Shown piece by piece: positions 1 to 64,000 of a stretch of 64,000 nucleotides of DNA (the first letter of the stretch is position 1; each line of letters begins with the position of its first letter). Position numbers and translations under genes: made by a program. The stretch is from Nitrospirota bacterium (lineage in GTDB: Bacteria; Nitrospirota; Nitrospiria; Nitrospirales; Nitrospiraceae). Below the pieces are notes generated by a model. That model made no database searches and had not been told where the DNA came from. It worked only from the letters and a program-made list of their open reading frames with translations. The DNA lies in NCBI GenBank assembly GCA_040755395.1, contig JBFMAX010000002.1, forward strand, positions 124,001-188,000, given 5' to 3'.

Positions 1-619
1 CGACCGGCGTGCCGGCGGGAATGCCTCCTCCCCCAGGCCAGTTGAATTTTTGTTCGAGGTGGCCTTCCCCGATGAAGCTGGCGAAAGTATAAATATCGGC
101 CCCGACACCGACGGAAAGTTGATCATTTATTTGATGAGCCACTGTGGGTTTAATGTCCAAGAGAGGGAGGGCAGACGATGTGACAGCCGTTTGAAATGGG
201 CCATCAAGGGGATAACGTGTCTGAAGCGCATATGGGGTCGTGAGCCCAAGACCAATGACGGTGTTGCCCACATGGCGGAATCCTAGGTCTCGAAGATTGG
301 CCGTAAAGTAAGATTGAGTTGGGAAAGGCCAAGCGATACTGCCGCCGAAATCCCCTCGGGTGTTGACGCCGGCTGGACTCGTAAACTTGACGGATCCTCC
401 AACCAAGTTTGTATTGAATAACATCTGGATGCCAGAAAGTTGGGTCATCCCGGCAGGGTTGTAATGAATGGCGGATGCATCATCGGCCTGAGCCGCAAAG
501 GCGTTGCCTTGTCCGGACGCGGTGGCGTTTTGTGGTTGCAAACGGAATGCTTGTGCGTTGACCCAAGAAGGAGTGCTAACTGTCAGTATCAAACAGATTA
601 GACTTGTCAGCCAGCGCAT
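1..619 (-). CDS. OmpP1/FadL-family outer-membrane transporter, N-terminal part (runs off the left edge)
   Basis: Reading the minus strand from the ATG at 619 gives an open frame to the window edge (about 206 residues). It starts with a signal peptide (MRWLTSLICLILTV..., cleavage probably after VNAQA). Next comes the FadL-type start of the mature protein, FRLQPQNATASGQGNAFAA, then the plug-region motif IHYNPAGMTQLSG. FadL proteins are outer-membrane beta-barrels that take up long-chain fatty acids or other hydrophobic compounds. An in-frame TAG just upstream (minus strand) limits the start to this ATG. The coding sequence is more A+T-rich than its neighbours, which may reflect transfer. A damaged paralogue lies in the opposite direction at 938-1958. 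Family assignment is firm; the substrate is unknown. Confidence 0.88.
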   Translation of the reverse strand, partial: MRWLTSLICLILTVSTPSWVNAQAFRLQPQNATASGQGNAFAAQADDASAIHYNPAGMTQLSGIQMLFNTNLVGGSVKFTSPAGVNTRGDFGGSIAWPFPTQSYFTANLRDLGFRHVGNTVIGLGLTTPYALQTRYPLDGPFQTAVTSSALPLLDIKPTVAHQINDQLSVGVGADIYTFASFIGEGHLEQKFNWPGGGGIPAGTPV

Positions 620-713
620 TAGGCGAAAGCCCTTCTATGAACCAAGAATCGTAGGGGAGCAACGGTATGTGGTTGAGCTAAGACTTGTCCAGGGCCTAGA
701 AGACAAAAGGCAC

Positions 714-901
714 TAGAACCTATCTCAAAGTTGCTCGAGCAACATGATGATGCGAGTGAGTTCCATAAACACTAGGAAGTTTGACGCGTAGTTTCCCAGC
801 GAATCAGCAAGCGCCGTTTCCATGTTCATCGCGCAATCGAAGCACGCGCAGCTTTATACGTACCTCTCATGAGACTGTCAACAGTTTTGAGATAGGTTCT
901 A
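714..901. mobile_element. IS remnant or MITE-like element bounded by 16-bp inverted repeats
   Basis: tagaacctatctcaaa (714-729) is the exact reverse complement of tttgagataggttcta (886-901). Each end carries a TA dinucleotide, as expected if TA was the target. On the minus strand, 829-725 encodes a 34-residue C-terminal-like peptide (contains YASNFLVFMELTRI) that stops just inside one inverted repeat, as the tail of a transposase would. Most of the transposase is gone, so this looks like an internally deleted insertion sequence. The ends and the TA target are compatible with IS5-like families, but I cannot name the family. FadL homology in the neighbouring pseudogene begins about 37 bp past the right end. 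Confidence 0.6.
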
Positions 902-937
902 CTGTCTTAGTTTTTGGCTCCTGGCCATTGATAACAA

Positions 938-1958
938 GGCGGTTTGGCGGTCCTGTCGCCGTTCGGGACCACATATAAGTATCCGGACAGCGCGCCGTTC
1001 GCCACGGCGATCACCCGCATCGCACTGGAACTCACAGACATCAAGCCGACGATCGTGTACAGGATTTCTTATCAGCTCTCGGTGGGAGTCGGCGCGGAGA
1101 TCTACACATTCCTGCTGTTCTGCGGTGAATCTCAAGCAGAGGTTCAGTTTATTGCTTCGGGGGGTCCGGGTCTTCTTCCCGCCGGTACGAAGATGGAAAT
1201 CAACGGAAAAAGACACTGCGGCGGGGTTCAAAGTCAGCCTCCTCTATGCGCCGTTTCGCAATACCGACGGGAAGCCGCTTGCCAACATCGGCGTGGTCTA
1301 TCGCAGCCAGGCGACCCTGCACCTGGACGGCTCGTTGATGGCAAACGGGATGGTCCTTCAAGGCGCCAGCACGACCGTGCTGCTGCCGCAAATCCTCACC
1401 GGCGGGATCGCTCTGTGGCCGATTCGCGATCGAACCCGCGAGTGGAAGCTGGAGTTGGATGTGGACTACACGGGGTGGAAGTCGTTCCGCAACCTGGATG
1501 TGCGTCGGTCCGACGGCACGACCGTCCTGTTCCCCCAGAACTGGCGCAACGCCTTCATGGTGATGATCGGGACGGAGTACAAGTGGGTACGGCCCGCCGT
1601 GTTGCCCGACTGGGAAACGAGCCTTCGCGCCGGCTACTTGTTTCAGCAGACGCCGGTGCCCGACCGGTCGTTCAGCCCGACCTTGCCGGCGGACGCCGAC
1701 AGCCACGGCCTGTCCATCGGGGCCGGGTTTCTCTGCACGGGAGGAGGGCGGTTCCTCGGCGCGGTCCCCTGCGGCGACGGCGCACGGAGTGCCTTCCTCC
1801 CCAACGCGATCGGGCTGGACGTCGCCTATCAAGCGATCCTCTATGAGCCCCGGACGGTCAGCGGCGCCGTGAACCCGTTTGCGACTCCCGGCGTCATTGA
1901 CGGCCTCTATACGACCACGTTCCATATCGGCGCGATCAACCTTCGCCTGAACTTCTGA
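938..1958 (+). pseudogene. OmpP1/FadL-family gene, 5'-truncated and frameshifted
   Basis: From about 938 one frame reads a FadL segment (AVLSPFGTTYKYPDS, then DIKPTIVYRISYQLSVGVGA) that aligns with the minus-strand FadL at 1-619 (DIKPTVAHQINDQLSVGVGA). At 1207-1211 there is a run of five A. Removing one A joins INGK to DTAAGFKVSLLY and restores a single frame through to the barrel end (HIGAINLRLNF, ending 1958). About the first third of the gene (signal peptide and plug) is absent; the IS remnant lies directly upstream. The second frame alone can be read as a 277-residue ORF from 1125, but its first 25 or so residues have no FadL character. A homopolymer sequencing error is possible, but the missing 5' end would still make it a pseudogene. 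Confidence 0.78.
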
Positions 1959-2045
1959 TCGCCGACTTCGACCCGGAATTTCCGTCGTGTCACCTTGCCA
2001 GCGGCGTCCGGCCTTCTCTATAATGCCGCGCGACGTGAAGCCGGG

Positions 2046-2108
2046 CTCACTGCCGAACAGTCCTCATGAGCCTGCGGCTCAACTGACGGCTGACCGCTGA
2101 TAGCCGGT
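2046..2108. repeat. Short palindromic/iterated spacer
   Basis: Directly upstream of ndk. It contains the perfect stem tgagcc-tgc-ggctca (2067-2081) followed by the iterated motif ctgacggctgaccgctgatagc. A similar ctgacggctg...actgacagctag string occurs upstream of the ComEA-like gene (about 6160-6190). It probably belongs to the dispersed hairpin elements described in the findings. Confidence 0.4.
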
Positions 2109-2146
2109 TGCTGTTCCCAAACCGCGTTGGAGGAAAGCGGAGTCTC

Positions 2147-2569
2147 ATGAGTGAACGGACCTTAGCGATCATCAAACCGGACGCGGTGAAAAAGCGCGTC
2201 ATCGGCGATATTATCGGCCGGTACGAGAAAGCCGGCTTAACGCCGATCGCGATGCGCATGCTGCGCATGACCAAATCGACGGCCGAAGGGTTCTACGCCG
2301 TCCACAAGGCCCGCCCGTTTTTCGACAGCCTCTGCACGTTCATGTCCTCGGGGCCGGTGGTCGTGCTGGTCTTGTCGGGCGACGGCGCGATCAAAAAGCA
2401 CCGGGACCTGATGGGCGCAACGGACCCGGCCAAGGCGGACAAGGGGACGATCCGGGCCGTCCACGGGACGAACATCGAGTCCAACGCCGTGCATGGATCC
2501 GACTCGCCCGAGACGGCTCGCTTCGAGATCGGGTATTTCTTTCCCGAGATGGATCTGATCGGGGAATGA
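2147..2569 (+). CDS. ndk: Nucleoside diphosphate kinase
   Basis: Transfers the gamma-phosphate of ATP to nucleoside diphosphates through a phosphohistidine, balancing cytoplasmic NTP pools. The 140-residue product has the family's normal length. It shows the N-terminal [12 protein letters not shown] nucleotide-fold signature and the active-site segment NAVHGSDS with His116. The ATG at 2147 is preferred over an upstream in-frame TTG because a GGAGG-type ribosome-binding site lies at 2129-2134 and the family starts here. It stands alone, followed by a lipoprotein gene 90 bp downstream. Confidence 0.97.
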
Positions 2570-2659
2570 GACATCGCTTCCCGGTCGGCGTTGTTACACC
2601 TCGTGCTCCGTCCGGTGCACGACATCGTGCCTTGCTCGCCACATCATTCATCCCGCCGA

Positions 2660-4093
2660 ATGCGAATGGTTCTGTTCTCTTGGCTGTTGGCGGCCGCGCT
2701 CGTCGGAGCCGGCTGCACGGCCCGTTACCAGCCACCCTCCCGGCCGCCGGCGCGCTCCGCTGATCCGAGCCTCGAAGCGCAGACGCGGCTGCTGCACGAA
2801 GCGCAGGCGCACCACGCCCAGGCCCGGTATACGGCCGCCGTTCGTCTGCTGGAACGGTTCATCTCGACTTATCCCGGATCGCCGCACCTGGCGGAGGCGC
2901 GCTGGTGGTTGGCCCGTTCTTACGAGCAGCTCGGTGATGTGGACACCGCGCTCGTGCACTACCGTACCCTGGCCGCCGGCGCGACCGGCGTGCGCGAGGA
3001 CAGTTACGAGGTGCGGGCGATGCGCCGCCTCGATGAACTGCGCCGAACCGGGAACCGGCCGGGGGCGGCTGCGGCGGCGCGCACCGCGTTGATGCTGTCT
3101 CCCGCCCGGCTTCCGCCTCTCGCCGACCTGGAACCGTGGATGCAGGGGCTCGTTCGCGCCGGCGTGACAACCTTGGTCTTGGAGGCGGTGACGGGCGACG
3201 GAACAACGCCTCCGGGTGTGTACTTCGACACGGGGTTGGCGCCCGTTCATCGCGATGTGTTCGGCCTGGTGCTGCCGATGGCCCGGCGAGCCGGGCTGTC
3301 TGTTTTCGCCGTATTTCCCCTTCAGCGGATGCCGTGGGTGGATTCCCAATCCGATTGGCTCAACGCCGTGTACGATCCGGCGGAACGACGGACTCGTCCG
3401 TCGGCGACCGTCGATCTGCTGAATCCGGCCGTGCAGGACAAGTTGGTCGGACTGGCGGCCGATCTCGCGCAAACCGGGGTCGAAGGCGTGCTGGTCCGTC
3501 TCAGTGAAGGGAAAGGCTTTTTCGCCGAATGCGGCGCCGCGGCGCGCAACCGCTTCGCCGCCGCCTTCGGCGCCGCGCCCGAGCCGGCGCACCTGTGTTC
3601 CGTCACCGGGCGAAGCCTCGAGGCGATGCCGCAGGAGTTTTGGCGGTGGGTCGGTTGGAAATCCCAAGAGCGCCTGCGGGTGCTTGAACGGATCAGAGAG
3701 GCGATGCGGCAGAAGCATCCGCACGTGGTCGTGGCGCTGGAGGTTCATCCGGAGGCGGCCGCCGATCCGCTCCGGGCGCTCATCGAGTACGGGGAGGACC
3801 TGATGAGCATCTCGCAACGCGGCTTCGACCTGGTCTTGACGATGCCCGCCGGTTCGACGGGCGCGGCATCGCACGGAGGATCAGACGAGTCTGCGGCGAA
3901 CGGTCTGAATGCCTTCGCACGGTGGATGAGCGAGCGAGCGTTCGACCCGCGCCGTCTCTGGATCACGAACGTCGTCCAGATCCGGGACGCGCGTACGCTG
4001 GGGGAAGGTCTTCCCGATCCAGCGCATCGAGCGTTGCTGCCGGACGGTGTCAATCTCCTACACCGAGTGGAATCGGCCGGCGCCGTTCCTTGA
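2660..4093 (+). CDS. Lipoprotein with TPR-like repeats and a PgaB/GHL-like C-terminal domain
   Basis: The N-terminus is a lipoprotein signal (LFSWLLAAALVGAGC), so the mature protein should be lipid-anchored. Residues about 35-120 form two helical repeats of the YbgF/TPR kind (ARYTAAVRLLERFISTYPGS). After about residue 135 the sequence resembles the glycoside-hydrolase-like barrel found at the C-terminus of PgaB (VYFDTGLAPVHRDVFGLVLP, GLSVFAVFPLQRMPWVD). This suggests an envelope polysaccharide-binding or -cleaving role, which is inference from weak similarity. I see no deacetylase domain. ATGs at 2660 and 2666 are both possible starts; neither has a clear ribosome-binding site. Confidence 0.65.
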   Translation: MRMVLFSWLLAAALVGAGCTARYQPPSRPPARSADPSLEAQTRLLHEAQAHHAQARYTAAVRLLERFISTYPGSPHLAEARWWLARSYEQLGDVDTALVHYRTLAAGATGVREDSYEVRAMRRLDELRRTGNRPGAAAAARTALMLSPARLPPLADLEPWMQGLVRAGVTTLVLEAVTGDGTTPPGVYFDTGLAPVHRDVFGLVLPMARRAGLSVFAVFPLQRMPWVDSQSDWLNAVYDPAERRTRPSATVDLLNPAVQDKLVGLAADLAQTGVEGVLVRLSEGKGFFAECGAAARNRFAAAFGAAPEPAHLCSVTGRSLEAMPQEFWRWVGWKSQERLRVLERIREAMRQKHPHVVVALEVHPEAAADPLRALIEYGEDLMSISQRGFDLVLTMPAGSTGAASHGGSDESAANGLNAFARWMSERAFDPRRLWITNVVQIRDARTLGEGLPDPAHRALLPDGVNLLHRVESAGAVP

Positions 4094-4166
4094 CAAGGCA
4101 CCGCTGCAGCACTTACGATCACGCGACCGATTGGCGCGAGGGATGGAGATCAATTGAAGGAGAATT

Positions 4167-4565
4167 ATGATCCCGACCGATCTTCGCTATCATCAGGAAC
4201 ATGAATGGATTCGCCTCAACGGCGCGCAGGGGACGATAGGGATCAGCCACTTTGCGCAGGATGCGTTGGGGGACATCGTCTTTATCGACCTGCCCAAGGT
4301 CGGGGCGACGGTCAAGGCCGGCCAACAAATCGGAGAGGTCGAGTCCACCAAGACGACGTCGACCATCTACACGCCCGTGAGCGGGACGATCGTCAAGGTC
4401 AACACCGAGCTCAAGGACCATCCCGAGACCGTCAATTCCGATCCCTACGGCAAGGGCTGGTTGGCGGTGATCGACTTGTCGGACCCGGCTGAAGTGGACA
4501 AGCTGATGACCGCCGCTCAGTATGAAGCCTTCCTCGCCTCCCAAAAGAAAGCGAATAGCGAGTAG
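4167..4565 (+). CDS. gcvH: Glycine cleavage system H protein
   Basis: Small lipoyl-carrier protein that shuttles the aminomethyl group in glycine cleavage and can also act as a lipoyl donor for other enzymes. The 132-residue product has the biotinyl/lipoyl fold with GEVESTKTTS; Lys62 is the predicted lipoylation site. A good ribosome-binding site (aaggag) precedes the ATG. The gene for dihydrolipoamide dehydrogenase, which reoxidises the lipoyl arm, follows 60 bp downstream. The partners gcvT and gcvP are not in the window. Confidence 0.95.
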   Translation: MIPTDLRYHQEHEWIRLNGAQGTIGISHFAQDALGDIVFIDLPKVGATVKAGQQIGEVESTKTTSTIYTPVSGTIVKVNTELKDHPETVNSDPYGKGWLAVIDLSDPAEVDKLMTAAQYEAFLASQKKANSE

Positions 4566-4620
4566 CTGGCAGCGAATAGCTGCCCGACCTCTGAGCTATT
4601 AGCTGCTCGCTGCTCGCGAC
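4564..4620. repeat. Imperfect palindrome with agcgaatagc-type units
   Basis: Fills the gap between the gcvH stop codon and lpdA. The left arm gctggcagcgaatagctgc and the right arm gagctattagctgctcgctgctcgc are imperfectly complementary and made of iterated agcNNNtagc/agc units. The same unit type builds the larger palindrome at 19291-19390. Confidence 0.6.
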
Positions 4621-4625
4621 ACGCT

Positions 4626-6053
4626 ATGTCCATTCGGACGCACATCGCCATCGTCGGGGCCGGACCGGGCGGCTATGTCGCGGCCATCCGCGCCGCGCAA
4701 CTGGGCGCGCGCGTGACCGTCGTCGAGAATCAGGCGTTGGGCGGGGTGTGTCTGAACTGGGGCTGCATTCCCAGCAAAGCGCTGCTCTCCGTCGTCGAAC
4801 TGGGCGACAAGGTGAAAAAGGCGGACGAATTGGGACTGGTGCTTCACGGGCCGGTCGGCTACGACCTGGCCAAGATGGTGGCCCGCAAGAACAAGGTGGT
4901 ATCCACCCTGGTGAAAGGCATTGCGACGCTGTTCAAGACCTGGGGCATCGAGCACCTGGACGGCACGGGCGAACTGCTCGATGAACGGACCATTCGCGTC
5001 GCCGGACGTGATGGGTCCGAGCGGCGGATGCAGGCGGACGCGGTCGTCGTCGCTACCGGGTCATCCTGGCCGAATGTGCCGCTCTTTCCGATCGACGGGC
5101 GACAGATCATCACCAGCAAGGAGGCGTTGGATCTGGAGACGATTCCCGGCCGATTGCTGATCATCGGCGCGGGCGTCGAGGGATGCGAGTTCGCGTCGTT
5201 GTACAGCGGTATGGGCACGCAGGTCACGATGGTGGAATTGATGCCGCGCATCCTGCCGCTGGAAGATGAAGAGGTGGCGTCCTTCATGGACCGCGAGTTG
5301 AAGAAGCGAAGCGTGGACATCCGCACGGGAACGACGGTCGAGAAAGTGGAGCGCCAGGCCGGGGCGGTCAAGGCGGTTTTGAAAGAGGGGGCCGAGATTG
5401 TCGCCGATCAGGTGCTGGTGTCCGTCGGGCGGGGGTTCAACTCCAAGGGCATCGGATTGGAGAAGGTTGGTGTCGAGCTGGGGACTCGCGGCGAGATCCG
5501 GGTCGACGACCGAATGGAGACCAATGTACGGGGGATCTTCGCGATCGGGGATGTGGTCGGTAAGGCCATGCTCGCCCATGTCGCTTCGGCCCAGGGCAAG
5601 GTGGCGGTCGAAAATATTCTCGGGCGCAGGCGGGAAATCGACTATCGCGTGATTCCGGCCGGCATCTTCACGCTGCCGGAGATCGGCCGTGTCGGGTTGA
5701 CTGAACAGCAGGCGAGGGAGCAGGCGCGGGAACAAGGGCGTGACGCCGGGACTGCGGTCAAGGTCGGTCGATTCCGCTATGCCGGATTGGGGAAAGCGCA
5801 GGGCACGGGCGAGATCACGGGCATGTTCAAGGTGATCGCTGATGCACGGGACGGCAGCGTATTGGGGGTCCACATCGTCGGGGCGCACGCGGCCGATCTG
5901 GTGCATGAAGCGGCGTTGGCGATGCAACTGAAGGCAACGGCCACCCAGGTGGCGGAGATGATTCACGCTCACCCCACCTTGTCGGAAGGCATGATGGAAG
6001 CGATGGAGGATGTCGAGGGGCTGGCGATTCATTTAGCGAGAAAACGAATGTGA
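4626..6053 (+). CDS. lpdA: Dihydrolipoamide dehydrogenase (E3)
   Basis: FAD flavoprotein disulfide reductase that oxidises protein-bound dihydrolipoamide with NAD+, shared by 2-oxoacid dehydrogenases and glycine cleavage. The 475 residues show the FAD-binding IVGAGPGGYVAAIRAAQLG, the redox-active disulfide GGVCLNWGCIP (Cys42/Cys47), a central NAD-binding GAGVEGCEFASLYSGMG, and the C-terminal dimer segment with HAHPTLSEGMMEA carrying the catalytic His. It lies downstream of gcvH and is probably co-transcribed with it. Confidence 0.95.
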   Translation: MSIRTHIAIVGAGPGGYVAAIRAAQLGARVTVVENQALGGVCLNWGCIPSKALLSVVELGDKVKKADELGLVLHGPVGYDLAKMVARKNKVVSTLVKGIATLFKTWGIEHLDGTGELLDERTIRVAGRDGSERRMQADAVVVATGSSWPNVPLFPIDGRQIITSKEALDLETIPGRLLIIGAGVEGCEFASLYSGMGTQVTMVELMPRILPLEDEEVASFMDRELKKRSVDIRTGTTVEKVERQAGAVKAVLKEGAEIVADQVLVSVGRGFNSKGIGLEKVGVELGTRGEIRVDDRMETNVRGIFAIGDVVGKAMLAHVASAQGKVAVENILGRRREIDYRVIPAGIFTLPEIGRVGLTEQQAREQAREQGRDAGTAVKVGRFRYAGLGKAQGTGEITGMFKVIADARDGSVLGVHIVGAHAADLVHEAALAMQLKATATQVAEMIHAHPTLSEGMMEAMEDVEGLAIHLARKRM

Positions 6054-6190
6054 CCCCCTCCCTTGCCCTCCCCATCATCCGTTGCTTTGACCCATTGCAA
6101 CGAGGAGCAATGGGTGCCCAGAGCAACGGGTACCCGGGGGAGGGTTGGAAGTGGGCGCTGACGGCTGCAAACAGACGACTGACAGCTAGA
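6054..6190. repeat. Composite palindromic element after lpdA
   Basis: Begins at the lpdA stop codon. It contains a 9-bp stem acccattgc/gcaatgggt (6090-6098 with 6107-6115) nested within outer arms rich in ccctccc and gggaggg. The 15-mer gagcaacgggtaccc (6121-6135) recurs as its exact reverse complement at 19114-19128 inside the first cobalamin riboswitch. The right end carries gctgacggctg...actgacagctag, like the spacer upstream of ndk. Confidence 0.6.
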
Positions 6191-6195
6191 AGTCC

Positions 6196-6672
6196 ATGTT
6201 CCGGTCGTTGCTCATCAAGCTGGCCATGCTGGCGGTCACGGCGACGCTGGTCGTGTGGATCGGCTGGCCGGTACCGGAGCCGGAAGAAGAGGCGCCGCCG
6301 GGTGTCGCCGACAAACCGGTCGAGGCGGTCGAGCATCACCAGGCACAAGAGACGAATGTTACTCGTCGCGCGGCAGCGCCTGGCCCTTCTCGGGCCGACA
6401 AGGAAGAAATTCGTCCCAGCTTACCGGTTGCCAAACCGAACTCGCGGCTCGATCTCAACCGCGCCACCGCCGAGGAGTTGCAACGGCTCCCCGGGATCGG
6501 AGAGGTCTTGGCAAAGCGGGTCGTCGAGGCCAGAACATCGAGAGGTTCATTCTCGACAATTGAAGAGTTACTCGAAGTGAAAGGGATCGGGGAGAAAAAG
6601 CTGGAACGGCTGCGACCATTGATCATGGTGAATGCAGCGGGCCGACCTGCTTCGGGAAAAGGAAAGCTGTGA
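6196..6672 (+). CDS. ComEA-like helix-hairpin-helix protein with N-terminal membrane anchor
   Basis: A 158-residue protein: a single N-terminal membrane segment ([20 protein letters not shown]), a low-complexity linker (about residues 30-80), then a double helix-hairpin-helix domain ([36 protein letters not shown]). This is the ComEA architecture, a DNA-binding protein of competence systems and of related envelope proteins. Its stop overlaps the tyrS start by four bases (gtga), suggesting one transcript. No other competence gene is nearby, so a role in DNA uptake is only a possibility. Confidence 0.8.
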
Positions 6673-7886
6673 GCGAACTCTCACGTCAAATGGAGTTGAT
6701 CCTTCGCGGAGCGGTGGAGGTCATCCAGCAAAGCGAACTCGAGGCGAAGCTGGCTCGCTCGATCAAGGAAAAGCGCCCGCTGCGGGTGAAAGCGGGATTC
6801 GATCCGACCGCTCCCGATCTCCATCTGGGGCATACGGTCCTGATTCATAAGCTCAAACATTTTCAGGACCTGGGGCATGAGGTGATTTTTCTGATCGGCG
6901 ATTTCACCGGCATGATCGGCGACCCGACCGGGGTGTCCGAGACGCGGGCGGCGCTGACGAAAGAGAAAGTCCTGGAGAACGCCGAGACCTACCAACGGCA
7001 AATTTTCAAGATCCTGGACCCGGACAAAACGACGGTGGAGTTCAACAGCCGATGGATGAGCGCCATGACGGCGGAGGGGCTCATCCAACTGGCTGCGCAC
7101 TACAAGGTCGCGCGGATGCTGGAGCGGGAGGACTTTCACAAACGCTACCAGGAGCAGAAGCCGATCAGCATTCACGAGTTCCTCTACCCGCTGATTCAGG
7201 GCTACGACTCGGTCGCGTTGAAGGCGGACGTGGAGTTGGGCGGCACCGATCAGAAGTTCAATTTGCTCGTGGGCCGCGATCTGCAGCGTGATTTCGGACA
7301 GGAGCCGCAGGTGGTCTTGACGATGCCCTTGCTCGAGGGAACCGACGGGGTGCGGAAGATGAGCAAGAGCCTCGGGAATTACGTCGCGTTGGAGGACAAG
7401 CCGGCCGACATGTTCGGAAAGATCATGTCGATCAGCGACACGCTCATGCTCCGCTACTACGAACTGCTCACGACCGAAGATCTCGACCGGGTGAAGGCGA
7501 TGCACCCGATGGAAGCCAAACAGTCGCTCGCCGAGCTGATCGTGGCGCGGTATCACGGAGCAGAAGCGGGACGGCGGGCGAGGGAGGCCTTCCAGCAGAA
7601 GTTTCAGGAGCGGGAGTTTCCGGACGAGCCGGATGCGCGGGTGGTGCTGACGAAGGCGGATATTCGGGATACAGCGGCGCCGGCGATCGGCGTCGTGGAC
7701 TTGGTCGCCAGGACGGGGCTGGTCCCCAGCAAGAGCGAAGCGCGCCGGTTGGTGGTGCAGGGCGGGATCGAAGTAGATGAACAGAAGCAGACCGATCCCG
7801 CCGCGAGCCTGTCCCTCAAGCCCGGGCATCAGTACCGACTGCGCGTGGGGCGAAGAAAATTCGCGATCGTCGAATACAGACCGTGA
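6669..7886 (+). CDS. tyrS: Tyrosyl-tRNA synthetase
   Basis: Class I aminoacyl-tRNA synthetase that charges tRNA-Tyr. It has 405 residues with the HIGH-type motif HLGHT (from residue 52), KMSKS (Lys230), the tyrosine-pocket segment around [13 protein letters not shown], and a C-terminal S4 RNA-binding domain ([11 protein letters not shown]...). The start is the GTG that overlaps the previous stop codon; [11 protein letters not shown] fits the family start. The decayed restriction island begins about 20 bp after its stop. Confidence 0.96.
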
Positions 7887-7908
7887 GAAGCTCCTTAGTC
7901 AAAAGTCA

Positions 7909-8378
7909 ATGGTCATTGGAGATTCTCTTTGGGCGCATGCGAATTTTCTAGACGAACTGGGTTGGGTTATAAACAAGGCTTACAACCCCACCATGCTGGC
8001 CGAAGCCGTCTGTAAGCTGGAGGCTGCACGTATGCACCGAGCGACACGATCAATTGGCAGCACGGCGATTCCACCGAACGCGATTTCATCTATGTCACCA
8101 CGCAGAACCTCAGCCATGATCAGTTGCAGGCCTTGAGTGATGAAGTCAGTGAGAACCGGTCGCTCTTGGTGATGTGCGCCGCGTCTCGGGGCAAGCCGGA
8201 TCGCTATCCCAAACTGACGATCAAGAAAATTCCGAAGGCCGTCATGGCCCGTTGCGAGTGGGGGAAGGACGATTACAGTTTGAGGATCGAGAATTTGCCG
8301 AAGGCCCCTCACCCCAACTCTCTCCCAGAGGGAGAGGGAGAAAAGAAGGCGGGGCAACAGGGGTTGGAGTTCGCCTGA
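7909..8378 (+). pseudogene. C-terminal remnant of an adenine-type DNA methyltransferase (Mod), frameshifted
   Basis: Two frames together read like the end of a Type III-associated DNA methyltransferase. Frame 1 gives WVINKAYNPTMLAEAVCKLE up to about 8020. After an apparent one-base loss near 8021-8024, frame 3 gives TYAPSDTINW, then ERDFIYVTTQNL and LTIKKIPKAVMARCEWG. No catalytic DPPY-type motif and no S-adenosylmethionine site are present; that part would have lain upstream, where tyrS now ends. The reading frame finishes in a palindromic repeat, then stops at 8376-8378, overlapping the next ATG. The Res-type gene at 8883 is the expected partner. Identification rests on recalled family sequences. 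Confidence 0.6.
8306..8340. repeat. Short palindrome inside the methyltransferase remnant
   Basis: ccctcaccccaactctctcc followed by cagagggagagggag. The stem ctctccc (8320-8326) pairs with gggagag (8330-8336) around a 3-base loop. It is translated as the last residues of the remnant (HPNSLPEGEGEK) and so lies inside or replaced former coding sequence. Resembles a common class of small dispersed palindromes. Confidence 0.55.
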
Positions 8379-8644
8379 TGGCGGATGGGAAGTTCTATGA
8401 GCTGTCGGATCACGCACGGGAAAGTTTGCGCAAACGTCCGGTCGTTCGCATGGAGTGGATCGAACAGGTTCTGAAGCAACCTCAATTGGTGGAGATAGAT
8501 TCAGTAGACGCAGAATTGGAGCATCGCTTGGGACGCATTCAGGAGTATGATGGGCGGGTGCTGCGCGTGATCGTCAAGAAGGACACCAATCCACTACGGA
8601 TCATCACGTTCTATTTTGATCGAAGGATGAGGAGGCGGTTATGA
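8378..8644 (+). CDS. DUF4258 protein (possible toxin-like partner)
   Basis: An 88-residue protein starting at the ATG that overlaps the stop of the methyltransferase remnant. It has the DUF4258 pattern: YELSDHARESLRKR at the N-terminus, then beta-strands ending in LRIITFYFDRRMRRR. DUF4258 is distantly related to small RNase-like toxin folds and is often paired with a small second gene. Here that gene encodes a DUF2283 protein and overlaps by four bases (atga), so the two are translationally coupled. A toxin-antitoxin role is inference. Confidence 0.75.
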   Translation: MADGKFYELSDHARESLRKRPVVRMEWIEQVLKQPQLVEIDSVDAELEHRLGRIQEYDGRVLRVIVKKDTNPLRIITFYFDRRMRRRL

Positions 8645-8865
8645 AACTCAAGGTTGATGAAGAAGCTGATGCGCTGCATCTCCAATTGGTTGATGTCCCG
8701 GTGGAAGAGTCAGAAGAGGTCGCGCCTGGCGTAATTGTGGACTATGACGAAACCAATCAAGTGGTCGGTATTGAAGTGCTCTATCTCTCAAAGAGACCGC
8801 ATCCGGTGAATTTAATGGATTTTCAGTTCGAGACTCGACCCAAGAAGCTCGCTTCGGCCGGGTAG
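8641..8865 (+). CDS. DUF2283 protein (partner of DUF4258)
   Basis: A 74-residue acidic protein with the DUF2283 signature MKLKVDEEADALHLQL...GVIVDYDETNQVVGIEVL. It overlaps the stop of the DUF4258 gene by four bases. The last 20 residues are less conserved. Adjacent DUF4258/DUF2283 genes recur in bacteria and have been proposed as toxin-antitoxin pairs; nothing in this sequence proves it. Confidence 0.78.
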   Translation: MKLKVDEEADALHLQLVDVPVEESEEVAPGVIVDYDETNQVVGIEVLYLSKRPHPVNLMDFQFETRPKKLASAG

Positions 8866-8882
8866 GGGAGTAGCGTACCCCT

Positions 8883-11552
8883 ATGAACCGCCACGTCAAC
8901 GCTATCGCCGGCCGGCTGAGCCTCCGGCCTCCGCAGCGACAGTCGCTCGAGATTCTCGATCGGGTCACGGAGATCGTGCCGCCGAAGAAGGGAATCGACC
9001 TGGCCTCGGCGCTGGACGCGATCCATCGCGAGTTCCCGACGGTGATGGATTTCGAGCGCGAGTTCCCGTCGCTGTGCTTTGCCCTGGCGACCGGGGTTGG
9101 CAAGACGCGTCTCATGGGCGCCTTCATCAGCTATCTGCGTCTGGCGCATGGGATCAATCACTTCTTCGTGCTGGCGCCGAACCTGACGATCTACAACAAG
9201 CTGATTACCGACTTCACGCCGAACACGCCAAAATACGTCTTCACGGGTCTTGCCGAGTTTGCGACCGAGCCGCCGACAATCATCACCGGAGACAACTATG
9301 AGTCCGGGGTCGCAGCTCGCCTCACTTCGTTGCCCGGTTTCGGTCAAGAGGTCCACATCAACATTTTCAATATCTCGAAGATCAACTCGGAAGTGCGTGG
9401 TAACAGGGCCCCGCGAATCAAGCGGTTGTCCGAATATATCGGCCAGAGCTATTTCGAGTATCTCGCCGGCCTAGAAGACCTGGTTCTGATTATGGACGAG
9501 TCTCACCGCTATCGGGCATCGGCCGGGGTGCGGGCGATCAATGAGTTGAAACCGGTCCTGGGACTCGAACTGACCGCCACCCCATTCGTGGAATCGAGCA
9601 AAGGCCCCGTGCCGTTCAAGAACGTGATCTATGACTATCCATTGGCCAAGGCGATGGCCGACGGTTTTGTGAAAGAGCCGGCGGTGGTGACACAGAAGAA
9701 TTTCAACCCCAGTCAATTCAATGCCGCCCAGCTTGAGCGAATTAAGTTGGAAGATGGCATACGCCTCCACGAAAACACCAAGGTCGAACTCGAAACCTAC
9801 GCGAGGCAGACAGGGCAGCGAGTGGTGAAGCCGTTCATGCTGATCATTGCCCGCGATACGACCCATGCCGGTCAACTGATGCAGTTGATTCAGTCACCGC
9901 AGTTCTTTGAAGGCCGGTACAAGGACAAGGTCATTCAGGTGGACTCCAGCAGGACCGGCGCGGAAGAAGACGAAATGGTCCAGCGTCTACTGGCTGTTGA
10001 GAAGCCAGATGAGCCGACTGAGATTGTGATTCATGTGAACATGTTGAAAGAGGGCTGGGACGTGACGAATCTCTATACGATCGTCCCGCTCCGCGCCGCC
10101 AATGCGCGCACCCTTATTGAACAATCGATCGGGCGAGGTCTTCGCCTGCCTTATGGCCGGCGTACCGGGGTCAGCACCGTGGATCGGCTGAATATTGTGG
10201 CGCACGACCGGTTCCAGGAAATCATCGACGAGGCCAATCGGCCCGATTCACCGATTCGCCTGACCCCGGTGATTCTCGATCCGGCCACAGATCTTCAGAA
10301 GACCCGGACAGTGGTCGCTCCGTCAAAGATCGAGGAGCAGTTGCATGGATCTTCGCTGAGTGGCCCCGCAGAGCAGACTCTCTTCTTTGCCGGCGAGATA
10401 GAACGCGGAATCGCACAGACGGCGTACAAGGTCATTCAACGATATGAGAACCTGCCTTCCTCGACTTATCTTTTGAAACCGGAGATTCAGGCCAGAATTG
10501 TCGAAGAGGTTAAAGCGCAGATCTCACCGACCCAGCAGGCTTTACCGGGCATGGCTGTTATGCCGAACATTGCCGGGGTGGTGGAAAAGACGGCCCACCT
10601 CGTGGTGCAACAGACGATCGATATCCCCCGGATCCTCGTTGTGCCAAAGGGAGAAGTGAGCACCGGCCTTCATGCGTTCACATTGGATTGCTCGGGCATC
10701 CACTACGAGCCCGTTGAACGGGATCTCCTCATCCAGCACCTTCGTACCCACAAGCAAGAAACCTTAACCCTTGTCGGGCACATGCAGCCGGAGCAACGCC
10801 TTGAGGATTATGTGGTCCGAGGGCTTATGGACTTCGACGACATCTCCTACGACGAGCACGCCGACCTCCTGTATGACCTAGCCGGCCAGTTGGTGAAGCA
10901 TCTCCGCTCGTACCTGTCTGAGGAGGATACGCGGAATGTCTTGATCTACTACCAAAAACCGCTCGCCGCATTTGTCCACGCCCAGATGCAGGAACATCAG
11001 TGGGAGAAAGCCACGGGCTACGATGTCGTGGTGAGCAAGGGATTCACCGCGCTGAAACCCAGCGCCTATACGGCGATGGACGGTGAGCCGGTCCATGACT
11101 TTCGTCAGACGGTTGAGGATCGCAGCCGTATCCCGCAGATGCTGTTCGGTGGATTCCAGCGGTGTCTCTATTCTCTGCAGAAGTTTGATTCGGACAGCGA
11201 GCGGCGACTAGCAATTCTTCTCGACCGTGACTCGCAGAAATGGTTTCGCCCGGCGCCTGGGCAGTTCCAGATGTTCTATAAGTTGGGCGCCTCACAACAT
11301 GAATACCAACCCGATTTCGTGGCCGAGACAGCGGACAGCATTTACATGCTCGAGTCCAAAGCCAAGAATGAGATGACCTCGCCCGAGGTTCTCGCCAAGA
11401 AACAGGCGGCCGTCTTGTGGTGTGAACGTGCGACCGCCCACACTCTCAGCAACGGCGGCAAGCCGTGGAAATATGTGCTTATTCCCCACGATGCGATTGC
11501 TGAGAATATGACCCTGTGGGCGTTGGTTCTCCAATTTGCTGTTGCTCGGTAG
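8883..11552 (+). CDS. Type III restriction-like Res subunit (DEAD/DEAH helicase with C-terminal nuclease)
   Basis: An 889-residue superfamily 2 helicase-nuclease. Walker A is ATGVGKTR (residues 69-76), the Walker B/DEAD-box equivalent is DESH (205-208), and motif III-like LTATPF follows. Helicase domain 2 shows EGWDVTNLYTIVPLRAANA and the arginine-finger segment EQSIGRGLRLPYG. The C-terminal PD-(D/E)XK nuclease is visible as YQPDFVAE with Asp811 followed by ESK (Glu824, Lys826). In Type III systems Res needs Mod for site recognition and for protecting the host. The only Mod here is a short remnant upstream, so this full-length gene seems orphaned unless a Mod is encoded elsewhere. Confidence 0.85.
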   Translation: MNRHVNAIAGRLSLRPPQRQSLEILDRVTEIVPPKKGIDLASALDAIHREFPTVMDFEREFPSLCFALATGVGKTRLMGAFISYLRLAHGINHFFVLAPNLTIYNKLITDFTPNTPKYVFTGLAEFATEPPTIITGDNYESGVAARLTSLPGFGQEVHINIFNISKINSEVRGNRAPRIKRLSEYIGQSYFEYLAGLEDLVLIMDESHRYRASAGVRAINELKPVLGLELTATPFVESSKGPVPFKNVIYDYPLAKAMADGFVKEPAVVTQKNFNPSQFNAAQLERIKLEDGIRLHENTKVELETYARQTGQRVVKPFMLIIARDTTHAGQLMQLIQSPQFFEGRYKDKVIQVDSSRTGAEEDEMVQRLLAVEKPDEPTEIVIHVNMLKEGWDVTNLYTIVPLRAANARTLIEQSIGRGLRLPYGRRTGVSTVDRLNIVAHDRFQEIIDEANRPDSPIRLTPVILDPATDLQKTRTVVAPSKIEEQLHGSSLSGPAEQTLFFAGEIERGIAQTAYKVIQRYENLPSSTYLLKPEIQARIVEEVKAQISPTQQALPGMAVMPNIAGVVEKTAHLVVQQTIDIPRILVVPKGEVSTGLHAFTLDCSGIHYEPVERDLLIQHLRTHKQETLTLVGHMQPEQRLEDYVVRGLMDFDDISYDEHADLLYDLAGQLVKHLRSYLSEEDTRNVLIYYQKPLAAFVHAQMQEHQWEKATGYDVVVSKGFTALKPSAYTAMDGEPVHDFRQTVEDRSRIPQMLFGGFQRCLYSLQKFDSDSERRLAILLDRDSQKWFRPAPGQFQMFYKLGASQHEYQPDFVAETADSIYMLESKAKNEMTSPEVLAKKQAAVLWCERATAHTLSNGGKPWKYVLIPHDAIAENMTLWALVLQFAVAR

Positions 11553-11695
11553 CCTTCTAAACCTTCGGAAACGCCCCGCGGCATTCTCACCAGTCCGTTC
11601 TCGACGTGCTCTTCCTACGTTCCTATGACGAATGGTCATTGAGGATTGACTTGGAGCAGCGGCGGGCGTAGGATTCGCCGCATCTTCCCTCGCGA

Positions 11696-11770
11696 GCGGG
11701 CGTAGCTCAGTGGTAGAGTCCTAGCTTCCCAAGCTAGTTGTCGTGGGTTCAAATCCCATCGCCCGCTCCA
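11696..11770 (+). tRNA. tRNA-Gly (anticodon CCC)
   Basis: Acceptor stem gcgggcg (11696-11702) pairs with cgcccgc (11760-11766). The D-arm contains agctcagtggtagag. The anticodon arm ctagc-ttcccaa-gctag gives anticodon CCC. The T-arm is gtggg-ttcaaat-cccat-like. U73 and an encoded CCA (11768-11770) complete it. It lies 144 bp after the restriction island; the 11-mer aatggtcattg occurs both before the island (7908-7918) and between Res and this tRNA (11631-11641). The 266 bp after the tRNA hold nothing I can recognise. Confidence 0.95.
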
Positions 11771-12037
11771 AACCGAGCTTGCTCGACCGCGAGCGCTCCC
11801 ATCATGCGCGAGCGGATACACACCTAAGTCCCTTCTTCTTGTAACTCTCCGCAACTTGCCTTGCTCGCGAGGCCACGCGGCCGTCCCCGCCGCTTAGTTT
11901 GACCTCGTCCGTAAGACAATTCCCGTGGCATCGAAGGTGCAGGAAGACGCAAAACAGTTTGCTGCTCTTTTGTGACGCTATATGATTACTCTCTATAGTT
12001 CTTCCACCGTCCCACCGTAACCGTCGGGAATGTTTTC

Positions 12038-13753
12038 ATGACCGAGTCTTCATCTTCTCTCCAGCAGCCTGATTTCCGGGCCCTATTCGAGTCCGCGCCG
12101 GGGTCGTACCTCGTTTTGACGCCCACCTTGACGATCGTGGCCGTGAGCGACGCGTATCTGCGCGCGACGATGACGAAGCGGGAGGAGATTCTGGGACGAC
12201 ACCTGTTCGACGTCTTTCCGGACAATCCCGATGACCCGACCGCAACCGGTGTCTCAAATCTGCGGGCGTCTCTGACCCGGGTGTTGCAGAATCGAGCGGC
12301 GGACGCCATGGCTGTGCAGAAATACGACATCCGCCGGCCAGAATCCGAAGGAGGCGGATTTGAGGAGCGCTATTGGAGTCCCGTCAATTCTCCGGTTTTC
12401 GATGAGAACGGTGAAGTGGCCTATATCATCCACCGCGTCGAGGATCTCACGGAGTTCATCCGCCTCAAGCAGACAGAACATGAACAACACCGGATTACCG
12501 AGCGACTGCGGACACGCGCGGTTGAAATGGAGGCCGAGATTTTTCGGCGGGCGCAGCAGATCCAGGAGGTCAACCGTCAGCTCCGAGCCGAGTTGGCGGC
12601 GCGCAAGAAGGCGGAAGAGGCGCTGCAAAAAGCCGTCGAAGAGATCCGCGACCTGTACAATAACGCGCCCTGCGGCTACCACTCGTTGGACCAAGACGGC
12701 ACATTCGTCGCCATCAATGACATGGAACTGGCCTGGCTCGGGTACACCCGCGAGGAGGTCATCGGAAAAAAGACATTTTCGGACTTTCTGACACCGGAAA
12801 GCCTCGAGCGCTTCCGGCTCAATTTTCCGGCTTTCAAAGAGCGGGGATGGGTACGCGACCTGGAGTTCGAGTTGATTCGGAAGGACGGGACGATCCTGCC
12901 GGTCCTCTTGAGTGCGACGGCAATCAGGGATGCCGATGGCAAGTATATCGCAAGTCGTACGACGATCTTCGACATCACCGACCGCAAGCGCGCGGAAGAG
13001 GCGCTGCGTCGCGCACATGACGAACTGGAGCGGCGCGTGCAGGAGCGGACGGCGGAGCTTGCCAAGAAGAATCGCGACCTGGAAACGCTGCTCTATGTGA
13101 CCTCGCATGACCTGCGGGAGCCGTTGCGCTCGATCGAGAATTTCTCGCATATGGTGCATGACCGCTACGCCGATCGTCTTGACGAGACAGGGCAGGACTT
13201 TCTGCGCCGCGTCGTCCGTGGGGCCAAGCGGATGGACCAGTTGCTTGCCGACATCCTGGCGCTGTCGCGCGCGCAGCGCATGGAGACCCCGGCCGAAGAG
13301 GTCGACGGTAACACCATCGTGCGGGAAGTCCTTCGGCGACTTGACCACGTGATCAAGGAAACCGGCGCGACGATGCGGGTCGCGCCGGACCTGCCCAGGC
13401 TGCGGGTCAACGCCACCTGGGTGACGCACGGGGTCTACAACCTGGTTGCGAACGCGCTGAAATTTACGCGCGCCGGTGAGGCTCCCGATATCGAGATTGC
13501 CTCCTATCAGCCCAAACCGGATGAGAAGGTCGTCGGCATCGTGGTTCGAGACCGAGGGCCAGGGGTCGCGCCGGAGCATGCGGAGCGTATCTTTCAACTC
13601 TTCCAGCGGGCTGTCGGGCGAGAAGTCGAAGGGACCGGAGCGGGGCTGGCCATCGTGCGGCAGGTCGCCGAACGGCATGGCGGGCGAGCCTGGGTGCAGC
13701 CGCGTGAGGGTGGCGGCTCGGAGTTCATTCTCACGTTTGGAACTCCCGGCTGA
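12038..13753 (+). CDS. PAS-domain sensor histidine kinase
   Basis: A 571-residue kinase without obvious membrane segments. An N-terminal PAS-like domain (residues about 10-145) is followed by a coiled coil (about 150-205) and a second PAS/PAC domain (about 205-330, ending IFDITDRKRAEEALR). Then come a HisKA domain with the H-box SHDLREPLRSIENF and a HATPase domain (VYNLVANALKFT; DRGPGV; GTGAGLAIV). The layout matches phytochrome-type (Cph1/bacteriophytochrome) kinases, which pair with small Rcp1-like regulators. Exactly such a regulator follows 22 bp downstream. The signal is unknown. Confidence 0.9.
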   Translation: MTESSSSLQQPDFRALFESAPGSYLVLTPTLTIVAVSDAYLRATMTKREEILGRHLFDVFPDNPDDPTATGVSNLRASLTRVLQNRAADAMAVQKYDIRRPESEGGGFEERYWSPVNSPVFDENGEVAYIIHRVEDLTEFIRLKQTEHEQHRITERLRTRAVEMEAEIFRRAQQIQEVNRQLRAELAARKKAEEALQKAVEEIRDLYNNAPCGYHSLDQDGTFVAINDMELAWLGYTREEVIGKKTFSDFLTPESLERFRLNFPAFKERGWVRDLEFELIRKDGTILPVLLSATAIRDADGKYIASRTTIFDITDRKRAEEALRRAHDELERRVQERTAELAKKNRDLETLLYVTSHDLREPLRSIENFSHMVHDRYADRLDETGQDFLRRVVRGAKRMDQLLADILALSRAQRMETPAEEVDGNTIVREVLRRLDHVIKETGATMRVAPDLPRLRVNATWVTHGVYNLVANALKFTRAGEAPDIEIASYQPKPDEKVVGIVVRDRGPGVAPEHAERIFQLFQRAVGREVEGTGAGLAIVRQVAERHGGRAWVQPREGGGSEFILTFGTPG

Positions 13754-13775
13754 GTCAAGGAGGGGGGACTCGTCC

Positions 13776-14216
13776 ATGAAGGATCAACCGGTGGAGATCC
13801 TGCTTGTAGAGGACAACGAAGACGACATCGTCCTGACCAGGGAAGCGTTCACCGAGGCCAAGCTGGTGAACGTCATCAACACGGTTCGCGACGGAGAGGA
13901 GGCGTTGGCCTACCTGCGGCGCGAAGGCAGGTACAAGGTGGCCAGGGCTCCGGGATTGATCCTGTTGGACATCAACATGCCGAAGAAAAACGGCTTTGAA
14001 GTGCTCGAGGCCATGAAAGCCGACCCCTCCCTGCGGTCGCTGCCTGTGGTCATGCTGACGACAAGCGAACGCGAGGAAGACGTCGTACGTTCCTACGCCG
14101 ACGGCGCCTGTTCCTATATTCGGAAGCCCGTAGACCTCGATCAGTTTGTCGGCGTGGTCAAACAGTTTGAGCTGTACTGGACGTTGGTTTCCACAATCCC
14201 TTCCTCGGGGAGGTGA
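13776..14216 (+). CDS. Rcp1-like single-domain response regulator
   Basis: A 146-residue receiver domain: acidic pocket VEDNEDD, phospho-acceptor Asp in LILLDINMPKKNG, then LTTSEREED and the switch Lys in YIRKPVDLDQF. The extended YLRREGRYKVARAPG loop is typical of Rcp1, the partner of Cph1-type kinases. The ATG at 13776 has a strong ribosome-binding site (aaggagggggg). An open frame continues upstream but lies out of frame inside the kinase gene. Probably phosphorylated by the preceding kinase and perhaps by the hybrid kinase downstream. Confidence 0.93.
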   Translation: MKDQPVEILLVEDNEDDIVLTREAFTEAKLVNVINTVRDGEEALAYLRREGRYKVARAPGLILLDINMPKKNGFEVLEAMKADPSLRSLPVVMLTTSEREEDVVRSYADGACSYIRKPVDLDQFVGVVKQFELYWTLVSTIPSSGR

Positions 14217-14222
14217 CGATCA

Positions 14223-16166
14223 ATGCGGGTGCTTCTGATCGAAGACAATGAGGACGATGCCTATCTCATCAAGGAGTCGTTGTCGGAGGGGAAAGGGGGC
14301 GACTATGCTCTCGAGTGGACCGATCGATTGCGCAGAGGCCTGAAAAAGCTCACGGAAGGCCACTTCGACGTGGTGCTCTTGGACCTCTCCTTGCCCGACA
14401 GCCAGGGGCTCGACACGTTCGACCAGGCGCGCGCCCTGGCTCAAGACATTCCGCTGGTGGTGATCACGGGCCTGGATGACGAGGGATTGGCCGTTCAGGC
14501 CATGCGCAAGGGTGCGCAGGACTATCTGGTCAAGGGGCAGTTGGGCGGCGACGTGCTCGTGCGGGCCATCCGGTATGCCATCGAACGGAAACAGGCGGAG
14601 GCGGCGTTGCGGATCAGCGAAGCGAGGCTGGCGGAAGCCCAGCGGATGGCCCACATCGGCAACTGGGAGTGGGATCTTCTCGCGAACCGTGTGTGGTGGT
14701 CCGATGAGACGTACCGTATCTTCGGATTGGATCCGGCCGGACTCGAGATGAACTACGACGCCTTTCTGACCTATATTCATCCGGAAGATCGCGGGCGTGT
14801 GCGCATGGTCGTCGAGACTGCCAGACACGATCGAAAGCCCTACCAGCATGAATACCGCATCGTCCGCCCGGACGGCACGGAACGCATGGTGCACGGGCAG
14901 GGAGAACTCCGGCTGGATGACACCGGGAGACCGGTCCGCCTGGTCGGCACCGTGCAAGACATCACCGAGAGGAAGCAAGCCGAGAAAGCGTTGCAGGAGA
15001 GCGAAGCGCAGCTTCGCCAGGCCCAGAAGATGGAGAGCATCGGCCGCTTGGCCGGAGGCATCGCGCATGATTTCAACAACCTCCTGACCGTGATCAACAG
15101 CTATAGCGCCATGCTGTTGGGGGACATCGGGTTTGACAGCCCGTTGCGGAATGGGATCGAGCAGATCAAGGAAGCCGGCCATCGAGCCGCGCTGCTGACC
15201 CGGCAACTGCTCGCCTTCAGTCGCCAGCAGGTCCTGGAACCGAAGGTGCTGGACCTCAACGCGGTCGTGACGAATATCTCGAAACTTCTGCGCCGGTTGA
15301 TCGGCGAGGACATCGAACTGGTCATTTGCGCCGACCCGTCCTTGGGACGGGTGAAGGCCGATCCCGGACAGATCGAGCAAGTGATCATGAACCTGGCCGT
15401 GAATGCGAGGGACGCGATGCCGAAGGGCGGCCAGTTGACCATCGAAACCATGAATGTCGAACTGGGTGAGGCCTATCCGTTGAAACCGGCCTCGGTCGAG
15501 CCGGGTCGGTACGTGATGCTGGCGGTCAGCGACACGGGTTGCGGGATGGGTGCGGAGACCCAGGCCCGTATCTTCGAACCCTTCTTCAGCACCAAGGAAC
15601 TGGGGAAGGGGACCGGGTTGGGATTGTCCACGGTTTATGGGATCGTCAAACAGAGCGGCGGCTACATCTGGGTCTATAGCGAGTTGGGCAAGGGCACCGT
15701 CTTCAAAATCTATCTGCCGCGCGTTGAAGATCCATCCGAATTGTCCGAGCCGATTCCGGCTCAGGTCGCCGTGGGCGGCGGTTCGGAAACCATTCTCCTG
15801 GTCGAAGACGACGAAATGGTTCGGGTCCTGACGCGCACGATCCTCCAGATGCGCGGGTATGCGCTCCTCGAAGCGCGGAACGCCAAGGAAGCGCTTCACC
15901 TCGCCGAGGAACACAGCGGGCCGATCCACCTGCTCTTGACCGATACCGTCATGCCGGGATTGAGCGGCCCGGAGTTGGCCGAACGCGTGGCGTCTGTTCG
16001 GCCTGACATGAACGTGTTGTACATGTCTGGGTATACGGATAAAGCAATGGCCCACGACTACGGCCGAGAACCTCGCCCCGCTTTTCTCCAGAAGCCGTTC
16101 ACCCCTGAGGCTCTGGCGCGCAAGGTGCGAGAGGTGCTCGATTCATCGAAGTCCCGACCAAGCTGA
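14223..16166 (+). CDS. Hybrid sensor kinase: REC-PAS-HisKA-HATPase-REC
   Basis: A 647-residue phosphorelay protein. The N-terminal receiver has [14 protein letters not shown]; the PAS/PAC domain spans about residues 135-260. HisKA has the H-box [14 protein letters not shown] (the NtrB-like variant). The HATPase shows [17 protein letters not shown] and [13 protein letters not shown]. The C-terminal receiver has [15 protein letters not shown] and a Lys in [11 protein letters not shown]. It starts six bases after the Rcp1-like gene with a ribosome-binding site (ggggaggtgacg), so the three genes probably form one signalling operon. No output domain or membrane segment is present. Confidence 0.9.
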
Positions 16167-16394
16167 AGCGCCAGGGAAGTTGCGTTGTGCGGCGCGGTGT
16201 GGCACAAGGTCACTCGGCGCGCTCATCCTCCTCACGCCGCGTTCAAGCGAATCGTCGCGGGTTCGAGTTCCTCCGCTTGCTCGAACAGTCCGGCTTGGAA
16301 ATGAAATCATCGTCAGGGACGGCACTGCGCGGGCCGGGCTTCCCTGCTCTCTTGTCATGTGTTTGGTTGAAAATCTCAACGAAAGGATGCGAAC

Positions 16395-16712
16395 GTGACG
16401 CGCAAAGAATATGCCCTGGTGCTGCTCACCGCTATGATCTCGGGCTTGGTCGGCGGGGTCGTTGCCGAGCGTGTGTTCGCAACCGGAATCGCCGTGGCGG
16501 AACAGAAACCTCACGCCGTCAATGCGGAAGAGTTTCTTCTGGTGGATTCAAACGGCAAAGCGCGCGCGGGGCTGGGACTGGACGCCCAAGGCGAAGTCGG
16601 ATTTGTCCTGATCAGCCGAGACGGCGGCAGGACCCTCTATCTCTCGCCGGACGATCCCTTGGCCCTCAAGCTTGTGGACAAGAGCGGGCGAGTGCTCTGG
16701 GCTGCGCCATAG
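16395..16712 (+). CDS. Small membrane-anchored protein of unknown function
   Basis: A 105-residue protein from a GTG start with a gaaagga ribosome-binding site. An N-terminal membrane anchor (YALVLLTAMISGLVGGVVAE) is followed by a compact beta-rich part with the pattern FLLVDSNGKARAGLGLDAQG...VLISRDGGRTLYLSPDD. D-x-G-K-x-R-A-x-L-type strands like these recur in small exported proteins of unknown function. I do not recognise a named family. The roughly 230 bp before it, after the hybrid kinase, hold no convincing gene. Confidence 0.65.
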   Translation: MTRKEYALVLLTAMISGLVGGVVAERVFATGIAVAEQKPHAVNAEEFLLVDSNGKARAGLGLDAQGEVGFVLISRDGGRTLYLSPDDPLALKLVDKSGRVLWAAP

Positions 16713-16752
16713 GCAAGGACTATTCTTGGAGAGCAGCAGGAAGGCGACGAGG

Positions 16753-16944
16753 TCAGAGGGCCTTCTTGACCAGGCCGGTGCGGAGGCAGCGGGTGCACAC
16801 GCGAATATGCTTGGCGGCGCCGTTGATCAGCGCGCGGACGCGCTGGAGATTCGGATTGAAGACCCGCTTGGTCTTATTGTTGGCGTGACTGACGTTATGT
16901 CCGGACTGGTGTCGCTTGCCGCAGATCTCACACGCAAAAGCCAC
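16753..16944 (-). CDS. rpmB: 50S ribosomal protein L28
   Basis: A 63-residue ribosomal protein: [33 protein letters not shown], and the C-terminal [15 protein letters not shown]. It is the cysteine-containing form with two CxxC pairs expected to bind zinc. It is transcribed alone from the minus strand. Confidence 0.95.
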
Positions 16945-17073
16945 GGGAGCCCTCCTTCTCTGAACAGGTCGATCTCACGATGAGAGGTGAGGCGGATAGT
17001 AGCATAGGGGATCAACGGGTGACAAGCGCGTGGCTGCGCAGAGCTGAGGGGGAAAAAGGCGGATACGTGCAGG

Positions 17074-18543
17074 CTAGGAGCGCCTCGCGGCGGACGTCTT
17101 CTGACGGATCGATTTGGTCTTTTTCGGGTGAACGACGGTCACCACGCGCGCCCTGTCCCCTTCGTCTCCGGCGGGAAAGAAGCGGACCGGGACGCTGATG
17201 TCGAAGCTGTTATCGCCGCCGTCATCCAGTCCGTCTCTCCCGACGCTGTAGATCTTCTCCCGAGTGGCGCTCCAGAGCATGGGGAGCCCGGTAAACGGGT
17301 CGAAATAGCGCGACCCCGCTTCGGCCAGCCGCGTCGGCACGGTGGCGGCCGGCGAAGGTTTGCGCAACAAGATCTGCAAAGCAGCCAGCCGGAGCCGCGC
17401 ATCGGTCTCCACTAATCGCTGGCCGAACATCTCCCAGTCCGGTTCGAATTCAAAGGGGTGCATCAGGCTTTCGAACAAGGTGCGGGGCGCGGTCCGCGAG
17501 ATCTCCTGGAACTTCGGCAGCGGATTGTGGATCGTCTCGGATGCCTTGATGAGGGCGTCGTAATAGGTGGCATACACCTCGTGGGTTCGTTGCGTGTCGA
17601 GAGACGTCCCGATCGCTCCATACGAGGTCGGGTGGGCGACCCGCTGAAAGGCGTCCGGCCGGAGACCCGCAGCGCGTGCCAGCCACTCGCGATGGCTGTC
17701 GGAAGTTTCTTTGCCGATGAGCGCCTCGATCTCGATCGGCGCGCCGTCTTGGCGCAGGCCGAGGATGAATTCGTTCTGAATGGGCCAACGGAGCGAATAT
17801 TCCGCCGTCGTCAGCGGTTGGACGATCGGCAGGCCGACGTCCAGAACCGCCTTGTCGATAGTCGAACGGTCCAGGATTCTCGAGAGAAACCGCACGTCGT
17901 CATCGACCATGACGAGCGCCATCACTTTAAGCGGCAGTGTCTTCGCGTTGGCTAACACGGTGCGCCAGGCGGTGAGGTCCATCCTCATGCGCTCCATGCC
18001 GTCTCGGACTGTCCCGGCGAAGCCGCCGGCGACATACAGCCGATGGGCGATCAGGAGTTCCTCGGAGTGGAAACTGGCTGCGTGACCGAATCCCCAATCT
18101 TCGAACGGCATGCTCAGCCACCGTTCGTATCGTTGGACGAGGATCGCGTAGCGGCTGATGGAGGTGCGAAACAGCGCATCGTTTTTCCGCAGCTCGGTCA
18201 GAGGATCCGGCGCGTCCCATGCCGGCAAGGCTTCGTCGGCCGTGATCGAGGTCCGCAGCTCGAAGCGGCCCTGTTTCTCGTAATTGTAGAAGCGCCGTCC
18301 CCGTCCTGCCTCGGCCTCCAGCCACACGTCATAGCCGACCTGAACCGGATCGGATCCCGCGGCGGCGGAGAATCCCAAGAGCAGGAAGTAGCCGTTCCGG
18401 AGCGGATTCTCGATGGTCGGTTGCGGCGCTTCGGAAAGTCTGAGGAAGGCGTCGCTGGGCTGGTCGCCCCTTCCGGCCCAGATCAATCCGGAGATCTCCA
18501 TGAACACGGCGACGATGCACAGACTGATCAGAAGATTCCGCAT
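17074..18543 (-). CDS. Large exported hypothetical protein
   Basis: A 489-residue protein with an N-terminal signal or anchor segment (LLISLCIVAVFMEISGLIWA). The middle is helical without a motif I recognise. Near the C-terminus, SRYFDPFTGLPMLWSATREK and IYSVGRDGLDDGG resemble the end of type II secretion pseudopilins, where such a loop binds calcium, but the rest is not a pseudopilin. The last 20 residues are Lys/Arg-rich. It stands alone between rpmB and the first riboswitch. Function unknown. Confidence 0.75.
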   Translation of the reverse strand: MRNLLISLCIVAVFMEISGLIWAGRGDQPSDAFLRLSEAPQPTIENPLRNGYFLLLGFSAAAGSDPVQVGYDVWLEAEAGRGRRFYNYEKQGRFELRTSITADEALPAWDAPDPLTELRKNDALFRTSISRYAILVQRYERWLSMPFEDWGFGHAASFHSEELLIAHRLYVAGGFAGTVRDGMERMRMDLTAWRTVLANAKTLPLKVMALVMVDDDVRFLSRILDRSTIDKAVLDVGLPIVQPLTTAEYSLRWPIQNEFILGLRQDGAPIEIEALIGKETSDSHREWLARAAGLRPDAFQRVAHPTSYGAIGTSLDTQRTHEVYATYYDALIKASETIHNPLPKFQEISRTAPRTLFESLMHPFEFEPDWEMFGQRLVETDARLRLAALQILLRKPSPAATVPTRLAEAGSRYFDPFTGLPMLWSATREKIYSVGRDGLDDGGDNSFDISVPVRFFPAGDEGDRARVVTVVHPKKTKSIRQKTSAARRS

Positions 18544-18833
18544 AGTCCCTCTCTCTCAGCTCGTTCGTTTCGGTAGCTCCGGGAATCCGTTGTTGCCGAA
18601 ACCCGGTGGCGATTCAGGCGTGGGTCCTGCGCGTTAATGACCGACGACGGTCCTGCTCGGAGGATCGAGCAAAGGCTATGCCATTGCCCCCGTGCCCCGG
18701 TCTTCCCGGTGCTGTTCACCTCTAGAGGAAAATCGAAGAAGCACGGGCGGTTTTCACCGCCCCACAAGCTCCGGCTCGCGCCGTCGCTGCACAGAAATCG
18801 CACACCAGACCGGTTGCCGGGACAAATTTGAAC

Positions 18834-18863
18834 TTGACAAGTCTTCCCGCGGTTTCCTAGAGT
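18834..18863 (+). promoter_or_regulatory. Candidate sigma70-type promoter for the btuFCD riboswitch transcript
   Basis: TTGACA (18834-18839), an 18-bp spacer, then TAGAGT (18858-18863, four of six matches to TATAAT). It lies about 20 bp upstream of the riboswitch P1 stem, where a transcription start is expected. The rest of the gap from 18544 holds no gene I can support. Confidence 0.55.
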
Positions 18864-18970
18864 GAGCGCCTCATCACAGTCCGCTTTGGGTGAAGGGAAG
18901 AGGGTGTGACTCCCTCGCGGTCCCGCCGCTGTGAATGGGAACGAAACCCGCGTAGGCCACTGTCTTGGAA

Positions 18971-19037
18971 GACGTTCAACGGGAATCGTTAAACGTGAAT
19001 CGTAAAAAAGTTGCGTTTAACGGTTACGAGTAACGTC
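18971..19037. repeat. gttaaacg-type palindrome inside riboswitch 1
   Basis: Lies between the conserved gccactg and gggaagg blocks. Outer gacgtt (18971-18976) pairs with aacgtc (19032-19037), and inner cgttaaacg (18987-18995) pairs with cgtttaacg (19014-19022). The element at 22677-22759, in the same place in riboswitch 2, uses the same unit. Confidence 0.75.
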
Positions 19038-19113
19038 TCCGGATGGGAAGGAGCGGGGAGTAGGTGTTGCCCGGCCGGCTCACCGTCTCGCCGGCGTGCG
19101 CAACCGTGATGTC

Positions 19114-19144
19114 GGGTACCCGTTGCTCTTGTGCTGCAACGGGT
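19114..19144. repeat. acccgttgc palindrome inside riboswitch 1
   Basis: Stem acccgttgc (19118-19126) with gcaacgggt (19136-19144), between the gggaagg and agccagaagacc blocks. The 15-mer at 19114-19128 is the exact reverse complement of 6121-6135, downstream of lpdA. Confidence 0.7.
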
Positions 19145-19247
19145 GAACCGTCGCGTCGCGCGTCCCATGAGCCAGAAGACCTACCCAAGGCGTTGCCCAT
19201 CTTTCCCTCGAGGGCTGGGGAAAGTGCGAGGATGAAGAAGCGGGTGC

Positions 19248-19285
19248 AATCCTCAGGGCCTGTCAGGCCTTGAGGATTTTTTATT
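19248..19285 (+). terminator. Rho-independent terminator in the riboswitch 1 leader
   Basis: Stem aatcctca (19248-19255) with tgaggatt (19271-19278), extended by ggcct (19257-19261) with aggcc (19265-19269), a 3-base loop, then T-rich ttttttatttt. It lies between the aptamer and btuF. Expected to be the off-state hairpin of the expression platform. Confidence 0.88.
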
Positions 19286-19290
19286 TTGGC

Positions 19291-19390
19291 GGCTGGCAGC
19301 CAACAGCGAATAGCGAGCAGCGGGCAGCGAACAGCGCGCAGACCGAGGCATGTGGTTCTCAGCTATTGGCTATTCGCTGTTAGCTATCTG
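19291..19390. repeat. Long agcgaatagc-type palindrome spanning the btuF start
   Basis: Left arm aacagcgaatagc (19302-19314) is the exact complement of gctattcgctgtt (19369-19381). Flanking agcgagcagcgggcag and agctatctgctgagc extend an imperfect pairing with iterated agcNNNNagc units. The right arm overlaps the most likely start of btuF and is translated as its hydrophobic signal segment. Confidence 0.75.
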
Positions 19391-20335
19391 CTGAGCCCCG
19401 GTATAACTCTGGCTGATGATGCGGATGCGAGCTTCATGAAGAAACGACGACCGCAAGGCATCCTGACCGGCATGCCGTTCATGGCGAATGTCACCGCCCG
19501 GACGTTCGTCGATGATCTGGGCCGCAAGCTCTATCTGGCCAAGACGCCCGGCCGGATCGTCTCCCTCGCGCCCAGTATTACCGAGATGCTGTTTTCGATC
19601 GGCGCGGAGGATCTGGTCGTCGGGGTGACGCAGTTCTGCGACTATCCGCCGGAAGCCCTGCGGAAGCCCAAGGTCGGGTATGCTCATCCGAACATCGAGT
19701 CCATCGTCGCGCTGGAGCCCGATCTGGTGGTGGCGCCGCGCGAGTTCCTCCGGGCCGATGTCCTCGCCAAATTGGACCAGTTGAAAATTCCCGCGCTTAT
19801 TCTGGAGGCCAAGACGGTCGAGGATATTCCGTCGCACATTCAGACGTTGGGACGGGTGCTCAACCGCGAGCCGGCCGCGAATGCGGTGGCGACGGATTTG
19901 CGACAGCACCTCGCCCGAATCAAGAGTCGAGCGGAATCGCTCCCTCGGGTGCGTGTGCTGTACGTGCTGAACAGCCAGCCGCTGATCACCGTCGGGCCGG
20001 GGAGCTTCATCCACCAATTGATCGGGCTGGCCGGAGGCTCGAACATCGCCGCCGACAGCGGCGAGCCCTATCCCCGCCTCAACATGGAAGCGGTGTTGCA
20101 GGAAGATCCCGAAGTGCTGGTCTTTCCCGTCGGCAAAGCCGAAGGCATTCCCGAGAGCGAGCAACAAGTCTGGACACGGTGGACGACGCTGACGGCGGTG
20201 AAGCGCGGCCGGCTCCACCGGATTCCCGCCGATCTGCTCAATCGCCCGGGTCCGCGGATCGTGCAAGGCCTGGAATCGCTCCTCAACATCATCCACCCGG
20301 AGGCTGCGGAATCCGCGTCCGCCGCTCGGCCATGA
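19352..20335 (+). CDS. btuF: Periplasmic cobalamin-binding protein of the B12 ABC transporter
   Basis: About 327 residues from the GTG at 19352. This start yields a hydrophobic export signal (VLSYWLFAVSYLLSPGITLA); later ATGs (19436, 19472) would remove it. The body is a class III periplasmic binding protein: GRIVSLAPSITEMLFSIGAE, VVGVTQFCDYP and PDLVVAPREF in lobe 1, then GSFIHQLIGLAGGSNIAAD and EVLVFPVG in lobe 2. It would capture corrinoids delivered by BtuB and hand them to BtuCD. The next gene overlaps its stop by four bases. It is controlled by riboswitch 1. Confidence 0.9.
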   Translation: MVLSYWLFAVSYLLSPGITLADDADASFMKKRRPQGILTGMPFMANVTARTFVDDLGRKLYLAKTPGRIVSLAPSITEMLFSIGAEDLVVGVTQFCDYPPEALRKPKVGYAHPNIESIVALEPDLVVAPREFLRADVLAKLDQLKIPALILEAKTVEDIPSHIQTLGRVLNREPAANAVATDLRQHLARIKSRAESLPRVRVLYVLNSQPLITVGPGSFIHQLIGLAGGSNIAADSGEPYPRLNMEAVLQEDPEVLVFPVGKAEGIPESEQQVWTRWTTLTAVKRGRLHRIPADLLNRPGPRIVQGLESLLNIIHPEAAESASAARP

Positions 20336-21492
20336 GCCAGATGGACGCTCCTCACCCACAGATCTCGCGTGTCGAGTCGGGATCACTCCGCACCGATACG
20401 GATTCCCTTGGCTCTCCCGCAATTACCGGACGAGTCGGGCAGCGGCGGAGTCCGATCCTGACGGCCGGGCGGTGGACATGGACGATGTTGACGCTCTCGG
20501 TCACCGGCGTGGCCTTGTTTCTTATCTGCCTGCAGTTCGGGGCGCAATACGTCGGGTTGGGCGAGATCGTTCGCGTGCTGATTCGAGCGCTGGGGGACGG
20601 GCAGGTCGATCGTGAGTCGGTCGGCACCACCGGCGTGATTCTGCTTCAGGTCCGGTTGCCGCGCGTGCTTCTTGGCCTCTTCGTCGGGAGCAGCCTGGCG
20701 GCGGTCGGCGCGGCCTTGCAGGCGCTGCTGCGGAATCCGCTCGCCGATCCGTATGTCCTGGGTGTCTCAAGCGGGGCGGCGCTGGGCGCGTCGCTCGCGA
20801 TGCTGCTGGGCATCGGGACCACGGTCTTGACGCTGTCCGCGCTCCCGCTGTGCGGGTTCGCCGGAGGCCTGCTGTCCCTGGTGGTCGTCTATCGCCTCGC
20901 GGCATCGTACGGCCGTTTGCCGGTTCACAGTCTCCTGCTGGCCGGGGTGATCCTGAATGCGATCTTCACCGCGTTGATTATGTTCGTGACATCAATCATG
21001 GAGCCGAACCGTTCGGCGGGCATGATGTCGTGGTTAATGGGAACGCTGACGGCGCCGGCTTATCCGGCCTTGGCCGTCCTCACGGCGTATCTCGCGGTGG
21101 GGATCACCGCGCTGATGCGGCAGGCCCAGGTTCTCAATCTGATGACGCTGGGCGACGAATCCGCGCGGGCGCTGGGCGTGGACACGGAGCGGGCCAAGAA
21201 ACTGATCTATGTGATCGCCGCCCTGATGACCGGCGCCGTCGTCTCCGTCAGCGGCATGATCGGATTCGTCGGCATGGTGATCCCGCACGCAGTGCGTCTG
21301 ATTCTGGGGGCCGACCATCGGCTCCTCCTGCCGGCGTCGGCGCTGGTGGGCGGCATGTACCTGATGGTCGCCGACACCGTGGCGCGGACCCTGCTGGCTC
21401 CGGCGGAGGTGCCGGTCGGGATCGTCACGGCGCTGGCCGGGGGACCGTTCTTTATGTATCTCTTGGTGTGGCGGAAAGATCAGTTGGCGTGA
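20332..21492 (+). CDS. btuC: B12 ABC transporter permease
   Basis: A 386-residue FecCD-family inner-membrane permease with about ten hydrophobic segments. Family motifs include RLPRVLLGLFVGSSLAAVGA, ALLRNPLADPYVLGVSSGAA, and GFVGMVIPHAVRLILGADHR, the coupling-helix region that docks BtuD. The ATG at 20332 overlaps the btuF stop. About 45 extra N-terminal residues before the first membrane segment are hydrophilic and unusual in length. Confidence 0.92.
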   Translation: MSQMDAPHPQISRVESGSLRTDTDSLGSPAITGRVGQRRSPILTAGRWTWTMLTLSVTGVALFLICLQFGAQYVGLGEIVRVLIRALGDGQVDRESVGTTGVILLQVRLPRVLLGLFVGSSLAAVGAALQALLRNPLADPYVLGVSSGAALGASLAMLLGIGTTVLTLSALPLCGFAGGLLSLVVVYRLAASYGRLPVHSLLLAGVILNAIFTALIMFVTSIMEPNRSAGMMSWLMGTLTAPAYPALAVLTAYLAVGITALMRQAQVLNLMTLGDESARALGVDTERAKKLIYVIAALMTGAVVSVSGMIGFVGMVIPHAVRLILGADHRLLLPASALVGGMYLMVADTVARTLLAPAEVPVGIVTALAGGPFFMYLLVWRKDQLA

Positions 21493-21493
21493 C

Positions 21494-22408
21494 ATGAACC
21501 AGCCGACGAACGAATGCTTTTCCGGTATGGAATCCGGCCGGGCGGCGGTCTCCGATGACGATCGGAACGATGCCGTGTGCGCGTTCGAGGTCCTGGGGCT
21601 TCGTTTCCGCTACTCATCCCCCTTCGGTCGGTCGGCTCATCAGTGGACGCTCGACAATCTTTCCTTCCAGGTGACGGCCGGCGAGATCTTCGGCGTGGTC
21701 GGACCGAATGGGTCCGGCAAGACCTCCCTGCTCAAAGTCATGGCGAAGATGCTGCGTCCGGCTCACGGCCATGTTCGGCTATTTGGCCAAGACATGCAGC
21801 GGTTGTCCCAACGGGAGGTTGCGCGACTGCTCGCGCTCGTCCCGCAAGAGAGCCTTCAGGTCTTTCCCTTCACCGTCGCGCAGACCGTCTTGATGGGGCG
21901 CTATCCGCATCGGCGGGAAAGCGCGTGGACCGCCGGATTCGGATGGGATACGCCGGACGATATCGCGCTGGCGGAACAGGCGATGGCGGAGATGGACATC
22001 GCCCATTTGGCCGGTCGATTGATCACGGAGCTGTCTGGCGGCGAACGCCAACGAACGGTCATCGCGCGAGCTCTGGTGCAGGCACCGCGTGTGTTGCTGC
22101 TCGATGAGCCGACCGCGTTTCTCGATCTGCAGCACCAGATCGCGATCTGTTCGATCGTGCGTCGCCTGAGCGCGGAGCGGGGGCTGACCGTCGTGCTTGT
22201 CTCGCACGACTTGAACCTGGCCGGCCAATATTGCGATCGAATCCTGATGTTGAAGGACGGGGCGTTGTTCCGGCTCGGAACGCCTTCCGAGGTGATCAGA
22301 CCGGAGGTCCTGCGCGCGGTTTACGGCTGCGATGTGCTGGTCGATCGGCATCCGGAATCAGGCCGTCCGCGCATCACACTGCCAATGCACGGGGAACGTG
22401 ATACGTAA
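21494..22408 (+). CDS. btuD: B12 ABC transporter ATP-binding protein
   Basis: A 304-residue ABC ATPase: Walker A GPNGSGKTS (from residue 70), Q-loop VPQESLQVFPFTV, signature LSGGERQR, Walker B VLLLDEPTAFLD, and switch His in LVSHDLN. It drives BtuC-mediated corrinoid import and starts one base after the btuC stop. An N-terminal extension of about 30 residues precedes the ABC fold. The last residues (GERDT) and the stop codon lie within the left arm of a palindromic element at 22396-22501. Confidence 0.93.
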   Translation: MNQPTNECFSGMESGRAAVSDDDRNDAVCAFEVLGLRFRYSSPFGRSAHQWTLDNLSFQVTAGEIFGVVGPNGSGKTSLLKVMAKMLRPAHGHVRLFGQDMQRLSQREVARLLALVPQESLQVFPFTVAQTVLMGRYPHRRESAWTAGFGWDTPDDIALAEQAMAEMDIAHLAGRLITELSGGERQRTVIARALVQAPRVLLLDEPTAFLDLQHQIAICSIVRRLSAERGLTVVLVSHDLNLAGQYCDRILMLKDGALFRLGTPSEVIRPEVLRAVYGCDVLVDRHPESGRPRITLPMHGERDT

Positions 22409-22501
22409 GATGTGACACGTGATGCGTGAAACGGACTACGTCGGGCGCGGAGAGTAAGTCCGGCTCCGAACCGTCTCACACATGACGCATCACGCGTGAC
22501 G
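22396..22501. repeat. cgtgatgcgtgaaac-type palindrome at the btuD stop
   Basis: Left arm 22396-22434 contains cgtgatacgtaag and cacgtgatgcgtgaaacgg. Right arm 22471-22501 reads ccgtctcacacatgacgc then atcacgcgtgacg, imperfectly complementary. The btuD TAA is at 22406-22408, inside the left arm. Same unit family as 30242-30382. Confidence 0.7.
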
Positions 22502-22585
22502 GGAAAGAGGAGTACGTACCCGCTCCTCACTGTCGACAAGGGTACGGTCACTGTATCAACCGTAAAGGAGGGAGTCAGGAAGAAG

Positions 22586-22817
22586 CCGTCGGTGACGGGG
22601 AAGATGGTGCGAAGCCATCACGGTGCCGCCACTGTAAGCGGGGAGCGTTCTTCCAGAGGAAGCCACTGTCTTTGCGGACGTTAAACGTTATTCGTGAACC
22701 GTTAAACGCGAGAAGAAGGACTCTTCACGTTTAACGCATAACGATTCACGGTTAACGTCTCCAGACGGGAAGGCGGAAGCACGCAGCGATCCGCGAGTCA
22801 GGAGACCCGACCGACGG
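22586..22817 (+). promoter_or_regulatory. Cobalamin riboswitch 2 (upstream of btuB and the salvage operon)
   Basis: P1 is ccgtcgg (22586-22592) with ccgacgg (22811-22817). Conserved blocks: ggtgcgaagcc, tgccgccactgtaa, gccactgtc, gacgggaaggcgg, and cgagtcaggagacc. No U-tract terminator lies between it and btuB. Instead a short stem ccctt (22833-22837) with aaggg (22845-22849) covers the edge of the btuB ribosome-binding site, suggesting translational control. A palindromic element occupies one peripheral loop (22677-22759). Confidence 0.9.
22677..22759. repeat. gttaaacg-type palindrome inside riboswitch 2
   Basis: Two 32-base arms (22677-22708 and 22728-22759) match at 26 of 32 positions when one is reverse-complemented. 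Each arm iterates gttaaacg / cgtgaacc-like units. It is in the same loop (between gccactg and gggaagg) as the related element in riboswitch 1. Confidence 0.78.
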
Positions 22818-22858
22818 TCGAATCCCACTCAGCCCTTCGAGCATAAGGGAGGTGGCTC

Positions 22859-24841
22859 ATGTTTTCGTGGAGGAGTATTTGCGTCGGGAGTGTCCTGCTT
22901 GTGCTGAATCTGTTGTGGGGAGGAATACCCGCCGGCGCCGGCGAGGAGCAGCAGGAGGCTGCGCAAGCGGGTTCAGAGCCGATGGTGAAGACCGAAACCG
23001 TCGTGATCAGCGCGACGAAGACGCCGGTGCCGGTCAGCCAGGTGACGAGCGCCGTCGAAGTCATCACGGAAGAGGATCTTCAGAGACAAAAATTTAAAAC
23101 CGTGGTGGACGCTTTGCGGCTGGCGCAGGGGCTCGCGGTGTTTTCCAGCGGCGGTCCGGGAACGAACGCCACGGCTCGGATCCGCGGCGGAAGCTCGGCT
23201 CAGACGCTGGTGCTCATCGACGGCGCGATCGTCAACAGTCCGACGCTGGGCGAATATAACCTGGCCAACCTGACCGTCGACAATATCGAGCGGATCGAGA
23301 TCCTTCGCGGCGCCCAGAGCATGCTGTGGGGGTCGGACGCCATGGGCGGCGTCATCAACATCATCACCAAAAAAGGCTCCGGGACGCCGGCGGCCGGCGG
23401 TTTCATCGAGTACGGGTCTTTCGGGTCGATTCGCGAGGGCGGTCAGGTCAGCGGCAAGAAGGGGCCGGTCGATTTCAGCATGACGCTGTCCCGGTGGGAT
23501 TTCACCGGCTTCTCGGCGGTGAACTACCGGCGGGGGGCGGCCGAACGGGACGCGTACCGCAACTGGCAGGCCTCCTCCCGCGTCGGGATCGACCTTCCGA
23601 CGGACGGCAGGGTGGATTTGACCTTTCGCTGGATGAACGGCGACATCCATCTCGACAACATCTCGACGCCCAGCGACGTCTTCGGATCAAAGATACGCAG
23701 TCATGAGTTTATTTTCAGCGGCAGCTATGACCAACCCCTGACCGCGTGGTGGTCGCAGAAAATCACGCTGGCCCGCGCGCAGGACGCGTCGCTGTTTTTG
23801 CCCGGCACGCTTCAACGGAATGTCACCACCGGCGCGCTCAGCGTGCCGTTCGGCACTCCCAATGAAACGCGCGTTCTGTCCAACCGGATCGAAGTGCAGG
23901 AGAATTTCAAGATCGGGGAACCGCTGCTTCTCACGGCCGGCTATCAACTGCGGGATCAACAAGGCGAAAACGATACGGGTCTGGCGAACAAAATCATCGC
24001 CTCTCATGCCGGGTTCGCTCAGGCTCAGCTCGAGCTGTGGGAACGGGTGTTCGCCACGGCCGGCGTGCGGCACGACAGCTACAACGTGTTCGGCGATGCG
24101 ACGACGTATCGAGTGACCGGCGGGTATCTGCTGAAGGAGACCGGGACGAAAGTCCGCGGCAGCTATGCGACCGGGTTCCGCGCGCCGACCTTGAATCAGC
24201 TCTTCTTTTCCAATTTCGGGAATCCGAATCTGGGTCCGGAGAAAAGTCAGAGCATGGATGTCGGAGTCGATCAGGATCTCCTGGGAAGGCGGCTTCGCCT
24301 CAGCGGCGGCTTTTTCTGGAACCGGTACCGGGATCTGATCGTCACGACGTTCGATCCGGTCGTGTGCGCTCCCTTCAGCACGTTCGGGTTTTGTCCCATC
24401 AACGTCGGGGACGTATCTACCAAAGGATGGGAGGCCGGGTTCGTCTATGTGTACGAGAGCGACCGCCCGTTTCTGAAGGGACTGGACCTGCAGGGCCAAT
24501 ATACCAATACGTTGACGCGGGATCTGGATACGCACCGGCGGCTTCCCCGGTGGCCGGTGGATCAGTGGAGCGTAACGGTCGGGTATGTCCCTGTCGCTCC
24601 GCTCCGGGTCACGCTGAACGGGCGCTATGTCGGCTCGCGCTTCAATACCACCGGCGACCGCCAAGGCATGAGGGCGTTTGACGTCTGGACGTTGATCGCC
24701 ACCTACGACGTCAGCAAGCGCGTTCAAATCTACGGCCGCGTCGATAATCTCTTCGACGAAAAATACGAAGAAATTCTCAACGCCGGGACGGCTGTGCGGT
24801 CGGTGTTCGCCGGCATGAGGGTCAGCTACGACCTCAAGTGA
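22859..24841 (+). CDS. btuB: TonB-dependent outer-membrane cobalamin receptor
   Basis: A 660-residue TonB-dependent receptor. It has a signal peptide (cleavage probably near residue 25), a TonB-box-like ETVVISATKTP, a plug domain with ARIRGGSSAQTLVLIDGAIV and EILRGAQSMLWGSDAMGGVI, and a 22-strand-type barrel. The barrel shows the late motif TGFRAPTLNQLFFSNFGNPN and a C-terminal strand ending in an aromatic-rich pattern. Ribosome-binding site gggaggtgg precedes the ATG. The immediately upstream cobalamin riboswitch makes corrinoid the likely substrate. It heads the salvage gene cluster. Confidence 0.92.
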   Translation: MFSWRSICVGSVLLVLNLLWGGIPAGAGEEQQEAAQAGSEPMVKTETVVISATKTPVPVSQVTSAVEVITEEDLQRQKFKTVVDALRLAQGLAVFSSGGPGTNATARIRGGSSAQTLVLIDGAIVNSPTLGEYNLANLTVDNIERIEILRGAQSMLWGSDAMGGVINIITKKGSGTPAAGGFIEYGSFGSIREGGQVSGKKGPVDFSMTLSRWDFTGFSAVNYRRGAAERDAYRNWQASSRVGIDLPTDGRVDLTFRWMNGDIHLDNISTPSDVFGSKIRSHEFIFSGSYDQPLTAWWSQKITLARAQDASLFLPGTLQRNVTTGALSVPFGTPNETRVLSNRIEVQENFKIGEPLLLTAGYQLRDQQGENDTGLANKIIASHAGFAQAQLELWERVFATAGVRHDSYNVFGDATTYRVTGGYLLKETGTKVRGSYATGFRAPTLNQLFFSNFGNPNLGPEKSQSMDVGVDQDLLGRRLRLSGGFFWNRYRDLIVTTFDPVVCAPFSTFGFCPINVGDVSTKGWEAGFVYVYESDRPFLKGLDLQGQYTNTLTRDLDTHRRLPRWPVDQWSVTVGYVPVAPLRVTLNGRYVGSRFNTTGDRQGMRAFDVWTLIATYDVSKRVQIYGRVDNLFDEKYEEILNAGTAVRSVFAGMRVSYDLK

Positions 24842-24850
24842 GGTGCAGTT

Positions 24851-26284
24851 GTGTCTGGAGCGCGCTTGGTCATCGCCGGCACGCATAGCGGGGTCGGCAA
24901 AACGACCGTCACCCTGGCCATCCTGGCGGCTCTGCGAGCGCGGGGCCGCCGGGTCCAGCCGTTCAAGGCCGGGCCGGATTTCATCGACCCCGGCCATCAT
25001 ACGGCCGCGGCCGGACGACCCTCGCGCAATCTGGACGGCTGGCTGCTCGGGGAAGCCCTCAATCGGGAGATCTTCCTGCGCGCCGCGATCGATGCGGACC
25101 TGTCGATCATCGAAGGGGTGATGGGCTTGTTCGATGGTGCCTCAGCCGTGAGCGACATCGGCAGCACGGCCGAACTGGCCAAACAATTGGCGGCCCCGGT
25201 CTTGCTGGTGCTCGACGGCAGTGCCATGGCCCGGTCGGCGGCGGCGATGGTTCAGGGCTATGCGCAATTCGATCCAGACCTTCGGGTCGCGGGAGTCCTG
25301 TTCAATCGGGTCAAGAGCCAAGGTCATTATCGTCTGCTCCAGGAAGCGGTGGAGGCTGCGGCCGAAGTGAAAGTCGTGGGGTATCTGCGACCGGACCCCG
25401 CGCTGACTATTCCGGAACGCCATCTCGGCCTGACGACCGCCGTCGAAGGCGGTTCACAGGAACACTCTGAGCGGCTGGGGCTAGCGTTGGCCGAGACGGT
25501 GGATCTCGATCTTGTCGAAGAGTTGGCGAAGTCGGCCGTCGAAGAGGTAAAGGGCGAGGGGGTAGGTGTGAGGGGAACGGAACCGTTCTCGGCGGCCGCT
25601 TCACTTTGTATCCCTCACCCCTCACCATGTACCCCTCACCGAGTCCGTGTCGGCGTCGCCTACGATCCGGCGTTCTGCTTCTACTATCCTGAGAACCTCG
25701 AGTTGTTGGAGGCCCAAGGGGCTGAACTCATTCGGTTCTCGCCGATGCACGACGAGCGGTTGCCAGAGGCGGATCTCGTGTATCTCGGCGGCGGCTATCC
25801 GGAGCTGCATGCGGAAACCTTGGCGGCGAATGCGGCGATGCGGCGCGCGATCCGCGACTATGCGGAGCAAGGTGGGGCGATCTATGCGGAGTGCGGAGGC
25901 CTCATGTATCTGACGGAAGCGATCAGAGACTTCGACGGTCGCGCGTACGAGATGGTCGGCGTCTTTCCTGCCCAGGCGGTCATGCGGCGGTCCGGGCTTA
26001 CCATCGGATATCGCCGGTGTACGGTCGCTCGTCGCTGCCTCCTCGGCGAGTCCGGGCTGGAGATTCGAGGGCATGAGTTTCATCACTCCTGTTTGGAGCC
26101 GACTGGTCCGCTCGAGTATGCCTGCACGCTGACCGATGCGCGCGGCTGCGAACGCCGTCCGGACGGGCTGATCAACGGTCACGTCGTCGCCCTGTACACC
26201 CATCTCCATTTCGCCAGCCAGCCGGAACTTCCGCGCGCGTTGATCGCGGCGGCGCGCGCGAGGGCCGCGCTGCGTGCTCCTTGA
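24851..26284 (+). CDS. cbiA: Cobyrinate a,c-diamide synthase
   Basis: Amidates the a and c side chains of cobyrinate using glutamine and ATP. The 477 residues have an N-terminal dethiobiotin-synthetase-like domain (GTHSGVGKTTVTLAIL; FKAGPDFIDPGHH; EGVMGLFDG) and a C-terminal class I glutamine amidotransferase with YAECGGLMYL holding the nucleophile Cys. Between them, residues about 231-263 (EEVKGEGVGVRGT ... IPHPSPCTPHR) are encoded by a palindromic repeat at 25545-25640, an in-frame linker insertion. The start is a GTG 9 bp after btuB. Also called CobB in the aerobic pathway. Confidence 0.92.
   Translation: MSGARLVIAGTHSGVGKTTVTLAILAALRARGRRVQPFKAGPDFIDPGHHTAAAGRPSRNLDGWLLGEALNREIFLRAAIDADLSIIEGVMGLFDGASAVSDIGSTAELAKQLAAPVLLVLDGSAMARSAAAMVQGYAQFDPDLRVAGVLFNRVKSQGHYRLLQEAVEAAAEVKVVGYLRPDPALTIPERHLGLTTAVEGGSQEHSERLGLALAETVDLDLVEELAKSAVEEVKGEGVGVRGTEPFSAAASLCIPHPSPCTPHRVRVGVAYDPAFCFYYPENLELLEAQGAELIRFSPMHDERLPEADLVYLGGGYPELHAETLAANAAMRRAIRDYAEQGGAIYAECGGLMYLTEAIRDFDGRAYEMVGVFPAQAVMRRSGLTIGYRRCTVARRCLLGESGLEIRGHEFHHSCLEPTGPLEYACTLTDARGCERRPDGLINGHVVALYTHLHFASQPELPRALIAAARARAALRAP
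25545..25640. repeat. ggtgaggg-type palindrome inside cbiA coding sequence
   Basis: Left arm (25545-25576, rich in gggcgagggggtaggtg) and right arm (25608-25640, ccctcacccctcaccatg then tacccctcacc) are imperfectly complementary around a 31-base loop. It keeps the reading frame and encodes the linker between the two CbiA domains. Confidence 0.68.
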
Positions 26285-26301
26285 AGAGAAGAAGGACGGT
26301 C

Positions 26302-26904
26302 ATGGCGGTCGATCCAGCGGAACACAAGGCGAGGATGCAGCGGCTCAAGGCGTCCGTGGATCGACGCATTCAGGCCGCGCAGCAAGAGAAGGGGCTGTTG
26401 ATCGTGTACACCGGCGCCGGCAAGGGCAAAACCACGGCGGCCCTGGGGATGGCGTTGCGCTGCCTCGGCCACGGGATGAAAGTGGCGATCGTGCAGTTCA
26501 TCAAGGGCGCCATCGATACGGCGGAAGAACGGGCGCTGAACAGCTTCGGCGACTTGGTGGCGTTTCATCGGATGGGCGAAGGCTATACCTGGGAGACCCA
26601 GGATCGGGAGCGGGACACGCAGTTCGCGCAGCGGGCCTGGACCCAGGCCTGTACGTTTCTGCGCGACCCGTCCTATGCCATGGTCATTCTCGATGAGTTC
26701 AACATCGCGCTGCATCACGAATACGTGCGCCTCGAAGACGTCTTACCGGTTCTGCGGGAACGGCCGTCTATGCAGCATGTCGTGATCACCGGCCGCAGCG
26801 CGAAGCGTGAGCTGATCGATGAAGCCGACCTGGTCACGGAGATGGCGCAGGTCAAGCATCCGTTCAGAAAAGGGATCAAGGCGCAGAAGGGCATTGAGTT
26901 CTGA
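26302..26904 (+). CDS. cobO: Cob(I)yrinic acid a,c-diamide adenosyltransferase (CobO/BtuR type)
   Basis: Transfers the adenosyl group of ATP to Co(I) corrinoids. The 200-residue protein has the P-loop TGAGKGKTTAALG and the family segments VAIVQFIKGA, FHRMGEGYTWE, VILDEFN and VITGRSAKRELIDEADLVTEM. The ATG at 26302 has a gaagaagga ribosome-binding site and fits the family start better than the upstream TTG at 26281. An unrelated PduO-type adenosyltransferase is encoded 1 kb downstream. Confidence 0.94.
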   Translation: MAVDPAEHKARMQRLKASVDRRIQAAQQEKGLLIVYTGAGKGKTTAALGMALRCLGHGMKVAIVQFIKGAIDTAEERALNSFGDLVAFHRMGEGYTWETQDRERDTQFAQRAWTQACTFLRDPSYAMVILDEFNIALHHEYVRLEDVLPVLRERPSMQHVVITGRSAKRELIDEADLVTEMAQVKHPFRKGIKAQKGIEF

Positions 26905-26921
26905 TCGGCAAAGGGACGGGT

Positions 26922-27137
26922 ATGCGGGGACCGATTCAGAAACGCTGCGAACGGTGCGGACAGGAATTCGAATGCGGCCAGTATGGTTGCTGGTGTAACC
27001 GGATTGTGCTGACCGAGCGACAATATGAATGGATCGCAGCCCGTTTTGACGATTGCCTTTGTCCCGCCTGTCTCAGTCTGATCGGCGCCGGAGCGATCGG
27101 GCCCCGCGCCGAAGCCGAGAAGGAGTCGCCGACATGA
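26922..27137 (+). CDS. Cysteine-rich CWC-type small protein
   Basis: A 71-residue protein with CERCGQEFECGQYGCWCN and CLCPACLS, the pattern of the cysteine-rich CWC family. It probably binds zinc or another metal through its four-plus cysteines. Its stop overlaps the bluB ATG by four bases, so it is coupled to the cobamide genes. Its role there is unknown. Confidence 0.8.
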   Translation: MRGPIQKRCERCGQEFECGQYGCWCNRIVLTERQYEWIAARFDDCLCPACLSLIGAGAIGPRAEAEKESPT

Positions 27138-27874
27138 ATCGGCCGGTGAGTTCGCTCCATCGGCCGATCGAAGATTTTTCGCCGTCCGAGCGGGCAGCCG
27201 TTTATCGGGCGATCGTTGAACGGCGGGATGTCCGCAGGAATTTCTTGCCGACCCCCGTTCCAGGTGCCGTGCTCGCGCGGCTGCTGACCGCGGCCCATCA
27301 CGCCGGTTCGGTGGGGTTCATGCAGCCCTGGGACTTTGTGGTCATTCGTCGCCGGTCGACCAAACGGGCCGTCAAAGCGCTGTTTCGCCGGGCCAACGCG
27401 GAGGCTGCCGCACGCTACCGGGACGAGCGGGGAGCGCTGTACCATCGGCTCAAGTTGGAAGGAATCGAAGAGGCCCCGGTCAATCTGTGCGTGACCTGCA
27501 CCCGCCAACGCGGCGGCCGGCACGTGCTCGGACGTTCAACGGTGCCGGATACGGATCTCTACAGTACCTGCTGTGCGATTCAGAATCTGTGGCTCGCCGC
27601 ACGCGCCGAAGGGATTGGCGTCGGATGGGTGAGCATCCTGGACTATGCGGCGCTCAAGCGGGTGCTCGGCATCCCGGGGTCGATCAGAGTCGTCGCCTAT
27701 CTGTGCCTGGGGTATGTCTCCGCTTTTTCCCGGCTGCCGGATCTCGAGCAAGCGGGCTGGCGAACGCGGATTCCGGTTGATCAACTCATTCACTATGAGC
27801 GATGGGGCGACAGGAAACCGGTTGAGGGTCAGGCTGCGGTTGAGGACGACGGAACAATGTTCCCTCAACCTTAA
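27134..27874 (+). CDS. bluB: 5,6-dimethylbenzimidazole synthase
   Basis: Flavin-destroying nitroreductase-fold enzyme that converts reduced FMN and O2 into dimethylbenzimidazole, the lower ligand of cobalamin. The 246 residues show ERRDVRRNFLPTPVPGAVLA, HHAGSVGFMQPWDFVVI, and the C-terminal VGWVSILDYAALKRVLGIP. The ATG at 27134 overlaps the CWC gene stop. The last residues (from about VEGQAAVEDDG) and the TAA stop are encoded within a palindromic element at 27821-27890. An O2-requiring enzyme fits an aerobic host. Confidence 0.93.
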   Translation: MNRPVSSLHRPIEDFSPSERAAVYRAIVERRDVRRNFLPTPVPGAVLARLLTAAHHAGSVGFMQPWDFVVIRRRSTKRAVKALFRRANAEAAARYRDERGALYHRLKLEGIEEAPVNLCVTCTRQRGGRHVLGRSTVPDTDLYSTCCAIQNLWLAARAEGIGVGWVSILDYAALKRVLGIPGSIRVVAYLCLGYVSAFSRLPDLEQAGWRTRIPVDQLIHYERWGDRKPVEGQAAVEDDGTMFPQP

Positions 27875-27890
27875 TCTGGACCTCAACCCT
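27821..27890. repeat. ggttgaggg-type palindrome at the bluB stop
   Basis: Left arm gttgagggtcaggctgcggt (27821-27840, continuing tgagg) and right arm ccctcaaccttaatctgg (27863-27880, continuing acctcaaccct) are imperfectly complementary. Both carry two copies of ggttgagg or its complement. The bluB TAA (27872-27874) is in the right arm. Confidence 0.72.
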
Positions 27891-27907
27891 GCATCTCAGG
27901 GGGGATC

Positions 27908-28516
27908 ATGCGCATCACCAAGGTATATACCAGGACCGGCGATGCCGGTCAGACACGGCTCGCCGGAGGGCAGCAAGTCTGGAAAGACAGCCTGCGGGTT
28001 GAGGCCTACGGCACGGTCGATGAACTGAATGCCGCGGTCGGCGTGGCTCGGGTGTTCAACGCGCAGCAGGCTGGCGCTCAGTCTCAGGCGACGCGACTGG
28101 AAGAGGACCTGCAGTGGATTCAGAACAAGCTGTTCGATGCCGGCGGGATTTTGGCGACCGCTCCCGGCCAACGCTTTAAAAATATGCCGGAGGTCACGGA
28201 GCAGGATGTGAAGCGATTGGAAACGCTCATCGATACCTGCCAGAAGGACCTGGCCCCATTGAAAGAATTCATCCTGCCGGGCGGCGGAGTCGTTTCCGGG
28301 TTCCTGCATCAGGCCCGCACGATCTGCCGCCGCGCGGAACGGGTGTGCGTGCGTCTTTCTCGTGAAGAGGCTGTCACGCCGACGATCATCAAGTTTTTAA
28401 ACCGCCTCAGCGACGCGCTGTTCGTGCTGGCTCGCTGGACGGCCAAGACGCACGGCGAAGCCGAGTTTCTGTGGCAGCGAAGCGAGCGCGAAGAGCGAGG
28501 CAAGCGAGGCGAGTAG
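27908..28516 (+). CDS. PduO-type ATP:cob(I)alamin adenosyltransferase
   Basis: A 202-residue trimeric-type adenosyltransferase: N-terminal YTRTGDAGQTRLAGG (ATP binding), RVEAYGTVDELNAAVGVAR, and the C-terminal CRRAERVCVRL...FLNRLSDALFVLARW. It is unrelated in fold to CobO but catalyses the same Co-adenosylation. The final residues (ERGKRGE) fall in an iterated gcgag-rich stretch. It lies between bluB and cobU, probably in the same transcript. Confidence 0.93.
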   Translation: MRITKVYTRTGDAGQTRLAGGQQVWKDSLRVEAYGTVDELNAAVGVARVFNAQQAGAQSQATRLEEDLQWIQNKLFDAGGILATAPGQRFKNMPEVTEQDVKRLETLIDTCQKDLAPLKEFILPGGGVVSGFLHQARTICRRAERVCVRLSREEAVTPTIIKFLNRLSDALFVLARWTAKTHGEAEFLWQRSEREERGKRGE

Positions 28517-28585
28517 CGGCATGGGAGAGGGCTCCGACGTTCTGGATTGCGTTTCATGCCGTTCTCGTTCGTCTCGCGAATGCTG
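28476..28585. repeat. gcgag-unit palindrome at the PduO/cobU junction
   Basis: Left side (28476-28525) iterates gcgaagcgagcgcgaagagcg and ends gcggcatggg. Right side (28553-28585) reads catgccgttctcgttcgtct then cgcgaatgctg, imperfectly complementary. It overlaps the PduO C-terminal codons and the first codons of cobU. Weaker than the other elements. Confidence 0.5.
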
Positions 28586-29176
28586 ACCATGGCGGCGAAG
28601 GTAGTGACGGTTCGACGCGCTACTACGCGCCCCGCGCCGCGCGCTCTGCGTGAGCGGTCGAAAGGACGGCTGATCTTGGTGATCGGCGGTGCGGCGTCCG
28701 GCAAGAGCCAGGCGGCGTTGGAGCTGGCGGGGAACGCCAGGCCAAGAGCGTTCGTCGCCACGGGACAGGCGCTGGATCGTGAAATGGCCGAGCGCATTCG
28801 CCGTCATCGAGCTGCCCGGTCGTCGGACTGGGAGACAGCGGAGGTGCCGCTTAATGTAGCCGAATGGTTCCGCACATACGGAGGACGGTATCGCGCCATC
28901 GTGCTGGACTGCCTGACCCTCTGGTTGAGCAATTCGCAGGGCGCCCGCGCGACAGGACCGCGAGCCCTTGTAAAAGTGGAAGAACTGCTCCGGGCCATCC
29001 GGACGACGAAGGCTCGAGTCATCGTGGTGACCAACGAGCTTGGATTGGGCCTTGTTCCGGTGAACGCGTCGGTCCGGGCCTTTCGGGATCTTGCCGGCCG
29101 GATCAATCAGCAGGTTGCCATGGAGGCCGATGAAGTGTACTTCGTCGTGAGCGGCCAGCGGCTGCGGATCAAATGA
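28556..29176 (+). CDS. cobU: Adenosylcobinamide kinase / adenosylcobinamide-phosphate guanylyltransferase
   Basis: Phosphorylates adenosylcobinamide and then attaches GMP, giving AdoCbi-GDP. P-loop GGAASGKSQAALE, then FVATGQALDREMAERIRRHR, WETAEVP, VLDCLTLWLSN and VVTNELGLGLVPVN are all family hallmarks. The start is uncertain: ATGs at 28556 and 28580 precede about 30 residues with no family similarity, and both lie in or next to a palindromic repeat. Neither has a clear ribosome-binding site. Confidence 0.9.
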   Translation: MPFSFVSRMLTMAAKVVTVRRATTRPAPRALRERSKGRLILVIGGAASGKSQAALELAGNARPRAFVATGQALDREMAERIRRHRAARSSDWETAEVPLNVAEWFRTYGGRYRAIVLDCLTLWLSNSQGARATGPRALVKVEELLRAIRTTKARVIVVTNELGLGLVPVNASVRAFRDLAGRINQQVAMEADEVYFVVSGQRLRIK

Positions 29177-29195
29177 TCACCGGGCTAAGAACTGC

Positions 29196-30254
29196 ATGAC
29201 GACCCTTCAGGAAGTGATACGGAAAATCCAGCCACCCGATCAGGAGTGTGGGAAACGAGCGCAAGCCCGCCTGGACCGGCTGACGAAGCCTCCCGGGAGC
29301 CTGGGCCGTCTGGAAGAGCTGGCGGTGCGGTATGCGGCCATTGCCGGCGAGATCCGTCCCAAGCTTCCTCGTGGAGCGGTGTTCACGTTCGCGGCCGACC
29401 ATGGCGTGACCGCTTCCGGCGTCAGCGCCTACCCGCAAGCCGTTACTGCCCAGATGGTCCTCAATTTTTTGCGCGGCGGCGCCGGCGTGAATGTCTTGGC
29501 CCGCCACGTCGGCATTGATGTCCGCGTCGTCGATATCGGCGTCGCGCAGGACTTCGGACACATCACGGAGTTGATCGATCGGAAACTGATGAAGGGAACG
29601 AGCAACCTTCTGCACGAACCGGCGATGAGCCGGAAGACCGCCGAGCGGGCGTTGCTGGTGGGGATCGAACTCGCCGGCGCGGCGGCGGCGGAAGGGTTCG
29701 GCGTGCTCGGCGCCGGCGACATGGGGATCGGCAATACGACGGCGAGTTCGGCCATCGCCGCCGCGTTCACCGGCAAGCCGGTCGGCGACGTGACGGGGCG
29801 AGGAACCGGGATCGATGACATGACACATGCGCGCAAGGTGTCCGTGATCGAGCGGGCGTTGCAGCGGCACCGTCCTGATCCAGGCGATCCGGTTGACGTG
29901 TTGGCCAAGGTCGGTGGTCTGGAAATCGGCGGCTTGGCCGGCTTGCTGCTCGGCGCCGCGGCGGCGCGGATACCGGTCGTGCTGGATGGATTCATCGCCG
30001 GCGCCGCCGCCTTGATCGCCGTCAGGTTGCAGCCGCGCTGCCGCGACTATCTGATCGCGTCGCATCGCTCGGCCGAGCCGGGCCATCGGGCGATCCTCGA
30101 TCATCTGGGGCTCTCGCCGCTGCTGGATCTCGATCTCCGGTTGGGTGAGGGAACCGGCGCATGCCTCGGCATCGGGCTGTTGTTCGCCTCGCTGAAGGTG
30201 CTCACGGAGATGGCGACCTTCGAGGAAGCCGGCGTATCCGAGCGTGACACGTGA
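29196..30254 (+). CDS. cobT: Nicotinate-nucleotide-dimethylbenzimidazole phosphoribosyltransferase
   Basis: Activates the lower ligand: nicotinate mononucleotide plus dimethylbenzimidazole gives alpha-ribazole phosphate. The 352-residue protein shows RLDRLTKPPGSLGRLEELA, TFAADHGVTASGVSAYPQ, GAGDMGIGNTTASSAI, and the catalytic Glu318 in LRLGEGTGACLG. Its C-terminal residues (SERDT) and TGA stop are in the left arm of a palindromic element. Confidence 0.95.
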   Translation: MTTLQEVIRKIQPPDQECGKRAQARLDRLTKPPGSLGRLEELAVRYAAIAGEIRPKLPRGAVFTFAADHGVTASGVSAYPQAVTAQMVLNFLRGGAGVNVLARHVGIDVRVVDIGVAQDFGHITELIDRKLMKGTSNLLHEPAMSRKTAERALLVGIELAGAAAAEGFGVLGAGDMGIGNTTASSAIAAAFTGKPVGDVTGRGTGIDDMTHARKVSVIERALQRHRPDPGDPVDVLAKVGGLEIGGLAGLLLGAAAARIPVVLDGFIAGAAALIAVRLQPRCRDYLIASHRSAEPGHRAILDHLGLSPLLDLDLRLGEGTGACLGIGLLFASLKVLTEMATFEEAGVSERDT

Positions 30255-30382
30255 GAGGTGACGGGTGATGCGTGAAGGGTGAAACGATGGACACGCAAAC
30301 GGCACAAGCCGGCACGCAGTCGTCGCGTTTTGGGCGGCTGATGCCTTGCCTGTCGCGTGTCACGTGTCACGCGTCACGTCAC
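30242..30382. repeat. cgtgacacgtgag-type palindrome at the cobT/cobS junction
   Basis: Left arm 30242-30286 (gcgtgacacgtgagaggtg then acgggtgatgcgtgaag) and right arm 30351-30382 (tgtcgcgtgtcacgtgtcac then gcgtcacgtcac) are imperfectly complementary. The cobT stop is in the left arm; the right arm is translated as CobS residues (LSRVTCHASRHF). Same unit family as the element at the btuD stop. Confidence 0.72.
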
Positions 30383-31126
30383 TTCCTCGTCGCGTGGCAT
30401 TTTCTGACCGCCGTTCCGCTCACCCGCCAGCACCACGCGCCTGTTCCCCATGAGCTAGCCGCGTCGATGGGATGGTATCCGATGGTCGGCCTGGTTCTAG
30501 GCGGGCTGCTGGCCGCAACCGATCTACTGGTGGACCGGCTGTTCGCTCCGGAGGTGGCCAATCTGCTCGTGTTGCTGTTACTGGTCGTCGTGACTCGCGG
30601 TTTGCATCAGGACGGATTAGCGGACACACTGGATGGCTTGGCCGGAGGTCGGACTCCGGCGGACCGACTCGCCATCATGCGGGACGGGCGGATCGGCGCG
30701 ATCGGCGCGACCGGGTTGTTTTTGGCGCTGGCCTTGCGCTATGCAGGCCTGTTGGTGTTGCCGTCTCAGGCCCGCCTTTCGGTGCTGTTGTGCATGCCGG
30801 CGTTCGGACGGTGGGCTATGGTGGTCGCCGCCTGGGCGGTTCCCTATGCCCGAGCCGAAGGCGGCTTGGCCGCGCCGTTTCTCGATCATCTCGCCCCTCA
30901 TCATGTCGTCGTGGCCACCTTGGTGATCGCCGGCGCGTTGTCGGTGATGTTCGGACCCGGCGGCGCGGTGACCGGTTTGGTGGTCGGGGCGCTGCTCGCT
31001 CGTGCCTGCGCCGCGTTGTGCCGACGGTTCTTCGGCGGCGTGACCGGCGACACGCTCGGCGCGACAGGCGAGGTGGTCGAAATTGTCTTCCTTTTGGCCG
31101 GCCCGGCGCTTCTGAGCCTGCGATGA
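30287..31126 (+). CDS. cobS: Adenosylcobinamide-GDP ribazoletransferase (cobalamin synthase)
   Basis: Integral membrane enzyme joining AdoCbi-GDP and alpha-ribazole (phosphate), the last assembly step. About 280 residues with the metal-binding motif HQDGLADTLDG, LAIMRDGRIGAIGATGLFLA, and several membrane helices. The ATG at 30287 is used; a GTG at 30272 is also possible. The family-like part begins near FLVAWHFLTAVPLTR. The roughly 30 residues before it include a stretch encoded by a palindromic repeat, so the N-terminus looks extended by the element. Confidence 0.92.
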   Translation: MDTQTAQAGTQSSRFGRLMPCLSRVTCHASRHFLVAWHFLTAVPLTRQHHAPVPHELAASMGWYPMVGLVLGGLLAATDLLVDRLFAPEVANLLVLLLLVVVTRGLHQDGLADTLDGLAGGRTPADRLAIMRDGRIGAIGATGLFLALALRYAGLLVLPSQARLSVLLCMPAFGRWAMVVAAWAVPYARAEGGLAAPFLDHLAPHHVVVATLVIAGALSVMFGPGGAVTGLVVGALLARACAALCRRFFGGVTGDTLGATGEVVEIVFLLAGPALLSLR

Positions 31127-32079
31127 CGGCCGTCGAGTTGATGCTGGCCGGCGCGCTGGATGCGGTGTGCGGAGATCCGCGCTGGTTGCCGCACCCGGTC
31201 CGCCTCATGGGTCGGGTCGTCGCTCGGTTTGACGGCTGGGTCCGCTCGCAGTGTCGAAACCCCGCAGGCCTGCGCAGCGCCGGACTGTTGCTCGCCGTCG
31301 GGTTGCCGTGTTCGTCGTACGCCGCCGGCCGGCTGGCCATCGAAGTCGGTGCCGCGTTCGGGGAATGGATCGGAACAGGCGTGGCCGTTGTCCTTGCCTA
31401 CACGACGCTTGCGGCTAGAGACTTGGTGGACCACGCCAGGGCCGTCGAGCAGGCGCTCATCTCCGGTGATCTGGCGCGGGCCAGGGAAGCGGTTTCGTTG
31501 ATCGTCGGGCGCGATACCCGGTCTCTGGATGAAGGAGAGGTCATCCGTGCGACCGTCGAAACCGTCGCCGAAAACACGTCGGACGGAATCATCGCTCCGC
31601 TGTTTTACCTGACTCTTGGCGGCGCGCCGTTGGCGCTGGCCTACAAGGCGGTGAACACGCTGGATTCCATGATCGGGCATCGTGATGAGCGATATGAACA
31701 GTTCGGCTGGGCCCCGGCGCGACTGGATGATCTGGCCAATTGGCTTCCCGCCCGCATGACCGCGTGCTTGATCACGGCGTCCGCCGGTCTCGTCACGCGC
31801 CGTCTCGACGTGATGAGCGCAAGCTGGCGGATACTGAGGCGGGACGGACACCGCCATCCCAGTCCCAACAGCGGAAGGCCCGAGGCTGCGATGGCCGGCG
31901 CGTTAGGCGTCCAACTCGGCGGGGTGAACTATTACGGCGGACTTCCGTTTGAACGGCCACGGCTCGGCGATCCGAAAAGGGCTTTGGTGGTTCAGGATAT
32001 CCGGCTGGCCTTGCGAATCATGATCATGACCTCGGCCCTGGGGTTGCTGCTTGCAGCGTTGGTCCGTTCCATATTCTGA
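31123..32079 (+). CDS. cbiB: Adenosylcobinamide-phosphate synthase
   Basis: Membrane enzyme that attaches (R)-1-aminopropan-2-ol phosphate to adenosylcobyric acid. The 318 residues include GDPRWLPHPVRLMGRVV, RDTRSLDEGEVIRATVETVA, ENTSDGIIAPLFYLTLGG, YKAVNTLDSMIGH and the late PNSGRPEAAMAGALGVQLGG. The ATG overlaps the cobS stop by four bases (atga). Called cobD in Pseudomonas nomenclature. Confidence 0.95.
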   Translation: MTAVELMLAGALDAVCGDPRWLPHPVRLMGRVVARFDGWVRSQCRNPAGLRSAGLLLAVGLPCSSYAAGRLAIEVGAAFGEWIGTGVAVVLAYTTLAARDLVDHARAVEQALISGDLARAREAVSLIVGRDTRSLDEGEVIRATVETVAENTSDGIIAPLFYLTLGGAPLALAYKAVNTLDSMIGHRDERYEQFGWAPARLDDLANWLPARMTACLITASAGLVTRRLDVMSASWRILRRDGHRHPSPNSGRPEAAMAGALGVQLGGVNYYGGLPFERPRLGDPKRALVVQDIRLALRIMIMTSALGLLLAALVRSIF

Positions 32080-32082
32080 AAT

Positions 32083-32158
32083 GGGCCCGAGGCTAGAGGC
32101 AGGAGTGGCATTCGGCATTCTTCCCTCTCGCCCCGAGCCCTTTGCCTCTCGCCCGGGC
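32083..32158. repeat. cgagaggc-type palindrome after cbiB
   Basis: Begins four bases after the cbiB stop. Left arm gggcccgaggctagaggcag (32083-32102) and right arm tccctctcgccccgagccc then tttgcctctcgcccgggc (32122-32158) are imperfectly complementary. Confidence 0.7.
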
Positions 32159-32185
32159 ATGATTTTCATCCCAAAGGGTGAACCA

Positions 32186-33310
32186 ATGGCTCATGAGGAT
32201 GATGTGAAGATCGACGGCGGCCACGGGGGCAATATCTATGCGGCGTCCCGCGAGCTCGGGATCCCCATCGAGCGGGTGGCGGACTTCAGCGCCAGCATCA
32301 ATCCGCTGGGGCCTTCACCGTTGGCGCTTCGGGCGATCAGGGACGGACGGCCGTCGCTTGGGCATTATCCGGATCCGGATTGCCGGGCGCTCCGGTCCGC
32401 TTTGGCTGAACGATGGAAACTGTCTCCTGATCGGTTCGTGATCGGCAACGGCTCCGCGGAATTGATTCACGTGCTTCCTCGCGCGCTGAAAATTCAGCGT
32501 GTGCTCGTCCTGGGCCCCACCTTCTCCGAATATGCGCGGGCGGTCGAACTGGCGGGCGGCGGGGTCGAGGTCTTGATGGCCCGACGCTCGGAGGGCTACC
32601 GGCCCCCTCTCGATGAGGCGCTTCGCCGAGTGTGTGAGGGAGACAGGCGAGTCGATGCGGTCGTGCTCTGCCATCCCAACAGTCCGACCGGGCAGGCTTG
32701 TGAGGTGACAGAGGCGCTCCGTCTGGTACAGGCGGCCGCCAAACGGCCGGCGTGGGTGATCGTTGACGAGGCGTTTGTCGATTATTGCCCTGATCGGTCT
32801 CTTCTGCGCCACGTGCCGGATCACCCCCTGGTTGTCGTGCTCCGGAGCTTCACGAAGTTTCACGCGCTTCCCGGACTCCGGGTGGGATATGCGGTCGGTT
32901 CGAAGCGCGTAGCCGAAGCGGTCCGGCGTCATCTGCCGCCATGGACGGTGAACGCGCTGGCCCAGGCCGCCGCCGTAGCCAGCTTGGCCGATCACCGGCA
33001 CGAACGGCGGAGCCTGGCTTTCATGGAACGGGAGCGTTCACGGCTGATCAAGCGATTGGGCTCCCTTCCGGGCGTCACGGTGTACCCCTCGGTCGCCAAT
33101 TTCCTGTTGGTCGAATTGCCGCCGGGGAGGCGAGCCTCGGCGATCGTCGCCGCGCTTCGGCGGCGCGGGCTGCTCATCCGTGACTGTTCGACCGTTCGCG
33201 GTCTGACCGAGCGGACGGTCCGAGTTGCTGTGCGCACCGTGGAAGACAACGCTCGCTTGGTCTCGCTCCTCTCTTCTTTGCTGAAAGGACGAGTCTATGG
33301 GACAGCGTAG
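32186..33310 (+). CDS. cobD: L-threonine-O-3-phosphate decarboxylase
   Basis: PLP enzyme that makes (R)-1-aminopropan-2-ol phosphate, the linker used by CbiB. The 374-residue protein is a class I/II aminotransferase-fold member: HGGNIYAASRELG and DFSASINPLGPSP at the N-terminus (typical of CobD/CobC), CHPNSPTGQ, VIVDEAFVDYCP, and the PLP-lysine region SFTKFHALPGLRVGYAVGS. The ATG at 32186 (ribosome-binding site aaaggg) is preferred; the open frame upstream runs back through a palindromic repeat into cbiB. Confidence 0.93.
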   Translation: MAHEDDVKIDGGHGGNIYAASRELGIPIERVADFSASINPLGPSPLALRAIRDGRPSLGHYPDPDCRALRSALAERWKLSPDRFVIGNGSAELIHVLPRALKIQRVLVLGPTFSEYARAVELAGGGVEVLMARRSEGYRPPLDEALRRVCEGDRRVDAVVLCHPNSPTGQACEVTEALRLVQAAAKRPAWVIVDEAFVDYCPDRSLLRHVPDHPLVVVLRSFTKFHALPGLRVGYAVGSKRVAEAVRRHLPPWTVNALAQAAAVASLADHRHERRSLAFMERERSRLIKRLGSLPGVTVYPSVANFLLVELPPGRRASAIVAALRRRGLLIRDCSTVRGLTERTVRVAVRTVEDNARLVSLLSSLLKGRVYGTA

Positions 33311-34037
33311 TCCGAACCGGGCGGGATCGCGTTATCGGGTGATCAGACGTACGTTGGTCGTCGACCTTGGTCAAGCCAAGCGGGTCTTGTCCTCCGCCCC
33401 GCACCACGGAGGGCTCGTGCAGGCCCGGCATATCCTCAACCATCAGGTCCGGCCGGCGTCCGAGGCGGCCAAGTCGACGCAGCGGTGCAATCCCGGACGG
33501 TATCTGGACGGAGTGGCCGCTTCGCTCGGGATCCGTGGACGGTGTGTCGGACTCCTGACGGCTGTGCCGATGACTCGGCTGGTGACGCTGCGCGAGGAGG
33601 AAAAACGGGACGGCCTGTGGGTGGAATGCTTCTGTACGGTCGGCGTGACCAACGCGGTGAGGGCGGGTGAGCTGCCGATCGCGGATCCCAGGCTCCGCCA
33701 CCCGGTCGGCACCATCAACATCATTCTGGTCACGAATGCATGCCTGGCCGCCTCGGCCATGGTCGGAGCCGTGCAAGTGGCGACCGAGAGCAAGGCGGCC
33801 GTGCTGCTTGAGCGGGCGATCCGCAGTTCGGTCAGTGCGGCGATCGCGACCGGCACGGGCACGGATGCGGTCGTGGTCGCCTGCGGTCTGCGGACAGAAG
33901 GACCGGTGCTCCGATATAGCGGCACCCATACGGAAATCGGCGCCATGATCGGCCGTTTGGTGCGGAGCGGTGTGGAGTTGGGATTGGATCGAGCGGACCG
34001 GCGATCGAGCGGCGTCCGCTCCTGGCCAAGAGGATAG
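33297..34037 (+). CDS. cbiZ: Adenosylcobinamide amidohydrolase
   Basis: Removes the aminopropanol linker and nucleotide loop from corrinoids, giving adenosylcobyric acid. This allows salvage of cobinamide and remodelling of cobamides with foreign lower ligands. The 246-residue sequence has CFCTVGVTNAVRAGE, ATGTGTDAVVVACG and YSGTHTEIGAMIGRLV, characteristic of CbiZ. It overlaps the cobD end by 14 bases. CbiZ is best known from archaea and selected bacteria that remodel cobamides. Confidence 0.9.
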   Translation: MGQRSPNRAGSRYRVIRRTLVVDLGQAKRVLSSAPHHGGLVQARHILNHQVRPASEAAKSTQRCNPGRYLDGVAASLGIRGRCVGLLTAVPMTRLVTLREEEKRDGLWVECFCTVGVTNAVRAGELPIADPRLRHPVGTINIILVTNACLAASAMVGAVQVATESKAAVLLERAIRSSVSAAIATGTGTDAVVVACGLRTEGPVLRYSGTHTEIGAMIGRLVRSGVELGLDRADRRSSGVRSWPRG

Positions 34038-34038
34038 G

Positions 34039-35538
34039 ATGGCCGCGACCGCCCGCAGGTTGATGATCCAAGGCACAGGCTCACACGTCGGCAAGTCTGT
34101 CCTGGTGGCGGCGCTCTGCCGGCTCTTCGTTCGAAAAGGGCTCCGTGTCGCGCCGTTCAAGGCCCAGAATATGTCGAACAACTCGTTCGTGACGCCTGAC
34201 GGAAAGGAGATCGCACGAGCCCAGGCAGTACAAGCCGCCGCGTGCCGACTCGCGCCGCGGACCGACTTCAATCCGATCTTGATCAAGCCGGCCGGAGACC
34301 GAGAGGCTCAACTGGTGGTGGGCGGCGTGGTCGCCGGTTCCCTTCAGGCATCGGACTTCGGGCGGGTTCGTCGTGAGTTCGAGCCGGTGGTCAGAGAGGC
34401 CTTTCTCCGCCTGGCGGCGGAATTCGACCTGATCCTCCTCGAAGGGGCCGGAAGCCCGGCCGAAGTCAATCTGCGCGAGCATGATCTCGTCAACATGCGA
34501 ATGGCGAACCTGGCCAATGCGCCGGTGCTCTTGGTCGGCGACATTGATCGAGGCGGGGTGTTGGCCGCGCTGGTCGGGACCATGGCGCTGTTGACTGCCG
34601 ATGAGCGACGTCATGTCAAAGGCTTTGTGATCAACAAGTTCAGAGGTGATCTTGAACTGCTGCTTCCAGGAATTCAAACGGTGGAACACGTGGTTCAACG
34701 ACCTTGCCTGGGGGTGGTTCCTTATTGCCGGACGATCGCCCTGCCGCAAGAAGATGCCCTGGAATGGGCGACGTTGTCCCGTGTTTCGAATCGCGAGGAC
34801 ATCGTGACAATCGGCGTTGTCGATGTGCCCTGTCTCTCGAACTTTACCGATTTCGAGGCGTTGGCGCTCGAGCCGGATGTGTGTCTTCAGCGCATCGCCG
34901 GCTCCAACGATTCGCCGCCCGATGTGTTGATCTTTCCGGGCACCAAAAACACGCCGCAGGCTCTCCGGTTCATCAGGGAACGTCGTCTGGATCGATTAGC
35001 TCGGCAAGTCTTGGACGCTGGGGGAACCGTGCTGGGGATTTGCGGAGGATACCAGATCCTCGGCCGTCGGATCTTGGACCCGGACGGCGTCGAGTCGTCC
35101 GAACGGCGGCTCGATGGCTTGCAATTGTTGAACACCGAGACGACATTTTCACCTCGCAAGATCACGGTCCCGGTCGTCGGGGTGCATCGGGGATTCGGGG
35201 CTCCCGTCCAAGGCTATGAAGTCCATATGGGGCGAACCGTTCTCAGAGACAGGACGGCCCCGTTTCTTGACGTCCGACAACCTCACGAGTCGTCCTACCG
35301 TCCCGACGGCGCGATGTCGCCGGATGCGCGGATTCTGGGAACCTATGTCCATGGACTGTTCGATGCTCCGGTGTTCCGCCGATGCTTCCTCAATTCCATC
35401 AGGGAAAGACGCGGACTGCCGCCGCTCGAGCCGACCGCCGGACCTTCCCTCGATGGCCACCTCGATCACTGGGCTGATTTTGTCGCTCGGCACCTTGACC
35501 TGCCCGGCATCGAGGCCGTCATCGACCATCCTGTTTGA
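34039..35538 (+). CDS. cbiP: Cobyric acid synthase
   Basis: Amidates four side chains of adenosylcobyrinate a,c-diamide to give adenosylcobyric acid, the substrate of CbiB. The 499 residues have an N-terminal ATPase domain (IQGTGSHVGKSVLVAALCR; FKAQNMSNNSFVT; EGAGSPAEVNL; VGDIDRGGV) and a C-terminal glutaminase domain with GICGGYQILG (nucleophile Cys) and GTYVHGLFD (catalytic His). The start is an ATG one base after the cbiZ stop. Also called cobQ. Confidence 0.96.
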   Translation: MAATARRLMIQGTGSHVGKSVLVAALCRLFVRKGLRVAPFKAQNMSNNSFVTPDGKEIARAQAVQAAACRLAPRTDFNPILIKPAGDREAQLVVGGVVAGSLQASDFGRVRREFEPVVREAFLRLAAEFDLILLEGAGSPAEVNLREHDLVNMRMANLANAPVLLVGDIDRGGVLAALVGTMALLTADERRHVKGFVINKFRGDLELLLPGIQTVEHVVQRPCLGVVPYCRTIALPQEDALEWATLSRVSNREDIVTIGVVDVPCLSNFTDFEALALEPDVCLQRIAGSNDSPPDVLIFPGTKNTPQALRFIRERRLDRLARQVLDAGGTVLGICGGYQILGRRILDPDGVESSERRLDGLQLLNTETTFSPRKITVPVVGVHRGFGAPVQGYEVHMGRTVLRDRTAPFLDVRQPHESSYRPDGAMSPDARILGTYVHGLFDAPVFRRCFLNSIRERRGLPPLEPTAGPSLDGHLDHWADFVARHLDLPGIEAVIDHPV

Positions 35539-36026
35539 TCGCGGCCTTTTCTGAATCCCTGTCTGGCCTGTTGCGTGATCTCCCCGATATCCATCCCCTG
35601 CGCTTGACAGCAACATGGATGGCCTTCTCCCCGGCAATCGATCTTTTCCCCCAAATTTTTTAGTGGGTTCCAAAAATCGTCAGCAGATGGACAACGAATG
35701 GACAGCAACGGACGCAGGCGTACAGTTCTTTCCCCCTCCTGTAGCACGTCATCAACGCCTCACGATCCGCGCGAGTTCGACAATATTTTCAGGCGTTGGG
35801 CGTTTCGCGAGAAAACGACGACAAGGGCTGAACTTAGGTGGGCATGGAAGTTGCTGGACTCCCCGTTTTGGACATTGAACATTCTTCTCGCCAGGCGAGT
35901 GCTTATGGGATCGACGCCAGCTCACACCGCAATATCCATATCCATTTCCCGTTTTCCAATACACGCTTCCCCAACAGCTATACTCGGAAACAGGGCCATG
36001 GAGGGATTCCATCCAAGGAGGACATC
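35539..36026. other. 488-bp intergenic region
   Basis: Separates the cobamide cluster from the DUF3365 gene. I see no convincing gene here. An open frame runs in from 35838 to the DUF3365 gene but has no ribosome-binding site or signal and is read as leader. A sequence with the GG-N10-GC spacing of sigma54 promoters (ggcatggaagttgct, around 35841-35855) is the only possible regulatory site noticed, and it is weak. Confidence 0.5.
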
Positions 36027-36755
36027 ATGAACGTGCGAGTCTTCGCGCTGATTCTCGGGTTGTCCGCCGGCATGGTGCTTTTGGCCGTGGGCGCGAAAGC
36101 CGCGGACGAATCCGAAACGGCAGACCTCTTGATCAAGTTGTTGAAGGTCGGGCGCAAGGTGGTATCTGACCATCAACCGTTGATCAACGATGCGTCCAAA
36201 GGCAACAAAGGGTTCACCCAAGATTTCCTGGCCAGCCAAGTGATCGAACGGTTCAGGAAACAAACGAAGATCGATCTGAGCCGACCCGGCGGCGTTTCCA
36301 GCGCGCCGATCCTGCTGAGCCTGCTCGAAGCAGAGAAGGAAGTGGTCGATGAAGCCCAGCCGGTCATCAACAAACAGGGTGTGGGATTCAAAGGATTTCT
36401 TCCGGCGGTGTTCGCCCGCAAGACCGGAGAAAAGTTCTACCGAAAGACCGGGATCCGGCTGAAGCTGACTGGAGCGGATTACCGCTATCCGGGGAATAAG
36501 CCCGATGAATTTGAAGCCGAGGTCTTGCGGATGTTCGCCGATCCCCGCCATCCCAAGGGGCAACCTTACAGCAAAGCGACGATGGTCGGCGGGAAACCGG
36601 TGCTCCGAGTGATGGATCCCGAGTATGCGGCGCCGACGTGCCTGACCTGTCACGGAACTCCGAAAGGGGAGCGCGATATCACGGGGATGAAGAAGGAAGG
36701 ATGGAAAGAGGGAGACTTAGCCGGAGCGATCAGCTTGACGATGCCGCTGAAGTAG
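36027..36755 (+). CDS. DUF3365 (Tll0287-like) periplasmic haem protein
   Basis: A 242-residue exported protein. Signal peptide (LILGLSAGMVLLAVGAKA), then a DUF3365 domain ending in TCLTCHGTPKGERDITG, a CxxCH haem c site (Cys205-His209), and the typical final strand DLAGAISLTMPLK. Members sense or bind haem in the periplasm and often sit near chemoreceptors or kinases. It is encoded directly upstream of the chemosensory cluster. Ribosome-binding site aaggagg fixes the start at 36027. Confidence 0.87.
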   Translation: MNVRVFALILGLSAGMVLLAVGAKAADESETADLLIKLLKVGRKVVSDHQPLINDASKGNKGFTQDFLASQVIERFRKQTKIDLSRPGGVSSAPILLSLLEAEKEVVDEAQPVINKQGVGFKGFLPAVFARKTGEKFYRKTGIRLKLTGADYRYPGNKPDEFEAEVLRMFADPRHPKGQPYSKATMVGGKPVLRVMDPEYAAPTCLTCHGTPKGERDITGMKKEGWKEGDLAGAISLTMPLK

Positions 36756-36803
36756 CGGTGCCGGGACTCTTAAGATTAACGGTCGAAAAGCCAAATTGAA
36801 GAG

Positions 36804-36824
36804 CGCCCGGATCGTATCCGGGCG
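36804..36824 (+). terminator. Hairpin between the DUF3365 gene and cheY
   Basis: cgcccggat (36804-36812) pairs perfectly with atccgggcg (36816-36824) around a 3-base loop, followed by ttaaaag. Possible terminator for the DUF3365 gene, although the T-tract is only two bases, so it may instead be a processing or attenuating stem. Confidence 0.5.
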
Positions 36825-36849
36825 TTAAAAGAAAGAGGAGATACGAACC

Positions 36850-37212
36850 ATGAGCAAGATCGTCGTTGTGGATGACTCCTATGCCGAACTGCAGATGATC
36901 GAGGGGTATTTGAAGTCGGCCAACCATACCGTCGTATCTTATCCCAATGCCGAGAAACTGGAAGACAAGATTGCCGCCGACAAGCCGGATCTTATTATTC
37001 TCGACGTTGTGATGCCGGGCAGGAATGGATTCCAGGCCTGTCGTGATCTGAAAAACGATGAACGGTTTAAGAATATTCCAGTCGTGCTCTGCACCTCCAA
37101 AGGGCAAGAGAGCGACAAGTTCTGGGGACAGCAGCAGGGCGCCAATGGGTACGTCGTGAAACCGTTTAAAGCCGAGGACTTGCTGGCGGCTGTGAAGCGG
37201 GCGCTCAATTGA
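36850..37212 (+). CDS. CheY/PilG-like single-domain response regulator
   Basis: A 120-residue receiver domain: acidic pair in VVVDDSYAELQMI, phospho-acceptor Asp in LIILDVVMPGRNGFQACRDL, CTSKGQESDKFWG, and the conserved Lys in GYVVKPFKAEDLL. The LDVVMPGRNGFQ style with a KGQ/SDKFWG loop is that of PilG/PilH and related regulators of the type IV pilus chemosensory class. It heads the chemosensory cluster; ribosome-binding site agaggag. Confidence 0.92.
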   Translation: MSKIVVVDDSYAELQMIEGYLKSANHTVVSYPNAEKLEDKIAADKPDLIILDVVMPGRNGFQACRDLKNDERFKNIPVVLCTSKGQESDKFWGQQQGANGYVVKPFKAEDLLAAVKRALN

Positions 37213-37246
37213 GTGCCCGCCTGCATGGCCAGCATCGTTGACGAGG

Positions 37247-37747
37247 ATGGAGCTCGCGGAGACCGTCCCATCACAGCTTAGCCCCGCTGCGGAACCACAG
37301 CCAGGGGACACGCCACACCGGATCTGTCTCATCACTCTTGGAGAGGAGCTGTTCGCCGTCGACCTCAAGCATGTGCGCGAGGTCTTCGAGGTGGAGTCCG
37401 TTACCCCGGTTCCGGGTATGCCCTCGACCCTCATCGGCGTCGCGAATCTCAGAGGCACCGTCATGCCGCTCGCTGATCTGCGTCCCGTACTGGGTTTGCC
37501 TGTCTCCGGTCCGCAACCCAAGTACGCCGTCGTGGTTCGATACGGCGCGCAGCAGGTTGCGGTATTGGTCGACCAAGTTCCTGAGATTCACAATATCCAC
37601 ACCAGCGAAATCCTGGAGGCTTCCACGCACGGGGCTAAGGGTGTCAGGTCGTTCGTTTCGAGCATTGTCAAAGTCGGCGAGCGGATGGGTGGATTCGTCG
37701 AGATTCCGACCCTATTGGCCTGCGTGGAAGCAGGCGAAGGTAATTGA
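37247..37747 (+). CDS. CheW-like coupling protein
   Basis: A single CheW domain linking receptor and CheA kinase: ICLITLGEELFAVDLKHVRE, VTPVPGMPSTLIGVANLRGT, VMPLADLRPVLGL, and VLVDQVPEI. About 166 residues from the ATG at 37247; an in-frame TTG at 37238 is also possible. Lies between cheY and the receptor gene. Confidence 0.92.
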   Translation: MELAETVPSQLSPAAEPQPGDTPHRICLITLGEELFAVDLKHVREVFEVESVTPVPGMPSTLIGVANLRGTVMPLADLRPVLGLPVSGPQPKYAVVVRYGAQQVAVLVDQVPEIHNIHTSEILEASTHGAKGVRSFVSSIVKVGERMGGFVEIPTLLACVEAGEGN

Positions 37748-37840
37748 TGAACGGCGGCAAGGGAGCCGCGATGCGTTGTGTGAGGCAAGTTCCGGCGACA
37801 CGCATCGTCGTTGAGGAAGTCGAGCGAGAAGGAGGGCGCC

Positions 37841-39727
37841 ATGGCGCGGCAGAATGTGACGAAATGGGCGATTCAGACGTGGTTTAAGAATCTAAAAACC
37901 TTGCCCAAGCTGGTCCTCGGGTTCTCCAGCGTGGGCGTGGTGATGATCGCGGTCGGTATCATCGGTCTGATCGGGCTTCAGCAACTGCGAGAGCGGTTGC
38001 GGATCGTGTACGAAGGGTCGACGCAGGCCCTGGTCAACCTCGGGGCCAGCAGCAGCAACCTGGGGTTGTACCACGATGCGATCCTGAACGCGGGACGGCT
38101 GACCAGAAAATCCGACTTCGAAGATGCGCTCCAACCCCTGGCGGAACTGAAACGAAAAACTTTGGAGCCTCTCGAAGCCTATGCCCAAACGCAGTTGCGG
38201 GTGTCTTCCAGCGGACGAAGCGAAGCCAAGGACTTGGAGCTGCTCAGAAAAGCCCTGGGCGAATATTTCTCCTCCGCTGAAGGCGCGATGAGCGCGTTTG
38301 CCGACAGCTTCTCCCCGACGTTGAGCGAAGACCAGCGCCAGGCGATGCGAGACCTCGGCGGACTGGCCCTCTCGGTGGAAGTCGCAAACAAGTACAACGC
38401 CGCCACCGTTCAGGTTCGAGAGCTCCTCGCGACCATTCGGGAGATCGCTAAGGACTTGAACGATCAGGGACAGGCTGAAGCGACGTACCGAACGCAAATC
38501 GTGCTCGCCGGCGCGCTGCTGGCGATCATCATCGGCGGCACCATTGGATACCTCTTGGCGCGTTTTTTCTCTCGAGGCGTCACTCATATTGCGCAGGTAG
38601 CCGAGCAAGCCGCGGCCGGCAATTTGCAGGCCCGAGCCAAGGTGGACAGCGCGGACGAATTGGGGCAGATGGCCAAGTCGTTCAACGCCATGCTTGACCG
38701 AATCACCGCCCTCGTCCAGACCGAAGAAGAACGGGATGCCATGCAGAAGCGGCTGATGCAGTTCCTGGTGCTGGTCTCGGATGTCGGCAAGGGTGACCTG
38801 ACGAAACGCGGTGAAGTAACAGCCGACATGTTCGGGAACCTGGCGGACGGCTTCAACCTGATGTTGGGACGGTTCACCCAACTGATGAAGCAGGTCCGGG
38901 AAGCCGCGCAACGCGTGAACAAGTCCGCAGGTGCGTTGCGGGAGACGGCCGGGCAGATGGCCGGAACCGCCAAACACCAGGCCGATGAATCCGTGAAAAC
39001 CTTGGCTGCCGTCGAACAGCTCGCCCTGTCCATGCGGCAAGTCGCCGAGACGGCTGGAGCCTCGTCCGAGAGCGCCAAGCAAGTGCTGCAGGCGACCGAA
39101 CGCGGCCGTATCGCCGTGCAGGAAACCGTGCAAGACATGCAAAGCATCCGGGCGGCGGTGCAGCGGATGTCCAAGCAGGTCAAAGCTCTGGGCGATCGCT
39201 CGTTGGAAATTTCTCAAATCGTATCGACGATTCGCGACATCGCCTCACAGACCAACCTGCTGGCCTTGAATGCAGCCATCGAGGCGGCCGGCGCGGGCGA
39301 AGCCGGAGCTCGGTTTGCCGTGGTCGCGGATCAGGTGAGAAAGCTGGCCGAAAGCTCGACGCAGGCCACCCGCGAAATCGCGGACCTAGTGAAAGTCATT
39401 CAGACGGAAACCCAAGACGCCGTCGTGGCGATGGAGCATGAGACCCAGGCGGTGGAGGCCGGGTCGGCTTCGGCGCTTCGGACAGGCGACGTGTTCAAAG
39501 AGATTTCGGAGATCGCCCAGCGATCGGCGGAGTTGGCGCAAAGCATCGCGAACGCGGCCGCCGAGCAGACCGCGTCCACGGACAAGGTGGGCCGATCGAT
39601 CAAAGACTTTACCGGAGGCGCGGTGGCGACACAGAAGGCCACGGACGCCACGCGACACACCATCGAAGACATGGCCAAGCTGGCCGAGAGTCTGACGGCC
39701 TCTGTTGCGCAGTTCAAGCTCGCGTAG
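37841..39727 (+). CDS. Methyl-accepting chemotaxis protein (PilJ-like)
   Basis: A 628-residue receptor. First membrane segment at about residues 26-48, a periplasmic four-helix-bundle-like sensor, second membrane segment at about 220-242, a HAMP domain, then a second HAMP-like unit ([20 protein letters not shown]). The signalling domain shows the hairpin-tip motif [20 protein letters not shown]. The doubled HAMP region resembles PilJ. Start at ATG 37841 with gaaggaggg just upstream. No CheR or CheB gene is in the cluster. Confidence 0.92.
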
Positions 39728-39772
39728 CAAGTCAGAACCTGGGGAGCCAACGGCGCGGAGGGCGAAGCGCGA

Positions 39773-42700
39773 ATGAGCAGCGACTTTGATCGCGAGTCCT
39801 TGATCAGCATTTTCGTGGCCGAAGCCACGGATGGTATAACGACCTTGTGGACCGCCTTGCATCCCGCCGGGCAAATGATTCCTGCAAAGGAGATGCTGCA
39901 GGAACAGCACGTGATCGGCCACAAGTTGAAAGGAGCGGCGCTGATTTATGGCTATTCCGGCCTCGCCAAGCTGGGAGAAGCGCTGGAGACGATTCTCGAA
40001 CAAGCGTCCGCCGTCTCTCAATCGGACTGGCCTCGCGTCGTTTCGGCCTTGCGGGAACTCGTCAAGATCTTTCGCTCGCAACTTGAAGTCATTGGGCGTG
40101 GCGGGCAGGAAGATATCGGCCTGATCGAGGAATGGACGCGGCGTTGCGCCGAGCTGATGCCCTCGCCCCCCGCCTCCGGACACAGCGATGCTGCCGACCC
40201 AGATGTTGAATCGCTTGCCCCCGATTATCTGGTCCCGAATCTCGATGCCGAAGTGCTGTCTTATTTTACGCCCGAGGCGCAAGAATACCTTGAGGTGATG
40301 GAAGGACTCTTGCTTCGGTTGGAGAAGACTCCCGAGGATGCCGAGAGCATCCAGCACTTGTTCCGCACCGCGCACACATTGAAGGGTTCCGCCCACACGG
40401 TCGGATTCCAAGCGATCGGCGATGTCGCGCATCCGGTGGAGGATTGCTTGGGCGCTGTACGCGAAGGTCGGCTTCGGATGTCTTCCGGACTCATCGATCT
40501 GATCTTACGCGCGGTCGATGTGATCCGGACTCTGATGCGCCGGGACCCCGGCAATCTGGAGCGGCTCCGACAGGACGTGCTTTCGATCACGAGAGCGCTC
40601 CGTCAGGCAGAAGATGGCGAACGAGTTGAGGTTGGCCACGGTTCCCCCTCTCCAACCGATCCTCACACCAATGAGGACCTGCCCCATCGGGCCGATCATG
40701 TTGCCCAAACTCCGACTCATGTCGGCGCCGCACCGGAAGTTGTTGACGTCGAAGAAGAGTTGTCTGACAGCTATCTCGTACCTGATCTCGACGCCGAAGT
40801 GTTGTCCTATTTCGCGCCCGAGGCGCAGGAATACATCGAGACGATCGAAGCGCTGGTTCTTCGCCTGGAGAAAGAGCCGCAAGACCGGGACACCATCCAT
40901 CAGCTCTTCAGAACGGCGCACACGTTGAAGGGTTCCGCCTATACGGTCGGGTTCCAGGCGATCGGGGATCTCACCCACCACGTTGAAGATTTCATGGGGG
41001 CGGTGCGAGACGGGCGAGTGCAGGTTATGTCCGGCCACACCGATGTCATTCTCCGTGCCGTCGATGTGGTCCGGGTCCTGATGCGGCGTGATCTCGGCAC
41101 GATTCAGCAAACCCGAGCGCGTTTCGCCGCGGTCATGCGGGACCTCAAGAAGTTGGACCAGCTTCAAGCAGTCCAGGGTCAGACGGAGGATCAATTTAAG
41201 GCCGAACCGAGCGGCGGGGTGCAAACCAACGAACAACAGGAGCGGCCGGACGTTGAACAGCAGAAAGGTCAGGAGCCGAAGGGACAAGAGGAACGGGAGG
41301 TTATTCGGGTCAGCCGCGATCGGTTGGAACACCTGCTGAACCTCGTCGGCGAATTGGTGATCGGACGCGGCCGTCTCGAGCAGCGTCTTCTCGTTCTTGA
41401 GCAGTTATCGCATCAGGTATTGGCTTGCAAAAACCGGCTTGTGGATTCGGTCCGGACGTTCGAGGACAAGCATGCGTTCTCCTATACCCCGCCGAGCATT
41501 TCTTCGGGCCCGGTCGAATCTCCCGCGCCGGCTTTCCCGGGGCTCAGCGATTTCGGAAGTCTGGAGTTCGATAAATACGACGACTTCAACATTCTCGCCC
41601 GCCGCATCAGCGAGGTGACGGCCGATATCAGTGAGTCGATGTCCCAGCTCAGCGGGTCGATCCGCCGAGCTCGCGAAGATATGAGCCAGCTTCAGCAGTT
41701 GACGCTCGGTATGCGGGACGAAATCGCCAGGGCTCGCATGGTTCCCATCGGCTCACCGTTTACCCGGTTCCGTCGCGCTACGAGGGAGATGGCGCGCGCG
41801 ACGGGCAAAGAAGTCACCCTGGTGACCTCCGGCGAGCATACGGAAGTGGACACGGGGATCGTCGAGCGACTCGTCGATCCGCTCATTCACCTGGTCCGAA
41901 ACGCCGTCTATCACGGCATCGAGCCGACAGCGGTCCGAATCGCTCAGGGAAAACCGGCCCAGGGCACCGTCTATCTGCACGCGGCGCATCGCGGCAATTC
42001 GGTGATTATCGAGGTAGAGGATGATGGAGCCGGTCTCGATGTCGACAGAATCAGGGCGAAAGCGGTCGCCTTGGGTCTGATCAGACCGGAGATCGCGCAA
42101 TCACTGCCGGAGTCGGAAGTGATCAAATGCATTTTTCTTCCAGGATTTTCGACGGCGGAGCAGGTCGGTGATCAGGCCGGACGTGGAGTCGGGTTGGATG
42201 TCGTCAAGCGGGTGATCGAAACGATGAACGGGCATCTCGACGTCGAATCGGTTCGAGGCGTCGGAACCAAGTTCACGTTACAGCTTCCGCTGACGCTGCT
42301 CATCGCCACCGCATTGATGGTGCGGATCGGACCAGAACGCTATGCGATCCCGTTGCCCAGCGTGCGCGAAGTCACGATGCCGTCTCCAGGATCGATCCAG
42401 CCGGTGGCGGATCGCACCATCCTCCGAATCGGCGACGAGGCGATCGAAGTGCAACCCCTTCAGCGGCTCCTGCAGATGACGACGGAACCATCGGAGGGGT
42501 TTACGCCCATCGTGATTGTTCGTACCGCGTCCGGTCCGCTCGGGCTCTCGGTCGACGAACTGCTTGGCCGCCAGGAGATCGTAATCAAGACGCTGGGTTC
42601 GTTGAAACCGCTCAAGCGTTCCTGCTTCGGCGGCGCTACGATTGACCCGGAAGGCCGCGTGATTCTGGTGCTGGACATCGCTAGGCTCGTCACCGGTCGA

Positions 42701-43183
42701 GGCGACGAGCCGATTGCATGGTCGGGGCAGGCCGTTCCGCAACTCGTATCAGGTGAAGCGCAGAGCAATGATGGCGGAACGCCCGAAGCGGTCCCCACAG
42801 ACTTGCCGATTCTGCTCATCGATGATTCGTTGAGCATTCGTAAATTTGTGGGACGGATGCTCGAGTCCGCCGGTTATCGCGTGGATACGGCAGTTGACGG
42901 CGAAGATGGGTTGCGGAAAGCCTCGACCCAAGCGTATCGGCTGATTATCACGGACTTGGAAATGCCCAAGCTCAACGGGTATGAAGTGATCCAGGCGCTC
43001 AGAAGCCGGCCACAGACTCAAGCAACTCCGATCCTCGTAATGACGACTCGCGCAGGCGAGAAGCATCGACAAATGGCCATCGGCATCGGCGCGACCGCTT
43101 ATATCGCCAAGCCGGTCGAAGAACGGGCTTTAGTCCGTGAGGTAGAACGATGGCTCAGGCGCGAAGCGGCTGCGAGAGTTTGA
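39773..43183 (+). CDS. CheA/ChpA-type hybrid kinase with three HPt domains
   Basis: A 1136-residue kinase. HPt domains have phospho-acceptor histidines at His50 (GHKLKGAA), His201 (AHTLKGSAHTVG) and His383 (AHTLKGSAYTVG). The second and third HPt units, with their flanks, are near-identical tandem copies. Then come the dimerisation region, the HATPase domain (HLVRNAVYHGIEP; DDGAGLD; GRGVGLDVVKRVI), a CheW-like domain, and a C-terminal receiver with IITDLEMPKLNGYEV and a Lys in YIAKPVEERAL. The layout resembles ChpA/PilL kinases that control type IV pilus motility. Partners are the adjacent MCP and CheW proteins. Confidence 0.93.
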   Translation: MSSDFDRESLISIFVAEATDGITTLWTALHPAGQMIPAKEMLQEQHVIGHKLKGAALIYGYSGLAKLGEALETILEQASAVSQSDWPRVVSALRELVKIFRSQLEVIGRGGQEDIGLIEEWTRRCAELMPSPPASGHSDAADPDVESLAPDYLVPNLDAEVLSYFTPEAQEYLEVMEGLLLRLEKTPEDAESIQHLFRTAHTLKGSAHTVGFQAIGDVAHPVEDCLGAVREGRLRMSSGLIDLILRAVDVIRTLMRRDPGNLERLRQDVLSITRALRQAEDGERVEVGHGSPSPTDPHTNEDLPHRADHVAQTPTHVGAAPEVVDVEEELSDSYLVPDLDAEVLSYFAPEAQEYIETIEALVLRLEKEPQDRDTIHQLFRTAHTLKGSAYTVGFQAIGDLTHHVEDFMGAVRDGRVQVMSGHTDVILRAVDVVRVLMRRDLGTIQQTRARFAAVMRDLKKLDQLQAVQGQTEDQFKAEPSGGVQTNEQQERPDVEQQKGQEPKGQEEREVIRVSRDRLEHLLNLVGELVIGRGRLEQRLLVLEQLSHQVLACKNRLVDSVRTFEDKHAFSYTPPSISSGPVESPAPAFPGLSDFGSLEFDKYDDFNILARRISEVTADISESMSQLSGSIRRAREDMSQLQQLTLGMRDEIARARMVPIGSPFTRFRRATREMARATGKEVTLVTSGEHTEVDTGIVERLVDPLIHLVRNAVYHGIEPTAVRIAQGKPAQGTVYLHAAHRGNSVIIEVEDDGAGLDVDRIRAKAVALGLIRPEIAQSLPESEVIKCIFLPGFSTAEQVGDQAGRGVGLDVVKRVIETMNGHLDVESVRGVGTKFTLQLPLTLLIATALMVRIGPERYAIPLPSVREVTMPSPGSIQPVADRTILRIGDEAIEVQPLQRLLQMTTEPSEGFTPIVIVRTASGPLGLSVDELLGRQEIVIKTLGSLKPLKRSCFGGATIDPEGRVILVLDIARLVTGRGDEPIAWSGQAVPQLVSGEAQSNDGGTPEAVPTDLPILLIDDSLSIRKFVGRMLESAGYRVDTAVDGEDGLRKASTQAYRLIITDLEMPKLNGYEVIQALRSRPQTQATPILVMTTRAGEKHRQMAIGIGATAYIAKPVEERALVREVERWLRREAAARV

Positions 43184-43266
43184 GTTGAGATAGTTGCGAT
43201 TACTCGTCAATCGTCCGCACAACCTTCCGAACGCCGCAGAGGCGGAGGCTCCGGCAGGAGTCCAGC

Positions 43267-43794
43267 ATGAGCCTTCGAGGTCATAAGACTGTCGCGACCC
43301 CTGTCTGCACGAGCGTGCGGTTGCTGGTCGCCGACTGTGGAAATACGTACTTGGCTATTCCGGCCGACGTAGTCCGCGGTATTTTGAAGCCGGAGCAGGT
43401 ATCCGACAACGATGTCCTGTCTTTCCATGGCGTGAGCTATCCTCGCGTCGATTTAGCCGGGCGTTTCGGTCTTCGTAGAAAAGTGTCCGGTGCCGAGGCG
43501 CGAGTAATTCTCTGCTCCGAGGGTGACCGCTATTGTGCCTTTAAGGTCGACCAAGTGATCGGTCTGGTCGAAGTCGGACGTCCCAGCATGCTGCCGTTGC
43601 CGGCGCAGTTCCGGGGCGAAGAGCGCCGATGGTTCGGCGGCCTGTTCTTGTTCCACGAAACGGCGTCTCTAGTCCTGAATCCCAGGTGGATTCTGGAGGA
43701 AAGTCTTCAGGCGTCTACCGAGAATCAGCCTGATGCAGCGTTGACTTCTCCGAGCGCAGCTCCGAGCCTCCTCGGTATGCGTCTGCCGGTCTGA
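43267..43794 (+). CDS. CheW-like domain protein (divergent)
   Basis: A 175-residue protein with a weak CheW pattern: VRLLVADCGNTYLAIPADVV, VSYPRVDLAGRFGLRRK, and YCAFKVDQVIGLVEV. It has a short unstructured C-terminal tail. Position directly after cheA supports a coupling or adaptor role in the array. Confidence 0.75.
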   Translation: MSLRGHKTVATPVCTSVRLLVADCGNTYLAIPADVVRGILKPEQVSDNDVLSFHGVSYPRVDLAGRFGLRRKVSGAEARVILCSEGDRYCAFKVDQVIGLVEVGRPSMLPLPAQFRGEERRWFGGLFLFHETASLVLNPRWILEESLQASTENQPDAALTSPSAAPSLLGMRLPV

Positions 43795-43822
43795 CACATG
43801 GCGGGATAAAGGCGGGTGTGGC

Positions 43823-44287
43823 ATGTTAAGGAGCACGCGTCAGGAGTCCGACGTCAAGCGGTCAAGATTGTGCGGTTTGGTGGTGTTTTCGGTCGGAGGG
43901 CAACGCTTGGCAGCCAGGGCGGAAGAAGTGGGCGGAGTGTCGCATTGGCCTGAGACCATGCCGGTTCCAAGCGAAACTCCTTTTGTGAAGGCCGTGGCTC
44001 GGCGTGAGAAAGAAGTCTTGCCGGTGTTTGATTTTGCGGAAAGGCTGAACGTACACGTACAGGGCACGACGCCCCTGTGCCTGGTCGTCAAACACGAGGA
44101 CGGCCCGATGGTCATTCGCATCGACGAAGAGATTCCCGCTCTGCAGATGGTCGAGCGGTCAGCCGTTCAGCCTTACAGCGGCTCCGATCCAGACATCGTC
44201 GCAACGTATGTCGACGGAGCCCAGCGTATCCCAATCTATTCGCTGGCCAGGTTAGGCAAGATGGGCACCGAGAGATCACCCGCATAA
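43823..44287 (+). CDS. CheW-like domain protein (second, divergent)
   Basis: A 154-residue protein: LCGLVVFSVGGQRLAARAEE, FVKAVARREKEVLPVFDFAE, LCLVVKHEDGPMVIRIDEEI and DPDIVATYVDG match CheW secondary structure with low sequence identity. With two other CheW-type proteins in the cluster, it may compete for receptor or kinase sites; that is inference. Confidence 0.72.
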   Translation: MLRSTRQESDVKRSRLCGLVVFSVGGQRLAARAEEVGGVSHWPETMPVPSETPFVKAVARREKEVLPVFDFAERLNVHVQGTTPLCLVVKHEDGPMVIRIDEEIPALQMVERSAVQPYSGSDPDIVATYVDGAQRIPIYSLARLGKMGTERSPA

Positions 44288-44318
44288 GAGTCTGTGCCGA
44301 AAGAAAGGGAAAAACTTC

Positions 44319-45485
44319 ATGCCGAAGATTCTGGTAGCAGACGACAGCATCGCGGTGCGAAAAGTGGCCGAGCGCCTCCTGACCGAAGCCGGGCTCGGGG
44401 TCATGCTCGCCGCCAACGGAGAGGAGGCTATGGCCGTCTTGTCGAAGGAGCAGCCGGACCTGATCGTTTCCGACGTGATTATGCCGGATAAGAGCGGGTA
44501 CGAAGTCTGCGCATTCGTCCGCTCGCAGGCGGCTTTGTCTGACACGCCCGTCCTCTTGATTTCGGGCATCGTCAATGACGAGGTGACAAGACAGGCAGAG
44601 TCATGCAAGGCAGACGGGGTGCTCAAGAAGCCCTTCCAAGGGACGTCGCTGAAGGACCGGGTTCTCGACCTGCTTTCCAGGCGCCCACAGCGGGATGCCA
44701 CGCCAACTCCGGCCACGGAGGCCGGCGCTCACACCAATGGCTCGGTTGCGGCGTCTTCCGTTAAGCCGGAGGAACCGCAGAAGGCTCCCGATATTGGTCA
44801 GGCACAACTGGAAGCCTTGCGGCAAGCCGCTGCTCGCCTGGGAGAAGCAGAGGTAGCCCTGCGGGCCGAACGCGAACGAACGGCCCAACTCGCCCAACGG
44901 ATCGCGGAATTGGAACGGGAATCGGCGCGGACGAAGGAGCTCGAAGCGCAGCTCGCTGCGGAACAGGAGCGATCCGCTATCTTGGAGAAGCGTGCGACGG
45001 ATGCGGAGCTGGTAGCGGGGCGGGTGCAGGAACTCGAAGCGGCACTCAGTGCGGAGCGCGATGCGGCTGCGCAGTTGGTTCAACAATTCAATGAACTCGA
45101 GCCAGCCGCCAGGCGAGCCGGAGAACTTGAGGCCTCGCTGGCGGCTGAACAGCGCCAAGCGGCTGAACTGTCGCAGCGATTGGCCGACGCACAACGACAG
45201 ATCCAACGGATGGGTGAGCTCGATGCGGCGCTGGCAACCGAACGAGAGCGGGTCGCGCAGCTCAGCCGACGGGTTGTCGAGGCTGAATCGGCCGCCGGTC
45301 GCGTGAAAGAGCTGGAGGCGCTACTCGCAACGGAGCGCGAACGCGTCGAGCAAGCGACGAAGCGGGCCTCGGATTCGGAGTTGGCGGCCCAGCAGGCGAA
45401 TAAGCGGCTTGAAGATATGGCCAGGAAATTGGCCGAAATCGCGGGACTGGCTTCTCAACTCGGCAATGGGAAGAACAAGCTCTAA
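44319..45485 (+). CDS. Response regulator with long C-terminal coiled coil
   Basis: An N-terminal receiver (residues 1-125: VADDSIAVRKVAERLLTEAG; LIVSDVIMPDKSGYEV; LKKPF) is joined by a short linker to about 230 residues of continuous heptad repeat. The coil is built from a recurring segment of roughly 30-40 residues of the type ELEAALAxERERxAQLxxR with AGRVKELEA. No DNA-binding or enzymatic output is present. Such a rod could act as a phosphorylation-controlled spacer or scaffold at the array or a cell pole; this is inference. Confidence 0.85.
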   Translation: MPKILVADDSIAVRKVAERLLTEAGLGVMLAANGEEAMAVLSKEQPDLIVSDVIMPDKSGYEVCAFVRSQAALSDTPVLLISGIVNDEVTRQAESCKADGVLKKPFQGTSLKDRVLDLLSRRPQRDATPTPATEAGAHTNGSVAASSVKPEEPQKAPDIGQAQLEALRQAAARLGEAEVALRAERERTAQLAQRIAELERESARTKELEAQLAAEQERSAILEKRATDAELVAGRVQELEAALSAERDAAAQLVQQFNELEPAARRAGELEASLAAEQRQAAELSQRLADAQRQIQRMGELDAALATERERVAQLSRRVVEAESAAGRVKELEALLATERERVEQATKRASDSELAAQQANKRLEDMARKLAEIAGLASQLGNGKNKL

Positions 45486-45544
45486 ATCCAGGTCCATTCC
45501 GTCTCCTTGTCGGGCCGTGCGGGGAAAAGCCCCTGTCGATTCTG

Positions 45545-46489
45545 ATGATGGCAACTGACGCGGACGACGACGAATTCCAGAAAGAATTGCTCGAGCTGTT
45601 TGCGCAAGAAGCGCAAGAATGGCTCGATCAGGCGGATGCCGCTCTGAGCGAGCTGGAGAGTCGACCTCCGGCGGATCGACACGCGAAGCTCGTCGAGGTA
45701 ATCGCGCGGGGACTGACGAATCTCGGCGGCTCCGCTGCGACGGTGAATCTGCCCGACATCGAGCAATCGACGTTCGCCCTCCTCCCGTTCCTGGAGCATT
45801 TCCGCAATCCCGATGCCGTCATCCAGCCGGATAGCTTCACGTCGTTCCGTCGTGATCTCCGGGGAATTGCGGCAGCGATTCTGCAGCACGCTCCCGCGTC
45901 TTCGACGCAAGTCCTGGGCGACGCCGTGGAGGACAACGATGGAATGGCTTACCGACCGGCGACATTGTTGAACGCACTCAAAGAGCTGCAAGCCGCCCGC
46001 GCCCATGCGTCGGAGCCGAGCAGGAATCTGACAGAGGTCGTGATCCGCAAGCTTGAGCGCGACCTGCAACAGGGGTTGGACCAACTTGACGTGTCGTCGC
46101 TCCGAACCTTGTTGCAAGAACTGCACGGAATGGATGAGCATTTCCTGGAGACCCTGCGTCGCCGCATGCCGGCGATCACGCAAGTAGTGGCCCGTCTCAA
46201 GGAAACCGCTCCCGCCGGTGCCCTGCCGGACCATGGGTTGAACGAGACGATTCGCCAAGTCCAAGACCTGCGTGAGGCCGCCAAGACCGCCAACGCTGAC
46301 CCCATCGTGACATTTTTGACCGGATTGCATAGCTTTTTGACCGTGGTGGCGCAACGCCGGGTCGTACTCGCCGCGGAAAGAATCGAAGCCGTGGCATCCC
46401 GCCTGCCTGTGGTAGTGTCCATGGCTCAACAGTGGGTCGCCGTCGGACAAAATGAGCGGGCGGCGATCGACAAACTTCTGCCCGCGTGA
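45545..46489 (+). CDS. Pseudo-HPt protein with conserved C-terminal helical domain
   Basis: A 314-residue all-helical protein. Residues about 10-115 align with an HPt domain (FAQEAQEWLDQADAALSELE, then TNLGGSAATVNLPDIEQ). At the phospho-acceptor site the usual HTLKGSAHTV reads TNLGGSAATV: His is replaced by Thr58 and the Lys by Gly. The C-terminal half (LHGMDEHFLETLRRRMPAIT; LTGLHSFLTVVAQRRVVLAA; MAQQWVAVGQNERAAIDKLL) has a close copy at the end of the HD-GYP protein at 47449-49653. It probably acts as a non-phosphorylatable docking or inhibitor module in this chemosensory system. Confidence 0.72.
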   Translation: MMATDADDDEFQKELLELFAQEAQEWLDQADAALSELESRPPADRHAKLVEVIARGLTNLGGSAATVNLPDIEQSTFALLPFLEHFRNPDAVIQPDSFTSFRRDLRGIAAAILQHAPASSTQVLGDAVEDNDGMAYRPATLLNALKELQAARAHASEPSRNLTEVVIRKLERDLQQGLDQLDVSSLRTLLQELHGMDEHFLETLRRRMPAITQVVARLKETAPAGALPDHGLNETIRQVQDLREAAKTANADPIVTFLTGLHSFLTVVAQRRVVLAAERIEAVASRLPVVVSMAQQWVAVGQNERAAIDKLLPA

Positions 46490-46625
46490 GACTTGCTTTC
46501 CGTTCCGTCGATGGCGGCATCGGATTCCATCCACCTCAACTTTCGCAAGTTCTTGACTAATCGTCGGATTCGGACTAAGTGTTGACCAAGGATTGCTGCA
46601 CAAGCGCAGCATGGATGGGTGCAAC

Positions 46626-47420
46626 ATGCACTACGAAGAGTATTGGGGTTTGCGGGAGGCGCCCTTCGAAAACGTACCGGATCCCCGGTACTATTTCCCT
46701 TCGGTCAAGCACGAGTCGGCACGGCAACGGCTGCGATATGGGATTCAGGCGCGCAAAGGAGCGGTCATGTTGACCGGAGAGATCGGGTGTGGAAAGACGC
46801 TGCTGAGCCGGGAGCTGATTGTGAACCTCCCGAGATTCCAATATGACATTGGGTTGGTCGCGAATCCGGCGCTGCAGGCGGGAGAGTTTCTCTCCGAGGT
46901 GCTCTACCAATTCGGGATCGAACCCGCCGGAAGCAAAGTGGAGCAGGTCCGCGGTCTGAACGATAGGCTGTTGACCAATCACGAACAGGGGCTCGATACT
47001 GTGCTGATCGTCGATGAAGCGCAGGCCATCGAAGACGACCACGTTTTCGAGGACCTCAGGCTTCTGCTCAACTTCCAACTAAACCATCGCTTCCTGCTGA
47101 CGCTGGTACTGATGGGGCAACCGGAACTGAAGGAACGGGTCGAACGAAACCCACAACTCAATCAACGGATCAGCATCCGATATCACCTTGCGCCCTTCAA
47201 CGCCGAGGAGACACGCGACTATATCGTCACCCGCATGACCGCGGCCGGCTGTCAACATGAGGTGTTTACCAAGGACGCCGCTTGCCAGATCTTTGAGCAC
47301 ACCCGCGGCGTGTGTCGGCTGATCAATTCGCTTTGCGATCTCTGCCTCTTGCTGGGGGCGATGGACAAGGCCGAGCGCATCGACGCCGGCCTGGTCGATC
47401 ATGCCTGCCAGATGGCGTAA
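46626..47420 (+). CDS. ExeA/GspA-like AAA ATPase
   Basis: A 264-residue ATPase: N-terminal YWGLREAPFENVPDPRYYFP, Walker A TGEIGCGKT, Walker B VLIVDEAQAI, and the C-terminal RISIRYHLAPFNAEETRDYI...GVCRLINSLCD, as in ExeA/GspA-type and MshM-like proteins of secretion and pilus systems. It lacks the C-terminal membrane and peptidoglycan-binding parts of full ExeA. Start at ATG 46626 chosen because the family begins MxxYxYWGLxxxPF. A paralogue is at 58765. Confidence 0.85.
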   Translation: MHYEEYWGLREAPFENVPDPRYYFPSVKHESARQRLRYGIQARKGAVMLTGEIGCGKTLLSRELIVNLPRFQYDIGLVANPALQAGEFLSEVLYQFGIEPAGSKVEQVRGLNDRLLTNHEQGLDTVLIVDEAQAIEDDHVFEDLRLLLNFQLNHRFLLTLVLMGQPELKERVERNPQLNQRISIRYHLAPFNAEETRDYIVTRMTAAGCQHEVFTKDAACQIFEHTRGVCRLINSLCDLCLLLGAMDKAERIDAGLVDHACQMA

Positions 47421-47448
47421 CCGATCGGGGACACAAGGCATTCCGGTG

Positions 47449-49653
47449 ATGGAGAGGCACGGTCAGAAGGCGAACGAGCGGCCCGGTTTGATTCCTCCCG
47501 GCGGCGCGCGATCCGATCGCCATGACGGTCCCGCTCGGTCCGATCCGCTGTCGAGCGAAAACTGGTACGGGCGCGCCGAGCAAGAGCTCTTGCGGATCGC
47601 TGCCGCAGTTCGACAGGAACGGGACTTCAGCCTGGACGAACTGTCCATCATCGCAACCGGCATTGTGTCGTCGATCCGGGCGAGCGATCGGCTCGTCGTG
47701 CAAGCGCTTTCCAGTCCAGCCGGAGATCCCCTCATTACCAACCTTGTCAACGTCGGGATCCTGGCGACCAAAGTCGGGATGGGGTTGGCCTATTACGGAG
47801 CGGAGCTGGAACGACTTGCCTTGGCCGGACTTACGCACGACATCGGAATCTTTGCCGTGCCTCCATCATTAGTGACCAAATCCGGGCGACTGACGCAGGA
47901 GGAGCGGGCGCTGATTGAGCGTCATCCGGAGCTGGGATTCCGCCTCATGAAGAAACTCGACCGCGAGTACGACTGGCTGGCGCAACTTGTGCTGCAAGCT
48001 CATGAACGCCTGACCGGGCAGGGGTATCCCAACAAACTCAAAGGGCGGCAGATCAGCGAAATGGCGCAGATTATCGGCGTCGTCGACGTGTTTGATGCGC
48101 TAGTCAGCCCGCGGCCCTACCGACGACGGCTGCTGCCGCATGAAGCGATACGAGAACTGCTGGTGACGGAAAGGACCTCCTTCCCGAGAGAAATCATGAA
48201 GGCGCTCGTCGAGCAATTATCCGTCTATCCGCTCGGGACCATCGTCCGGCTGAATACCGGTGAGACCGGAGTGGTTGTCCGCATCAATCCGCGGTATCCC
48301 ATGCGGCCGATTGTACGGGTCAATGAAAAGCAAGGACCGGGGGACTCTACCTATTCCGACGAGATCGACTTGAGTATCGCGCCGTTGGTTTCCATCGTGG
48401 AAACGCTCGATCCTCCGGCCGTCGACCGGGTCTCTTTTGCATCCGGACCTTTCACTCCGCCGCCGCCTTCGCTGAAAGCGGGGTCGGCGTCCGAGCAGTT
48501 TTCCGTTCTCCTTGAAAGTCTCGACGCCATTGCCTCAGCAATCCAGACGGTCGTGGAGACGAAAGCCAGGAACGGTGCCGATGTCGAGGCGTCGTCCGTT
48601 CAGATCGACCAGGCGATTTCCCTGACGCCGGTGAGCGACACCGGAGACGCGCTTTTCCATAAAGAGGTGTTGGGGCTCTTCGCCTTGGAGGCGCGGGAAT
48701 GGCTTTCGCAAATCCAAGGCGCGTTGGAGAAATTGCAAGGGGAACCGTCGCTCCACTTGCGCGCCAAGTTGGCGGATGTGATCCTCCACGGCATCACCAA
48801 TTTGGGTAAGTCGGCCGCCACTGTGCGGCTGCCCGACATCGAGCGCATGGCGTTCAGTCTGGTGCCCATCCTGCAGTCGGTCGGAGGCCAAGAAGTCGTC
48901 GCGACAAGCGAACAATTTGCTTCCTTGCAAGAGGGGATTGACCGTATTACCGCCGCCGTACGGGATTTGACGGCAGGCAGCAACATCGTCGGAAACATCG
49001 CGGCTACAGGCTGTCGGGCCCCTACCGTAACCGACTCGGGGCGCGCTGAGCGGGTCCATCCCGAGATGCCGAAGCAGGAGCCGTCGCAAGCCGATGTCGA
49101 ATCACGGAGGGTGACGGGTTCCGCCCCGATCCTGGACGTCCTGCGTGACTGGCGTCATGCGAAGACCCGATCCGTCGAGCCGACACGCGATGTGTTGGAT
49201 ACGGTCATCCGGTTGGCCGAACAAGAGATCGAGTGCGGAACCGGGGCGGTCGATGCGCGGGTCATTGAACGAATCTTGCAAGAGCTTGAGGGAATGGATG
49301 AGCAGTTCCTGGGCGAGGTGCAGACACGCGTTCCTATCATCATGCGTGCAGTGTCGGCTCTGCGGAGAAGCAGCGACGAGACGGCGATTTCCAGTGAAAG
49401 CCTGGAGCCGATCATCGCGGAGGTAGAGTTTCTTCATGAAGCGGCCAGAAAGGTCAATGCCTCGGCCATTATGCTGTTTCTGCAAGGACTGCGAACCTTT
49501 CTGACGGTCGCGTCCTATCGGAAGGTGGCACTGGCTCTACAGCGGCTCGAAGCCATTGAAGCCCGGCTCGACGCGCTGATTCCCATGGCCCAACAATGGG
49601 TCGACGTCGGACGCATCGAACGAGCGTCGATCGGTGAGATCCTCCCGACCTGA
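47449..49653 (+). CDS. HD-GYP-type phosphohydrolase fused to a pseudo-HPt module
   Basis: About 734 residues. The HD domain has THDIGIF (His130-Asp131), the second motif IERHPELGFRLM, and HERLTGQGYP (His185) with the following PRPYRRRL, the HD-GYP pattern of cyclic-di-GMP phosphodiesterases. The usual Lys after HDIG is Ile here, so activity is uncertain. From about residue 400 the protein repeats the architecture of the upstream pseudo-HPt protein: TNLGKSAATVRLPDIE with Thr450 at the phospho-acceptor position, then LEGMDEQFLGEVQTRVPIIM and MAQQWVDVGRIERASIGEIL. It links the chemosensory cluster to a possible c-di-GMP output. Confidence 0.8.
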   Translation: MERHGQKANERPGLIPPGGARSDRHDGPARSDPLSSENWYGRAEQELLRIAAAVRQERDFSLDELSIIATGIVSSIRASDRLVVQALSSPAGDPLITNLVNVGILATKVGMGLAYYGAELERLALAGLTHDIGIFAVPPSLVTKSGRLTQEERALIERHPELGFRLMKKLDREYDWLAQLVLQAHERLTGQGYPNKLKGRQISEMAQIIGVVDVFDALVSPRPYRRRLLPHEAIRELLVTERTSFPREIMKALVEQLSVYPLGTIVRLNTGETGVVVRINPRYPMRPIVRVNEKQGPGDSTYSDEIDLSIAPLVSIVETLDPPAVDRVSFASGPFTPPPPSLKAGSASEQFSVLLESLDAIASAIQTVVETKARNGADVEASSVQIDQAISLTPVSDTGDALFHKEVLGLFALEAREWLSQIQGALEKLQGEPSLHLRAKLADVILHGITNLGKSAATVRLPDIERMAFSLVPILQSVGGQEVVATSEQFASLQEGIDRITAAVRDLTAGSNIVGNIAATGCRAPTVTDSGRAERVHPEMPKQEPSQADVESRRVTGSAPILDVLRDWRHAKTRSVEPTRDVLDTVIRLAEQEIECGTGAVDARVIERILQELEGMDEQFLGEVQTRVPIIMRAVSALRRSSDETAISSESLEPIIAEVEFLHEAARKVNASAIMLFLQGLRTFLTVASYRKVALALQRLEAIEARLDALIPMAQQWVDVGRIERASIGEILPT

Positions 49654-49722
49654 TCCGTGTCGGTGGGGTAGGCTGTCTTGTCTCAAATCCCTGCAGCGGT
49701 TCAGACAAGAGACTCGCCGAGT

Positions 49723-49887
49723 CTATTGAAATCTCGACGGATACGTCGCGTAAAATCCGGGTAGTTCGTGCGCGGCATCGACCAGACGTCGCAACGCCTC
49801 TTCATTCACATCCTTACCCACCATCAGCCCACAGAATTTGTGGACAGGGCTTCCTTTTGAACATGCCGGAATGAACAGCAGTGCCAT
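49723..49887 (-). CDS. Doubtful small ORF
   Basis: A 54-residue frame (VHKFCGLMVGKDVNEEALRR, then LVDAAHELPGFYATYPSRF) that looks protein-like but has no ribosome-binding site or recognised family. It is in the only sizeable gap (49654-49988) between the chemosensory cluster and the next gene; nothing else is seen in that gap. Confidence 0.3.
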   Translation of the reverse strand: MALLFIPACSKGSPVHKFCGLMVGKDVNEEALRRLVDAAHELPGFYATYPSRFQ

Positions 49888-49988
49888 CCGTGCCAAGCAC
49901 GGGCGAAGCGCGATATAATTCAGCGCGAATGCGTGCCGGCTAGAACGTTTCACCGGGCCATGAGAGACCAACGACGCTGTTGACGACG

Positions 49989-50510
49989 ATGCCGAAATTA
50001 GTGACAGTCCGTCGGCTGGAAGGGAACGTCGAGAAAGCCAGGGATTATGTCAAAACGCACATTCTCTTTCCGTCCGGCCTTCTCGGGTTGATCTTCATGG
50101 TCGCTGGAACCGCAGCCTTGGGCTACCAGTTGCTCGCGACGGATAGCTATACCTGGGCGACATTCGTGCAGAGTATGGGATTGCTGGTGCTCGGAGCCGT
50201 ATTAGGCTGGGGGCAAACGAAATATCATCAATACCTATTGCGCGAGCATCCAGATGTGTTTGCGTCCCGAATGAAGACCTTCACGCAGGCGGCTCGCGGC
50301 CGTGCGAAAAAAGAACCGTCGCCGTCGCCGGTCGTTCACCGGGGGCGCGAATTCGTGCCGTTGGCCTATCTGGCCGGTATGCTTGTATTGCTCTCGGCTT
50401 CGGCCGTGAGCGCGGTGCTCGGCCACGTGTATTACGTAGCGGCTTATCTCATGCCCTGGGCGGGGTTTTTCTGGGCCAAGCTGTTTTTTTGGCGGAATGT
50501 GATCCGGTAA
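49989..50510 (+). CDS. Small integral membrane protein of unknown function
   Basis: A 173-residue protein with about four hydrophobic helices in two pairs (ILFPSGLLGLIFMVAGTAAL; MGLLVLGAVLGWG; LAYLAGMLVLLSASAVSAVL; AAYLMPWAGFFWAKLFFW), separated by a basic cytoplasmic loop. No family recognised. ATG 49989 is preferred to a TTG at 49980. It converges with lpxD. Confidence 0.7.
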   Translation: MPKLVTVRRLEGNVEKARDYVKTHILFPSGLLGLIFMVAGTAALGYQLLATDSYTWATFVQSMGLLVLGAVLGWGQTKYHQYLLREHPDVFASRMKTFTQAARGRAKKEPSPSPVVHRGREFVPLAYLAGMLVLLSASAVSAVLGHVYYVAAYLMPWAGFFWAKLFFWRNVIR

Positions 50511-50539
50511 TGAGGGTCGAGCAGTGGTGGTCCGGCCGC

Positions 50540-51613
50540 TCACGAGCGCCGCTTTTTCTTCTTCGTCTGTGTCCGCGCTTCCAGGAGTCGGATCCGTTCC
50601 TCCAATTCACGCACTTTCTGGCGCAGTTCGGGCAGCCGGGGAATGACGGCCTGCGCCTTGATGAATGTCTCATGGGGCATGGCAGGGGCTCCGGACACGA
50701 TCTGATTCGGCTCCAGGTTCCGCGTGACTCCGGCGCGGGCCGCGATCATGACTTGGTCGCCGATGCGGATGTGGTCCGCCAACCCGGCCTGACCGCCGAC
50801 CATCACATGACGACCCAACGTTGTGCTGCCCGCGATGCCGACTTGTGCCACCAGAATGTTATCTTCTCCGACCGTCACGTTGTGGGCGATCTGGACGAGG
50901 TTGTCCACCTTGGTCCCCCGTTTGATCACGGTCTGGCCGAACGTGGCCCGGTCCACCGTGACGTTGGCGCCGAGTTCCACGTCGTCCTCGATGATCACCC
51001 CGCCCAGTTGCGGAATCTTGTGATGCCGGCCTTGATGCTGCACATATCCGAAGCCGTCGCTTCCGATCACCGTCCCGCTGTGGATGATGACGCGGGCCCC
51101 GATGACGCATCTTTCCCGGACGACGACGTTGGGGTAGAGCACGGAGTCGTCACCGACCGTTGAATCCTCGCCGATGAATACGCCCGGAAAGAGCGTCACA
51201 CGGGCTCCGATCCGCACGCGATCTCCCAACGTCACGAACGGCCAGATAGAGGCGTCGGGTCCGATCTGCACGGCGGCTCCTCGAACGAGATCGGCTGCAA
51301 TGCCGCGCGGCCGGTACGGCTCGGTGAAGAACCGCTGCGCGACGCAGACGAAGCTGTACGAGGGATCGGGCACCACGAGTTGAGGGCCGGCCAATTGCGC
51401 GATCTTGCGCCCGACGATGAATGCGCCGGCTTTCGAGGCCAAGGCCGCTTTTACGAAGCGGTCTGAGGCCACGAAGGTCAAGTCCTGCGGCCCGGCGTCT
51501 TCCAGACTGGAAATTCCGAAGACCATCGCGTCGCCGGGACCGAACAGCTCTCCTCCGATGAAGTCGCGGATCCGGGAGAGCGGAATGGACGAAGTGGACG
51601 GCGGGGATGACAT
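50540..51613 (-). CDS. lpxD: UDP-3-O-acylglucosamine N-acyltransferase
   Basis: Third step of lipid A synthesis: N-acylates UDP-3-O-acylglucosamine from acyl-ACP. The 357-residue protein has the N-terminal LpxD domain, then a left-handed beta-helix of hexapeptide repeats ([20 protein letters not shown]...), the signature [10 protein letters not shown], and catalytic His244 in VQIAHN. A C-terminal helix ends in a Lys/Arg-rich tail. The acyl carrier protein gene lies directly upstream, a suggestive pairing since LpxD uses acyl-ACP. Confidence 0.95.
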
Positions 51614-51620
51614 GGTGCGG

Positions 51621-51926
51621 TTATTTCCTCGCGCGGCTGCGCTTGACGGGGCTCTTGGCCGCCTGTTTGGCGGAGGCCGCCGGCTTCAGCCGGCGTTCCA
51701 CATAGCCGATTACATCGCCCACGGTGACCAGCCCTTGCAAGTCTTGATCGGGAATTTGCAGATCGAACGCTTCTTCGATCTTGAACAACAGTTCGATCGT
51801 CGCCATGGAGTCCAACCCTAGGTCGTCTCGAAGGCTGTAGTCCGTTCCGATCGACCGTTTGTCTCGTTTCAGATATTCGGCCAGCGCCGTCAAAATGCGA
51901 TCGGCGATCGCTGAATCAGCAGCCAT
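51621..51926 (-). CDS. Acyl carrier protein with a basic C-terminal tail
   Basis: A 101-residue protein with the carrier-protein fold and phosphopantetheine Ser40 in [19 protein letters not shown]. The ACP domain ends near residue 80 and is followed by about 20 residues rich in Lys, Arg, Ala and Ser ([15 protein letters not shown]), unlike the acidic 77-80-residue ACP of fatty-acid synthesis. It lies between fabF-like and lpxD genes, suggesting a dedicated carrier for an envelope lipid. ATG 51926 is used. Confidence 0.9.
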
Positions 51927-51992
51927 GGTCACTCCGGTTGCGCGATCTGCGTTGCGTTCGTCGACGATGAAAGGACAACGCCGCCCCTGGAC

Positions 51993-53249
51993 TCAACGGG
52001 ATAGTTTCTTCAACACGACGGCCGCGTTGTTGCTGCCGAATCCGAAGGCGTTCATGAGGGCGACGCGAATCCGCCGTTCCTGAATCGACTTCGAAATCCC
52101 GGGAAGGGCGCAGGCTGGGTCCGGGTCGTCATAATTGATGGTCGGATGGATCTGCCCGGTTTCGATCGCGAGGGCGGAGACGATCGTACCGATGGCTCCG
52201 GCGGCGCCCAAAGTGTGTCCGATCAGCGACTTGGTCGCGTTAATGAGAAGCCGATTCGCCCATGATTTGAAGACGTCCTTGACGGCTTTGATCTCCACGG
52301 CGTCGCCGATCGGCGTCGCGGTCGCGTGCGCGTTGACGTAATCCACCTGCGCCGGCGTAATGCCCGCGTCTTTCAACGCCAACCTGATCGTCGTCGCGAC
52401 TTCCATCCCGTCCTCGCGGGGGATCACCATGTGATACGCTTCGCTGGTCGCGGCGTAACCGGCCACTTCGGCGTACATGCGCGCCTTACGTTTTTTTGCG
52501 TGGCTCAGCGATTCCAGGATCAACGCTCCGGCTCCTTCGCCCATCACAAAGCCGTCGCGATTCCGATCGAAAGGACGTGACGCGCTGGCCGGCCGGTCGT
52601 TGAAACGCGTGGAGAGGGCGCGCAGGGAACAGAAGCCGGCGAAGACCAGGGGGGTGATGCTGGCGTCGGCGCCCACGGTAATCACGACGTCGGCCTGACC
52701 GTTGCGAATGCAGTTCAACGCCTGGCCGACGGCGTGCGCGCTCGACGAACAGGCGGTCGAGATCGTCAGGTTCGGGCCTTTGGCGCCGAAATGCATGGCC
52801 ACGATACCGGAGGCCGAATTCAAGGTGATGACGGGGATGAAATTGGGATGCACGCGATGCGGTTTCCGTTGCTGGTAGAGTTGGGTGATCTCGCGCTCGC
52901 CCATCACCATGCCGCCCATACCGGCTCCGACGATCACGCCGACGCGGTGCGGGCGTTCCATCTCCATCCGCAGGCCAGAATCCGCCATCGCTTCCTTCGC
53001 GGCCACCAGGGCGAATTGCGCATACCGATCTACCCGCTCGGCCTGGGTGGGAGCGAGGAATTGCGCCGGATCGAAATGGAGCACCTGTCCCGCCACCCGC
53101 GAACGGTACCCATCGATCGGAAACGGATCGAACGATTCGATGGCGGAAACGCCCGAGCGGCCCTCCAACGCGGACTTCCAAAACTGCCCGGTGCCGATTC
53201 CGATCGGGGACACCACGCCGAGGCCTGTAATCACGACCCGTTGAGTCAT
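51993..53249 (-). CDS. fabF: Beta-ketoacyl-ACP synthase II (FabF-like)
   Basis: Condensing enzyme elongating acyl-ACP with malonyl-ACP. The 418-residue thiolase-fold protein has catalytic Cys167 (STACSSSAH), His308 (NAHATATPIGD), Lys340 and His345 (ATKSLIGHTLGAAGA). It is placed with its own ACP and lpxD, downstream of lptF-lptG, which suggests use in making a particular acyl chain for the outer membrane rather than bulk fatty acid. The symbol denotes the family; this may be a specialised paralogue. Confidence 0.9.
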   Translation of the reverse strand: MTQRVVITGLGVVSPIGIGTGQFWKSALEGRSGVSAIESFDPFPIDGYRSRVAGQVLHFDPAQFLAPTQAERVDRYAQFALVAAKEAMADSGLRMEMERPHRVGVIVGAGMGGMVMGEREITQLYQQRKPHRVHPNFIPVITLNSASGIVAMHFGAKGPNLTISTACSSSAHAVGQALNCIRNGQADVVITVGADASITPLVFAGFCSLRALSTRFNDRPASASRPFDRNRDGFVMGEGAGALILESLSHAKKRKARMYAEVAGYAATSEAYHMVIPREDGMEVATTIRLALKDAGITPAQVDYVNAHATATPIGDAVEIKAVKDVFKSWANRLLINATKSLIGHTLGAAGAIGTIVSALAIETGQIHPTINYDDPDPACALPGISKSIQERRIRVALMNAFGFGSNNAAVVLKKLSR

Positions 53250-53347
53250 ACGTCCCGATCACCTTTTACCGGAAGGCTGCCGAGCAGTCAACTTCCCTTT
53301 CCTGGATCGAAGAGATCGGACAGGCCCAAGTCCGTCGGCGGAGCGGG

Positions 53348-54442
53348 TCAATAGCGGACTTTCAGCAGCAGATAGAGACCGAACGAAAGGAAAACCAGGT
53401 TGGAGATCCAGCCGGCGATAATGGGCGCCAGCACGCCGCTTCGTCCCAAGGCGATCGCTATGGAATGCGTGGACCAGTAGCAAAAGCCGATCACCAGCGC
53501 TTGTCCGATCCCGATGGCCATGCTGCCTCCGCCGCGGGTGCCGCTCCGTCGCAGGCTCAATGCGATCCCGACAATGACCATGATGATCGTTACGAAGGGA
53601 AAAGCCACCCGTCCATAATAATCGGTGAGAAACCGGGCGAAACTATACCCGTCTTTGCTCAGACGCTCGATGTAGGCGCGGATGTCCCGAAAGGTCATCG
53701 TGTCGGATTCGACCGAGAGCCACGTGCTGAAGTCTTCCGGAATCTGCGAGAGCCCGATAGGCTCGCTCTCGAACTCCGTCGCCCGGACCGTCCCGTCCGG
53801 GAGGATTTTCCTGTGACGGCCGCTCTGCAGGATCCATCCGCCGGAAGCATAGCGGGCTTCCTTGGCCTCGGTAATTTCCGTCAGTTGAAAGCCGTGGCTG
53901 AGTTGGTACAGACGGAGTCCCCGGAGGACCGCTCCGCCCGGTTCGACCAACTCGAAATTCATCAACGTCCGAGTACCGATTCTGATCCAAGGTTGAGGCG
54001 CCTTCAACGACATGGACGGCGGTTTCTTTTCAATGTTGACGGTTTTCACATATTCGGCCCGTGCGTTCGACAGCGGGATCACGGTGGCGCTGAACGCCAG
54101 CAGGACAAGTCCGACAAGAAGGGCGAAGAAAAGAAAGGGCGAGGCGACCCGGAAGAGGCTGATCCCTGAGCTCCGCATCGCGGTAATCTCGTGGTTGCGC
54201 GACAGCATCCCCAAAGTCAGGAGCGTCGCCATCAGGACAGCCAGCGGAGCAATCTGGAAAGAAATGCCAGGTGTTCTGAGCAAAAAGAATACAGCAATAT
54301 CAGTGGCTTCCGCGTCATAGCGAAGGAATCGCCGCAACTTTTCGAAAAAATCAACGACCAGGTAGACCGTCATCAACCCGGCGAAGCACATGGCGAAGAT
54401 TTTGGCATATTCGCAGAGCAGATATCGAAACAGAATGCCCAT
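53348..54442 (-). CDS. lptG: LPS export ABC transporter permease LptG
   Basis: Inner-membrane half of the LptB2FG transporter that extracts LPS. The 364-residue YjgP/YjgQ-family protein has two N-terminal membrane helices (FRYLLCEYAKIFAMCFAGLM), a third with LATLLTLGMLSRNHEITAMRS-type coupling region, a periplasmic beta-jellyroll, and three C-terminal helices. Starts four bases after lptF ends; order lptF-lptG fits the usual arrangement. Confidence 0.9.
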   Translation of the reverse strand: MGILFRYLLCEYAKIFAMCFAGLMTVYLVVDFFEKLRRFLRYDAEATDIAVFFLLRTPGISFQIAPLAVLMATLLTLGMLSRNHEITAMRSSGISLFRVASPFLFFALLVGLVLLAFSATVIPLSNARAEYVKTVNIEKKPPSMSLKAPQPWIRIGTRTLMNFELVEPGGAVLRGLRLYQLSHGFQLTEITEAKEARYASGGWILQSGRHRKILPDGTVRATEFESEPIGLSQIPEDFSTWLSVESDTMTFRDIRAYIERLSKDGYSFARFLTDYYGRVAFPFVTIIMVIVGIALSLRRSGTRGGGSMAIGIGQALVIGFCYWSTHSIAIALGRSGVLAPIIAGWISNLVFLSFGLYLLLKVRY

Positions 54443-54446
54443 GTCG

Positions 54447-55535
54447 TTACCGCCTGTTCATTCGATAGAAGGCCGCCACAGTGACCGCGAGAAATATTCC
54501 GTTCGGCAACCAGGCGCCTGCGAACGGCGGAAGCACGAGGGTCGTGACGAGAAACTCGCACATGACGTTGAGCACATAGTAGGCGATGATGACCATGACG
54601 CCGACGGCGAAGCCGCCGATTCGTCCCGACCGTTTGGAGACGATTCCGACCGGAATCCCCAGGATGCAAAACACGAGCGACGCGGTCGGAAACGCCAGAT
54701 CCTTGTAGTATTCGGTCAGGCGACGCAAGGCGCCGGGATCGGTCCAGTTCGATTGCTCCAACTGCGCCAGCGTCGATTCCAGCGAGGGACGGTCATCGGC
54801 CGGCGCGTAGAGATGAGCGAAGCTCAACTTCAGGTCATAGGTGGAGAAGGACACTTGTCGATACTCGTTGAGCGAGTCCGGGCTGCTATGGATAACCCCG
54901 TCCTGCAGCCGAAGAGCGACCTGATTCGTGCGTCTGTCCGTCAGGACCAAGTACTCGCGGGCGACAATGATGCGCGGTTCGTCCGGGTTCCTCGAGTCGG
55001 AGACGAAAATGCCCGATCGACCGCCGTCGGCTTCTTTTTCGGGGATGAAGATCGTCATGCCCGGAATGGGTTCGTTAAACACGCCTCGATCCAGGGCCAA
55101 GACCAGTTGGTCTCGGAGCAGATTGAGCGCCACCTTCTTCAGGTTGACGCTGGTCCAGGGCTGTCCCCACTGGGAAAGGGTGAGGGTCAGCCCGCATACC
55201 ACAACCGCGAACAGGAACACCGATCTGGAAAGCCGCAGGAGGCTCAAGCCTGCGGCCCGCATGGCGACTAATTCCTTGTCGTAGGAGAGTCGTCCGAAGG
55301 CGGTAATCGATGCGATGATACCCGCGATGGGCAGCGTGAGGACCAGGAATGAGGGCAGCAAATGAGCGAAGACCTTGAGCACCGCAAAAAATCCGACCCC
55401 CTTTGAAACGAGCAGCTCCACCAGCCGCAGCAACTCTCGAGTCAGCATGACGAAACAGAGGGCGCCCAGGCTGATAAAAAACGGCGGGACGAGTTCCAAG
55501 AAGATGTAGCGATCCAAGATGGTGCGTAGCAGCAT
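54447..55535 (-). CDS. lptF: LPS export ABC transporter permease LptF
   Basis: Partner permease of LptG. The 362 residues include ILDRYIFLELVPPFFISLGA, the coupling segment FGRLSYDKELVAMRAAGLSL, a periplasmic domain, and three C-terminal helices. The ATG at 55535 matches the family start (MLLRTILDRY); the open frame upstream adds 26 residues of unlikely sequence. A ggggagag ribosome-binding site precedes it. First gene of the minus-strand envelope cluster. Confidence 0.92.
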   Translation of the reverse strand: MLLRTILDRYIFLELVPPFFISLGALCFVMLTRELLRLVELLVSKGVGFFAVLKVFAHLLPSFLVLTLPIAGIIASITAFGRLSYDKELVAMRAAGLSLLRLSRSVFLFAVVVCGLTLTLSQWGQPWTSVNLKKVALNLLRDQLVLALDRGVFNEPIPGMTIFIPEKEADGGRSGIFVSDSRNPDEPRIIVAREYLVLTDRRTNQVALRLQDGVIHSSPDSLNEYRQVSFSTYDLKLSFAHLYAPADDRPSLESTLAQLEQSNWTDPGALRRLTEYYKDLAFPTASLVFCILGIPVGIVSKRSGRIGGFAVGVMVIIAYYVLNVMCEFLVTTLVLPPFAGAWLPNGIFLAVTVAAFYRMNRR

Positions 55536-55673
55536 TGGGCGGACTCTCCCCGTAAGCGGTGCGCAAGAAAATCCCAATAAGAATAAGGGACTGCGAAGAC
55601 ATTGTAAACACATCGCCGCCGATCGTTCCCTGACCTCCGTACGGAGTTTTCTGCAGGAAGGCCAAAGAACTGC

Positions 55674-55889
55674 TTGACAAGCTCAGGAGCGCTATGTTAC
55701 ATGCCAGCCCGAATTTTGCCCTGGGCAAATGTCTCACGTCACCGGAACAACCCCCCCGTACGAAGCCTGTTGCTCAGCGCGATTATTCCTATTCCATTTT
55801 CATGCCGTTTCTATTCGGACGCATGTGTCCGCAGCACTCGTGGGCCCAGCGACTCGATGTCGGGGAGCTGTAGAGGAAAGGAGGGTTCT
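55674..55889 (+). promoter_or_regulatory. Candidate promoter and long leader of the cold-shock gene
   Basis: TTGACA at 55674-55679 and a weak -10-like TTACAT 17 bp downstream lead into roughly 185 bp of untranslated leader before the GTG start. Long structured leaders are typical of cspA-type genes, where they act as RNA thermosensors. The structure itself was not computed. Confidence 0.45.
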
Positions 55890-56093
55890 GTGAAAACAAA
55901 GGGGACTGTTAAGTGGTTCAACGATCGGAAAGGATTTGGCTTTATTCGATTGGAAAGCGGGGAAGATGTGTTTGTGCACTATTCAGCCCTTCAAGGCGAG
56001 GGTTTCAAGACTCTCAAGGAAGGCGAAAACGTCGAATTCGACATTGTGCAGGGAGCCAAGGGGCCTCAGGCAGCCAATGTGATGAAAACCTGA
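55890..56093 (+). CDS. CspA-family cold-shock protein
   Basis: A 67-residue OB-fold RNA/DNA chaperone: [15 protein letters not shown] (RNP1), DVFVHYSAL (RNP2), and [23 protein letters not shown] start with the strong ribosome-binding site aaaggaggg. Length is normal for the family. Followed by a terminator at 56142. Confidence 0.95.
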
Positions 56094-56141
56094 CCTGAGT
56101 CGCTGTTGGTTCCCCTTCGTTTCTAGCACCGACTCATTAGG

Positions 56142-56170
56142 AGACCCCGCTCGCCCGGGCGGGGTCTTTC
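56142..56170 (+). terminator. Rho-independent terminator after the cold-shock gene
   Basis: agaccccgc (56142-56150) pairs with gcggggtct (56159-56167), followed by a short T-run. Located 49 bp after the stop codon. Confidence 0.8.
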
Positions 56171-56304
56171 CGTCTGTAGCACGAATTCGTTCGATCCGGC
56201 CCGCGCCATACTTAAGCTTTTTGCCCCCCTGAGGCCCTGTCATTCGGACCGTTTCCTTGACAAAACCCATTGAAACTGCTAGCGTTTGCGTATCGTGGAG
56301 GTCC

Positions 56305-58749
56305 GTGTTGGCGGCCGATCGCAGTACGATCCTGCAGAATGCGCAGCTCTTTGCCTCGCGGGGCCAGTTCGACGCCGCCATCGCCGAATGGAAGAAACTC
56401 ACCGCTGAATCCTCCACCGACGGTACCATCTATAACACGATCGGCGATCTCCATCTCAAGCGCAACGCGCCGGGCGATGCGATTGTGGCCTATCTTCAGG
56501 CCGCCTCGGCGTTTCGAGCCGAAGGAGCGACGCTCAAGGCGATTGCCGCCTACAAGAAAGTCCTCAAAGTCGATCCCTCACGGTACGAAGTGTACCGCCA
56601 TCTCGGCGATCTCAATGCGGAGCGAGGGCTGCTGAGCAGCGCGGTCGCCGATTACTTGACGCTCGGCAAATACTATCTCAAGGAACGCAAGACCAAGGAA
56701 GCGCTGGAGATTTACAAGAAAATCATCAGCCAGGACCCGTCCAACCTCGACGCGCAGCAGCGCGTCGCCGAGCTGTGCCTCCAAGAAAATCTGCAGGATG
56801 AAGCCGTCAAGGTGTACCTGCAGCTCGGGCGGGAACGGTCGGCGCAGCAGCGCTATGACGAGGCCCGGGACGCGTATCTGGCCGTCCTCCGAATCGATCC
56901 GACCAACAGCGAGGCGGCTCAATACGTTCAGAATTACGACAAAGACGCGGCCGAAGGGATGCGTGGGGTCCGGCCGAGCCCGGTTCAGTCGGCGCCGCCT
57001 GCAAAAAGTTCGGAACCGACGAATCTGCTGGCCGAGGCGACCAGGCGTATGGAAGAAGGGCAGTACGCGGGCGCCGAAGCGATCCTCACCCAACTCCTGA
57101 CCCGCGAACCGGGCAATCCGCAAGTCTGCCAGTTGCTCGCCCGGCTCCATCTCCAACGAGGGGACCTTCAAGTCGCGCTCAACGAGTATCGGTTTCTCGC
57201 TGGGGCGGCCATGCGGGCGCAGGATTACACGTTGGCCGAGTCCCTCATCAACGAATACCTGAGCGTCGAACCGACTTGCGTGGCGTTGCTCGAGATGCTG
57301 GGTTCCCTGTACGAGGAAAAAGGCGACGGCGCCGCCGCGGCGATCCACTACGGCAAAGCCATCGAGGTTCTGTTGGAACATCCGGAGCCCGGTATGCCGA
57401 TGTTGCCGGCCGAGCTTTACGCCAAGGTCAAACTCCTGGCACCTGCCAGCCCGGTGATTCAGAAATTCGCGCGTGTATTCGAGCCCGGAGCCGTCGCACC
57501 TCACCCGCAGGAGATCGAAGAATCTGCGAGCGAAGCCGACAGGGTCCCTTCTCAGCCGGGATCCGAGGTATCCGCTCACGTTGGGCCTCCGTCTGCTTCG
57601 CCGCAGGATGCGGCCGCGAGCGAGCCCGTCGCTTCGGAGGATACCCAAGGCGAACTCGCGGGTTCCGATGAGGCGAGCGTCGGCGGGTTTGCCATCCAGG
57701 GGGCGGAGCCGGACGATGCATGGAACACCACGTCCAAAGTCAATTTGAAACAAGATCGGCATTTCCCGTCTCAAAGCGCCAGGGCCGACAGCCAGTCGCC
57801 CGTGGAGTCTGCGCAGGCGAAGGGAACTTCTCGGTCCAAAGATCGTGATGCCGAGGACCGGCTGGATTTACTCGATCGGGTCCGGACGTTGATCCTCAAT
57901 CGTCGGTATGTGGCGGCGGAAACGATTCTCTCCCAGTTGCTGGCCGAGCAGCCCGATGATTGGGAAGCGCTCCGACTGATCGGACGGTTGCTCGAAGAGA
58001 AGGGCGACGCGGCGGCCGCCGCGTTGCAGTATGCTAAGGCGTTGGACATTCTGCTTCAGCATCCCGATCGGGGAGCGGAATCGCTGCCGACTGAGTTGTA
58101 TCACAAGGTGAAAGCGCTGGCGCCGGCCAGTCCTGTGGTCGCCGAGCTGGCGTCTCGATTCGAGCCGGTCATACAGGATGAAGCTCCCGTGGCGCCGCAA
58201 GGCGCTTCCGTTCAACCGTCCACGGCGGCCCAAAAACCGCAAGAAGAGCAAACCGGAGAAGAGGAGTATGAGGTCCGGTACACGCTCGGCGTCGCGTATC
58301 AAAACATGGGGTTGTTAGATGAAGCGATCGAGGAGTTTCGGCTGTCCATGCAGGGGCCAAAATCGTTTATGGATGCCTCGCTCATGCTGGCGCGCTGTCT
58401 GAAGGAACAAGGACAGCATAAAGCGGCCATCGCGCATTTGGAGCAGACCCTGGCCGATCCCCGCTGTGTCGACGAGAAGACGCCGGCGATCCGGTATGAA
58501 TTGGGTCTCCTGTATGAAGCCGAGGGGCTTTTCGACAGCGCACTGAGGGTGTACGAAACGATTCCGCAGTTTCAGGACGTGCCGCAGCGGATCGAATGGA
58601 TCAGAGGACAGGGTCGACCCGGAGCGTCGGTCGCCGACCCGTCCGGACAGGCGAAACCGCAGGCCCAGGGCGGGCGCGAGCAGCCGGTCCATGCCGCATC
58701 GGCGCCGCCTCAGCAGGAGCGGAAGAAACGCCGGATCTCCTATCTCTAG
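56305..58749 (+). CDS. Large TPR-repeat protein
   Basis: About 814 residues of tetratricopeptide-type helical repeats in three blocks separated by acidic, Pro/Ser/Glu-rich linkers. Repeats include FDAAIAEWKKLTAE, LKAIAAYKKVLKVDPSRYEV, TKEALEIYKKIISQDPSNLD and LDEAIEEFRLSMQG. Two similar segments (EEGQYAGAEAILTQLLTREP... and NRRYVAAETILSQLLAEQP...) indicate internal duplication. GTG 56305 or TTG 56308 both follow a ggagg site; the latter has the better spacing. No signal peptide. Next to an ExeA-like ATPase, so a scaffold for a pilus or secretion apparatus is possible. Confidence 0.85.
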   Translation: MLAADRSTILQNAQLFASRGQFDAAIAEWKKLTAESSTDGTIYNTIGDLHLKRNAPGDAIVAYLQAASAFRAEGATLKAIAAYKKVLKVDPSRYEVYRHLGDLNAERGLLSSAVADYLTLGKYYLKERKTKEALEIYKKIISQDPSNLDAQQRVAELCLQENLQDEAVKVYLQLGRERSAQQRYDEARDAYLAVLRIDPTNSEAAQYVQNYDKDAAEGMRGVRPSPVQSAPPAKSSEPTNLLAEATRRMEEGQYAGAEAILTQLLTREPGNPQVCQLLARLHLQRGDLQVALNEYRFLAGAAMRAQDYTLAESLINEYLSVEPTCVALLEMLGSLYEEKGDGAAAAIHYGKAIEVLLEHPEPGMPMLPAELYAKVKLLAPASPVIQKFARVFEPGAVAPHPQEIEESASEADRVPSQPGSEVSAHVGPPSASPQDAAASEPVASEDTQGELAGSDEASVGGFAIQGAEPDDAWNTTSKVNLKQDRHFPSQSARADSQSPVESAQAKGTSRSKDRDAEDRLDLLDRVRTLILNRRYVAAETILSQLLAEQPDDWEALRLIGRLLEEKGDAAAAALQYAKALDILLQHPDRGAESLPTELYHKVKALAPASPVVAELASRFEPVIQDEAPVAPQGASVQPSTAAQKPQEEQTGEEEYEVRYTLGVAYQNMGLLDEAIEEFRLSMQGPKSFMDASLMLARCLKEQGQHKAAIAHLEQTLADPRCVDEKTPAIRYELGLLYEAEGLFDSALRVYETIPQFQDVPQRIEWIRGQGRPGASVADPSGQAKPQAQGGREQPVHAASAPPQQERKKRRISYL

Positions 58750-58764
58750 CCTACGCCTTACCCT

Positions 58765-59580
58765 ATGAGCCTCCTGGAGTTCTTCCATCTGAAAGAAAGC
58801 CCCTTTTCCACCACTGTCGACAATCGATTCTTCTATAAGACGCAGCAGCATGCCGAAGCGCTCGTCCGGCTCAAGTACGCCGCCGAACATATGAAAGGTC
58901 TGGCGGTCCTGGTCGGTGACATCGGAACGGGCAAAACGACCCTGGCCACCCGGCTGCTGGAGGACTTGGAAACCGGGGACTATGACGCGGCCCTGCTCGT
59001 CGTGATCCACGCGGCGGTGACGTCGGAGTGGATGCTCCGCAAGATCGCGCTGCAGCTCGAAATTCCCTCCCCGGCCGACACCAAGACCGAGCTGCTGACG
59101 CAACTTTCCCGGCGGCTGCAGGAGATCTTCGAATCGGGGAAGAAAGCGGTGGTGCTGATCGACGAGGCGCAGATGTTGCGCAGCCGGGATCTCATGGAAG
59201 ATTTTCGCGGGCTGCTCAATATCGAGCTCGACGGTCGAAAGGCGGTGACCTTCATTCTCTTCGGGCTCCCCGAGCTGGATCAGGTGTTGGCGCTGGACCC
59301 GCCGCTTCATCAGCGGGTCGCCATGCGGTATCAATTGGCGCCCCTGGACGCCGCCGGTACGGAAGCCTATGTCAACCATCGACTGCAGGTCGCCGGTGCG
59401 AAAAACGCCCTCTTTAAGCCCGCCACGTTCCCGTTGATCGCCAAGTATTCGCAGGGCATTCCGCGGCTAATCAACACCATCTGCGACAACGCCCTCCTGG
59501 AAGGCTACCTGCGCAAGCAGGAGCGCATCGAGCCGGACCTGATCAACGAAGTGGCGCGGGACCTCGTGCTCGCGAAGTGA
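58765..59580 (+). CDS. ExeA/GspA-like AAA ATPase (second copy)
   Basis: A 271-residue paralogue of the ATPase at 46626: FFHLKESPFSTTVDNRFFY, Walker A VGDIGTGKTT, Walker B VVLIDEAQML, sensor region HQRVAMRYQLAPLDAAGTEA and IPRLINTICDNALL. It starts 15 bp after the TPR gene, so the two are probably co-transcribed. As with the first copy, the periplasmic part of full ExeA is missing. Confidence 0.87.
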   Translation: MSLLEFFHLKESPFSTTVDNRFFYKTQQHAEALVRLKYAAEHMKGLAVLVGDIGTGKTTLATRLLEDLETGDYDAALLVVIHAAVTSEWMLRKIALQLEIPSPADTKTELLTQLSRRLQEIFESGKKAVVLIDEAQMLRSRDLMEDFRGLLNIELDGRKAVTFILFGLPELDQVLALDPPLHQRVAMRYQLAPLDAAGTEAYVNHRLQVAGAKNALFKPATFPLIAKYSQGIPRLINTICDNALLEGYLRKQERIEPDLINEVARDLVLAK

Positions 59581-59588
59581 GCGCTCGG

Positions 59589-60539
59589 TCAGGCCACCCG
59601 ATTGGGAGCCGGCCGCCCTTCCAGCACGGCCCGCACGTTCTCCACGCAGATCATGCCCATCCGGATGCGCGTGTCCAGCGTCGCCGATCCCAGGTGGGGC
59701 AACAGCACGACATTAGGGAGTTCGCGGAGGCCGGGATGGAGTTCCGGTTCCCGTTCGTACACGTCAAGCCCCGCGCCGGCCGGCCGGCCGGCGCGGAGCG
59801 CCTCCACCAAGGCGGCTTCGTCCACCACCGGACCGCGCGAGGTGTTGATCAGGAAGGCGGTGGGCTTCATGCGCGCGAACGCCTGCTTGTCGAGCAGATG
59901 GTGCGTGTCGGGCGTCAGCGGGACATGGACGGTGATAAAATCCGATTCGGCCAGCACCTCGACGAACGGCCTGAAGTCCCACCGGGGATCGCCCGGCACC
60001 GGATGCCGACCGGCGTACAGCACCGGCATGTTGAAACCGGCGGCGCGGCGCGCTACGGCTTGCCCGATCCGGCCCATGCCGATCACTCCGAGCGTCTTGC
60101 CCCAGACGTCGGCGCCCAGCATGTGGGTCGGCGCCCAGCCGGTCCACTGACGCGCCCGCACCAGCCGATCGCCCTCGACGACGCGGCGAGCCGCAGCCAG
60201 CAACAGCGCCCAGGTCAAATCGGCGGTCGTGTCGGTCAGCACGTCCGGGGTGTTGGTGACGACGACGCCGTGAGCGCGCGCGGCGTCGAGGTCGATGTTG
60301 TTGTAGCCGACCGCGTAATTGGCCAGGATTTTCAACTGCGGCGCGCGGCTCAGCACCGCGCCGTCGATCGTTTCCGTCAAGGTGCAGATGGCCGCCTCCG
60401 CCTCCCGCATGCCGTCCAGCAGCGCGCGGGGAGACGGGGGCTCGACCGCGGGAACGGCCGTGAGCCGAAACCGCTCGCGGATCGCGGCCATGACCGGATC
60501 GGGAAGCAGGCGCGAGACATACAAGGCGGGCAACGGCAT
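59589..60539 (-). CDS. D-isomer-specific 2-hydroxyacid dehydrogenase (glyoxylate/hydroxypyruvate reductase-like)
   Basis: A 316-residue NAD(P)H-dependent enzyme that interconverts 2-oxo and D-2-hydroxy acids. Substrate-domain VGYNNIDLDAARAHGVVVTN, Rossmann GVIGMGRIGQAVARR, catalytic Arg in NTSRGPVVDE, Glu in EREPE and His in LLPHLGSAT are all present. The ATG at 60539 (MPLPALYVSR) fits the family; an open frame extends 34 residues upstream without similarity. It is divergent from a glycolate/lactate-oxidase-type gene, suggesting linked 2-hydroxyacid metabolism. Confidence 0.9.
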   Translation of the reverse strand: MPLPALYVSRLLPDPVMAAIRERFRLTAVPAVEPPSPRALLDGMREAEAAICTLTETIDGAVLSRAPQLKILANYAVGYNNIDLDAARAHGVVVTNTPDVLTDTTADLTWALLLAAARRVVEGDRLVRARQWTGWAPTHMLGADVWGKTLGVIGMGRIGQAVARRAAGFNMPVLYAGRHPVPGDPRWDFRPFVEVLAESDFITVHVPLTPDTHHLLDKQAFARMKPTAFLINTSRGPVVDEAALVEALRAGRPAGAGLDVYEREPELHPGLRELPNVVLLPHLGSATLDTRIRMGMICVENVRAVLEGRPAPNRVA

Positions 60540-60634
60540 CGGCTCGCATCTTAGCGAATCATCCGGTCCGCGACAACGCCTCGACCGCCGGAGCCTTGTT
60601 CTCTTCTGATCGGTGCGTCTAGAATGGATTGCGC

Positions 60635-63469
60635 ATGCCACTCATTCTTCCCGAACGAACACGGGCTGTCGCCGCGGACCTCAGGCGGCTGGTCGGAACC
60701 GACAAAGTCCGTGACGATTTTCCGACCCTGACCGCCTATGCGGTGGACGCCAGCATCTATCGCGTCACCCCGCAAGCCGTCGTCCTGGTCGACTCGGAAG
60801 ACGATATTCAACGGGTCGTGGACTACGCGGTTGCCCGCGGCGTGCCGATCACCCCGCGCGCGGCCGGCACCAACCTGACCGGCTCGTCCATCGGCTCCGG
60901 CGTCATTCTGGATGTGTCCCGTTTGAACCGGGTGCTCGAAGTGAACCGGGAGGAGAAATGGGCCCGCGTCCAGCCCGGCATCGTCCTGGCCGAACTCAAC
61001 CAGCATCTGGGGCGGCATGGGCTGCTGTTCGGTCCCGATCCCTCCAGCGGGGAGATGTGCAAGCTGGGGGGCATGCTGGCCAATAATTCCTCCGGACCCC
61101 ATACGCTGCGGTACGGATCGGTCAAGGATAACGTCTTCAGCCTCAGAATATACCTCGAATCGGGCGGCTGGCTGGAGGCGCGCGCCTATCCGCTTGCGGA
61201 TCCGGCATGGGAACGGGTCTGCTCAGGCCATCCAGCGCTCCGCGACGTGCTCGAAGTGGTGCGCCGCCACGCGACCGTGATTCAGGCCAAGCGCCCGACG
61301 GTGAGCAAGAACAGTTGCGGATACAATCTCTTCGGTCTGGCGGACGGATTGGAGCGGGGCCTGTTCGATCTGCCCAAATTATTCGTCGGGAGCGAAGGGA
61401 CGTTGGGCGTCATCAGCGAAGCGACGATCCGGCTGGTGGACAAACCCAACGCGACGCTGACGGCGCTCATTCACTTCCGCTCGCTCGAGGATGTCGGAGA
61501 GGCGGTGCCGCAGTTGCTCGGTCTCTCGCCGAGCGCCTTGGAGGTCATGGATGCCAACACGCTCGACCTCATCGGCCGACGCGCTCACGGCATTCCGGCC
61601 GAGGCGGCCGCGACGCTACTGGCCGAGGTGGATGCGGACGGGGAGGCGACGGACCTGAAAGAGCAGGCCGAACGAATGGCCGCCATCTGCCGTCGCTGCC
61701 GGCTGGCGGCGGACCTGACCGTCGCCTTCGACCGCGACCAGCGCGATCAGCTCTGGAAGGCGAGAAAGGCGCTTTATCCGACGCTCTACCGTTTCGACGC
61801 CAAAAAGAAGCCGATCAACTTCGTGGACGACGTGGTCGTGCGGGCCGAGCGGATCGGCGAGCTGATCCGCTACCTGGAAGAGTTCTTCCAGGGCCAGCGC
61901 GTCCCGGTCGCGATTTTCGGTCATATCGGCAACGGCAACGCGCATATCGTGCCGCTGTTGGACGTGAACGACGAGCGCGATTTCGCGCGGATGGTCGAGG
62001 GTTACCACGAGATTCACCGGACCGTCCTCGCGCGGTTCAGCGGCTCGATTTGCGGCGAGCACGGCGATGGGCGCGTGCGTGCGGAATACGTCCGCGCGAT
62101 GTTCGGCGAGGAGCTGTACGAGCTGTTCGTCCGGGTCAAACGTGCGCTGGATCCGGCCGGCGTGCTCAATCCCGGCGTCAAGATCAGCGATGTCCCGTTC
62201 ACTGAGCATATCGATTACGTCCGCCTGTCGAAGCCCTGCGCGACCTGCGCCAAGTGCAATTCGGTCTGCCCCGTGTACGATGTCTTCCAGTCTGAGGACA
62301 TGAGCTCACGGGGTTGGTTCGAGATCGTCACGTCGAAGGATTATAGTTACCTCAACTCCAAGCGGGTGGTCGAAGCCTGCCTCAACTGCAAGTCCTGCCG
62401 GACCATCTGCCCGGCCGGCGTGGACGTGGCCGACCTGATCCTCAAACGCCGAGCCGAGCATCCGAACCGGGCGGCCGGGTTGATCTTCAGGCTGCACGCG
62501 CGGCCCTGGTTGTTCGAGCCTCTCCTCAAACTGGCCGCCCGCACCCAATGGCTGTGGGATCGGCCGGCCATGCGGGCCTGGCTGGAGCGCCTCTCGCGCC
62601 CGTTCATGCGGCTGATCGCGGACCGCGCGCGGATTCCGCGCGAGATGGTCCTGCCGAAGCTCGCCGGCCGCCACCTGAGAGATCGATATCCGGAACTGGT
62701 CAAGAGAGGAAGCGGCGATCAGGGAGGCGTCGCCTACTTTCATGGCTGCGCGGCCAACTATTTCGACGACGGCGTGGGCGATGCCGTCATCGCCGTGCTT
62801 CGACGGCACGGCGTGGAACCGGCCCTGCCGCCGCAGCGCTGCTCAGGAACCCCGATTGAGACCTACGGCCATGTGGGGTTGGCCAAGGAAGGGGCGCGGT
62901 TCAACCTGCAATCCCTTGCGCCGTATGACACGATCGTCACCGGCTGCGCCTCCTGCACGCTCATGCTGAAGGATTATCCCAAGCTGTTCGCGGAAGAGCC
63001 GGAGCGGCAGGCGGCCGAGCAGTTGGCCGGGAAGGTCATGCACATCTCGGAGTTTGTGGCGAAGTCTCCGAAGGCGCCGGCGGTTCGCGCTCCATTAACC
63101 GAGCCGCGCCGGGTGACCTATCATTCTTCCTGCCACCTGCGGGCGGCCGGCGTGACCAAAGAGCCACGGCGGATTCTCGCGGCGTTGCCCGGCGTCGAGT
63201 TCGTCGAAATGCAGGACGCCGATCGCTGCGCGGGCGGGGCGGGCACGTATGTGCTCAAGGACTACGACACGGCCCAGAAGATTTTCGAACGTAAGCGCCG
63301 GGCGATCGAGGAGAGCGGCGCGGAGATCGTGGCGACCAGTTGTCCGGCCTGCATGATCCAGTTGAACAACGGATTGCGAGGACGGACCCAGGTCAAGCAT
63401 ATAGCCCAGGTGCTTGAGGAGACCTATGACGCGGCGCAGGCTGATGCAAGACGGGAATCAGGGACCTGA
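60635..63469 (+). CDS. GlcD-GlcF-type fusion: FAD-linked oxidase with Fe-S and CCG domains
   Basis: A 944-residue membrane-peripheral 2-hydroxyacid dehydrogenase. The N-terminal PCMH-type FAD domain (PRAAGTNLTGSSIGSGVILD) is followed by the oxidase C-terminal domain (GHIGNGNAHIVPL; GEHGDGRVRAEYV). Two 4Fe-4S sites, CATCAKCNSVCP and CLNCKSCRTICP, come next. Two cysteine-rich CCG domains follow (CSGTPIETYGHVG; YHSSCHLRAAG; CAGGAGTYVLK; CPACMIQL). Likely oxidises D-lactate, glycolate or a similar acid and passes electrons to quinone or cytochrome. The following dihaem gene overlaps its stop. Confidence 0.9.
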   Translation: MPLILPERTRAVAADLRRLVGTDKVRDDFPTLTAYAVDASIYRVTPQAVVLVDSEDDIQRVVDYAVARGVPITPRAAGTNLTGSSIGSGVILDVSRLNRVLEVNREEKWARVQPGIVLAELNQHLGRHGLLFGPDPSSGEMCKLGGMLANNSSGPHTLRYGSVKDNVFSLRIYLESGGWLEARAYPLADPAWERVCSGHPALRDVLEVVRRHATVIQAKRPTVSKNSCGYNLFGLADGLERGLFDLPKLFVGSEGTLGVISEATIRLVDKPNATLTALIHFRSLEDVGEAVPQLLGLSPSALEVMDANTLDLIGRRAHGIPAEAAATLLAEVDADGEATDLKEQAERMAAICRRCRLAADLTVAFDRDQRDQLWKARKALYPTLYRFDAKKKPINFVDDVVVRAERIGELIRYLEEFFQGQRVPVAIFGHIGNGNAHIVPLLDVNDERDFARMVEGYHEIHRTVLARFSGSICGEHGDGRVRAEYVRAMFGEELYELFVRVKRALDPAGVLNPGVKISDVPFTEHIDYVRLSKPCATCAKCNSVCPVYDVFQSEDMSSRGWFEIVTSKDYSYLNSKRVVEACLNCKSCRTICPAGVDVADLILKRRAEHPNRAAGLIFRLHARPWLFEPLLKLAARTQWLWDRPAMRAWLERLSRPFMRLIADRARIPREMVLPKLAGRHLRDRYPELVKRGSGDQGGVAYFHGCAANYFDDGVGDAVIAVLRRHGVEPALPPQRCSGTPIETYGHVGLAKEGARFNLQSLAPYDTIVTGCASCTLMLKDYPKLFAEEPERQAAEQLAGKVMHISEFVAKSPKAPAVRAPLTEPRRVTYHSSCHLRAAGVTKEPRRILAALPGVEFVEMQDADRCAGGAGTYVLKDYDTAQKIFERKRRAIEESGAEIVATSCPACMIQLNNGLRGRTQVKHIAQVLEETYDAAQADARRESGT

Positions 63470-63702
63470 TGTTCAAGAAAGCGGATTGGATCTTCGTCGC
63501 CCTGGCCGTCCTGATCGTCGTCGGTGTCTCGCTGTTGCCGTCGCCGCGCGACCAAAACCCTGCGGTGCCCGGCACGCCGGACCACCAGGCGCTGATCGCC
63601 GAACCGGATTGTCTCCGCTGCCACGTCGCCGGCGGTGTCCGACCCTTGCCCGCCCGGCATCCGAAGCGGCAAGATTGCTTTCGGTGCCACCGGCGGATGT
63701 GA
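63469..63702 (+). CDS. Small membrane-anchored dihaem c-type protein
   Basis: A 77-residue protein with an N-terminal hydrophobic anchor (WIFVALAVLIVVGVSLLP) and two CxxCH haem-binding sites, CLRCH and CFRCH, near the C-terminus. Its ATG overlaps the stop of the GlcD-GlcF fusion, so the two are translationally coupled. It may be an electron acceptor for that enzyme; this is inference from gene order. Confidence 0.85.
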   Translation: MFKKADWIFVALAVLIVVGVSLLPSPRDQNPAVPGTPDHQALIAEPDCLRCHVAGGVRPLPARHPKRQDCFRCHRRM

Positions 63703-63709
63703 GGAAGAA

Positions 63710-63850
63710 GGGTATCGGGGTAGCGGGATAATGAGAGGGATAGCGGGATAACTGGGTAACGGCGTTATGAGGAGGAGACGGTGATAGCGGTATCCCGGTA
63801 GCCCCTTACCCCGGTACCCTGTTATCCGACTACCCCGTTACGCCGATATC
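63710..63850. repeat. gggtagcgggataac-type palindrome
   Basis: Left arm (63710-63765) iterates ggtagcgggataa / gatagcgggataac / tgggtaac. Right arm (63790-63850) iterates ccggtagccccttacc, ccctgttatcc, and actaccccgttacgcc. The arms are imperfectly complementary. It fills the space between the dihaem gene and the MoaD/ThiS-like gene. Confidence 0.72.
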
Positions 63851-63867
63851 GTTGAAATGGAGTAGAG

Positions 63868-64000
63868 ATGGTGACCGTGTTGTTGTTCGGGCTCACGCTG
63901 CGCGACAGCGTGGGAGAATCGGAACTGGAAGTGGAAATCAGCGGGCCGATGTCCGTGAAAAAGCTGATCGAGGCCAATCAGGAGCGGTTGGCCGGCCTTG
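63868..64000 (+). CDS. MoaD/ThiS-like sulfur-carrier protein, 5' part (runs off the right edge)
   Basis: The 44 visible residues begin MVTVLLFGLTLRDSVGESEL and continue VEISGPMSVKKLIEANQERL, the beta-grasp start of MoaD/ThiS-type small proteins. The C-terminal Gly-Gly needed to confirm the family is outside the window. Ribosome-binding site ggagtagag precedes the ATG. Confidence 0.6.
   Translation, partial: MVTVLLFGLTLRDSVGESELEVEISGPMSVKKLIEANQERLAGL

Follow-up and report, generated by a model that had tools for sequence, protein, structure and literature searches.

A free-standing and an HD-GYP-fused HPt-like protein without the phospho-accepting histidine, encoded beside a hybrid CheA in Nitrospira-type bacteria

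Introduction

The chemosensory gene cluster considered here raises the question of what two HPt-like domains, one in a free-standing protein (HPTx) and one fused to an HD-GYP domain, contribute to a system built on a hybrid CheA when the phospho-accepting His of each is replaced by Thr. HPts of this kind are known from other systems, such as the Xpt domains (Ser/Thr or His-less HPts) of ChpA in the Pil-Chp system of Pseudomonas aeruginosa, which are possible protein-binding scaffolds (PMC12632253, PMC10782961), and AHP6, a plant pseudo-histidine-phosphotransfer protein that inhibits the signaling of its own phosphorelay (PMC3572949). Degenerate HD-GYP proteins are known as well, for example DvhD of Desulfovibrio vulgaris, which binds c-di-GMP and does not hydrolyze it (PMC13090378). 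There are thus precedents for phospho-dead HPts (ChpA, AHP6) and for dead HD-GYPs (DvhD), while the pairing of a stand-alone and a fused copy is new. No description of this architecture, or of a Nitrospira CheA with an HPt domain, was found in the open-access literature, and an earlier note on this DNA knew of none either; its His-less HPts as such have the precedents just named.

Results

Gene cluster

The DNA analyzed (64,000 nucleotides, here termed the window) belongs to contig 2 of a genome of 4.1 Mb, and by the proteins of the cluster its relatives are Nitrospira and allied bacteria. All genes of the cluster are co-directional with gaps of 25-103 bases, and they run in the order CheY, CheW, MCP, hybrid CheA, CheW, CheW, receiver protein, HPTx, AAA ATPase and HD-GYP/pseudo-HPt protein (Table 1). 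All three HPts of the hybrid CheA have an intact HxxKG motif, and the receiver motif of the kinase is IITDLEMP. The AAA ATPase, which starts at TTG 46593 or at a later ATG, has a Walker A (GEIGCGKT) and a Walker B motif (VLIVDE) and scores 211.7 bits against TIGR03015, under the cut-off of 324.5. For the HD-GYP gene, ATG 47449 (28 bases past the AAA gene) is the more likely start, in preference to the upstream ATG 47401, which gives 750 aa and overlaps the AAA gene. Just 5′ of the chemosensory genes (35838-36755) is a protein with a CLTCHG haem-binding motif, by eye a haem-type sensor, which could be linked to the chemosensory signal.

Table 1. Features of the chemosensory cluster, in window coordinates.
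Feature	Coordinates	Strand	Basis
CheY	36850-37212	+	ORF, sequence inspection; receiver motif IILDVVMP
CheW	37238-37747	+	ORF, sequence inspection
MCP	37811-39727	+	ORF, sequence inspection; MCP also upstream of CheA in related loci
Hybrid CheA: three HPts, kinase, CheW domain, receiver	39773..43183	+	Pfam; HPt sequences
Two CheW genes	43267-43794 and 43823-44287	+	CheW E 2.2e-13, 4.8e-11
Receiver domain with long C-terminal helical tail	44319..45485	+	Response_reg E 8.8e-22; motif IVSDVIMP
HPTx, free-standing pseudo-HPt protein, 314 aa	45545..46489	+	ORF; Pfam Hpt residues 14-105; homologues; AlphaFold2 model
HPTx N-terminal pseudo-HPt four-helix bundle, residues 5-115	45557..45889	+	Fold match; residue counts; conservation
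HPTx C-terminal HPt-like four-helix bundle, residues 183-311	46091..46477	+	Model; fold match
ExeA-like AAA ATPase between the two pseudo-HPt genes	46593..47420	+	AAA_22 E 8.6e-20
Degenerate HD-GYP with second pseudo-HPt module, 734 aa	47449..49653	+	HD_5 E 3.6e-30; AlphaFold2 model
HD-GYP domain, residues 39-258	47563..48222	+	PmGH alignment; homologue counts; fold match
Fused pseudo-HPt, residues 398-508	48640..48972	+	Fold match; residue counts
Fused C-terminal HPt-like bundle, residues 603-731	49255..49641	+	Model; same family as the domain of the free copy

Identity of the two helical domains

Both proteins had been read as carrying an HPt-like domain, and the comparisons by Pfam, hhalign and fold bear this out. 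HPTx matches Pfam Hpt (PF01627) with E=1.7e-5, just past the curated cut-off, and the same model is matched at E<=0.01 by 35 of 52 free-standing homologues (best 9.6e-14). In hhalign the HPTx family aligns with 141 CheA HPts at a probability of 97% (E 6e-11), while reversed and other helical controls reach 0.07-0.6% against the same CheA HPt profile, and a chance likeness to the CheA HPt is ruled out by these three results. Taken by itself, the fused copy from the window stays below the Pfam Hpt threshold (E 0.47), and its family matches the free family at 99.95% in hhalign. Structure prediction, which the earlier note had set as a check, gave an HPt-type four-helix bundle in both proteins (AlphaFold2, pLDDT 87 for HPTx and 74 for the HD-GYP fusion). 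The N-terminal domain of HPTx matches the CheA HPt 1tqg with Z 13.6 (2.4 Å, 105 residues) and the fused pseudo-HPt does so with Z 15.9 (1.9 Å, 105 residues), but fold alone would not decide the matter because unrelated four-helix bundles score Z 10-14 in the same structure-match lists. By sequence and fold, the N-terminal domain is an HPt of the CheA type. It is like CheA P1 in fold and sequence profile, and unlike it in that the His, Lys and Glu are replaced and that it lies outside any kinase.

The C-terminal helical domain is common to both proteins, as had been noted (hhalign 99.96%, 43% identity). Its description as unnamed did not stand, since in both AlphaFold2 models it forms a second four-helix bundle that is HPt-like by fold. 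The bundle of HPTx matches CheA P1 1i5n_C with Z 12.1 (2.0 Å, 105 residues), a score that other four-helix bundles also attain. Homology of this bundle to HPts, an idea prompted by matches to designed four-helix bundles and by the fold, is not claimed because hhalign comparison of the domain with HPts found no significant homology, with one reversed control above every real comparison. A comparable domain, Hpt-like by AlphaFold and not by HHpred, is reported in ChpA as a neighbor of its His-less HPts (PMC10782961).

Distribution and linkage

HPTx homologues were found in 128 of the 147 genomes of the family. In 60 fetched loci, where a few divergent copies are labelled by the paralogous HD-GYP query, HPTx accompanies the CheA-CheW-CheW-receiver set and the order of these genes is unchanged unless the locus is truncated, and the immediate 5′ neighbor of HPTx in the loci read is the receiver gene, which makes its product a candidate docking partner. 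All 19 family genomes without HPTx, several of them small or incomplete, also lack this hybrid CheA, their best CheA match being at most 261 bits as against 1088-2494 bits in three carriers. Among 296 genomes of the phylum, full-length matches were limited to members of the family plus a single genome from that order, and the more distant matches covered the HPt part only, in open frames of CheA size. Outside the phylum, a single contig scan with a peptide pattern returned Nitrospira-type titles except for one Omnitrophota and two Nitrosospira labels, which may stem from misbinning or misnaming.

The HD-GYP protein is without its pseudo-HPt half in 13 of the 60 loci, and several divergent relatives have HPTx and no HD-GYP within the fetched stretch. 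A quick tree places the fused copies as two state changes: 15 of them form one group and L093/L094 form a pair, a pattern for which gene conversion or a second fusion event may be responsible. In one genome (L093:10921-14001) the AAA ATPase, the degenerate HD-GYP and the HPTx module form one open frame of 1027 aa, which supports a working link among the three neighbors. Elsewhere (L136:1998-3341) an HD-GYP frame of 447 aa stops inside the pseudo-HPt, through decay or an assembly error, or as an intermediate of fusion loss.

Lost active site and conserved helix

The position of the phospho-His is Thr58 in HPTx (codon ACG, 45716-45718) and Thr450 in the fused copy (codon ACC, 48796-48798; Thr466 if the start is ATG 47401), and the two replacements originally reported are thereby exact by codon, that of Thr450 given the start at ATG 47449. 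No His is found at this position in 88 free-standing homologues (T 81, A 7) or in 42 fused homologues (T 24, S 8, N 8, G 1, A 1); other overlapping and separately aligned sets of homologues give slightly different letters, and His is likewise absent. The Lys of HxxKG is replaced by G, A or V in the homologues counted, and the supporting Glu, which corresponds to E67, the partner of the His in Thermotoga CheA, by L, I, F or V. The 141 CheA HPts used for comparison come from the same loci and were selected by the pattern HxLKG, so that their H, K and G are uninformative, while the Glu, which is outside the pattern, is kept in all 141. The loss of the active site is family-wide and no isolated mutation. 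The HPt had been proposed to be phospho-dead, and the absence of the His, Lys and Glu in all homologues examined agrees with this, the pseudo-HPt domain being by its sequence HPt-derived yet no functional HPt.

The segment around the lost His is the most conserved of the protein. Residues 56-66 of HPTx (helix GxTNLGGSAAT) have a mean entropy of 0.30 bits among homologues, compared with 0.76-1.6 bits for whole helices of the HPt domain and 1.4-2.3 bits for those of the C-terminal region, a contrast that is somewhat flattering because a short core segment is set against whole helices, and G62, S63, A64 and A65 are invariant. Receivers dock on HPts at the His face, as in the complexes of CheA3 P1 with CheY6 (3kyi/3kyj). 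In a domain that was a mere leftover, the surface surrounding the lost His would be expected to degenerate; its being the most conserved instead favors docking, suggests that it binds a receiver and fits the docking role that the earlier note had assigned to it. In the fused copy the His position is poorly conserved (T/S/N/G/A) and the next Gly is replaced by Lys or Arg, so that its docking surface may differ.

Packing can also conserve a helix, and it could account for the conservation seen here, a counterpoint to any docking role. The bundles would then be a structural module for self-assembly or stability only, as in HPTx-HD-GYP dimerization or the joining of CheA arrays, with no receiver bound. 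The presence of two four-helix bundles in each model, both common to the free and the fused copies, is in keeping with this, but the explanation is doubtful, as packing leaves unexplained why conservation peaks around the former phospho-site and why the protein is strictly linked to this CheA.

It is very unlikely that Thr58 is itself a phospho-acceptor (TPt) on which the domain passes or stores phosphate. Thr predominates in the free copies (81 of 88) and phosphotransfer domains of threonine and serine type have been reported for ChpA, but Ala takes the place of Thr in the other seven, the fused copies are highly variable, the Lys and Glu of the active site have also been lost, and the His-less HPts of ChpA were unphosphorylated in vitro (PMC10782961).

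HD-GYP partner

The HD-GYP fold and both motifs are present in the fusion protein (HD_5 E 3.6e-30). In 89 HD-GYP homologues, which include short versions without the pseudo-HPt and whose residues were mapped via an alignment with PmGH, the HD, H250, H277, D305, GYP and R314 are invariant, while every one has N or a deletion at H189, A or V at H276 and I, L or V at K225 (PmGH numbering). The fold matches of the model are led by Bd1817 of Bdellovibrio (Z 21.5), followed by DvhD (17.2) and PmGH (16.9). Bd1817 is an inactive HD-GYP. RpfG lacks E185 and H189 and is nonetheless active; its H276 and K225 are retained. In PmGH, the alanine mutants H189A, H276A and K225A had lost activity (PMC4159591). 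The invariant residues and the activity of RpfG could argue for an active c-di-GMP phosphodiesterase brought by the pseudo-HPt into the chemosensory complex, but this is improbable in view of the loss in all 89 homologues of H276 and K225, two residues that PmGH needs, and of the inactive top match. The HD-GYP partner is probably concerned with c-di-GMP sensing rather than turnover, given that metal ligands and the catalytic Lys are lost and that the top fold matches are inactive or non-hydrolyzing, and the tie of chemosensing to c-di-GMP turnover that had been suggested is disfavored.

Like DvhD and Bd1817, the protein combines the HD-GYP fold with the loss of metal ligands. The degenerate residues are partly different from those of DvhD, which has lost the HD itself and carries a PAS domain, whereas the present protein retains the HD, lacks H189, H276 and K225 and is joined to a pseudo-HPt. 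Two further HD-GYPs of the same genome (L177 and L173; G000:C5:10881 and C1:123041) have the Lys after HDIG replaced (HDIGYLRLP and HDIGLLTVP) and are possibly additional degenerate members; other HD-GYPs there are canonical (HDIGKIG).

Discussion

HPTx and the HD-GYP fusion probably act as binding partners and not as enzymes, because the phospho-His is replaced throughout the family and key catalytic residues of the HD-GYP are lost. To the reading that both are phospho-dead HPt adaptors of a single hybrid-CheA chemosensory system, docking on one of its receivers, we give about an even chance. The HPt fold, the loss of the triad, the conservation of the helix, the linkage to CheA and the degenerate HD-GYP support it. 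The pseudo-HPt would dock on the receiver of CheA, on the receiver-coil protein (44319-45485) or on CheY (36850-37212), in all three of which the receiver aspartate motif is intact, and as it would pass on no phosphate it would compete with the active CheA HPts or scaffold them; the sequestering of CheY-type regulators or of CheA that the earlier note envisaged is hypothetical. The HD-GYP copy would bring a predicted c-di-GMP-binding, non-hydrolyzing domain to the same receiver, and the level of c-di-GMP could thereby modulate the output, perhaps pili or exopolysaccharide and not flagella. A more specific scheme, on the whole unlikely, is that HPTx occupies a site on a receiver for which its paralogue, fused to the dead, c-di-GMP-binding HD-GYP, competes, c-di-GMP then gating the output by competition for docking alone, with neither phosphotransfer nor hydrolysis, and the tandem bundle giving each protein two sites for docking.

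That HPTx is a disguised ordinary HPt, phosphorylated on another His, is the least probable explanation of all, since positions 46 (72/88) and 31 (75/88) are His-rich but not invariant and neither sits where the HPt fold has its active site, and a search of the 88 free-standing homologues for an alternative phospho-His found no invariant one. His31, in helix A, is missing from HPTx of the window.

Among known systems, that of ChpA likewise combines a hybrid multi-HPt CheA with HPts that lack the phospho-His, but the Xpts of ChpA sit inside the kinase, whereas in the present system the domain forms a protein of its own and a second copy is fused to an HD-GYP. The Pil-Chp/Tfp class is marked by a hybrid CheA with several HPts and a receiver, by PilG/PilH and PilJ and by an output to type IV pili; the cluster has a multi-HPt CheA with a receiver and the genome carries PilT homologues, and the cluster may or may not belong to this class. 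AHP6 is also a stand-alone HPt without the phospho-His; it differs in belonging to a plant cytokinin pathway and in having a single domain, and the likeness noted is one of features.

As to output, the host genome encodes another CheA on contig C17, which also carries a flagellin, and it has two PilT homologues, so that the present cluster may act in pilus function or life on surfaces; its assignment as the flagellar chemotaxis cluster was tentatively set aside on the ground of the CheA and the flagellin of C17. A second degenerate HD-GYP without a pseudo-HPt (L184:8279-9310; G000:C2, about 93.3-94.3 kb, outside the window; TTNPVH..., HDVGMFALP, QEHERW) is encoded ~76 kb upstream, directly 5′ of exopolysaccharide genes of Wza-like (export) and Wzc-like (chain length) type. 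The AAA gene of the cluster resembles the XrtA/PEP-CTERM-associated ATPase, and this likeness and the polysaccharide-export neighbor of the HD-GYP paralogue are, like the points above, only hints to the output.

In Nitrospira-type bacteria the pseudo-HPt is a separate, small and highly conserved protein, in contrast to the part of a very large kinase that it is in ChpA, and its partner and effect are therefore directly testable. If the adaptor reading is true, c-di-GMP would have a phosphate-free route onto the chemosensory system in nitrite oxidizers and related bacteria.
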